Below are positions 1 to 32,948 of a stretch of DNA of 32,948 nucleotides, in pieces. Origin of the DNA: Negativicutes bacterium (GTDB lineage: Bacteria > Bacillota > Negativicutes > Sporomusales > JAOACF01); the NCBI GenBank assembly GCA_026417995.1, contig JAOACF010000015.1, forward strand, positions 1 through 32,948, given 5' to 3'. Each line of letters starts with the position of its first letter. Within the stretch, counting starts at the first letter, position 1. The notes beneath the pieces are model-generated. The model had not been told where the DNA came from and did not search any database. It saw only the letters and a program-made list of their open reading frames with translations. A program made the position numbers and the translations under genes.

Positions 1-497
1 GCGTTATTCCCACTGCCGAAGAGTGCGGCATTAAGCTGGCAATTCACCCGGATGACCCGCCCTGGTCTGTGTTTGGGCTGCCGCGCATTGTTGTCTCGCA
101 GGAAAACTTAGATCGCATCGTACGGTTGGTGGACAGTCCATGTAACGGTCTTACCCTCTGCAGCGGTTCGTTGGGAGCCAATATGGCAAACGACATGGTG
201 GAAATTTTCCGGCACTTCGGCAAAATGGGCAAAATCCACTTTGCGCATGTACGCAATATCAAGATTCATGAGCCGGGTGTTTTCGACGAAACCGCGCATA
301 AAGCCGATGACGCATCGCTGGATCTGTACGGCATTATGAAGGCGTTATATGACACGGGCTTTGACGGGCCTATCCGTCCGGATCACGGAAGAATGATCTG
401 GGGCGAAGAAGGCCGGCCGGGTTACGGCCTATATGACCGGGCGCTTGGCGCAGTGTATTTGCAAGGGCTCTGGGATGCGATTGCCAGAACCAAGTAA
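1..497 (+). CDS. uxuA: Mannonate dehydratase, C-terminal part (cut by window edge)
   Basis: This is the last 164 codons of UxuA, which dehydrates D-mannonate to 2-keto-3-deoxygluconate in the cytoplasmic hexuronate pathway. The reading frame is open from base 3, so the gene begins outside the window. Family hallmarks visible are [16 protein letters not shown] near the start of the fragment, [18 protein letters not shown] in the middle, and [11 protein letters not shown] near the end. The His and Asp residues of these stretches belong to the metal-binding region of the family. uxuB follows on the same strand, which fits a glucuronate/galacturonate operon. The 184-base gap to uxuB contains a hairpin, so the two genes may not be expressed equally. 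Identification is secure. Confidence 0.95.
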
Positions 498-583
498 CTG
501 GGTGAGGTGCGTCTATAGGGCTTATATCCGTAAATAAAATAACCGGGTTTGACATCCAAACTTAATTGTCATTGCCAGCTGCA

Positions 584-620
584 GATATAACCTTGTCTGA
601 ATGACAGGGTTATATCTTTG
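584..620 (+). terminator. Hairpin between uxuA and uxuB (possible attenuator or terminator)
   Basis: GATATAACCTTGTC (584-597) pairs with GACAGGGTTATATC (603-616), 13 of 14 positions, around a 5-base loop. Only TTT follows, so it would be a weak terminator. It may instead partly terminate or stabilise the uxuA transcript. The rest of the 498-681 gap shows no ORF with a ribosome-binding site. Confidence 0.5.
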
Positions 621-681
621 TCACGGCAGTGAGTTAGCCAACCGGCGATAAGGATTAGCCTATAAAAAGGGAGAGAGCGCC

Positions 682-2301
682 ATGCTGAATTTAAGCAAAA
701 AAAACATTAAAAACGCCCGCATATGGGAGCAGGCAGGCATAGAAAATATTAAATTTGATTATGATCAAATGTCGGCTTTGACTAAAGCTAATCCGACTTG
801 GGTGCATTTTGGGGCCGGCAATATCTTCCGAGGTTTTATCGCCGTACTGCAGCAGGAACTCTTAAATTCAGGCACAGCAAAAACGGGGATTGTTGCTGTA
901 GAAACGTATGATCATGAGATTATCGATAAAATTTACGCCCCTTATGATAATTTAGGCTTGTTGGTCATTATGCATGCGGACGGCAGCCTGGAAAAAAGCA
1001 TTGTAGGAAGCATCGGCGAAAGCTTGGTGGGTGATCCTTCCCGGGAAAATGACTGGCAAAGGCTAAAAACCATATTTGCTCAACCTTCACTGCAATTAGC
1101 AAGTTTCACCATAACGGAAAAAGGCTATAATTTAACGAACATTTCCGGCGACTATTTGCCTGATGTGCAGCAGGATATAGCAAACGGCCCCCGGCAGCCT
1201 AAAAGCGTCATGGGTAAAGTTGCGTCTTTGGCCTATACCAGATTTAAAAGCGGTGAACTGCCTATCGCTTTTGTCAGCATGGATAATTGTTCCCATAACG
1301 GCGATAAACTTCATGGCGCCGTTGCAGCGATAGCCGGAGCATGGGCTGAGCTGGGTTTGGTTGAAGAAGCTTTTCTTGCCTATATCAATGATCGCCAAAA
1401 AGTGTCTTTCCCCTGGACCATGATCGATAAAATTACCCCCAGACCTGCCGCAAGCGTAAAAGCCGCGCTCAATGAAACCGGTTTTGGCAGTGCCGATATT
1501 ATTTGCACAAGCAAAAATACCTTTATAGCGCCTTTTGTTAACGCCGAAAAACCGCAGTATCTAGTAATCGAGGATAATTTCCCGAATGGCCGTATGCCGC
1601 TGGAGCAGGCGGGAGTGTTTTTCACCGACAGGGAAACTGTGGACAGAGTTGAAAAAATGAAGGTTTGCACCTGTTTAAATCCCCTGCATACCTCCTTGGC
1701 TGTTTTTGGCTGTTTGCTGGGTTATACGCTGATCGCCGATGAAATGAAAGATCCGCACTTGCAAAAACTGGTGGAAAAAATCGGCTATGAAGAAGGTATG
1801 CCGGCTGTGGTTAATCCCGGCATTATAGATCCGGTAGCCTTTATCAAAGAAGTGATCGAGGTAAGGCTGCCAAACCCGTATATCCCTGATACACCGCAAC
1901 GAATTGTGACCGATACGTCGCAGAAGGTAGGCATACGGTTTGGCGAGACAATCAAGGCTTATAGCCTAAGGCGGGATTTGGCGCCGCAAAACCTCAAATA
2001 TATCCCGCTGGTTATCGCCGGCTGGTGCCGGTATTTGATGGGCTTAGACGACCTGGGCAATGAAATGCCGCTAAGTCTCGATCCCTTATTGAGTACGCTA
2101 AAAGCTGCCGTTTCCGGCATCAAGCTGGGGGATGCAGCCTCCGTCGGAGATAAGTTAAAGCCGCTCCTCTCCAATCCGCTAGTCTTTGGCGTCAATCTCT
2201 ATGCTGTTGGTCTGGGAGAAAAAATAGAGAGTTATTTTAAAGAAATGATTGCCGGACCTGGTGCCGTAAGGGCAACATTACACCGATATTTGCAGGCATA
2301 A
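682..2301 (+). CDS. uxuB: Fructuronate reductase / D-mannonate oxidoreductase
   Basis: The 539-residue protein belongs to the long-chain mannitol dehydrogenase family. It would reduce D-fructuronate to D-mannonate with NAD(P)H, the step just before UxuA. The N-terminal nucleotide-binding region shows VHFGAGNIFRGF near residues 40-52. The C-terminal mannitol-dehydrogenase domain includes KVCTCLNPLHTSLAVFG, which carries the conserved Asn/His region of the family. Length is typical for the Firmicute form. The start has GGGAGAGAG about 6 bases upstream. It sits 184 bases after uxuA and is closed by the terminator at 2429-2478. A mannitol or other polyol specificity is possible, but the uxuA neighbour favours UxuB. 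Confidence 0.9.
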   Translation: MLNLSKKNIKNARIWEQAGIENIKFDYDQMSALTKANPTWVHFGAGNIFRGFIAVLQQELLNSGTAKTGIVAVETYDHEIIDKIYAPYDNLGLLVIMHADGSLEKSIVGSIGESLVGDPSRENDWQRLKTIFAQPSLQLASFTITEKGYNLTNISGDYLPDVQQDIANGPRQPKSVMGKVASLAYTRFKSGELPIAFVSMDNCSHNGDKLHGAVAAIAGAWAELGLVEEAFLAYINDRQKVSFPWTMIDKITPRPAASVKAALNETGFGSADIICTSKNTFIAPFVNAEKPQYLVIEDNFPNGRMPLEQAGVFFTDRETVDRVEKMKVCTCLNPLHTSLAVFGCLLGYTLIADEMKDPHLQKLVEKIGYEEGMPAVVNPGIIDPVAFIKEVIEVRLPNPYIPDTPQRIVTDTSQKVGIRFGETIKAYSLRRDLAPQNLKYIPLVIAGWCRYLMGLDDLGNEMPLSLDPLLSTLKAAVSGIKLGDAASVGDKLKPLLSNPLVFGVNLYAVGLGEKIESYFKEMIAGPGAVRATLHRYLQA

Positions 2302-2351
2302 TAAAACTGCTAACGCGGGCCCTCGCAGCCTTACAAACAGACCTGAACGGA

Positions 2352-2412
2352 GCAGGCCGTTATGCAAAGCGGAGGTTAAGCGACAGCATCGAAACGGCGC
2401 ATGACGGCCTGC
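2352..2412. repeat. Imperfect 14-base inverted repeat downstream of uxuB
   Basis: GCAGGCCGTTATGC (2352-2365) is the reverse complement of GCATGACGGCCTGC (2399-2412) at 13 of 14 positions, separated by 33 bases. It lies between the uxuB stop and the terminator and is not followed by a T-run. It could be a processing or stabilising hairpin or the core of a small dispersed repeat. Confidence 0.45.
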
Positions 2413-2428
2413 GGAGGCGGAAAACTTC

Positions 2429-2478
2429 TACTAAATATAAAAAAAGAGGGAACTGTTCCCTCTTTTTTATATTTAGTA
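2429..2478. terminator. Bidirectional intrinsic terminator
   Basis: A long A/T-flanked stem with a GAGGGAAC...GTTCCCTC core and A-run/T-run flanks (one bulge) separates convergent uxuB (+) and the hypothetical gene at 2473 (-). It overlaps the stop codon of the minus-strand gene. Confidence 0.9.
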
Positions 2479-2982
2479 ACCAATGATAAGCAAACTGTCG
2501 ATTAAGCTATATACCCGCTCCAGGCAGGAAAGACGTTTGACGGTTTTGTTATAATATTCCGTGGCATTTTGCTGTCCCTGGCGAATGACCGGCACCAGCA
2601 GCACGCCATGGCGAATGAGCGGGGATTCGGCAAATTTGCAGATATTTTTCCAGATATTATTGACTTCCCCTTTTTCCACCTCAATGGCAATTTGCAGTTG
2701 GGGATGAAAGAAATCAACCTCGAAATTCAAGCCCTTGTTGAACAGATTGGCACACTTGCGGTTGGTCACCGAATGCAAAAAGCCGATTTTCTTTAAATCT
2801 TCCGCAATGATCCTCTCGGCTTCAACGCTTTTGCGGAACGGAGTATTGCGCACATCGGCCAGCGCCTCGCGGTTGCCGGTCACGGCCCGAAACAAGAGCT
2901 TGTCCAACGGGTTGTCAACCGCGCGGTGCAAATACTGAAACGGCGGCAAGGGTTCCTGCGGGGCGATGCGTTTTATGGCCAC
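2473..2982 (-). CDS. Hypothetical protein, possible PD-(D/E)xK-type nuclease fold
   Basis: The 169-residue protein is not a family I can name. A central stretch (about residues 88-110) reads NFEVDFFHPQLQIAIEVEKGEVNN: an acidic residue in one beta strand, a turn, then IAIEVEKG. That spacing resembles the D...(E/Q)x(E/K) core of PD-(D/E)xK nucleases, with the variant E-V-E-K. No DNA-recognition domain, methylase or partner is nearby. Its start overlaps the end of the SpoIID-like gene upstream by 10 bases, so the two are probably translationally coupled. Coding is supported by the overlap and by the terminator at its 3' end. The nuclease fold is an inference from a short motif only. Confidence 0.7.
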   Translation of the reverse strand: MAIKRIAPQEPLPPFQYLHRAVDNPLDKLLFRAVTGNREALADVRNTPFRKSVEAERIIAEDLKKIGFLHSVTNRKCANLFNKGLNFEVDFFHPQLQIAIEVEKGEVNNIWKNICKFAESPLIRHGVLLVPVIRQGQQNATEYYNKTVKRLSCLERVYSLIDSLLIIGY

Positions 2983-3992
2983 AATTTCTTAATCTCCGTA
3001 CCGGGGTAATAGTGTTTAATAATATCTTCCGCTTTCCAGCCCTTTTGGGCATAGTTATAGGCGCCCCACTGGCAAAGACCTACGCCGTTGCCCCAGCCCA
3101 AACCTTTAAAGGTAAAGCTGCCGCCATCATAAGTCATTTCGGTAATCAGCGTGGATTTCAATCGGTCATACCCTACCGCCCGGCGGAATTCGGCGCCATA
3201 CATCTTTTTATCGCCTGCGCCGATATAGAGGATGCGTCCGGATGGCCCTTTTTCCAAAATTTTAATGTCGCCCGGATTGCCGTTATAACCAATGGCTCTT
3301 GCCACTTCACTGCCCGGTATCTTCGCCGTCCAGGACTGAATGTTAGACGGGGCGCTTTCAAAGCAGGTATCGGTTACCGGCTGAAAATAGGGTGTCGGAT
3401 GGGTGATTTCCCTGGGAAAACTTTCTTCGCGGGTGGCGCCGATCTGACCGTTGCAAGAGCTGTAGATGGCGTTAACCAGCCCGCCTGCATATAAGAGAGT
3501 CATGCCGCGGGTTTTTTGCACAGCCTGCCGGACAGTGTCATTAACCTTTTCCGGCGCATACGCCTGCAATTCTTCTTTCGATGTACTCACGTCCGCATTA
3601 TGCATATTGCGAATGATCCCGGCTTCAATTGCGCTGATTGTCAACGTCCGGGACGCAATGGCCTGCGCCGCCATAGCCTCCAGCGGCCAGTCAGGCTGCA
3701 TTTCCTGCGCGATAACACCCTCAATATATTTCTCTAGGGGCATGCTTTCAATATAGCCTTTATCGGCGCGCCACACCTTGATCACCGGCTCGGCTTTATA
3801 CTTGTCCACATCCAGCGCAGGTACGCCGGGAATGGGCTGCGGGGCTGGCTGGGCCGGCGCGGGAACCTGCTGGCTTGGCGGCGTTCCCGGCGCAGGTTTG
3901 GGGGCGGGAGGACGCAGCAGCGTATACAGTCCCGTGGCGAGCAGTACGGCGATAACAGCGTAAATTGCGATTTTCGACTTGTTCATTTGCAT
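2973..3992 (-). CDS. SpoIID/LytB-domain protein (peptidoglycan lytic transglycosylase family)
   Basis: The 339-residue protein has one N-terminal membrane segment (about residues 7-26), a Pro/Ala-rich linker (28-57), then a complete SpoIID domain. Domain marks are YIEGVIAQEM, WPLEAMAAQAIASRT, YSSCNGQ and the C-terminal GWGNGVGLCQWGAYNYAQKG. SpoIID of Bacillus is a denuding glycan-strand lytic transglycosylase needed for engulfment; a Glu in the first motif is thought to be catalytic. Two starts are possible: ATG at 3992 or ATG at 3986, each with a GAGG- or GGGAG-type site 7 bases away. No spoIIIM/spoIIQ-like genes are adjacent, so it may be canonical SpoIID or a paralogue acting on vegetative or spore wall. 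Confidence 0.9.
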   Translation of the reverse strand: MQMNKSKIAIYAVIAVLLATGLYTLLRPPAPKPAPGTPPSQQVPAPAQPAPQPIPGVPALDVDKYKAEPVIKVWRADKGYIESMPLEKYIEGVIAQEMQPDWPLEAMAAQAIASRTLTISAIEAGIIRNMHNADVSTSKEELQAYAPEKVNDTVRQAVQKTRGMTLLYAGGLVNAIYSSCNGQIGATREESFPREITHPTPYFQPVTDTCFESAPSNIQSWTAKIPGSEVARAIGYNGNPGDIKILEKGPSGRILYIGAGDKKMYGAEFRRAVGYDRLKSTLITEMTYDGGSFTFKGLGWGNGVGLCQWGAYNYAQKGWKAEDIIKHYYPGTEIKKLWP

Positions 3993-4004
3993 TCTCCCAC
4001 CTCA

Positions 4005-4516
4005 AGCCTTAGTATGGCACTCTGCCGTCCCCCCTATACGCTTCCCGGCGCTATTTTGCCAGAAGAAACAACCGCGGGTCAACCACCATTTATTTTTTCG
4101 CTTCCTGATTTCATAGCACTCCTGCGCCGGCATAAAAAACAGCCCCACTCATATTCTATAGCTCTTGTTTCCGGTCGATAGGTTACCCAGAAAACAGGAT
4201 ACTGCCGCGTAGCTAGCTCCCGCTCGATGAATCGGCGATTTATCCGACCCATCATGTGCGGTGGAAGGAATATCGATTTTTAGACCGTCGCAGGGACACG
4301 TGTCATTGCGAACGCTTGTATAGCAATCTCAGGTTGCCGCTCTGCGGCATGGGACATCTCGCATGGATGTTGGTCGTAAAGTTTCGGTTTTTTAAGCGTG
4401 CAATTTATCGCCGCAACAACGCTGTGTCGAATTTTGCGAAAATAGTGATGTTTATGGCAGGTTAACGTAAATAAATGGCGAAAATATTCATTGCAAACTA
4501 ACTATATGGAGGACCA
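4005..4516. other. Gene-poor intergenic region between divergent genes
   Basis: About 500 bases separate the SpoIID-like gene (-) from the HD-GYP gene (+). ORFs of 64 and 69 codons here lack ribosome-binding sites and have no recognisable sequence, so I do not call them. The region contains a degenerate copy of a dispersed repeat at 4302-4330. No convincing riboswitch fold was recognised. Confidence 0.6.
4302..4330 (+). repeat. Degenerate dispersed repeat of the GTCATTGCGA...GCAATCTC type
   Basis: GTCATTGCGAACGC (4302-4315) followed by TAGCAATCTC (4321-4330) resembles the outer arms of a short palindromic repeat common in many anaerobic Firmicutes and other bacteria. The usual central GC-rich arms are not preserved. 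From memory of that repeat; not checked against a database. Confidence 0.4.
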
Positions 4517-5902
4517 ATGCTCAAAGCGCTTACCCGCATATCGCTTCGCACGAAACTTTTTGCATCTTTTATGATATTTTCGTTGTTTATCCTTGTCGGC
4601 GTAAGCTACAATTTATACACGCATATAGTAACACGCCATACAGAATTTCTGCGGCGGGAGTTAAAGTCGCTGGCGGCTATTACCGCCATACAACTCCCAG
4701 GAGACATACTTGAGGAGCTAACCACCCCCGAGCAGGAAGCAAGCAGCGATTATATCCGGCTAAAGCAGTTACTGGCAACAATTGCCGATCAGAGTTCCCA
4801 ACTGAAATATATATATACCTTGCGCAAAACAGAAAAGCCTGGCATATATCAATTCATCGTTGACGGCGACCCTGACCCGGCATCGGCGGCGCATATCGGA
4901 GAATTGTATGACGGCAGACATGTTCCCGCCTTAGAAGACGCTTTTTTGGCACCAAGCGCGGATAGTGAATTTTTCACTGATCAATGGGGCACCACCCTTT
5001 CCGGCTATGCGCCTGTTTTCAATTCCCGCGGCGAAACAGTAGCCATTGTGGGCCTCGACATGACTATGGATTATTTTCTCGCTGATTTGAAAATTTTTCG
5101 CGATAAATTTTTATATATTGCAACCGCAGCCAGCATTTTAGCCTTTTTGATTAGTTTGGCGCTAACGCACGCATTCGCCAAACGGATGCTGGAGCTGGAG
5201 AATGCCGCTGAGCAGATTGCCTGCGGCCAGAACGTGATTCACTTAACTACAGGCAATGACGAGGTTTCGCCGCTGGCATTAAAATTACAGCATTTAGCCA
5301 TTGCTCTAAACAACGAGCGCGAAACTATACTGCTGTCGGCAGTCGAAGCTTTGCTTACTGCTTTAGAGGCTAAAGACCCGTATACCTCCGGACATTCATC
5401 CGAAGTAGCCTCGCTGTCTGTGCAAATTGCCTGCAAGTTGCAACTGTCGTCGCAAGAAATTTTCAAAATACGCCTTGCCGCGCTCCTTCACGATATCGGC
5501 AAAATAGGCATTCCTGACAGCGTGTTAAATAAAGCCGGTCCCTTAACACAAGAGGAATGGAAGTTAATTAAACAACACCCTGCTATCGGCGCAAAAATCA
5601 TAGCCGGCATTCCGGCGCTGGCCGATCTGGCGCTCGCGGTAAGTTGCCACCACTGCCGCTTTGACGGCACGGGTTACCCAGCGACGGCCGGTGAACAAAT
5701 TCCTCTTGCCGCCCGCATTATCGCTGTGGCGGACAGCTTTCAGGCTATGACTGCCGACCGTCCCTACCGCCGGGGGTTAGCGCCAGAGGAGGCGCTCGCT
5801 GAGATCAAACGCTGCGCCGGAACACAATTTGATCCTGCGATTGCAGATATATTTATTATGCTCCAGAAAAAAAATCCAATCTCCTTTGCGAAAAAAGGCT
5901 GA
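4517..5902 (+). CDS. Membrane-anchored HD-GYP domain protein (putative c-di-GMP phosphodiesterase)
   Basis: The 461-residue protein has a membrane segment at about 14-34, an extracytoplasmic sensor region (35-198), a second membrane segment (199-220), a HAMP-like linker, and an HD-GYP domain (about 275-450). The metal-binding HD pair is LLHDIGKIGIP (H325, D326). The GYP signature is FDGTGYP (G386-P388), preceded by the His pair H378-H379, so all key residues appear intact. Such proteins hydrolyse cyclic di-GMP in response to an external or membrane signal. The ATG has GGAGG 4 bases upstream, a little short. It is monocistronic, closed by a hairpin at 5897-5931. The ligand of the sensor region is unknown. 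Confidence 0.92.
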   Translation: MLKALTRISLRTKLFASFMIFSLFILVGVSYNLYTHIVTRHTEFLRRELKSLAAITAIQLPGDILEELTTPEQEASSDYIRLKQLLATIADQSSQLKYIYTLRKTEKPGIYQFIVDGDPDPASAAHIGELYDGRHVPALEDAFLAPSADSEFFTDQWGTTLSGYAPVFNSRGETVAIVGLDMTMDYFLADLKIFRDKFLYIATAASILAFLISLALTHAFAKRMLELENAAEQIACGQNVIHLTTGNDEVSPLALKLQHLAIALNNERETILLSAVEALLTALEAKDPYTSGHSSEVASLSVQIACKLQLSSQEIFKIRLAALLHDIGKIGIPDSVLNKAGPLTQEEWKLIKQHPAIGAKIIAGIPALADLALAVSCHHCRFDGTGYPATAGEQIPLAARIIAVADSFQAMTADRPYRRGLAPEEALAEIKRCAGTQFDPAIADIFIMLQKKNPISFAKKG

Positions 5903-5931
5903 TATCTCAGAACGAGTATCAGCCTTTTTTT
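5891..5931. terminator. Bidirectional intrinsic terminator
   Basis: GGCTGATA (5897-5904) pairs with TATCAGCC (5917-5924), followed by seven T on the plus strand and preceded by six A, which serve as the T-run for the minus strand. It lies between convergent HD-GYP (+) and phoU (-). Confidence 0.92.
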
Positions 5932-5944
5932 GCTGTCGCTGAAT

Positions 5945-6610
5945 TTATTTCTTTTTCTGCGCCGGAAAACCGGTAGCGATATAAATGACCCACTCCGCCA
6001 CATTGGTGGCCCGATCCGCCACTCGCTCCAAATACCTGACGGCATTGTTGATTTCCAGCAGCGCCGCTTGCTCTTTGGCATTGCCGATGTTTAGCAAAGC
6101 CAGTTTGGCGATGATCGCTTTGCGCAATTTATTGACCTCGGCATCTTGCTCCCGTACGCAGCCGGCTAATTCGGCGTCTTGTTTTTGATAGGCCTCGACC
6201 GCATTCGTCATCATGACAGCTGCTTTCCGCCCCAAAATTTCGATTTCAGGCATTAGCTCCAGGCACGGTCTTACATCCTCTGGCAGCAAGCGCTTCTGCA
6301 CGCTTTTGGCTATGTTATTCGCATAGTCTGCTACCCGCTCGATTTCGGAGGCTATTTTCAGACTGGCTACTAAAAAACGGACGTCCGTAGCCGCAGGCGC
6401 CTGGGTAGCAATGGTTACGATACAAGCCTTATCAATCAGGGCATTTAACGTATCCACCGCTTTTTCATATTGCCGTGATTCTTGGGCATCGCCAGCATTC
6501 AGCGTAGTCAACGCCTTCACTGCGGCCTCCACCGATAAAACTGTTTTATGTCCCATATCGCAAATTTCATCGCGGATCTTGGCCAATTCATCCAGATATC
6601 CTTTTCGCAT
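5945..6610 (-). CDS. phoU: Phosphate-specific transport system accessory protein PhoU
   Basis: This 221-residue two-repeat PhoU protein carries the paired motifs ASEIERVADYANNIA and NAVRYLERVADRATNVAEW, one in each half. Both have the E-x-x-R-x-x-D core that binds metal clusters. PhoU links the Pst phosphate transporter with the PhoR histidine kinase and lowers phosphate uptake. I place the start at the ATG at 6608-6610 (MRKGYLDEL...), 9 bases from AAGGAG and matching the usual N-terminus. The ATG at 6616 lies only 3 bases from that site, and the longer ORF reaching 6742 would run into the divergent promoter. No pst or phoR genes are adjacent, so it stands alone in this window. Confidence 0.93.
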   Translation of the reverse strand: MRKGYLDELAKIRDEICDMGHKTVLSVEAAVKALTTLNAGDAQESRQYEKAVDTLNALIDKACIVTIATQAPAATDVRFLVASLKIASEIERVADYANNIAKSVQKRLLPEDVRPCLELMPEIEILGRKAAVMMTNAVEAYQKQDAELAGCVREQDAEVNKLRKAIIAKLALLNIGNAKEQAALLEINNAVRYLERVADRATNVAEWVIYIATGFPAQKKK

Positions 6611-6735
6611 GCGCATCAGCTCCTTATTACCATATAATATTCCCGCATCTAACCTGGCAATGCCTATGAAATATCCCCAAAGATCTGGAGTTATCTTATT
6701 CTGGGCGGATTTTCCGAAGTCCTCTTTAAAATTTG

Positions 6736-6764
6736 CTGACAATTATAATAATATCCGTTATAAT
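6736..6764 (+). promoter_or_regulatory. Promoter of the tetR-like efflux operon
   Basis: CTGACA (6736-6741) and TATAAT (6759-6764) are separated by 17 bases. A second TATAAT on the opposite strand (6742-6747) could serve divergent phoU, but its -35 is poor. Confidence 0.7.
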
Positions 6765-6780
6765 TTAATCAAACGATTAA
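6765..6780. promoter_or_regulatory. Candidate TetR-family operator
   Basis: TTAATC-AAAC-GATTAA is a perfect 6+6 inverted repeat placed immediately after the -10 box and just before the ribosome-binding site of the regulator gene. That is where an autoregulatory TetR repressor would block initiation. The assignment to the adjacent regulator is inferred from position. Confidence 0.6.
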
Positions 6781-6794
6781 TTAAGGAGGCGGAC

Positions 6795-7397
6795 ATGCGG
6801 GAAAAAGACGCACCGACAAAACTTTTAGAAACTGCTACCGCCCTGTTTGCACAAAAAGGCTATGCCGCCGTGTCGATTAGACAATTGGCCCAGGCTGCCG
6901 GCATAAACAGCGCTCTTATCTCATATTATTATGGCGGCAAAGACGGGCTGTACCGCGCCGTACTCGAAACTGAACTTTCCCGGCTGGCGTCCGGCGTTGC
7001 GGCAATTGTGGCGGCCAATCTGCCGCCGCTAGCGCGGCTTAGACGGTTTGCCGCGCTGATTACCAAGCTGCACCACGACAGCCCTTACCTGCTGCGCCTG
7101 GCAACAAGCGAACTGACAAATCCCACTGCCTGTTTTGAAACGGTAGTCAAGCCGTATATTGAACGCAATTATCAGTTTCTCCAAAACACCTTGCGGGAAG
7201 GAATCGAGCAAGGCGAAATCCGCGCCGATATTGACCCCGCTTATGGCTGCCTGTCCTTGGTCGGCATCATCAACTTTTATTTCATTGCCAAACCGCTTGC
7301 CGGACGCCTGCTGCCGCCGGCAGCCGATCACGATTATGCTTATGCCCGACAAGCCATTGAGATATATTTAGATGGGATAAGGAGGAGCAACCCATGA
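6795..7397 (+). CDS. TetR-family transcriptional regulator of the adjacent efflux operon
   Basis: The 200-residue protein has an N-terminal TetR helix-turn-helix (about residues 8-55; LLETATALFAQKGYAAVSIRQLAQAAGI, then SALISYYYGGKDGLY as recognition helix) and a ligand-binding C-terminal domain. The start at 6795 has AAGGAGG 5 bases upstream and follows a promoter and palindromic operator; a longer upstream ORF in the same frame has neither. Its stop overlaps the next ATG by 4 bases, making it the first gene of the efflux operon. The arrangement matches CecR (YbiH), the TetR regulator of ybhGFSR in E. coli. The inducer is unknown. Confidence 0.92.
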   Translation: MREKDAPTKLLETATALFAQKGYAAVSIRQLAQAAGINSALISYYYGGKDGLYRAVLETELSRLASGVAAIVAANLPPLARLRRFAALITKLHHDSPYLLRLATSELTNPTACFETVVKPYIERNYQFLQNTLREGIEQGEIRADIDPAYGCLSLVGIINFYFIAKPLAGRLLPPAADHDYAYARQAIEIYLDGIRRSNP

Positions 7398-8365
7398 ACA
7401 AGCGCCTTGCCGCCGGCATCTTGCTGTTTGTCCTCTTGACGGCCGCAGCCGGTTATAAGCTGTTATCACGCCAGGAAGCGGCGATAACGGCGACAGGAAC
7501 GATAGAAATTACCCGAGCTGACGTCATGCCCAAGGTTAGCGGCTATCTCACGGCTCTCCCCATAAAAGCAGGCGATGTTATCAAGGCCGGCGACCTGGTC
7601 GCCCGCATCGGCCGCCCCGATCTTGAAGCACAGGTGCTGCGGGATGAGGCGGCGCTCGCCCGGGCTCAGATTCAGCTCAGCGATTTGGAAAAAGGCTCGC
7701 GCAGCCAAGAACGCCAGGAAGCCGCGGCCAGCCTGGCCGCGGCGCAGTCGGTGTACGACAAAGCCAAAGCCGATCTTGACCGCTACAGTGCGCTCTATCA
7801 AAGCGGTGCCATTTCCGCCCAGCAGCTTGACGCGGCAAAATCGGCCAGTGACGTGGCGCTCAATGCCCTTTTGGCCGCGCGCTCGCGCCACAGCCTGGTC
7901 GAAGAAGGCTACCGGTCTGACCTCGTGGAGGCCCAGCGGCTGGAAGTTGCCCGCGCCAAAGCTATCTTGGACGCATCCCGGGCAATGCTGGCAGACACGA
8001 TTGTTACCAGTCCGCTGTCGGGTTTGATACTCACCAAGAACTTCGAAAGCGGCGAATATGTCAATCCCGGTTCACCGATTGCCACCGTAGGCGACCTGAG
8101 CGACTGCTGGGTCAAGATTTATATACCCTCAACCCAACTGGGTTTAATTAAAGTGGGACAGCCGGCGGCGGTAAAGATCGACTCCTATCCGGATCGCATT
8201 TTTGCGGGTGAAATTAAAGAGATTAGCCAAAATGCCGAATTCACGCCCCGCCAGAGCATTACCCAGCGTGAGCGCGCAAACCTGGTATTTGCCGTAAAGG
8301 TGAAGATCAATAATGCCGATGGGCTGCTAAAGCCCGGCATGCCCGCCGATGTGACGTTGCGATGA
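7394..8365 (+). CDS. HlyD/YbhG-family membrane fusion protein
   Basis: This 323-residue periplasmic adaptor has an N-terminal signal or membrane anchor (about 4-22). The first lipoyl half is ITRADVMPKVSGYL...GDVIKAGDLVARI, followed by a long Ala/Gln/Lys-rich coiled-coil hairpin (about 75-205) and the second lipoyl half, TSPLSGLILTKNFESGEYVNPGSPIATV. A beta-barrel region ends in LKPGMPADVTL. It would connect the inner-membrane ABC exporter with an outer-membrane channel, which fits a diderm host. No TolC gene is visible here. It overlaps the regulator and the first ATPase gene by 4 bases each. Confidence 0.92.
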   Translation: MNKRLAAGILLFVLLTAAAGYKLLSRQEAAITATGTIEITRADVMPKVSGYLTALPIKAGDVIKAGDLVARIGRPDLEAQVLRDEAALARAQIQLSDLEKGSRSQERQEAAASLAAAQSVYDKAKADLDRYSALYQSGAISAQQLDAAKSASDVALNALLAARSRHSLVEEGYRSDLVEAQRLEVARAKAILDASRAMLADTIVTSPLSGLILTKNFESGEYVNPGSPIATVGDLSDCWVKIYIPSTQLGLIKVGQPAAVKIDSYPDRIFAGEIKEISQNAEFTPRQSITQRERANLVFAVKVKINNADGLLKPGMPADVTLR

Positions 8366-9258
8366 TCAGGCTGGAGCATGTCACAAAGTCATTTCATGGC
8401 CGCCGGGCAGTTGATGCTGTATCGCTGACGATGCACCCGGGCGAAATCTTCGGCATCGTCGGACCAGACGGCGCCGGCAAAACAACGGTTATGCGGCTGA
8501 TAGCCGGTCTTTTGCGTGCGGATAAGGGCAATATTACCGTCCTGGGCAGCCAAAACATTGAAAATGTTAAAGACTCCCTGGGGTATGTACCGCAAAAGTT
8601 TAGCCTGTACGGCGACCTTACCGTGCTGGAAAACATCCGGGTAGTCGGCGCTCTCTACGGCCGGTCGGACGCCGATCTGATGCACAAAGCTACTGAAGTT
8701 CTGGCGTTTACCAAGCTTTTACCCTTCGCGCATCGCCTCGCTGATCATCTCTCTGGCGGCATGAAGCAGAAACTGGCGCTGGCTGCCGGCCTCATGCATC
8801 AGCCCAAGCTGTTTTTGCTGGATGAACCGACAACCGGCGTTGATCCGGTTTCACGCCGCGAATTCTGGCAAATGCTTTATCAGTTAAACCATACCGGAAC
8901 AACGATAGTTGTATCCACTCCCTATATGGATGAAGCCGAACTATGCTCGCGCATTGCTTTTATGCACTCAGGCCGCGTAGTGGCGTGCGCTTCGCCCCGA
9001 GAGCTTACCGCGAGCTATCCGTATAAGCTTGTCGAAGTACAGACGACTGACCGGCGGGTTAAATCCTGCCTCACCGGCCTGGTGCGGGACGTAAATGTTT
9101 TTGGCGATAAGCTTCATCTATCGCTTGAGGATGCCGCCAGCGTACTGCCCGCAATCCGGGAACGGCTAATGGCAGCTGGGTTTGGCAATATCCCATTGCG
9201 GGAAGTGCCGCCCACGCTGGAAGATATTTTTGTCGCCATGGCGGGGGAGGTAGGCTGA
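8362..9258 (+). CDS. ABC transporter ATP-binding protein (first half of a YbhF-like pair)
   Basis: The 298-residue ATPase has Walker A GPDGAGKTT (34-42), Q-loop VPQKFSLYGDL, signature LSGGMKQK (130-137) and Walker B LFLLDEPTTGVD (150-161). The C-terminal extension is typical of drug or lipid ABC-2 exporters. It powers export through the permease encoded two genes on. In E. coli YbhF two such ATPase units are fused in one protein; here they are separate genes, this one matching the N-terminal half. The start overlaps the adaptor gene by 4 bases and the stop overlaps the next ATG by 1 base. Confidence 0.94.
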   Translation: MIRLEHVTKSFHGRRAVDAVSLTMHPGEIFGIVGPDGAGKTTVMRLIAGLLRADKGNITVLGSQNIENVKDSLGYVPQKFSLYGDLTVLENIRVVGALYGRSDADLMHKATEVLAFTKLLPFAHRLADHLSGGMKQKLALAAGLMHQPKLFLLDEPTTGVDPVSRREFWQMLYQLNHTGTTIVVSTPYMDEAELCSRIAFMHSGRVVACASPRELTASYPYKLVEVQTTDRRVKSCLTGLVRDVNVFGDKLHLSLEDAASVLPAIRERLMAAGFGNIPLREVPPTLEDIFVAMAGEVG

Positions 9259-10163
9259 TGCTAGCAGTAGAAACCAGCGATCTCACCCGCAAATTCGGCG
9301 AGTTCACGGCAGTCAACAAGCTCAATCTGGCAATCCGGCGCGGCAGCATTTATGGTTTTCTGGGGCCGAACGGCTCGGGAAAGTCGACTACAATACGCAT
9401 GCTGTGCGGACTTTTAAAGCCAACCGCCGGAACGGGAACCGTCATGGGGCTTGACATAGGTCAGGATTCTGAGCAAATTAAAAGCCAGATTGGCTACATG
9501 TCGCAAAAATTCAGTCTGTATGATGACCTTACAGTAAGCGAGAATCTTGCTTTTTATGCCGGCATGTATGACCTGCCGGCCGATGCGGCACGCAGAAAGA
9601 TCCAGGAAATGCTGGAACTGGCGCATCTGGCGGACAGCAAAAATGAACTCGCCGCCAACTTGTCAGGTGGCTATAAACAGCGGCTGGCGCTCGGCTGCGC
9701 CATTCTGCACAAGCCGCCTATCCTGTTTCTGGATGAACCGACCGGCGGCGTTGACCCCAAGTCCCGCCGAATGTTCTGGGATATTATTTATGCGCTCGCC
9801 GATGCAGGCTCCACGGTTATGGTGACAACTCATTTTATGGACGAAGCGGAACATTGCGATGCCATCGGTTTTATCTATGAAGGCAATCTGATTGCCGATG
9901 ACAGTCCGCATAAATTGAAAATGAGCTTGCCGGGGATATTCATAACGATACCTGCCGATAACCCGATGGAACTCATGCAGCAGCTGGCTGAGGAGCGCCT
10001 GCCGGCCCTGGATATATATCCGCATGGCGCCTCAGTGCGCATCTTGACTGAGGAAAAGACGCTCGGTTATTATCGCCGGTTTGCTTACCAGATTACGTCG
10101 CCGTCTTTGGAAGACGTTTTTGTCTATTACGTAAAAAACCGCCGTCAGGAGGCGCCACGATGA
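9258..10163 (+). CDS. ABC transporter ATP-binding protein (second half of a YbhF-like pair)
   Basis: The 301-residue ATPase has Walker A GPNGSGKST (36-44), Q-loop MSQKFSLYDDL, signature LSGGYKQR (135-142), Walker B ILFLDEPTGGVD (155-166) and the switch His in TTHFMDEAEHCD. Both ATPases keep all catalytic motifs, so they could form an asymmetric heterodimer. It overlaps the preceding gene by 1 base (TGATG) and the permease by 4 bases, so translation is strongly coupled. The paralogous pair with near-parallel motifs suggests ancestral duplication. Confidence 0.94.
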   Translation: MLAVETSDLTRKFGEFTAVNKLNLAIRRGSIYGFLGPNGSGKSTTIRMLCGLLKPTAGTGTVMGLDIGQDSEQIKSQIGYMSQKFSLYDDLTVSENLAFYAGMYDLPADAARRKIQEMLELAHLADSKNELAANLSGGYKQRLALGCAILHKPPILFLDEPTGGVDPKSRRMFWDIIYALADAGSTVMVTTHFMDEAEHCDAIGFIYEGNLIADDSPHKLKMSLPGIFITIPADNPMELMQQLAEERLPALDIYPHGASVRILTEEKTLGYYRRFAYQITSPSLEDVFVYYVKNRRQEAPR

Positions 10164-11284
10164 GAAGATTGCGGGCATTGCTTTTAAAAGAATTTATTCA
10201 AATGAAACGCGACCGCCTGACCTTTGCCATGATGGTGGGACTGCCGATAATTCAACTGTTGGTGTTCGGCTTTGCCATCAATACCGATGTCAAGCATCTC
10301 AGCACGGTCGTCTTTGACCAGTCGCTGCAGCAGGAAAGCCGCGACCTTTTGGGCGCATTTACCGCCAGCGAATATTTTGATATAAAATATACCGCCCGCA
10401 GCTATCAGGAAGTCGCAGATATCATCGAGCAGGGAAAAGCCAAAGTCGGCATTATTATCCCGCCTGATTTCAGCGACAGTATTAAGCATAGCCGCAGCGC
10501 GGCGGTACAGGTTATTGTTGACGCTTCCGACTCCATGGCCGCGTCCTCGGCAATCAGTACCGCCCAACTGATTGGCCAGTTAAAGTCGGAAGAAATTCTG
10601 GTCAAAAAACTGCAGGCAGCCGGAGCGCAAAAACCGGCCCGTCCCTATGACATCCGGATACGCCCCTGGTATAATCCCGATCTTGTCTCGGCATTTTACA
10701 TGGTTCCCGGCATCCTGGGCATTATTCTGACCATGACTATGGTCATGATTACATCTATGGCCATTGTGCGTGAGCGTGAGCGCGGCACTTTAGAGCAATT
10801 GATCGTCACACCGCTGAAGTCATATGAATTAATGCTGGGCAAGATTATCCCGTATATCTTTGTCGGCTATATTCAGGCAACGCTCGCTCTGGCCGTCGGC
10901 ATTGTCGTTTTCGATCTGCCGATGCAAGGCAGTCTCGCCCTGCTCTACGGCCTGACTACACTGTTTATCGTCGCCTCGCTGGCACTCGGCATCCTGATCT
11001 CAACGGTCACAAGGACGCAAATGCAGGCGATGCAGCTCTCTTTCTTTATTTTCCTGCCCAGCATCCTGCTCTCGGGGTTCATGTTCCCCCGTGAAGCCAT
11101 GCCTGATTTCTTCCGCATGATTGGCTATCTGCTGCCGCTCACCTACTATCTGGAAATCATGCGAGGCATTGTTTTAAAAGGGGTGGGCGTCAGTTTTCTC
11201 TGGACCCAGATACTTGCGCTATGCGTCTTTATCACCGTTATGTTGACGGTGAGCATACTTAAATTCCAAAAACGCCTGGTTTAA
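10160..11284 (+). CDS. ABC-2 type permease (YbhS/YbhR family)
   Basis: This 374-residue permease has one N-terminal membrane helix (about 22-42) and a large extracytoplasmic domain (45-175). Five to six further helices follow from FYMVPGILGIILTMTMVMITSMAIVRERERGTLEQL onward. The ERERGTLEQL segment and the LLPLTYYLEIMRGI helix are hallmarks of ABC2_membrane_3 exporters. E. coli has two permeases, YbhS and YbhR; only one gene is present here before the terminator, so the transporter is likely a homodimer of this subunit driven by two ATPases. Substrate is unknown; drugs, cations or lipids are possible. Confidence 0.93.
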   Translation: MRRLRALLLKEFIQMKRDRLTFAMMVGLPIIQLLVFGFAINTDVKHLSTVVFDQSLQQESRDLLGAFTASEYFDIKYTARSYQEVADIIEQGKAKVGIIIPPDFSDSIKHSRSAAVQVIVDASDSMAASSAISTAQLIGQLKSEEILVKKLQAAGAQKPARPYDIRIRPWYNPDLVSAFYMVPGILGIILTMTMVMITSMAIVRERERGTLEQLIVTPLKSYELMLGKIIPYIFVGYIQATLALAVGIVVFDLPMQGSLALLYGLTTLFIVASLALGILISTVTRTQMQAMQLSFFIFLPSILLSGFMFPREAMPDFFRMIGYLLPLTYYLEIMRGIVLKGVGVSFLWTQILALCVFITVMLTVSILKFQKRLV

Positions 11285-11312
11285 AAAAGCCGCGACATCA
11301 GTCGCGGCTTTT
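11283..11312. terminator. Bidirectional intrinsic terminator
   Basis: GCCGCGAC (11289-11296) pairs with GTCGCGGC (11301-11308) around ATCA, flanked by six A on the left and four T on the right. It ends the efflux operon (+) and speD (-). Confidence 0.92.
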
Positions 11313-11319
11313 CCTCTTA

Positions 11320-12135
11320 TCACACTTTTGGTATGTTTTTGCCGGCGAAAATTTCCGCCATTTCCCGTTTGAGGCGCTGCTTAATCTTCTTTTTCTCGCC
11401 GGGGAGCAATTCTTTCTTGGCAGTGCCAAATAAATAGTTATCGAGGTCAAATTCTTTGAGGATCATTTTGGTGTGGAAGATATTGTCCTGATATACGTTG
11501 ACATCCATCATGTTGTACAAATCTTTGATATCTTCGGCGATATAATTTTGAATCGAATTGATTTTGTGGTCAATAAAAAACTTTTTGCCGGTAACGTCCC
11601 GGGTGAAGCCGCGGACACGATAGTCGATGATGACAATATCGGAACTGAAGCTGTTGATGAGGTAATTCAGCGCTTTTAGCGGCGAAATATGCCCGCAGGT
11701 GGATACGTCAATATCCGCCCGGAAAGTGCTGATACCTTTATCAGGATGGCTTTCCGGATAGGTATGGACGGTGATATGACTTTTGTCCAAATGAGCCAGG
11801 ACAATTTCCGGCAGCGGCTCGTCAAGCTGCGCGTCCTCCTGGCCGTCTTCGCAGGGCTGCACCTTTTCCTCGGAAATCAGCATGGTAACGCTGGCGCCCT
11901 GCGGGTCATAATCCTGCTTGGCGATATTCAGGATGTTGGCGCCGATAATGCGCGCCACTTCGGTTAAAATGGCCGTCAGACGCTCGGCGTTGTATTCTTC
12001 GTCAATGTACTCGATATATTCCTGACGATGCTGCGGCGTTTTGGCGTAGCATATGTCATACATGTTAAAGCTCAGACTTTTCGTCAGGTTATTAAACCCA
12101 TACAGTTTTAGCTTCTTGAGTGATTTAACGTCCAT
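11320..12135 (-). CDS. speD: S-adenosylmethionine decarboxylase proenzyme (E. coli-type)
   Basis: This 271-residue pyruvoyl-dependent enzyme decarboxylates S-adenosylmethionine to supply the aminopropyl group for spermidine. The self-cleavage site is [13 protein letters not shown]: the chain would split between K118 and S119, with S119 becoming the pyruvoyl group. The second conserved site is [15 protein letters not shown], with C147 and H149 as likely proton donors. Length and motifs fit the large bacterial class rather than the short Bacillus/Thermotoga class. GAGAAGGA precedes the ATG. No spermidine synthase is next to it. A -10 element 100 bases upstream suggests its own promoter. Confidence 0.96.
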
Positions 12136-12243
12136 ATCCTTCTCCTTGCCCTTAAATTACATGCTGCCATATCCGTGATAATATTCGGGTGAAAAAGAAA
12201 AATTCCTGCTGTTTATGAATTCAGGATATGCATTTTTGCCGCC

Positions 12244-12272
12244 ATTATACCTTAAAGCAGACCATGCTAAAA
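12244..12272 (-). promoter_or_regulatory. Likely speD promoter
   Basis: On the minus strand a perfect TATAAT lies at 12244-12249. The -35 (TTTTAG, 17 bases upstream) is weak and overlaps the end of the acetyltransferase gene. It would give a 5' leader of about 100 bases. Confidence 0.45.
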
Positions 12273-13433
12273 TGTCTCTGTAATAAAAGGCGCCTGCAGC
12301 GGCCAAATCTCGGCCAGAAGGCTGGCCTCCGCCGGCTGGGCCGCAGCCGCTCCCGTCGCAATCAAGCCATAAATGTCCAGAGCGCCGATCACCAGCTGGG
12401 TCAGCCCAGCCACCGTCATTTCCGCCCGGGCGTGCTTAGCAGCCTCTATTTGCGCTCTGCCGCCGGCGATTTGCACGTAGAAGCAGCCGTCATTCCAGGG
12501 TGCGTGGCCATCATGAATGCGAAGCGCAACCGCAGCGGTCATTCCCGTCGGAAAATGCAGGTTTTCCAGCAAACGCGGAACGTCGACAATGCGGGCAGCC
12601 ATAAACGGATTGAGCATAATTGAGTTTTTGGCGTCGGCCAGCCGCCAATAAGCTAAATCGCCGGGCGGCAGCCGCCAGCCAATGCGCTGGGCTGCCGGCT
12701 GGGATGCGGCGAAGGCGAAAATCTTGTCCCGTTCATGCGGCGATATGTAGGCTAACTCTTTAATCCTGAGATACCCTTCCTGCGCCGGCAAAAAAAGCAG
12801 ATAGGCAGCCGGCTGACCGGCGTCTTCGCAAATATACAAAAGGCCGCCCTCGCTGTCATTTTCGCTGATAAGCCGCTCCCAATCCGCATCTTCCCGGACA
12901 ATATAACCGTGCTTGTCTTGCATATATTGACGGTAAATCGCGTCTAACCGGGGGATATCCTGGGGCGCACCGGCAGGCCGGAAGCCGGCAGGCACCGGCC
13001 TGCCGGCCAAATGCGCCGCAGGAACGGCATACTGGTGAACATAATAGCAAATCGACCAGCCGAATTTTTCATAAATGCTGGGAACCCTCGGCTCCAAGAA
13101 ACTCAGCCATTGACCGCGGCGGCGCATTGCCGCAAGCGAATTAATTAAGAGTTCGGCCATCAGTCCCTTGCGGCGGTAAGCCGGATAGGTCGCAACTCCC
13201 ATCACGTAGGCAGCAGGAACAATAGCGCCGCGCACAAACAGACTATAGGGCACTACATGCAGCGCAGCCAGCAATTCACCGTCAGCAAAAGCGCCTAGTG
13301 CATTCTCGGGGCGGTAGCGCCGGGAAAAAAACCACTGATAAAACGGCTCGTGTTTTTTTTCAAAACAGCAAGCCCACAAGTCCTGCATCTGGGACAAATC
13401 GTTACCGGCAGGCTTACGCACTTCCACTCTCAT
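12267..13433 (-). CDS. Eis-like GNAT acetyltransferase with C-terminal SCP2-like domain
   Basis: The 388-residue protein has a GNAT fold in its N-terminal half, with the acetyl-CoA loop VMGVATYPAYRRKGLMAELL (YRRKGL at 86-91) followed by FLEPRVPSIYEKFGW, which is typical of the Eis group. A middle second GNAT-like region and a sterol-carrier-like C-terminus end in a hydrophobic/acidic tail. Eis enzymes acetylate amines, including aminoglycosides in mycobacteria; the natural substrate here is unknown. I place the start at the ATG at 13433, overlapping the upstream gene by 20 bases. A GTG/ATG further up (13457) has no ribosome-binding site. It is probably cotranscribed with the DUF2156 gene. Confidence 0.87.
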   Translation of the reverse strand: MRVEVRKPAGNDLSQMQDLWACCFEKKHEPFYQWFFSRRYRPENALGAFADGELLAALHVVPYSLFVRGAIVPAAYVMGVATYPAYRRKGLMAELLINSLAAMRRRGQWLSFLEPRVPSIYEKFGWSICYYVHQYAVPAAHLAGRPVPAGFRPAGAPQDIPRLDAIYRQYMQDKHGYIVREDADWERLISENDSEGGLLYICEDAGQPAAYLLFLPAQEGYLRIKELAYISPHERDKIFAFAASQPAAQRIGWRLPPGDLAYWRLADAKNSIMLNPFMAARIVDVPRLLENLHFPTGMTAAVALRIHDGHAPWNDGCFYVQIAGGRAQIEAAKHARAEMTVAGLTQLVIGALDIYGLIATGAAAAQPAEASLLAEIWPLQAPFITETF

Positions 13434-14355
13434 CACCGTCCCGGAGCAAACGCACATCGTATTTTTCGATCATCCGGATGGGCCGGTACGACTCTTTGGC
13501 GCGCCGCAAACCGGGAATTCCCATATCTTCTTCCCGGTTGACATAAGCGTATTGCGGCCAGCAGTAGCGACAACATTCCTGATTGATAATCTGGTAAGCG
13601 CCGCGAATATCACTATTGGCTTTTTCCACGTGAACAACGACCGTGTCGCTGTTTAAAGCTTCGCCGAGCGAAAAAGCCTCCACCCTGCCATGTACCAGGA
13701 TGGCGCCGCCAATGAGCTTTAGTTCTTGGTAATGCTCCAGGGCGTCTTTCACAGCGGCAAACTCCAGCCGCAAAAAACAATCATCTTTATCTTTCTTTTG
13801 GCGCCACTCATTCGCAATAACAAGACATTCCGCCGCCAGACTGGGCGTTAAAAGCTCAAACCGATAGTCCGGATAGGCGTACCGGAAATGATGAATGTGG
13901 TTCACTTTGCTGCTAAATTTTCGGCCTTTGAGTTCAATCAATTCCCGCGTGCTGTGAACATAATCATCGTTATCGCGATCCCGCTCAAACGCAAACTGTC
14001 CTGGCAGCGCCTGATCAATCAGCTTAACCTGATCTTTGGTCGCTCCTTTGATCAAAAACCGCAGGCCGCTTTGCCGGCAATAATCTGCCATAGCGGCAAC
14101 CGCTTTTCCCAGATTGGCGTCATCGCCGTAGGGCGGCAGAAAAAAAAGCTTATTCTCCCATTCCAGGGTGACGCACAACATGCCTGCAACAACTGCCCAG
14201 CGGATATTATACGCATTTCGCCAAACGTACAGATTGGTGAAGGTGCATTCCGACGCTTCATAGCGCCGCTTCCGAAAAAAACCGTCGATAGTTCCTTTAT
14301 CCTCTAACTTTACCGGTGCAAGTAAAATAGTAAAACCTCCCAAAAATCCCCTCAT
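13414..14355 (-). CDS. DUF2156 / phosphatidylglycerol lysyltransferase C-terminal-like protein
   Basis: This roughly 305-residue protein matches the DUF2156 family, related to the catalytic GNAT-like domain of MprF and FemX. Recognisable segments are SECTFTNLYVWRNAYNI near the N-terminus, KGRKFSSKVNHIHHFRYAYPDYRFELL in the middle and YAYVNREEDMGIPGLRRAKESYRPIRMIEKY at the end. Substrate is unknown; an aminoacyl- or acyl-transfer role is inferred from the family. The start is uncertain. The longest ORF begins with TTG inside the terminator hairpin of the upstream gene, which is unlikely. ATG 14355 has a weak site, and GGGAGG at 14336-14341 sits 7 bases before an ATT codon at 14328, which would give the usual family N-terminus. 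It overlaps the acetyltransferase gene by 20 bases. Confidence 0.85.
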   Translation of the reverse strand: MRGFLGGFTILLAPVKLEDKGTIDGFFRKRRYEASECTFTNLYVWRNAYNIRWAVVAGMLCVTLEWENKLFFLPPYGDDANLGKAVAAMADYCRQSGLRFLIKGATKDQVKLIDQALPGQFAFERDRDNDDYVHSTRELIELKGRKFSSKVNHIHHFRYAYPDYRFELLTPSLAAECLVIANEWRQKKDKDDCFLRLEFAAVKDALEHYQELKLIGGAILVHGRVEAFSLGEALNSDTVVVHVEKANSDIRGAYQIINQECCRYCWPQYAYVNREEDMGIPGLRRAKESYRPIRMIEKYDVRLLRDGDESGSA

Positions 14356-14400
14356 CTTGGAAAATTTCCTGTTAAACAATAATTTTCCTGCTCGGAATTG

Positions 14401-14431
14401 AAAAGAAAAAGCCCAGGGTCGCCCCAAGGCT
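14401..14431 (-). terminator. Intrinsic terminator of the 14450-15118 gene
   Basis: On the minus strand AGCCTTGGG-GCGA-CCCTGGGCT (one mismatch, one wobble; 14431 to 14410) is followed by TTTTTCTTTT. Confidence 0.8.
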
Positions 14432-14449
14432 ACTCATCTTTATAATATG

Positions 14450-15118
14450 TCAAGCAGCGGCAATTTGATGCTTGTTCACCGGATCGCCGGCAAAAGTATC
14501 GGCCACCAGCGCATAGTTGAATGCCGGATTGATACCTTCCACAAAACCGGCCAGCCACAGGACATAATAATCCCGCATTTCTCGTGCGTCAATGCCGACC
14601 CGCGCCCAGTTCCGCTGCTTCGGACAGTTGCTGCCTTCCCAGACTACGCGCTCAGGCGTGTTTATCGTCACATTCGCCGCCTGATCACAAGGCATACCGT
14701 TCAGGTAATAATCGTTCAGCGCCTTGTAAATGCCATCGGCGCGGCCTACCGCGTATTTGCCCAGCAGGCGGGCGTGGCCGCCGCACATCCGGCCATGTCC
14801 AGCAAAAACTTCGGCTATCACTGCTTTGGCCGCAGCACCGCAAGTATCTGTCAGTTCTTTAATAAAGGCCGCTTCCCGCAGCTCAGCGGCGTTAACCTGG
14901 CGCTGCAGCCAGCCATGAATATTTGTTTGGTCAATCAGTTCGGCCAGGTCAGTATCAGGCAGCGGCTCACCGTATGTTCCCCATACTTTGGCCCGCAGTT
15001 CCTCAACCACCGGCCCGCACACAGACGCCGCCTTTTGAAAGAGGAGTTCCTCCCGCTCGACAACCCGCCGGATTTTGCCATACAACCAAAAGTGAATATA
15101 TCCCAAAAACGCGCTCAT
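14450..15118 (-). CDS. Conserved hypothetical protein with a CRP-type upstream site
   Basis: I cannot assign this 222-residue protein to a characterised family. It begins MSAFLGYIHFWLYGKIRRVVEREELLF, a pattern I associate with uncharacterised proteins of anaerobic Firmicutes. It is predicted soluble and mostly helical. Conserved-looking polar clusters are GHGRMCGGHAR (about 112-122) and the tryptophan/cysteine segment VVWEGSNCPKQRNWARVGID, followed by FVEGINPAFNY; Cys, His and Arg there could form a ligand or metal site. The ATG has GGGAGG 7 bases upstream. Transcription appears to be governed by a consensus CRP-type site, so the role may be catabolic or redox-related. It is closed by its own terminator. 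Confidence 0.75.
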   Translation of the reverse strand: MSAFLGYIHFWLYGKIRRVVEREELLFQKAASVCGPVVEELRAKVWGTYGEPLPDTDLAELIDQTNIHGWLQRQVNAAELREAAFIKELTDTCGAAAKAVIAEVFAGHGRMCGGHARLLGKYAVGRADGIYKALNDYYLNGMPCDQAANVTINTPERVVWEGSNCPKQRNWARVGIDAREMRDYYVLWLAGFVEGINPAFNYALVADTFAGDPVNKHQIAAA

Positions 15119-15158
15119 ATTTTTTCCTCCCTGCGCCGATCCGCCGGCTTTTTCTTTT

Positions 15159-15201
15159 ATTGTAACGCCCGGCGAAAATCCGCGCTGTGAGGGAGATCAC
15201 A
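15159..15201 (-). promoter_or_regulatory. CRP/FNR-type activator site with class II promoter geometry
   Basis: TGTGA-GGGAGA-TCACA (15186-15201) is a perfect match to the E. coli CRP consensus core. On the minus strand TACAAT (15159-15164) would be the -10, giving a start near 15152 and placing the centre of the palindrome at about -41.5, the classical class II activation position. There is no -35 match, as expected for an activator-dependent promoter. No crp-family gene is in the window. Confidence 0.7.
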
Positions 15202-15533
15202 CTAGATGATTGTTGCAAAACTCGTTTTTAAATAATTTTTTCGGTTTTTTAGAACCGGAGACTGCTGAAAAAGCTCCAGATGCACGTTCCGAGTTCCTTG
15301 TTCCAGCATCGTGTCATAGTATAGATATATTCTGGCAGGTACTGTTTTCCGGGAACGGGTCGCGACGAGGATTTTCGCGGAGGCGTACTGGAGGTCCGCC
15401 CCGTGAGCTTCAACAAGACGTTTTTCGGTTACAAGTATTTCAGAAGCAGAAAGCTTGACGGAAGAACGGTTGGAGCGAAAACCCGCAGGAGTAACAACGC
15501 AGATGGACTTTTGCAGCAGTCTCCTAGATGATT
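15202..15533. mobile_element. MITE-like element with terminal inverted repeats and flanking direct repeat
   Basis: GGAGACTGCTGAAAAAG (15257-15273) and its partner CTTTTGCAGCAGTCTCC (15508-15524) are inverted at 16 of 17 positions, and similarity continues for about 15 more bases inward. The 268-base interior has subterminal inverted segments (GGATTTTCGC near 15369 and GAGCGAAAACCC near 15473) and no transposase. CTAGATGATT occurs on both sides (15202-15211 and 15524-15533) as a possible target duplication, though the left copy is 45 bases outside the repeat end. The tips resemble those of IS1182-type or related elements, from memory. It lies directly after the trpS stop codon. The 82-codon ORF inside has no coding support. 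Confidence 0.7.
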
Positions 15534-16503
15534 ATTCGTAATAATTCAGTCCTGTATTGCAGCGGGCTTTTGCCAAGAACTCGTCCGCAACCGCTCTGGC
15601 CTTGCCGGCGCCCATTTTGAGCATGTCGATGACATATCCCTTGTCGGCGGCAATGCGCGCGCGTTCTGCCCGGTATGGGGCAAAATATTCCCAAATTACG
15701 CCGAGCAGTTCTTTCTTAACCTCGCCGTATTTAAGCCCCGGCGTCAAAAACCGCTGGCGCAGCTCTTCCTTGCCGGCGGCATCCAAAAACAGCGAATAAA
15801 TGGCAAACAAAACATTGCCTTCAATTGGTTTGGGTTCGTTGACCGGCGTCGAGTCCGTCTTGATGGACATCACCTGCTGTTTGAGCGTTTGCTCGTCGGC
15901 AAAGATATTAATGATGTTGCCGTAGGACTTGGACATTTTCTGCCCATCCGTCCCCGGCACCGTCGACAGCTCGTCCTCAATATCGGCCTCCGGCAGTACA
16001 AAAGTTTCACCGTATGTTGCATTGAACCGTTGGGCGATATCGCGGGCGACCTCGACATGCTGTTTCTGGTCTTTGCCTACCGGTACCCGGTTGGCGCCGC
16101 AAATTAAGATATCGGCTGCCATCAAGACCGGATAAGCGAACAGGCCGTGGTTGGCGGGCAGTCCTTTGGCGACCTTGTCCTTATAAGCATGACAGCGCTC
16201 CAACAGCCCCATGCCGGTAACATTAGAGAGCAGCCATGCCAGCTCATGCACCTCAGGCATATCTGACTGCACCCAGAAAATTGCCTTGTGCGGGTCTAAT
16301 CCCAGCGCCAGAAAATCAGTCGCCGCTTCCAGCGTTTTTTCCCTTAACAGCGCCGGATCTACGACTGAAGTTAGGGCGTGATAATTTACCAGAAAACAAA
16401 ACAGCTCATGGTTTTCCTGATATTCAATCATTCGCTTCATCATGGCGAAATAGTTGCCCAGATGCAGATTGCCTGAAGGCTGTATTCCTGATAAGATACG
16501 CAC
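15532..16503 (-). CDS. trpS: Tryptophanyl-tRNA synthetase
   Basis: This 323-residue class I synthetase charges tRNA-Trp. The HIGH-like motif is PSGNLHLGN and the KMSKS loop is exact (GQKMSKSYGN). Also visible are the adenylate-region motifs AYPVLMAADIL and VGKDQKQHVEVARDIA. I start at the GTG at 16501-16503 (MRILSGIQPSG), 8 bases from AAGGAG; the longer GTG start at 16512 overlaps that site. It follows the nitroreductase gene by 15 bases and appears cotranscribed. No T-box precedes it, although many Firmicute trpS genes have one. The MITE-like element directly abuts its 3' end, and no separate terminator is evident. Confidence 0.97.
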   Translation of the reverse strand: MRILSGIQPSGNLHLGNYFAMMKRMIEYQENHELFCFLVNYHALTSVVDPALLREKTLEAATDFLALGLDPHKAIFWVQSDMPEVHELAWLLSNVTGMGLLERCHAYKDKVAKGLPANHGLFAYPVLMAADILICGANRVPVGKDQKQHVEVARDIAQRFNATYGETFVLPEADIEDELSTVPGTDGQKMSKSYGNIINIFADEQTLKQQVMSIKTDSTPVNEPKPIEGNVLFAIYSLFLDAAGKEELRQRFLTPGLKYGEVKKELLGVIWEYFAPYRAERARIAADKGYVIDMLKMGAGKARAVADEFLAKARCNTGLNYYE

Positions 16504-16518
16504 GCACGACACTCCTTA

Positions 16519-17154
16519 TTATTCAATTATCGTTAAAACTTCAGCCAGGGGTTTGCGCGGCGGGTTTACGTACTTTCCTGCCGCCGGAATGCCCAGCGGC
16601 GTCATAGCGGCAAGATAGTAACCCGGTTTACTAAAGCCGGTAATTGCGGCAATCTGCTCGGCGGCATAGGTCGGGCCGGTCATCCAGCAAGTTCCGTAGC
16701 CCATGGCGGCAGCCGCCAGGAGCAGGTTTTCCATCGCAGCGGCTATGTTCTGTATCCCCGGCTGCGTCCTGGACAAAGCCGCAATTTGCTCCTTGTCCAT
16801 GGTTCCGGCAGCGGCTATGTCTTCGGCTATAGTTGGATAAGGCCCGGCAAAAACCAAAATTACAACCGGTGCTTTTTTAAACACGGTATGATAGGGAACC
16901 ATTCCCTGAAAAGCGGCGCGTTTTTCCTCCGGCAGATAAGCGGCCAATTCCTTATTGCGGTCTACCACTGCCTGCGCAATGGCGGCAATCTTTTCGCTGT
17001 TTTTGACCACCACGAAGTGCCAGTTCTGCATATTCTTTCCCGATGGCGCATAAGTGGCCGCTTTTATGATTTCTTCAATGTCAGTATTCGGAATACTGTC
17101 ATTGGTAAATGATCTGACGCTCTGCCTGTTGTAAATAAACGACAATTTCTCCAT
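16519..17154 (-). CDS. Nitroreductase-family FMN oxidoreductase
   Basis: The 211-residue protein is a NAD(P)H- or ferredoxin-dependent flavoprotein. FMN-binding marks are NRQSVRSF (about residues 9-16), YAPSGKNMQNWHFVVV (35-50) and NIAAAMENLLLAAAAMGYGTCWM near 135-155, with the usual C-terminal RKPLAEVL. The start at 17154 (MEKLSF) has GGGAGGG 6 bases upstream; a longer start at 17196 falls in the promoter. Cotranscription with trpS is suggested by the 15-base gap, with no obvious functional reason. The substrate cannot be inferred. Confidence 0.9.
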   Translation of the reverse strand: MEKLSFIYNRQSVRSFTNDSIPNTDIEEIIKAATYAPSGKNMQNWHFVVVKNSEKIAAIAQAVVDRNKELAAYLPEEKRAAFQGMVPYHTVFKKAPVVILVFAGPYPTIAEDIAAAGTMDKEQIAALSRTQPGIQNIAAAMENLLLAAAAMGYGTCWMTGPTYAAEQIAAITGFSKPGYYLAAMTPLGIPAAGKYVNPPRKPLAEVLTIIE

Positions 17155-17186
17155 ATGTAACCCTCCCCGTAATTGATACACAGTAT

Positions 17187-17216
17187 AGTATACCATAGTT
17201 GGCAGGGATTTACCAA
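17187..17216 (-). promoter_or_regulatory. Promoter of the nitroreductase-trpS unit
   Basis: On the minus strand TTGGTA (17211-17216) and TATACT (17187-17192) are 18 bases apart. The -35 overlaps the T-run of the ilvD terminator. Confidence 0.55.
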
Positions 17217-17242
17217 AAAAGAAAGCCCCTTCTGCGGAAGGG
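17215..17242 (-). terminator. Terminator of the leu-ilvD operon
   Basis: On the minus strand CCCTTC (17242-17237) pairs with GAAGGG (17232-17227), followed by GCTTTCTTTTTT. It lies 25 bases after the ilvD stop. Confidence 0.85.
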
Positions 17243-17267
17243 ACGTTGAGGCTGGTCTGTCAGGCCG

Positions 17268-18920
17268 CTATTTTAGCACCGCGCCGGTATTGGCGGAGGT
17301 AACCAGGCGGGCATAACGGGCAAGATAACCGGTAGTGACTTTCGGCTTAGGCTGCTTCCAGGCCGCTTGCCGCTTGGCCAATTCCGTTTCGCTGACCTCG
17401 AGCCGGAGCACCCGGTTGGGAATATCGAGCAGGATCGTGTCGCCGTCTTCTACCAATGCTATTGGCCCGCCTTCCATCGCTTCGGGCGAGATATGCCCGA
17501 CACAGGCGCCGCGTGTCGCCCCGCTGAAGCGTCCGTCCGTCAACAGCGCCACTTTTAAGCCCATGCCGGCGATCACGGCGGTAGGATTGAGCATTTCTTT
17601 CATGCCGGGACCTCCTTTAGGTCCTTCGTAGCGGATGACAACGACATCGCCGTCCACAATCTTTTTACCGACAATCGCTTCGATTGCCGCTTCTTCCGAA
17701 TCAAAAACGCGGGCTGTCCCCCGGAAAGTCAGCATATCCTCCGCAACGGCGCTCTCTTTGACGACAGCACCGTCCGGGGCAAGGTTGCCGCTAAGGATGG
17801 CGATGCCGCCCCGGTCGCGATACGGATTATCGACCGTGCGGATGACATCGGGCCGCCGGATGGCTGCGGCGGCGATCCGTTCGCCGACAGTACCCTCGAT
17901 GGTTTTGGCTTCCCGATGAATAACGCTGCGTTTAGCGAGTTCATTCATCACAGCGGGGATGCCGCCGGCTTCGTTGAGGTCTTGAATATGATGCGTGCCT
18001 CCAGGGCTTAGCTTTACGATATACGGTGTTTGGGCGCTGATTTCCTCAAACAGCGAAAGCGGCAAATCCACGCCTGCTTCATGGGCGATAGCCGTCAGAT
18101 GCAGCACGGTATTTGATGAACCGCCGATGCCCATGTCCACAGCGATAGCATTCGCGAACGCCTCACGGGTCATGATATCGCGCGGTTTAATATCTTTTTT
18201 CACCAAGTCAACGGCGATCGCGCCGGCCTGCTTGGCCATCATGGTGCGAACGCCTGACTGGACGGCCGGTATTGTACCGTTGCCAGGCAATGCCATACCA
18301 AGGGTTTCCGCCATGCAGTTCATGGTATTCGCCGTAAACATGCCGGCACAGGAACCGCAGCCCGGACAGGCCGCCCGCTCCATTTGATCAAGCTGCTCCG
18401 CCGTAATCTTTCCGGCCTCATAAAGGCCGGCCGCTTCAAACATGGTGCTGACGCTGATGTCACGTCCCTCATAGCGGCCGGCCATCATCGGGCCGCCGCT
18501 TACGACAACGGCGGGTATATTCAGCCGCGCCGCGGCCATCAGCATTCCCGGCACAATTTTATCGCAGTTTGGTACTAAAACTAGGCCGTCGAAGCCATGG
18601 GCAATTGTCATTGCTTCAATCGAGTCGGCAATGAGCTCCCGGCTGGGCAGAGGATATTTCATGCCGTCATGGCCCATGGCTATGCCGTCGCAGATACCGA
18701 TGGCAGGAAATTCCGCCGCCATGCCGCCGGCGGCGGTAATGCCGAGCTTGACGGCATTGGTAACGTCGCGCAGGCCAATGTGACCGGGAATGACTTCATT
18801 AAAAGCATTTACAATGCCAATAAACGGTTTATTGAGTTCTTCGGGGGTATAACCCATCGCGTAGAATAAAGATCTGTGCGCGGCCCGGGTAGAGCCTTTT
18901 TTGACAATATCGCTTCGCAT
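17268..18920 (-). CDS. ilvD: Dihydroxy-acid dehydratase
   Basis: This 550-residue Fe-S dehydratase converts 2,3-dihydroxy-isovalerate and -methylvalerate to the keto acids of valine and isoleucine. Cluster-region cysteines are seen in [11 protein letters not shown] and [20 protein letters not shown], and the C-terminal [22 protein letters not shown] is diagnostic. Length is normal. It is the last gene of the leuACDB-ilvD operon, 25 bases after leuB, with GAGGGAGA before its ATG and a terminator after it. Putting ilvD under the leucine T-box makes a shared isoleucine/valine/leucine step respond to tRNA-Leu. Confidence 0.97.
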
Positions 18921-18945
18921 CTCTATCTCCCTCTTTGCTGACCGA

Positions 18946-20019
18946 TTAACCCTGAATACGGGCCTCTACTATATTCGCCATCTCCTCGGTCGAAACCTTT
19001 GTCAGCCCAGGCTGATAAAGATCGGCTGTCCGGTAGCCGTCAGCAAGCGCCTGTTCCACCGCCGCTTCCACAGCATCAGCGGCCGGAGCACAATCAAGCG
19101 AATAGCGGAGCAGCATGGCCGCCGAAAGAATCGTCCCCAGGGGATTGGCCACCCCTTTGCCGGCGATATCGGGTGCCGATCCGTGGATGGGCTCGTATAG
19201 ACCAGGCCCGCTGCCCAGGCTGGCCGAAGGCAGCATACCGATTGACCCGGCCAATACGGCGGCTTCATCGCTCAAAATATCCCCAAACAAATTGCTGGTT
19301 ACAATTACGTCAAAATTTTTCGGGCCTAATACAAGCTGCATGGCGCAGTTATCGACATACATATGGCTAAGCGCAACATCAGGGTAAGCTGCTGCGGTTT
19401 CCTCGGCGGTCTTCCGCCACAGACGCGAAGTTGCCAAAACATTGGCCTTGTCGACCGAAACAACCTTGCCCCGCCGCTTCCGGGCCGCCTCGCAGGCCAT
19501 TTTCACGATGCGCGCAACTTCGTTCTTGCTGTAAACCTCCCGATCCCACGCGGTATCCCTGCCGGTGGAAGCGTCGGCTTCCTGACGGTCGCCATAATAA
19601 ACGCCGCCATTCAGTTCCCGCATGATCAGAATATCCGCTCCCGCGATATACTCGGGCTTGAGCGGCGAATGCCGAATAAGAGACGGTGTAATGCGCACCG
19701 GCCGCAGGTTGGCATACAGCCCAAGCTCTTGCCGCAGGCCCAGAATTGCTTTTTCCGCTCTGATTGCCGGCGGCACGTTGTCCCATTTAGGCCCTCCCAC
19801 TGCGCCGAGCAGCACGGCTGCGGATTGTTTGGCAGCGTCAATCGTCGCTTGCGGCAGGGGCGTGCCGCAGCGGTCAATGGCGGCGCCCCCGGCCAAATGC
19901 TCTTCATAGCTAATATTCAGGCGGTACATGTCAGCCGCTTTGGTTAAAATCCGCCGGGCAGCCGCGACAACTTCTTCGCCCACCCCGTCTCCCTTGATGA
20001 TTACGACCTGACGGCTCAC
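18946..20019 (-). CDS. leuB: 3-isopropylmalate dehydrogenase
   Basis: The 357-residue NAD-dependent enzyme oxidises and decarboxylates 3-isopropylmalate to 2-ketoisocaproate. Markers are [11 protein letters not shown] at the N-terminus, [22 protein letters not shown] and [30 protein letters not shown]. The [14 protein letters not shown] segment fits the NAD site. Translation starts at GTG (20017-20019), overlapping the leuD stop by 4 bases, so coupling is likely. Confidence 0.97.
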
Positions 20020-20507
20020 GCTTTTCCCCCCCTGACATAATTGATAAGTCCGCCTGCTTGGGCAATATCTCGTATAAAGCCGGGCAGCGGCTGAATTTTA
20101 AACTCTTCGCCGCTCGTTTTGTTGCTGATGATCCCGGCCTGGAGATCAACCCTGACGCTGTCGCCGCTGCCGATACGCTCGGCGTCTTTTCCGAGTTCAA
20201 TAATCGGCAGGCCGATATTAATTGCGTTGCGATAGAAAATGCGGGCAAAACTATCGGCAATGATGCAGGCAATACCACTTGCCTGGATGGCTATCGGAGC
20301 ATGCTCCCGGGAGGAGCCGCAGCCAAAATTCTTGCCGGCGACCATGATGTCGCCCTGCCGCACATTTGCGGCAAATGAGGCATCAATATCTTCCATGCAG
20401 TGCGCGGCCAGTTCCTGCGGATCGCTGGTATTCAGATAGCGGGCCGGTATAATTACATCAGTATCAATATTATCGCCGTAGCGCCAAACCTTTCCCTCTA
20501 AAATCAT
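20016..20507 (-). CDS. leuD: 3-isopropylmalate dehydratase small subunit
   Basis: The 163-residue swivelling-domain subunit pairs with LeuC to isomerise 2- to 3-isopropylmalate. It shows [17 protein letters not shown] and the diagnostic [16 protein letters not shown]. Its short length and sequence style are the archaeal/clostridial LeuD type, matching the LeuC here. It overlaps leuC (ATGA) and leuB (GTGA) by 4 bases each. Confidence 0.97.
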
Positions 20508-21766
20508 GCGAGTACCTCCTCAGGGGACGCGATGCGTCCGCATATTGCGCTGGCAGCCGCTACAGCTGGCCCTGCCAGATACACTTCGCTGTCCACATGG
20601 CCCATTCTGCCGCGGAAATTGCGGTTGGTAGTGGAAACTGCGCGTTCACCGGCCGCCAAAATCCCCATATAACCGCCCAGGCACGGGCCGCAGGTCGGCG
20701 TGCTGACAACGGCGCCGGCTTTAATAAATGTCTCAATATAACCGCGCTGCATGGCTTCCAGGTAGACCTGCTGAGTGCCCGGGATAATGATCGCCCGGAC
20801 GCGGGGATGGACGCCGCCGTGAGCAAACACTTCCGCCGCCTGCGCCAAATCCTCGATGCGGCCGTTGGTGCATGAACCGATCACTACCTGATCAATGGTG
20901 ATTTCCGGCAAGGTATTAACCGCCTTTACATTCTCCGGCAGGTGCGGCAGCGCGACTACCGGCGTCAGCGCCGACAGATCTATCTCTATCTCCCGTTCAT
21001 ACACCGCGTCGTCATCGGCGGTTACCACCGTAAATGGCCGTTCAACCCGTCCCTCTAAGTACTTCAATGTAACCTCGTCGACGGGGAAAATACCGTTCTT
21101 GCCGCCAGCCTCAATCGCCATGTTGGCGATTGTCAGCCGGTCGGCCATCGTCAGCGCAGCCACTCCTTCACCGGCAAATTCCAGCGATTGATACCGGGCA
21201 CCATCGACACCGATCATACCGATAAGGGTTAAGATGATATCCTTGCCGCCGACCCACCGGGGCGGCTTGCCGCGCAAATTGACCTTGATGCCGGACGGAA
21301 CCTTAAACCAAGTTTCACCTGTTGCCATGGCCGCCGCCAGGTCGGTTGAGCCGACGCCGGTAGCAAATGCGCCAAGCGCGCCATACGTGCAAGTATGCGA
21401 ATCGGCGCCGATAATAATTTCACCCGGAGCCACCAAACCGACTTCCGGCAGCAGCACATGCTCAATCCCCATGCGTCCCACTTCGAAGTAGTTGACAATC
21501 CCGTGCCTGGCGGCAAACTCGCGCACCGCTTTGGCCATCTCCGCGCTTTTTATGTCTTTATTCGGCGTAAAGTGGTCAGGCACCAGCGCAATCTTCGCCG
21601 GGTCAAATACCGGGCGGCCAATCTTTGCAAACTCCTGGATTGCCGGGGGTCCGGTAATATCGTTCGCCAGCACGAGATCAAGCCGGCATTTGATAAGCTG
21701 CCCGGGAGTGACGCTGTCGAGGCCGGCGCCGCGCGCCAATATTTTTTCCGTCATTGTCATTGCCAT
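20504..21766 (-). CDS. leuC: 3-isopropylmalate dehydratase large subunit
   Basis: This 420-residue aconitase-family subunit binds a 4Fe-4S cluster. Markers are [38 protein letters not shown] and [14 protein letters not shown], which supply the three cluster cysteines, and the substrate-contacting [11 protein letters not shown]. The roughly 420-residue length is the HacA/archaeal-like class rather than the 465-residue enterobacterial class. The start is one base after the leuA stop, and the ATG of leuD overlaps its stop. Confidence 0.97.
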
Positions 21767-21767
21767 G

Positions 21768-23315
21768 TTAATTCCCTCCTGCCGCTTGGGGAGCGCCCTG
21801 CCTGCCGCACGCGGCGAACATTTTGTTAATCGCGCTTACGTAAGCCTTAGCGCTCGCTTCGATAATATCTGTGCTTAATCCGCGTCCGCTGAACGTCATG
21901 CCGTCCTGTTCAACCCACACGGTAGCTTCGCCCAATGCATCCTCGCCCGAGGTGACTGCTTTGATCTGATAATCCTTAAGACAAATGCTGACGCCTATCG
22001 CTTTTTCAATCGCCTTGAAAGTGGCGTCCACCGGCCCATCGCCGCAGCACGCTTCTTCCACTATGCCGCTTGCGCCTTCCAGGCGAACCGAAGCGGTGGC
22101 CAGCGTCTGCGTGCCGCTGACGACATGATGATAGATCAGGCGGTACATTTCAGTTTTAGCGAGCGCCGTATCGGTAACCAGCGCCTCAATATCCCGGTCA
22201 TACACCGTCTTTTTCCGGTCAGCCAGCTCTTTGAATTTGGCGAACAATGCCGTGATCGCCGCCGCATCCAGCTCATACCCCATTGATTGCAGCCGCTCCT
22301 CGAAAGCGTGGCGTCCGGAGTGTTTGCCAAGTACAATACTGCTTTTGCTGGCGCCGACGGTTTCCGGCCGCATAATCTCATAGGTAAACGGATTATTTAA
22401 AACACCGTGCTGATGAATACCGGATTCGTGCGCAAACGCGTTGTCGCCGACGATGGCTTTGTTGGGCGGGACGACAATCCCGCTCAACGTGCTCACCAGG
22501 CGAGAAGTGCGGTAGATCTGCCGGGTATCGATGCGCGTGGACGCCCGGTAATATTCACTGCGGGTGGCTAACGCCATCACGACTTCTTCCAGCGAAGCGT
22601 TGCCGGCGCGCTCGCCTAGGCCGTTGATGCAGCATTCGATTTGCGTAGCCCCGTTCTCAACCGCCGCCAGCGAATTGGCAATCGCCAATCCCAGGTCATC
22701 GTGGCAATGGGCGCTAATGGCCGCCTGCTCGATGCCGGGTACGTTATCGCGGATATAGCGGATCAGGCGGCCGAACTCTCCGGGCGTCGTGTAGCCGACA
22801 GTGTCAGGCACATTGATGACGGTGGCCCCGGCGCGGATTGCCGCCGCGTATACCTGACAGAGAAAGTCCCAGTCGGAACGCGAGGCGTCTTCCGCGGAAA
22901 ATTCCACATCCTCGACAAATTTCCGGGCATAATTAACGGCTGCTTCGGCTGCATCCAAGACTTGTTGCCGCGTCATCTTCAGTTTATAGGCGAGGTGAAT
23001 GTCGCTGGTAGCGATAAAGGTATGAATGCGCGGGCGCTCGGCTTTCCTGATCGCTTCGGCCGCAATTTCAATATCTTTTTTTTCGGCCCGCGCTAAAGCG
23101 GCGATGACCGGCCCTTTAACCTGAGCGGCTACGGCGCTCACCCCGGCAAAATCGCCGGGAGAAGCCACCGGAAAACCGGCCTCGATCACATCCACGCGGA
23201 GCTTAGCCAGCGCCTGCGCGATTTCAATCTTCTCGGCCATTTCCAGATTAACCCCTGGCGTCTGCTCGCCATCCCTCAGCGTAGTATCAAAGATCATAAT
23301 TGTCCTCTGTGCCAT
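21768..23315 (-). CDS. leuA: 2-isopropylmalate synthase
   Basis: This 515-residue enzyme commits 2-ketoisovalerate to leucine. The TIM-barrel catalytic domain opens with [18 protein letters not shown] and includes [28 protein letters not shown] (HxH metal ligands), [18 protein letters not shown] in the variant [14 protein letters not shown], and [13 protein letters not shown]-terminal LeuA dimerisation/regulatory domain (about 390-510) implies leucine feedback. I start at the ATG at 23315, 8 bases after GAGGAGG; the longer ORF runs into leader RNA. It is the first gene after a riboswitch/T-box leader. Confidence 0.97.
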
Positions 23316-23379
23316 TTTTTCCGCCTCCTCTAATTTTTCTCTCCTAACCGGGGCTACCGCCGCATTCCTAACTTGCCGC

Positions 23380-23419
23380 AAACAGAAAGCCCCTATTGAC
23401 CTTGCTGGTCAATAGGGGC
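23380..23419 (-). terminator. Regulated terminator of the leu T-box
   Basis: On the minus strand GCCCCTATTGACC and GGTCAATAGGGGC form a perfect 13-pair stem (23419 to 23389) with a 5-base loop, followed by TTTCTGTTT. Its 5' arm follows the T-box sequence, the standard competing terminator. Confidence 0.93.
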
Positions 23420-23596
23420 GGGGTGTGCCGCGGTACCACCCTACTTGGGTCTCATTCCAATAACGCCTGGTCAGCGCTTCCGCCTACCGGTTTTCAGCGG
23501 AAGAGTTCCTGGGCGAGCTTCACCTGCAGCGCCGCGCCGGTTCGCACCTCCACCGGCTCTCTGCAACGGACGTCCTGCGGCTTTTTCCCAGTCATT
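23389..23596 (-). promoter_or_regulatory. T-box leader sensing tRNA-Leu (specifier CUC)
   Basis: On the minus strand the core AGGGTGGTACCGCGGC lies at 23427-23442; the bulge TGGT would pair with an ACCA tRNA end. Stem I shows AGAGAGCCGGTGG and GCGAACCGG, closed by CTGGG...CCCAG. Just inside that base the loop reads AAG-CTC-G, so the specifier is CUC at 23515-23517. That pairs with the GAG anticodon of tRNA-Leu and matches the downstream leucine genes. When uncharged tRNA-Leu binds, the antiterminator should form and transcription continue. Confidence 0.9.
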
Positions 23597-23626
23597 ACCG
23601 ATACCACTATGCAACTTGCAAACAGT

Positions 23627-23673
23627 AAAAAAATCCTGCGGGAAATTTCTCTTTACAAGAAACTTTCCGCAGG
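23627..23673 (-). terminator. Regulated terminator of the first (ykkC-class) riboswitch, leu leader
   Basis: On the minus strand CCTGCGGAAAGTTTC (23673-23659) pairs with GAAATTTCCCGCAGG (23649-23635), 13 of 15 positions, then ATTTTTTT. The 5' arm overlaps the conserved 3' end of the aptamer, so ligand binding and termination should be mutually exclusive. Confidence 0.88.
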
Positions 23674-23765
23674 GTCTTTTATACCCACGGTGTAGCGCAA
23701 CTCATCGCCGCGCTTTGCATCGCTCGGACCAGACCTGACACCAGCGGAACCCTAGATGCACTTTC
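23667..23765 (-). promoter_or_regulatory. ykkC-class riboswitch aptamer, probably ppGpp type (subtype 2a), leu operon
   Basis: On the minus strand the RNA contains the ykkC hallmarks in order: CTAGGGTTCCG, GGTCCGAG, then TACACCGTGGGTATAAAAG followed by ACCCTGCGG. GCATC/GATGC and GCGC/GCGC helices can form between them. ykkC RNAs comprise guanidine (type 1), ppGpp (2a), PRPP (2b) and further subtypes. Type 2a is the one known upstream of branched-chain amino acid genes, where ppGpp turns expression on. The subtype is inferred from context, not from diagnostic residues. Confidence 0.82.
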
Positions 23766-23790
23766 TTGGTATTTTTGTGATTTTGTATAC

Positions 23791-23818
23791 ATTATACCAT
23801 GACAAAAGTCCATGTCAA
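23791..23818 (-). promoter_or_regulatory. Promoter of the leuACDB-ilvD operon
   Basis: On the minus strand TTGACA (23813-23818) and TATAAT (23791-23796), both perfect, are 16 bases apart. The transcript would begin near 23784, just before the aptamer, giving a leader of about 470 bases. Confidence 0.88.
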
Positions 23819-23909
23819 TAGCATGCAATCTATTTTTCGCGATTAAATCTTGCGGCTTCGGCGCGGCTGCCACCGGATGTTTTATGATTATGATCTAATT
23901 TTATGGCGC

Positions 23910-23937
23910 TTGTCAGGCAGGTCTATTATCGTAGAAT
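23910..23937 (+). promoter_or_regulatory. Promoter of the GH26-like gene
   Basis: TTGTCA (23910-23915) and TAGAAT (23932-23937) are 16 bases apart, 44 bases before the chosen start codon. Confidence 0.6.
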
Positions 23938-23980
23938 GACGAAATTTGTTATCTACTATTTCAGCCGAGGTACATGCTGC

Positions 23981-25585
23981 ATGAACAAATTACTAAGCCA
24001 AATAATTGCCGCTTCGCTGGCAGCAATGCTGCTGAGCACGCTGCCGCCCTCGCTGCAGGCATCCGCCGGCGGCACAGCTTATCTTATCAACGGCATACCC
24101 CAGGCGGAAAACACCGCCTCGCCGCAAGATGATCTCAAGGCAATCCTGTCTTGCAATGAGGAAATGGTCCAATATACCGATTACGCTCACGGTTATAGCC
24201 TGCTCATCCCCTCAGGCATGCAGCCCGACTTGACTTACGGAACGGTGCGCACCGTGTTTGCCGGTCCGGAAGCGCAGATCGAGATCTATTACGACGACTT
24301 CCGGGGAACAATCTCAAACGCTGACGCTTATGTGTATTACGGCAACCGTCCGCTATACCAGAGCCCGTATTTCACGGTGACGGAAGACGTCTGGGAAGAA
24401 GTGAACGGCATTCGCGTGCATCTGCTGTCCTGGAACCGGCCGAAGCTGGCCAGGCTGGCTAATGATAAAAACCATTACGTCAGTGCAGAATTTATCAAAA
24501 ACGCGCATGAAGTTTACACCGTATTCATCAAATCCACCCGGCCTTTTGCCGCGTATCGCACAATAATTGACAGTTTTTTCTTAACCGGCAGGCAGGGTAC
24601 GCCCCGCAACTACCCGGCCCTAGAAATGCCGCACAGGCGCCTGAGCGCGGAAACAAGCGCTTTTTGGCAGAAATACTTTGCGCCGGAAGCGTCATTAACC
24701 TGGGGCGTATTTGAGCCATCCGCGCCGGAAAACTTGAATTATCTGGCCGACCTGGAAAACAAAGTGGACTTCAAGTTTCCCTTTCTGCTGCGCTATCAGG
24801 GCATCGATGAGCAAGCGCCGGTGCGCGGCTTGCTGAAAGCCTTTGCTGAAGGGCGCTATGTGGAGCTTACGCTGCAGACCGTCCTCGCGGAAGAAGCCAA
24901 TGCGCTTGTACATACCGAACGATCCAACGCACATTTGCTCTACGCCATTTTAGACGGTCGCTACGACGATTATTTTCATGCCTATGCCCGTAAACTCAAA
25001 GATTTCGGCCACCCCGTACTGTTCCGCCTGAATAATGAAATGAACGGTGACTGGTGCTGGTATTCCGCCTATTATACCGGCAAGGACACGGAAATATACA
25101 AGGCGGTTTGGCGGTATATCCACACCATCTTTGACCAGAACGGCGCCGATAATGTGCTCTGGGTCTGGAACCCGCACGATGTTTCCCGCCCGGACTTTAA
25201 ATGGAACCATGCCTATATGTATTATCCGGGAGATGAATATGTAGATATTATCGGCCTTACCGGCTATAATACCGGAACTTACTTTCCCGGGGAGCACTGG
25301 CGCGAGTTCGCCGCTATCTATGACCCGCTCTACGCCGCCTACAGCAGCGTTTTTGCCAAGCCGTTCATGATTACCGAATTCGGTTCCAATTCCACCGGCG
25401 GCAATAAAGTTGCCTGGCTTGAGACTATGTTCGGGCAAATCCGCCGCTACCCCAATATTAAGGTCGCCATCTGGTGGAATGGCATCGATTATGACCGCGC
25501 CGGCAACCCCGGCCGCGTTTACCTGCTGGATGAAAGCCAGGAAACAACAGCCGTTTTCCGCAAGCGACTGCAGGAATTTCGTTAA
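23981..25585 (+). CDS. Secreted GH26-like glycoside hydrolase (beta-mannanase family)
   Basis: The 534-residue protein has a signal peptide (MNKLLSQIIAASLAAMLLSTLPPSLQASA) and an N-terminal domain of unknown role (about 55-205). A GH26-like catalytic barrel runs from about 235 to 530. The acid/base Glu is in FRLNNEMNGDWCWYS (E353) and the nucleophile Glu in FMITEFGSNS (E466), with the aromatic WNPHDVSRPDFKWNHAYMYYPGDEYVDIIGLTGYN stretch between them. Such enzymes cut mannans or related beta-glycans; here an exopolysaccharide or cell-surface glycan is as likely. The start with the signal peptide lies after a promoter; the longer ORF start (23903) would lie upstream of it. It sits alone between two amino acid operons, so no pathway link is evident. 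Confidence 0.85.
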   Translation: MNKLLSQIIAASLAAMLLSTLPPSLQASAGGTAYLINGIPQAENTASPQDDLKAILSCNEEMVQYTDYAHGYSLLIPSGMQPDLTYGTVRTVFAGPEAQIEIYYDDFRGTISNADAYVYYGNRPLYQSPYFTVTEDVWEEVNGIRVHLLSWNRPKLARLANDKNHYVSAEFIKNAHEVYTVFIKSTRPFAAYRTIIDSFFLTGRQGTPRNYPALEMPHRRLSAETSAFWQKYFAPEASLTWGVFEPSAPENLNYLADLENKVDFKFPFLLRYQGIDEQAPVRGLLKAFAEGRYVELTLQTVLAEEANALVHTERSNAHLLYAILDGRYDDYFHAYARKLKDFGHPVLFRLNNEMNGDWCWYSAYYTGKDTEIYKAVWRYIHTIFDQNGADNVLWVWNPHDVSRPDFKWNHAYMYYPGDEYVDIIGLTGYNTGTYFPGEHWREFAAIYDPLYAAYSSVFAKPFMITEFGSNSTGGNKVAWLETMFGQIRRYPNIKVAIWWNGIDYDRAGNPGRVYLLDESQETTAVFRKRLQEFR

Positions 25586-25600
25586 CAAGAATGAAATGCT

Positions 25601-25642
25601 AAAAACCGGCCCAACCGCGGGCATGCCGCAGTTGGGCCGGTT
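25601..25642. terminator. Terminator of the ilv operon, probably shared with the GH26-like gene
   Basis: AACCGGCCCAAC (25604-25615) pairs perfectly with GTTGGGCCGGTT (25631-25642). On the minus strand it is followed by TTTTT; on the plus strand the T-run is poor. Confidence 0.8.
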
Positions 25643-25656
25643 GCCTTGTCTTAGCT

Positions 25657-25779
25657 TTAGGCTACTGTCGACAATCGCATGAGGTTCTCATCGGCGCGAG
25701 GATCCACGCCGCCAATTTCGTCGGTTACGCCGCCGACATGCTTAATCTGTTCGGCATTATGCTCCGGACGCTTTTCCAT
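25657..25779 (-). CDS. 40-residue small protein at the end of the ilv operon
   Basis: A 40-codon ORF begins with ATG at 25779, 7 bases from a strong GGAGG, and ends with TAA 15 bases before the operon terminator. It starts 17 bases after the ilvB stop. The product reads MEKRPEHNAEQIKHVGGV, then TDEIGGVDPRADENL and MRLSTVA. It is hydrophilic, without a membrane segment or cysteines, and with a Gly-Gly-Val pattern repeated (HVGGV, EIGGV). I do not recognise the family. The ribosome-binding site, operon position and fit before the terminator support it being real. Confidence 0.65.
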   Translation of the reverse strand: MEKRPEHNAEQIKHVGGVTDEIGGVDPRADENLMRLSTVA

Positions 25780-25796
25780 ACACTCTCCTCCTCATA

Positions 25797-27458
25797 TTAA
25801 GGGATGGACACGAATTGATTTACTCCCGTTCCCGGCACAGTCATCGGCGTTACTAAATCATCTGTTGCGATGTTCGCCACAATCACGACCGGGCCTGTGG
25901 TTTTCAGCGCTAAAGCGAAGGCCTGCGCAAACTCGTCCGGGCTTGACGCCACCATCGCTTTGATGCCGAATGCGCCGGCAAAAGCGGTAAAGTCCACCGG
26001 TTTTAAGGCGCACGCGGTATAGCGCCGGTCAAAGAATACATGCTGAAGCTGGCGGATCATGCCGAGGCAATTGTTATTAATAATAATCGAAATAATGGGT
26101 AAATCATGATTGGCTGCGGTATACAGCTCTGCTCCCGTCATCTTGAAGCCGCCGTCGCCGGCAAAATGAATAACCCGCTTATCCGGAACGCCGAACTGCG
26201 CCCCCACCGCTGCCGGCAGACCAAAGCCCATAGCTCCCAGCCCCCCCGAAGTAAGCCAGGTGCGCGGCGCCTCAATGGCCAGATGTTGTGCCGCCCACAT
26301 CTGGTGCTGTCCGACATCCGTTACGTATACATAGGAGCCGTCAGCGGTTTGCGCGGCGATATGGCGCATGATCCAGGGCGCATTCAAAGTATCCTCCCGG
26401 TACACAAAGCTGGCTTCATTCCGCCACTTTTCAAGCATCGCCTGCCATCCAGCCAAGTTCTTCGCTTTGCAAGCCGCCGCAAGCTCGGCGATAATTGCCG
26501 GGGTGTTGCCCACCAAGCCGAGATGGGTGTCAACATTTTTGTGGATCTCTGCCGGATCAACGTCGATATGAATCAGGATTTTTCCCTGCGTATACCGCTG
26601 GCGGTCGCCGGTGACACGATCGCTGAACCGGCTGCCGACAGCGATAATAACGTCTGCAGCATGCACCGCGTTATTAGCCGGCTTAGAACCATGCATGCCC
26701 GTCATTCCCAAGAACAGCTCATGTGATGCGGGAAACGCCCCTAAGCCCATCAAGGTGCTGACTACCGGAATACGGCACTTTTCCGCCAGCGTCCGGATTT
26801 CCCGGGAAGCGCCGGCGGTAACTGCCCCTCCGCCTACGACAATCAGCGGCCTTTCTGCCTGGCTGATTGCCGCAGCCGCCTGCGCAAGCGCCTGCGCCTG
26901 CGCGGCTGGCACCGGGGCGTTGCTCTCTTCCGAAGGGACTGCAGGAGTAAACTCCGCATGCGCCGTCTGCACGTCTCGCGGTACATCCACCAGGACCGGT
27001 CCCGGGCGGCCGGAAGATGCGATTTTAAAAGCGTACCTGAGGATCTCGGCCAAACGCTTTACGTCTTTGACAATAAAGTTATGCTTAGTAATGGGCATGG
27101 TGATGCCGGTAATGTCCACTTCCTGAAAAGCATCCCGTCCCAAAAGGCTTGTCGGCACTTGTCCGGTAATGGCAACAACCGGAACGGAGTCCATAAAAGC
27201 GGCGGCAAGGCCGGTCACTAAATTTGTGGCGCCCGGCCCCGATGTAGCGATACATACTCCGACCTTGCCGCTCGCCCGCGCATATCCGTCCGCCGCATGG
27301 GCCGCCCCCTGTTCATGAGCGGTAAGAACATGCAGGATGGGAGCGGCCAGAAGCGCATCATACAAGGGAAGGATCGCACCGCCCGGATACCCGAAAACCG
27401 TGTCAACTCCTTGTTCTTTCAAGCATTCAACAATAATAGCTGCTCCTGATAGCCGCAC
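25797..27458 (-). CDS. ilvB: Acetolactate synthase large subunit
   Basis: This 553-residue thiamine-diphosphate enzyme makes acetolactate or acetohydroxybutyrate from pyruvate. Markers are VFGYPGGAILPLYDAL, the catalytic Glu in TAHEQGAAHAADGYARASG, SGPGATNLVTGLA, and the ThDP-binding GDGGFKMTGAELYTAANHDLPIISIIINNNCLGMIRQ. The start is GTG at 27456-27458 (MRLSGAAIIVECL), 8 bases after AAGGAGG; the longer GTG start (27482) contains that site. It is the third gene of the operon, 32 bases after ilvC, separated from its regulatory subunit by ilvC. Confidence 0.96.
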   Translation of the reverse strand: MRLSGAAIIVECLKEQGVDTVFGYPGGAILPLYDALLAAPILHVLTAHEQGAAHAADGYARASGKVGVCIATSGPGATNLVTGLAAAFMDSVPVVAITGQVPTSLLGRDAFQEVDITGITMPITKHNFIVKDVKRLAEILRYAFKIASSGRPGPVLVDVPRDVQTAHAEFTPAVPSEESNAPVPAAQAQALAQAAAAISQAERPLIVVGGGAVTAGASREIRTLAEKCRIPVVSTLMGLGAFPASHELFLGMTGMHGSKPANNAVHAADVIIAVGSRFSDRVTGDRQRYTQGKILIHIDVDPAEIHKNVDTHLGLVGNTPAIIAELAAACKAKNLAGWQAMLEKWRNEASFVYREDTLNAPWIMRHIAAQTADGSYVYVTDVGQHQMWAAQHLAIEAPRTWLTSGGLGAMGFGLPAAVGAQFGVPDKRVIHFAGDGGFKMTGAELYTAANHDLPIISIIINNNCLGMIRQLQHVFFDRRYTACALKPVDFTAFAGAFGIKAMVASSPDEFAQAFALALKTTGPVVIVANIATDDLVTPMTVPGTGVNQFVSIP

Positions 27459-27490
27459 ACAGGCTCCCTCCTTTCCCTGCACAGCCGGCT

Positions 27491-28988
<1,498 letters not shown>

Positions 28989-29010
28989 CCGCTCCTCCCT
29001 CCCTTTTGCT

Positions 29011-29057
29011 AAAATAAAAAAGCCCCTATCGGCAAGTCTCTGCTTGCCGATAGGGGC
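29011..29057 (-). terminator. Regulated terminator of the ilv T-box
   Basis: On the minus strand GCCCCTATCGGCAAG and CTTGCCGATAGGGGC form a perfect 15-pair stem (29057 to 29022), followed by TTTTTTATTTT. Confidence 0.93.
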
Positions 29058-29285
29058 GGGTTACCGCGGTACCACCCTACATTGTACTCATGCCGCCGGT
29101 TTGGGCCGGCTCCGGCTAACGCCCGGATCGCGTCGCACTCTTATGTATACCGCATTTCAGCATACAGTATACAGTTCAATAGCGAAGTTCATGGGTGACG
29201 TAACGGCGTCAACTCCCGCACCGGCTCGCAGCGTCCACCGGCTCTCTGTGGCAGGTTAAATTGCGCTTTAATCCCAATCATCACT
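29022..29285 (-). promoter_or_regulatory. T-box leader probably sensing tRNA-Val (specifier GUC)
   Basis: On the minus strand the core AGGGTGGTACCGCGG lies at 29064-29078, with bulge TGGT. Stem I shows AGAGAGCCGGTGG and GCGAGCCGG, closed by TGGG...CCCA. At the position matching the CUC of the leu leader the loop reads TAC-GTC-A, giving specifier GUC at 29197-29199, a valine codon pairing with anticodon GAC. Valine is the sensible signal for ilvNCB. The stem I loop is less tidy than in the leu leader, so the specifier is less certain. Confidence 0.85.
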
Positions 29286-29312
29286 TGTTGCCGTATAAAT
29301 TTTTCAGTATAC

Positions 29313-29366
29313 AAAAAGACCCTGGTGAAGTTCTCTTGTTTTTGCAAGAAACCTTCCGCAGGGTCT
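29313..29366 (-). terminator. Regulated terminator of the first (ykkC-class) riboswitch, ilv leader
   Basis: On the minus strand AGACCCTGCGGAAGG (from 29366) pairs with an arm ending in AGGGTCT (to 29317), about 18 of 22 positions including TTCTTG/CAAGAG near the loop, followed by TTTTTG. As in the leu leader its 5' arm overlaps the aptamer end. The two terminators differ in sequence but keep the same position. Confidence 0.85.
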
Positions 29367-29456
29367 TTTATACCCACGGTGTAGCGCAACTCATCGCCGC
29401 GCTTTGCATCGCTCGGACCAGCCCAGCCATAGCTGCGGAACCCTAGATGCACTTTC
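29356..29456 (-). promoter_or_regulatory. ykkC-class riboswitch aptamer, probably ppGpp type (subtype 2a), ilv operon
   Basis: The same motifs as in the leu leader occur in order on the minus strand: CTAGGGTTCCG, GGTCCGAG, TACACCGTGGGTATAAAAG, ACCCTGCGG. The stretch from GGTCCGAG to the 3' end is identical to the leu copy over about 66 bases; only the hairpin between GGTTCCG and GGTCCGAG differs. ppGpp is the expected ligand because of the downstream ilv genes. A PRPP or guanidine aptamer is the alternative. Confidence 0.82.
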
Positions 29457-29483
29457 TTACGCCAAATGTGTTACTTTGTATAC

Positions 29484-29512
29484 ATTATCCCAGCGCGCCG
29501 GACTTTTGTCAA
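29484..29512 (-). promoter_or_regulatory. Promoter of the ilvNCB operon
   Basis: On the minus strand TTGACA (29507-29512) and GATAAT (29484-29489) are 17 bases apart. Transcription would start near 29478, giving a leader of about 490 bases. Confidence 0.85.
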
Positions 29513-29524
29513 TAGGCTTTTTAA

Positions 29525-30445
29525 TTATATTTTTGGCGATTTTACCGCCGCTGCCGGCTCCTCCGGCCTAGTGGCAATATAAACACCGGTAAGTACGAAG
29601 CAGGCGCTGATCATTTTGGCGACAGTAAAGGTCTCGCCCAGGAAAGCCACCGACTGTATTGTTGTAAACACGGGCACAAGATTAAAGAAAACGTTGGTGC
29701 GCGGCGCGCCAATCTCTTGAATGGCCACCAGTTGAAACAGGTAGCCCAATACGGACGCAAATATCGCCATATACACCACTGACAGCCACCCTCCGATTGT
29801 CACGCCCTGCAGGTAGACAGCCGGTTTTTCCCAAACGGCAAATGGCAGCGCGGCAAGCGTGCATATCAGGAAAGTATACGCGGTGACTTTTAGCGGCGAG
29901 ATAGCATAGCATCGCATGGTATACCGGCTGTATACCGAGTACCAGGCCCAACACCAGGCAGCGGCAAACATCAGCACATCCCCCGCGGTAAAACTAAGGT
30001 CACGCAGAACCTGCCAGTCAGCGTTGGTAATAATCAAAAAAACGCCGGTAAAGGAAAGCAGTATGCCGGCGATCTTCCGGCGGCTGATCGCTTCACGGAA
30101 AAATAAGAAAGCCAGCAGCGTCGTCATCATCGGGTTGGTCGAACCGATGAGCGATGAATTAATCGCCGTCGTGTAGCGCAGGCAGGTAAAAAACAGCACA
30201 TGATAAAGCCCCGTCCCCAGCACTCCCAGCAAAAGCAGCGGACGCCATTCCTGCTTGCGGGGCGCCCAGTCCTGTGGCTGCCGGTAATAGAGAATGGCAA
30301 AGATAAACGGCAGGGCGATTAAAAAACGGAAAAAGGTGAGGGAGAAGGGCGGAAACTCCCGCACCGACAGCTTGCCGGCAATAAACGCGCCCGACCAGAA
30401 CAGCGTTGCGGCAATCATCATGATGTATACACGTTTTTGCGACAT
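29525..30445 (-). CDS. EamA/DMT-family transporter (10 membrane helices)
   Basis: The 306-residue inner-membrane protein has two EamA repeats, each of about five helices. It begins MSQKRVYIMMIAATLFWSGAFIAGKL and shows the family stretch NSSLIGSTNPMMTTLLAFLFFREAISRRKIAGILLSFTGVFLI. The second repeat ends in the AFLGETFTVAKMISACFVLTGVYIA helix pair. Members export amino acids, drugs or metabolites; substrate cannot be inferred. Its stop is only 12 bases from the -35 of the ilv promoter on the same strand. No terminator is seen between, so read-through into the ilv leader is possible. ATG 30445 has GGAG 7 bases upstream. Confidence 0.9.
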   Translation of the reverse strand: MSQKRVYIMMIAATLFWSGAFIAGKLSVREFPPFSLTFFRFLIALPFIFAILYYRQPQDWAPRKQEWRPLLLLGVLGTGLYHVLFFTCLRYTTAINSSLIGSTNPMMTTLLAFLFFREAISRRKIAGILLSFTGVFLIITNADWQVLRDLSFTAGDVLMFAAAWCWAWYSVYSRYTMRCYAISPLKVTAYTFLICTLAALPFAVWEKPAVYLQGVTIGGWLSVVYMAIFASVLGYLFQLVAIQEIGAPRTNVFFNLVPVFTTIQSVAFLGETFTVAKMISACFVLTGVYIATRPEEPAAAVKSPKI

Positions 30446-30545
30446 TCAGCCACTCCATTTGTTGTACTGTATTTATTGCTTCGTACCAAATAACCGGAAC
30501 TCCTGCTGCGTAGTGACGCTTTTTGCCATTCCCTCAAGGAAATAA

Positions 30546-30574
30546 TTGACAGGCAGTATACCGCATGCAACAAT
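30546..30574 (+). promoter_or_regulatory. Promoter of the Fe-S protein gene
   Basis: A perfect TTGACA (30546-30551) is followed after 17 bases by AACAAT (30569-30574, 4 of 6 matches). Confidence 0.5.
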
Positions 30575-30609
30575 AAACATAAATAAGTTCGCGGCCAGGA
30601 GGACTGATC

Positions 30610-31908
30610 ATGGGGCATATTCTTGCCGACGACCGGTCATATCATTTGCTGCAGCAGCGTCTTGACCGGAATATTACCGGCGCTCCCTATTCGCCGGTAT
30701 TTATAAAAATCCTGCAAATGCTTTTTTCCGCGGAGGAGGCTGATTTTGCCAGACAAATTCCCCTGCGCCCCACGCTTATGAGCGAACTTGCCCGCAAGCT
30801 GGGCATGGAGGAAGCAAGATTGGCGGAAATGGTCAGCAGCATGGCCAAGCGAGGGCTGGTTTTTGACGCGGAATACAATGGCCGGCGCTATGTTGTTTTA
30901 GCGCCTGTAGTCATTGGCTTTTTTGAGTTCACTTTCATGCGGGCGCGCAATGATCTGCCGCTTGCCGAGTTGGCCTCTCTGTTTGAAGAATATATGCTGC
31001 AGGACGACCGGTTCGCGCACTCCGTGTTCGATGGTTCGACGCAAATCGGCCGCGCCTTGACACGGGAAGAAAACCTTCCCGGCGATATGTACAATGAAAT
31101 TTTGGACTATGAACGCGCCAGCCGGATCATCGAAGAAGCATCCCTAGCCGCCGTTTCGCTGTGCGCCTGCCGCCACAAAGCCAGTCATTTGGGCAAAGCG
31201 TGTCATCATGAACAAAGAACCTGCCTGACCTTCAATCAGGGCGCCGCAATTCTCGTCCGGAACGGTCTGGCCGAGCAAATTGACAAGCGAGAAGCGCTGA
31301 CGATCGTGGAGCAGTCGAAAGAAGCGGGCCTGGCGCAAATAGCTGATAACGTCCGGCACGGCGTTGGCTATATCTGCAATTGCTGCGGCTGTTGCTGCGG
31401 CATGTTTCAGGCCATAAAAACCTTCAATATCCGCAATGCTGTCGTTACCTCCAACTGGTTAATGACCGTTGACCCGAATAAATGCCGGGGCTGCGGCGCA
31501 TGCCTTAAAGCCTGTCCGATTGACGCAATTGGCCTGAAAGATAAGTATGCCGGCACCGAATCTGTACTCAGCGAGGCCTACTGCCTGACTGATTTATGTC
31601 TGGGATGCGGCGTCTGCCAGCCAGCCTGCAAATTTGGCGCGATTAGCATGAAGCCGCGCGCGCGGCGCGTGTTCACGCCGGAGACCGCTTTTGACAGATA
31701 TATTGCCATGGCGATTGAACGCGGCAAGCTATCCAACCTGCTTTTTGACGATCCCACCCGCCTCAGTCACCGGGCCTTAGGCCGGATTTTTCAGGCCGTG
31801 GAAAATTCGCCGCTTGTACGACACATGCTGGCACAGGAAAAAATTAAATCGGTATTCCTGCACACCCTTGTCAAAGGTGCGAAAAAGCTCGCAGGAAAAC
31901 CGACATAA
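30610..31908 (+). CDS. Cysteine-rich Fe-S protein with winged-helix-like N-terminus
   Basis: The 432-residue protein starts with a winged-helix-like region (about 25-105: ARKLGMEEARLAEMVSSMAKRGLVF). A cysteine-rich middle has CACRHKASHLGKACHHEQRTC (C185, C187, C198, C205) and CNCCGCCCGMF (six Cys within 256-263). A two-cluster ferredoxin domain follows, with CRGCGACLKACP (292, 295, 298, 302) and CLGCGVCQPAC (330, 333, 336, 340). It resembles 4Fe-4S proteins of anaerobes annotated only as ferredoxin-type. A redox-sensing or electron-transfer role is inferred. AGGAGG lies 8 bases before the ATG. It is divergent from the EamA gene and has no obvious partner. Confidence 0.88.
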   Translation: MGHILADDRSYHLLQQRLDRNITGAPYSPVFIKILQMLFSAEEADFARQIPLRPTLMSELARKLGMEEARLAEMVSSMAKRGLVFDAEYNGRRYVVLAPVVIGFFEFTFMRARNDLPLAELASLFEEYMLQDDRFAHSVFDGSTQIGRALTREENLPGDMYNEILDYERASRIIEEASLAAVSLCACRHKASHLGKACHHEQRTCLTFNQGAAILVRNGLAEQIDKREALTIVEQSKEAGLAQIADNVRHGVGYICNCCGCCCGMFQAIKTFNIRNAVVTSNWLMTVDPNKCRGCGACLKACPIDAIGLKDKYAGTESVLSEAYCLTDLCLGCGVCQPACKFGAISMKPRARRVFTPETAFDRYIAMAIERGKLSNLLFDDPTRLSHRALGRIFQAVENSPLVRHMLAQEKIKSVFLHTLVKGAKKLAGKPT

Positions 31909-32011
31909 ATCAATTTCCCGGGAAATAATTTGTCAGAAATATGCCAAATCCGTCAGATCACTTGTTATTTGGTGTCAGAGACAGATGTCAGATATTTTTG
32001 CTGGCCATCGC
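31909..32011. other. Intergenic region with a 14-base palindrome and four GTCAGA repeats
   Basis: ATTTCCCGGGAAAT at 31913-31926 is a perfect loop-less palindrome. (T)GTCAGA occurs at about 31931, 31952, 31973 and 31986. The convergent genes on each side show no classical terminator here. CCAAAT/ATTTGG at 31944 and 31967 could form a weak hairpin. Confidence 0.4.
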
Positions 32012-32806
32012 TCAGCCTGCGAAATGCTGTGTGATTACTAACCCTCGCCCGCTGTCCTGAACTATACCGATGCCTATGCGCGTATACGGCGGATTGAGTA
32101 TGTTCATGCGGTGACCGGGTGAGTTCATCAACCCCCGGTGGGCCTGTTCCAGCGTTCCGGCGACGGCCAGGTTCTCGCCGGCCAGATGATAGGTAATTCC
32201 TTCACGCGCAAATAGTTCGGACATTGTGCCATACCGCGGCGATTCGTGCGCAAAATAGTTGTTCTCAACCATATCCCGACTCTTAAGACGGGCCGATCGC
32301 GTTAAGTCGGCGTCTAATACCAGCGCCTTAAGGCCGCGGCTGGTTCTCTCCCGGTTGATAAGGTCAAGCATGCGGCGTTCGAGTTCACTGGGCGAAGCTG
32401 ACGGGCGGTGCACATTGGGCGATTTCACTTCACGCGGCGGGACGCTCTCCCCTCTTTCCCGCGCCGCCGGAACGCCGCTGCCAGTCGGGGACTGAGGTTT
32501 CGCTTCACCCAGCGCCGGAACATACACCTGCGTAGTTTGATGCACGGTTTCTTCCTGATTAACCGCCGCCCTGTCCGCGCTCGCGGTAAATCCGCCGGCT
32601 AAACTGATCACCTCCGCCAGCGTACTGCCTTTGGCCGCCTCATAGACGCCGGGCCGCTCGACTTGGCCGCTTACATATACGGTTACTGTCGGCCTGACAG
32701 CAGCCGGTGCCGGCACCATTTTCGCCGCTTGCTGCATGCAGCCCCCTGCCATCAACCCGATTATTATGCATCCTGCCAGAATAAACAGGCGAATTAGGGA
32801 TTTCAT
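32012..32806 (-). CDS. Lipoprotein with SLBB and CAP (SCP/PR1-like) domains
   Basis: The 264-residue protein has a lipoprotein-type signal (IIIGLMAGGC, with C23 the probable lipid attachment; C13 in ILAGC would be too early). An SLBB-type beta-grasp domain (about 39-96: VTVYVSGQVERPGVYEAAKGSTLAEVISLAGG) and a low-complexity linker follow. The C-terminal CAP domain (about 138-264) shows MLDLINRERTSRGLKAL, HESPRYGTMSELF, AGENLAVAG and MNSPGHRMNILNP. It would sit in the periplasm or envelope and may bind glycans. YkwD-type CAP proteins have spore or wall roles in Firmicutes, but the function here is unknown. GGAGGAGG precedes the ATG. Confidence 0.9.
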   Translation of the reverse strand: MKSLIRLFILAGCIIIGLMAGGCMQQAAKMVPAPAAVRPTVTVYVSGQVERPGVYEAAKGSTLAEVISLAGGFTASADRAAVNQEETVHQTTQVYVPALGEAKPQSPTGSGVPAARERGESVPPREVKSPNVHRPSASPSELERRMLDLINRERTSRGLKALVLDADLTRSARLKSRDMVENNYFAHESPRYGTMSELFAREGITYHLAGENLAVAGTLEQAHRGLMNSPGHRMNILNPPYTRIGIGIVQDSGRGLVITQHFAG

Positions 32807-32948
32807 TCTCCGGCCTCCTCCCTGTCATGCCTTTAGTGTAACATGGCGGCAGACGCAATACCATCAGCGCGCAGTCCCGGCTTTTCCTCCGGGCAATAGG
32901 CCTTCAGTCGGATGGCTGCCCCTTGCCTTCCGGCCTTAATCCAATGGC

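Follow-up and report, generated by a model that had tools for sequence, protein, structure and literature searches.

The ilvB-leu leader of B. subtilis is an example of the tRNA-Leu class of T-box leaders. Tandems that combine a T-box of this specificity (T-boxLeu) with a ppGpp aptamer have been published as AND gates (PMC5912903, Fig. 6C legend; PMC6031431; PMC9481103), and a table of such tandems holds 15 with the ppGpp aptamer first and 16 with the T-box first, all listed as T-boxLeu (PMC9481103). In a native ppGpp riboswitch, a ykkC aptamer of subtype 2a, ppGpp stabilises the closing helix against a terminator, an ON-switch layout that has been measured (PMC10687018). The ykkC subtypes differ in a few residues: at the position of C49, a pyrimidine in subtype 2, guanidine aptamers have an A, G96 is more than 97% conserved in PRPP aptamers and missing from ppGpp aptamers, and a G96A change turns a PRPP aptamer into a ppGpp aptamer (PMC6031431).

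Here we analysed a stretch of 32,948 nucleotides from a Negativicutes bacterium (contig JAOACF010000015.1; hereafter the window), in which a ykkC-class, probably ppGpp-responsive riboswitch and a tRNA-Leu T-box had been predicted in the leader of a leu operon from the sequence. The original prediction placed the leader in a class of ppGpp aptamers beside T-boxes known from other Firmicutes, and this agrees with the literature (PMC5912903, PMC9481103).

Results

The leu leader spans 23818-23315 of the minus strand and consists of a promoter, a ykkC-class aptamer, terminator 1, a T-box and terminator 2, followed by leuA. The leuA gene (21768..23315, minus strand), encoding 2-isopropylmalate synthase, is the first gene of the operon and scores above the cut-off of NCBIfam NF002086/TIGR00973. 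The operon has the order leuA-leuC-leuD-leuB-ilvD and reaches 17268; leuC, leuD, leuB and ilvD also pass curated cut-offs. The promoter had been described as complete, and indeed the sigma-70-type site at 23791..23818 (minus strand) matches the consensus at 12 of 12 positions (TTGACA, 16 bases, TATAAT) and has an extended TG. The transcript would start near 23784.

Ten promoter-like sites were found in the region compared with 2.6 in shuffles, the leu promoter being the best of them. Between it and leuA, and hence between the aptamer and the T-box, no other promoter-like site was found on the minus strand, so a transcript from the leu promoter must cross both terminators. A glycosyl hydrolase family 26 gene (23903-25585, plus strand) stands between the ilv and leu operons. 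Since this gene is on the opposite strand, it diverges from the leu promoter, and leu forms a transcription unit of its own.

The aptamer (23656..23768, minus strand) was assigned to ykkC subtype 2a, with ppGpp as the predicted ligand, from its RF00442 match, residue tests, P0 covariation and a constrained fold. The RF00442 match (23766-23665) covers the full model (1-107) with 57.5 bits and an E-value of 1.3e-9 and, together with the motifs, establishes the ykkC aptamer of the original prediction; the score falls short of the 63-bit gathering score, as do those of most subtype-2 copies from relatives. The single ykkC model reported by Rfam 15 is Guanidine-I (RF00442), which the PRPP and ppGpp subtypes match too. 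The PRPP-type copy coupled to a guanine aptamer in the host genome also matches it. The name ‘Guanidine-I’ thus carries no weight for the ligand. The original prediction had counted a best match to guanidine-I against ppGpp. Literally, this is what the covariance search returned, along with the expected ykkC match, but because only one ykkC model was reported, the outcome is invalid as a test and does not refute ppGpp.

We judged the ligand class by published residue criteria, applied to ~128 RF00442 matches from 28 genomes of the host order, with the residue numbering placed on the leu copy by motif and not by alignment to a solved native ppGpp aptamer. The sorting residue of the leu aptamer, equivalent to residue 49, is C23722 in the motif CCGAGCG, which is the pyrimidine of subtype 2 and not the A of guanidine-I; the 10 clear guanidine-type relatives have CCGAGAG. 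The C equivalent to the one that pairs with the guanine of ppGpp (C75 equivalent; C75/C69) is at 23692 in the ACACCG motif, which is kept in the subtype-2 set. At the site where PRPP aptamers (subtype 2b) have G96, and where subtype 2a has either no residue or A, C or U, the leu aptamer has no G and instead a single bulged U at 23671 (CCC-U-GCGG). In the 27 PRPP-type copies, which directly follow a guanine-aptamer motif, the sequence is CACCG(A/G)N GGG...CCCNG apart from a single 5'-side exception, and all 25 T-box-tandem copies in the host order, the leu copy included, read CACCGUG...C(U/C)CUGCGG and have C at the sorting residue. By these residue tests both guanidine (C, not A, in CCGAGCG) and PRPP (specific bulged G absent) were rejected as ligands.

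Folded with its helices enforced, the leu aptamer forms a four-way junction with P1 at 23760-23756/23720-23716 and a one-base bulge (U) in the last helix, and this one-base non-G bulge geometry is common to the ppGpp-binding G96A aptamer (PMC6031431). The ends of the aptamer are joined by P0 (23768-23762/23662-23656, 7 pairs), an add-on helix diagnostic of the PRPP/ppGpp subtypes. At the P0 columns -8/+2, -9/+3 and -10/+4, pairing through A-U, G-C, C-G and G-U is seen in 41-42 of 43 distinct strand pairs. This level was reached by 0 of 2000 shuffles, a test that is inflated by the kinship of the sequences, although changes on both sides are present nonetheless. Among the genes downstream of ppGpp-type copies are ilv and leu genes and genes resembling those for BCAA transporters and glutamate synthase, the same kinds that have been published for subtype 2a (PMC5912903).

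Terminator 1 (23627..23673, minus strand; -22.6 kcal/mol) has a stem at 23673-23635 and a U7 tract at 23633-23627. Direct folding shows this hairpin, which a generic terminator scan did not list because of an internal mismatch. Consistent with the overlap that had been predicted, the 3' strands of two aptamer helices, P0 and the last one, make up its 5' arm. In the ligand-free leader, folding favours the terminator over the enforced aptamer by ~9 kcal/mol, so the ligand should turn the gene on. The overlap between terminator 1 and the aptamer 3' strands was found in 24 of the 25 tandems of the host order; in the remaining one, the automatic choice picked another hairpin. The native ppGpp riboswitch has the same terminator-overlap layout (PMC10687018).

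Among the features compared, we found no difference between the leu aptamer and known subtype 2a ppGpp riboswitches (native Cba, PMC10687018; G96A, PMC6031431): they share the pyrimidine, the ligand-pairing C, P0, the one-base bulge in place of the PRPP-specific G and a terminator built from the aptamer 3' end. Since the diagnostic residues, P0 covariation, gene neighbourhood and aptamer-overlapping terminator all indicate it, the ligand, as judged from sequence, is most probably ppGpp rather than guanidine or PRPP, which supports the ligand named in the original prediction.

The T-box leader (23411..23604, minus strand) matches the complete RF00230 model (1-219), including stem I and the T-box sequence, with 96.5 bits against a gathering score of 93 and an E-value of 3e-20. 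The CUC (Leu) specifier, already recognised in the original prediction, occupies the specifier slot of the Rfam model at 23517-23515, and the antiterminator sequence GGGUGGUACCGCG is at 23441-23429 (both minus strand). The host genome has a tRNA-Leu(GAG) with discriminator A and the end ACCA, complementary to the UGGU T-box bulge. The second terminator was likewise where it had been expected, at 23389..23419 (minus strand), where both the scan and folding gave a hairpin of 13 pairs with the tail UUUCUGUUUG. Its U-tract is imperfect (UUUCUGUUU), so the second gate may leak. The full model match, CUC, the UGGU bulge and the overlapping terminator are common to tRNA-Leu T-box leaders (RF00230) such as that of B. 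subtilis ilvB-leu; unlike these leaders, the leu leader has a second sensor preceding the T-box.

A second, paralogous tandem, unmentioned in the original prediction, is located 5.7 kb from the leu tandem in the window, on the minus strand at 29512-29022, before ilvN-ilvC-ilvB. Its promoter (29484..29512; TTGACA, 17 bases, GATAAT) matches 11 of 12 consensus positions. It is followed by a second ykkC subtype 2a aptamer (29354..29457; RF00442, 59.9 bits, E 3.8e-10), again with ppGpp as the predicted ligand, and by a terminator 1 (29317..29366; -27.2 kcal/mol, then U5) whose 5' arm is common to the aptamer 3' end. The second T-box (29049..29290; RF00230, 72.6 bits, E 8e-16) has a GUC (Val) specifier at 29199-29197 in the Rfam alignment slot and ends in a terminator 2 of 15 pairs (29022..29057). 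The ilvN gene (28464..28988), encoding the acetolactate synthase small subunit, is above the NF008864/TIGR00119 cut-off, as are ilvC and ilvB above theirs, and the operon reaches 25797. All these features are on the minus strand. The host genome also has a tRNA-Val(GAC) with discriminator A and the end ACCA. We rejected UUC or CUU (after a later GAA) as the specifier: both the Rfam alignment and the CCC stem place GUC in the slot, and GUC is conserved there in six further ilvN leaders, one of them outside the host order. The leu and ilv aptamers are ~90% identical and each other's closest relatives among the tandems, whereas the two T-boxes are 53% identical, which suggests that the aptamer part was duplicated or converted.

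The specifiers of the 25 tandems in the host order are CUC (18), GUC (6) and UUC (1), and four more tandems from Negativicutes outside this order have CUC (2), GUC (1, ilvN) and AUC (1, liv-type transporter). In total, the 29 Negativicutes tandems comprise 20 Leu, 7 Val, 1 Ile and 1 Phe, counts that were drawn from related genomes and do not represent independent events. The six GUC tandems of the host order precede ilvN/ilvC operons in five families (G000, G002, G008, G019/G020, G027). The Ile T-box (L132 6355-5820, same as L208) and the Phe T-box (L045 2304-1785) each follow a ppGpp-type aptamer and precede a liv-type amino-acid ABC transporter. The specifier slot is consistent in the Rfam alignments of the Ile case, the Phe case and four more Val cases. 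No match to the leader was found in the plasmids searched.

Further ykkC copies were observed in the host and its relatives. A third tandem of a ppGpp-type aptamer and a T-box (Leu, CUC) in the host genome (L003 1501-1927 and L196; G000:C167) stands before a gene of the methylisocitrate-lyase/PEP-mutase family and a DctP/DctM TRAP transporter, a puzzling target for a gate that would respond to leucine starvation. At another host locus (L004 1501-1716; G000:C134), a guanine aptamer and then a PRPP-type ykkC aptamer precede an NCS2-like permease gene (named by eye), the same arrangement as in the guanine/PRPP tandem riboswitch that forms an IMPLY gate (PMC5912903). The IMPLY gate is a ykkC-fold tandem like the leu leader but, unlike it, has one expression platform for both aptamers and regulates purine genes. 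A ykkC aptamer before a glutamate-synthase amidotransferase-like gene (L005 1501-1623; G000:C159) contains CCCUGGCGG, in which the PRPP/ppGpp discriminator may be a G, and its ligand is therefore less certain than those of the ilv and leu copies. In Sporomusa-like genomes, ppGpp-type aptamers with an A at the discriminator position and no T-box stand before a gene that, judged by eye, resembles a phenylacetate-CoA ligase gene; they lie ~2-3 kb upstream of the ilv tandem (L092, L095, L096, L109, L111, L112, L114, L116). Four other ppGpp-type aptamers without a T-box (L021, L034, L040, L042) precede a conserved gene starting MxEFSLPFGxGT.

Discussion

Together, our results confirm the leu leader as a real and functional-looking element. 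Its two elements lie in one 5' UTR, each with a separate terminator, and the host genome encodes a RelA/SpoT protein (737-aa open frame). Very likely, the leader is a ppGpp ON-switch followed by a tRNA-Leu T-box, two independent attenuation switches acting in series with AND logic. The sequence, structure, residue identities, covariation, terminator overlap and the tRNA and RelA/SpoT genes were observed directly, and from them we infer the ligand identity, the switching direction and the AND logic.

We then propose a model for the two-input control of the operon. Binding of ppGpp to the subtype 2a aptamer would stabilise P0 and the last aptamer helix. The 3' strands of these helices would be withheld from the 5' arm of terminator 1, and read-through would occur only at high ppGpp. 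The CUC specifier of the T-box would then pair with tRNA-Leu(GAG), and the uncharged ACCA end would pair with the UGGU antiterminator bulge to prevent terminator 2. Full transcription of leuACDB-ilvD would require the general starvation signal together with uncharged tRNA-Leu. In the cell the two inputs are linked, since ppGpp synthesis is itself driven by uncharged tRNA, and the response could therefore appear graded.

One alternative is that the aptamer is a guanidine-I riboswitch and that guanidine together with uncharged tRNA-Leu induces the leu operon. Guanidine-I is the best and sole Rfam riboswitch match of the aptamer, and in a 2025 survey T-box/‘Guanidine’ tandems preceding ilv/leu genes were taken to sense guanidine (PMC12452182). 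However, the single Rfam 15 model stands for all ykkC subtypes, the diagnostic residue is C and not A, the aptamer has a covarying P0, a helix that guanidine aptamers lack, and the downstream genes are not guanidine genes, which makes this alternative extremely improbable. Since the residues of the leu aptamer argue against guanidine, we doubt the guanidine reading in that survey; judged by sequence features, Rfam-based surveys that describe such tandems as ‘guanidine plus T-box’ probably mislabel ppGpp switches. It is also quite unlikely, if somewhat less so, that the ligand is PRPP or a nucleoside diphosphate (NDP; subtype 2c), the other ligands of ykkC subtype 2. Their aptamers have the subtype-2 residue and P0 in common with the leu copy, and the host genome does contain a true PRPP-type copy, directly downstream of a guanine aptamer at L004. 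The flipped-out PRPP-specific G is nevertheless missing from the leu aptamer, its 5' side is CACCGUG and not CACCG(A/G)N (PMC6031431, PMC5912903), and its gene context is BCAA and not purine, a comparison that covers the PRPP side of this alternative.

The ppGpp and tRNA-Leu inputs might also be additive, with either giving substantial expression, or the aptamer might be a decaying relic with only the T-box regulating. The inputs are correlated through RelA, and the AND logic of the leader is deduced from its architecture. On the other hand, two intact terminators follow one another and no promoter-like site separates them, and 24 of the 25 tandems of the host order retain the aptamer together with its terminator overlap; we therefore hold this possibility to be unlikely, though less remote than a different ligand. 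Serial AND control by ppGpp and tRNA-Leu remains our preferred model. We also considered the ppGpp switch as a stand-in for a missing CodY, which was rejected because CodY is present in 26 of the 28 genomes of the host order, including the host.

The leu leader is one more member of the published tandem class. It has the same elements, separate terminators, leucine T-box and BCAA genes as the published ppGpp/T-box(Leu) AND gate (Sherlock et al. 2018; PMC9481103), in the order of the 15 ppGpp-first cases, and nothing essential is different. The ilv leader differs from the tandems in that table by its valine T-box, a combination absent there. No Val, Ile or Phe partner was found in the PMC9481103 table or in the literature searched, the original ppGpp riboswitch paper (PNAS) lying outside this coverage, and the partner specificity is a modest extension of the class.

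It is probable that the ppGpp switch of Negativicutes serves as a portable first gate that is joined to T-boxes differing in their amino acid (Leu, Val, Ile, Phe). If so, each operon would couple a general alarm to the specific tRNA signal that fits it, and the window shows the Leu and Val forms together. The leu and ilv leaders would be natural two-input RNA gates with a nearly identical general input and different specific inputs, and the pair would allow the published, experimentally unconfirmed AND prediction to be tested with the ligand fixed and the tRNA swapped.

Follow-up and report, generated by a model that had tools for sequence, protein, structure and literature searches.

The 32,948-nt stretch of DNA analysed here (hereafter the window; Negativicutes bacterium, assembly GCA_026417995.1, contig JAOACF010000015.1) holds two neighbouring branched-chain amino acid (BCAA) operons, ilvNCB and a run that begins with leuA. 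It raises the question of which signals the ilvNCB leader reads, and how far these set the operon apart from its neighbour. An initial annotation had placed a second, separate ykkC-class/T-box tandem upstream of ilvNCB, and the leader indeed matches RF00442 and RF00230 and has its own promoter and two terminators (Table 1). Both scores far exceed what chance would give over the searched stretch, and both lie below the curated Rfam cut-offs.

Read 5' to 3' on the minus strand, the leader runs from the promoter through a ykkC-class aptamer, its terminator, a T-box and the T-box terminator to a GGAGG ribosome site and ilvN, followed by ilvC and ilvB in a nearly gapless array. Within this single leader, aptamer and T-box each have a separate terminator. 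A promoter scan of the minus strand upstream of ilvN found none besides that at 29512-29484, and none between the two terminators; the annotated stretch, 29011-29512, spans exactly the promoter through the second terminator. The minimum-energy fold of the whole leader yields the terminators, and was rejected as a basis for locating the specifier because it lacks a canonical stem I.

Table 1. Coordinates of leader elements and genes in the window.
Feature	Position	Strand	Evidence
Sigma-70 type promoter, TTGACA-17-GATAAT	29484..29512	-	11/12 matches, TG ahead of second hexamer
TAATGTATACAA palindrome, overlapping the -10 box and likely start site	29476..29487; also 23783-23794	-	exact match
P0 helix, 8 bp	5' strand GUAAGAAA 29460-29453; 3' strand UUUCUUGC 29344..29351	-	3' strand also part of terminator
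ykkC-class aptamer, subtype 2a (ppGpp) by sequence marks	29354..29457	-	RF00442 59.9 bits, E 3.7e-10
Aptamer intrinsic terminator	~29313..29369	-	fold of 29375-29305, -33.3 kcal/mol, then U-tract
T-box leader	29049..29290	-	RF00230 72.6 bits, E 8e-16, model positions 1-219 (full length)
T-box specifier GUC (Val)	29197..29199	-	RF00230 specifier columns; columns 97-99 of tandem alignment A1
Antiterminator, UAGGG/CCCUA + GCGG/CCGC around 7-nt bulge UGGUACC (29074-29068)	29051..29079	-	sequence, RF00230 alignment
T-box intrinsic terminator	29022..29057	-	15-bp stem, 10 GC, TTTTTT tail
ilvN, acetolactate synthase small subunit	28464..28988 (ATG 28988)	-	NF008864 200.9 bits, cut-off 119
ilvC, ketol-acid reductoisomerase	27491..28492	-	NF004017 577.4 bits, cut-off 336
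ilvB, acetolactate synthase large subunit	25797..27482	-	TIGR00118 686.1 bits, cut-off 538
leuA leader ykkC aptamer	23665..23766	-	RF00442 57.5 bits; 87% identical to ilv aptamer
leuA leader T-box, specifier CUC (Leu)	23411..23604	-	RF00230 96.5 bits

The T-box contains the mutually exclusive folds of a transcriptional switch, namely an antiterminator with a UGGN-type bulge and a terminator that shares the antiterminator 3' strand (fold of 29075-29008, -34.3 kcal/mol). The genome encodes tRNA-Val(GAC) and tRNA-Leu(GAG), each ending in an ACCA that fits the UGGU bulge; the GUC specifier is thus matched by a tRNA-Val whose discriminator base also fits. The score of 72.6 bits falls short of the RF00230 cut-off of 93 because of a hairpin inserted in stem II and a longer, variant specifier loop. 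The low score and the altered stem II might indicate a decayed T-box and a leader run by the ppGpp switch alone, as may be the case in five relatives of one family (f3) that keep the aptamer upstream of ilvN with no T-box. We regard this as very unlikely, since the leader has an intact antiterminator, UGGU bulge and terminator with U-tract, its stem I helices and stem IIA/B element (GCGUUA) are likewise undamaged, and G003, G012 and other relatives share its GUC loop.

The reading of the specifier as GUC was then the point on which the annotation itself had asked for a covariance alignment. RF00230 places the specifier columns on 29199-29197, that is on GUC, and does likewise in the other GUC leaders inspected. 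Comparison with 24 further tandems agrees. In the resulting set of 25 ykkC/T-box tandems from this and related genomes, with the specifier defined as the three columns before R-CC, the specifier is NUC throughout (GUC in 8, CUC in 15, AUC and UUC in one each), counts that are not independent events given that several CUC genomes are closely related. The stem I loop had been described as less regular; the irregularity is real, but it is a shared variant, UAC-GUC-R, found in six of the eight GUC tandems. The helix above the loop was assessed by pairing permutations in place of RNAalifold, which on the MAFFT alignment returned the lower and apical helices only; its sequence differs among leaders while pairing is kept within each, and none of 10,000 permutations was as good. 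When the T-box is folded by itself, the minimum-energy structure again fails to reproduce the canonical stem I and includes a hairpin, GACG-CCGUUA-CGUC, that would hide the specifier; this hairpin can also form in G012 but not in the other GUC leaders.

A loop of 10 nt, against 8 nt in the leuA leader, leaves room for a register shifted a few bases upstream, for instance to UUA (Leu), in which case both operons would read leucine, and the third tandem of the genome has CUA at the corresponding place. This reading is very unlikely. All 25 tandems have U and C in columns 98-99, whereas the upstream positions vary, and in L081, whose loop is just as long, CUC follows CGAUG, which offers no Leu or Val codon upstream. 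The Rfam placement points the same way, as does the positional rule within this genome, which returns the expected codons for tyrS (UAC), valS (GUC), leuS (CUC) and pheS (UUC), the genes being named from their reading frames. The UUA/CUA register was accordingly rejected on the column alignment of the 25 tandems.

UUC (Phe) stands at the specifier position of the T-box, accompanied by a ykkC element, upstream of a livK-like gene (L101), and of T-boxes without ykkC upstream of ilvN at six loci (L067, L083, L084, L085, L176 and L177). Such a codon before BCAA genes is odd; either these leaders respond to phenylalanine or their register is displaced. A codon reading alone is therefore no proof of the tRNA used.

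Closer examination of the aptamer highlights the elements that bear on its ligand. Its 59.9 bits lie below the curated cut-off of 63 for RF00442 (ykkC/Guanidine-I), as expected of a subtype-2 variant, the BCAA-linked aptamers of relatives reaching about 45-63 bits. In subtype 2 a pyrimidine occupies residue 49, which is A in guanidine-I aptamers, and an extra helix, P0, is present; G96 is conserved in PRPP aptamers and lost in ppGpp aptamers (PMC6031431). The ilv aptamer has C at residue 49 (29411; GAGCG against consensus GAGAG) and a P0 helix formed by its ends, as expected of the ppGpp class (subtype 2a). P0 covaries over 22 aptamers: matched strands pair better than swapped ones, and one of 10,000 permutations was as good. 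The conserved PRPP G96 is missing, there being no G96-type S-turn in a region whose alignment is not unique, and the 3' side reads ACCC-UG-CGG or similar in this genome's and the relatives' BCAA-linked aptamers, against CCC-GGR-CGG in PRPP-type copies. The genome's own PRPP-type copy, with CCC-GGR-CGG, precedes a permease-type gene and a purE-like gene, both named from their reading frames. Because of the C at residue 49, the P0 helix and a 3' side unlike that of PRPP-type copies, the ligand is likely ppGpp, rather than guanidine or PRPP; one RelA/SpoT gene is encoded. That the element is a guanidine-I riboswitch, as the name of the Rfam model suggests and as a 2025 survey speculates for T-box/ykkC leaders of BCAA genes (PMC12452182), is extremely unlikely, since a pyrimidine replaces the A, P0 is present and the conserved S-turn G is lost, and ykkC RNAs before BCAA genes have been reported as non-binders of guanidine (PMC7266159).

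A shared global signal had been proposed for both leaders, and both carry the same ppGpp-type aptamer. The ilv (29346-29470) and leu (23656-23779) aptamers share 87% identity, including a long tract without differences, yet neither exceeds 67% identity with a relative's copy or with the genome's third copy. This pattern suggests that sequence recently passed from one leader to the other by copying or gene conversion.

Taking ppGpp as the probable first ligand and GUC as the specifier, we consider it likely that the ilvNCB leader acts as a transcription switch with two inputs in series, ppGpp and uncharged tRNA-Val, combined with AND logic. RNA polymerase starting from the single promoter would encounter the two terminators in succession. 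At the first, binding of ppGpp by the subtype 2a aptamer would keep P0 and P3 closed and their 3' strands away from the terminator, within which both strands lie; ligand binding should therefore prevent termination and turn expression on. At the second, the anticodon of uncharged tRNA-Val(GAC) would pair with the GUC specifier and its 3' ACCA with the UGGU bulge, stabilizing the antiterminator, again an ON response. Two serial terminators with no promoter between them imply AND logic, with full expression expected only when general amino acid starvation coincides with a shortage of valine.

What, then, distinguishes the two operons? Their leaders carry specifiers for different tRNAs, GUC (Val) before ilvNCB and CUC (Leu) before leuA, as initially annotated. 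The accompanying proposal of a clean division of labour, valine precursors against leucine, is not supported in that form: IlvN, IlvB and IlvC serve valine, leucine and isoleucine alike, and IlvD, common to all three, is encoded in the Leu-gated run leuA-leuC-leuD-leuB-ilvD, where its gene comes fifth (leuC, leuD, leuB and ilvD named from reading frames only). Valine synthesis therefore needs both operons. Nor is the Val reading dictated by gene content, since in ten Sporomusa-type relatives (one family) the leader of this ilvN operon has a specifier for Leu. Leucine synthesis drains the valine precursor. Two checkpoints along one pathway would fit these arrangements better than two separate product lines.

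Whole-genome searches returned five ykkC-type aptamers and 17 strong T-boxes. A third ppGpp/T-box tandem, with specifier CUC (Leu), lies outside the window (L024, C167:6500-12500) and precedes a prpB-like lyase gene and the genes of a TRAP transporter, dctP and two for membrane subunits. One would not expect a leucine switch here; perhaps the target serves uptake of a branched-chain keto or organic acid. A lone ykkC-type aptamer (L005/L026, C159:35793-35915) precedes a gene resembling glutamine amidotransferases of the glutamate synthase type; the S-turn region of this aptamer, CCC-UGG-CGG, is intermediate between the ppGpp and PRPP types.

The inputs differ among relatives. GUC stands before ilv genes in eight genomes of seven families (this genome, G003, G008, G012, G006, G011, G033 and G040). 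On the IlvN tree the ten Sporomusa-type (f8) genomes, all with CUC, group together with support, and G012, which is sister to them, has GUC; other relatives on the tree have a Leu T-box and no aptamer. From this sister split, together with the aptamer-only and T-box-only leaders, it follows that a single operon can gain, lose and retarget its inputs. G033 has two neighbouring ykkC/T-box leaders 2.6 kb apart, each upstream of a small ACT gene, together with ilvB for the AUC (Ile) leader and with ilvC for the GUC (Val) leader; the idea of one global signal with different tRNAs therefore recurs. Relatives appear to hold the same operon under different tRNAs, with a change in the first specifier base, and natural pairs such as G012 (GUC) and its ten sisters (CUC) offer a way to ask why a common pathway is gated by one amino acid over another.

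The promoters of these tandems share a further element. In the 2.65 Mb genome, TAATGTATACAA has four exact sites, namely the three tandem promoters (the third at C167:8240) and one within coding sequence, and a near-identical palindrome occurs at most relatives' ilv tandem promoters; ATAATGTATACA gives 0-8 matches per genome in eight relatives. The palindrome is a candidate shared operator; a literature search for TGTATACA with branched-chain amino acids gave no match. It is possible, though less likely than not, that the Negativicutes ppGpp/T-box AND gate moves as a module and changes its tRNA input at orthologous operons via the first base of NUC (GUC, CUC, AUC, UUC), and that the TGTATACA palindrome shared by the promoters may provide a third, protein-based input common to the set. 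As a separate observation, the stem II insert of the ilv T-box (29146-29176) is a hairpin whose stem has two more GTATAC motifs, and comparable stem II inserts with GTATA sequence occur in several relatives.

In Bacillus subtilis, the ilvB-leu operon is controlled as a whole by one Leu T-box, with a GTP/ppGpp-linked global input through the CodY protein. The ilvNCB leader resembles this system in T-box antitermination of BCAA genes and, as proposed here, in joining a GTP/ppGpp-linked global input to a tRNA input; it differs in that B. subtilis relies on a single Leu T-box and takes its global input through CodY. CodY is also present in this genome and in 26 of 28 relatives, ruling out the ppGpp switch as a stand-in for a missing CodY.

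Tandem ppGpp riboswitch/T box-Leu AND gates were reportedly described by Sherlock in 2018. Both orders, ppGpp/T box-Leu (15, ppGpp-first) and T box-Leu/ppGpp (16, T-box-first), are tabulated as AND gates in Table 2 of PMC9481103, where ppGpp is not paired with any Val, Ile or Phe T-box, although a Val example is possible in the supplement of the original ppGpp paper. The leuA leader is exactly of the ppGpp-first T box-Leu type. The ilvNCB leader shares with that type both elements, their order, the separate terminators and the BCAA genes downstream, but its T-box reads GUC (Val) in place of a leucine codon. T-box plus ykkC ('Guanidine') tandems before ilvN, ilvC and leuA have been counted in Bacillota (PMC12452182, 2025), including the architecture seen here before ilvN, which makes up 28% of the ilvN genes with contiguous riboswitches; the main text of that survey assigns neither specifier nor ykkC subtype and takes the ligand as guanidine, and the evidence presented here counts against such a guanidine-responsive reading. 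An AdoCbl/T box-Val tandem precedes valS in Blautia (PMC9481103) and is likewise a riboswitch in series with a Val T-box; unlike the ilvNCB leader, it has another first ligand (AdoCbl, an OFF switch) and another gene. The ilvNCB leader would thus be a known device with a new tRNA input, in that the ppGpp/T-box gate, described with Leu T-boxes only in the literature consulted, appears to extend to valine and, in one relative, to isoleucine as well.
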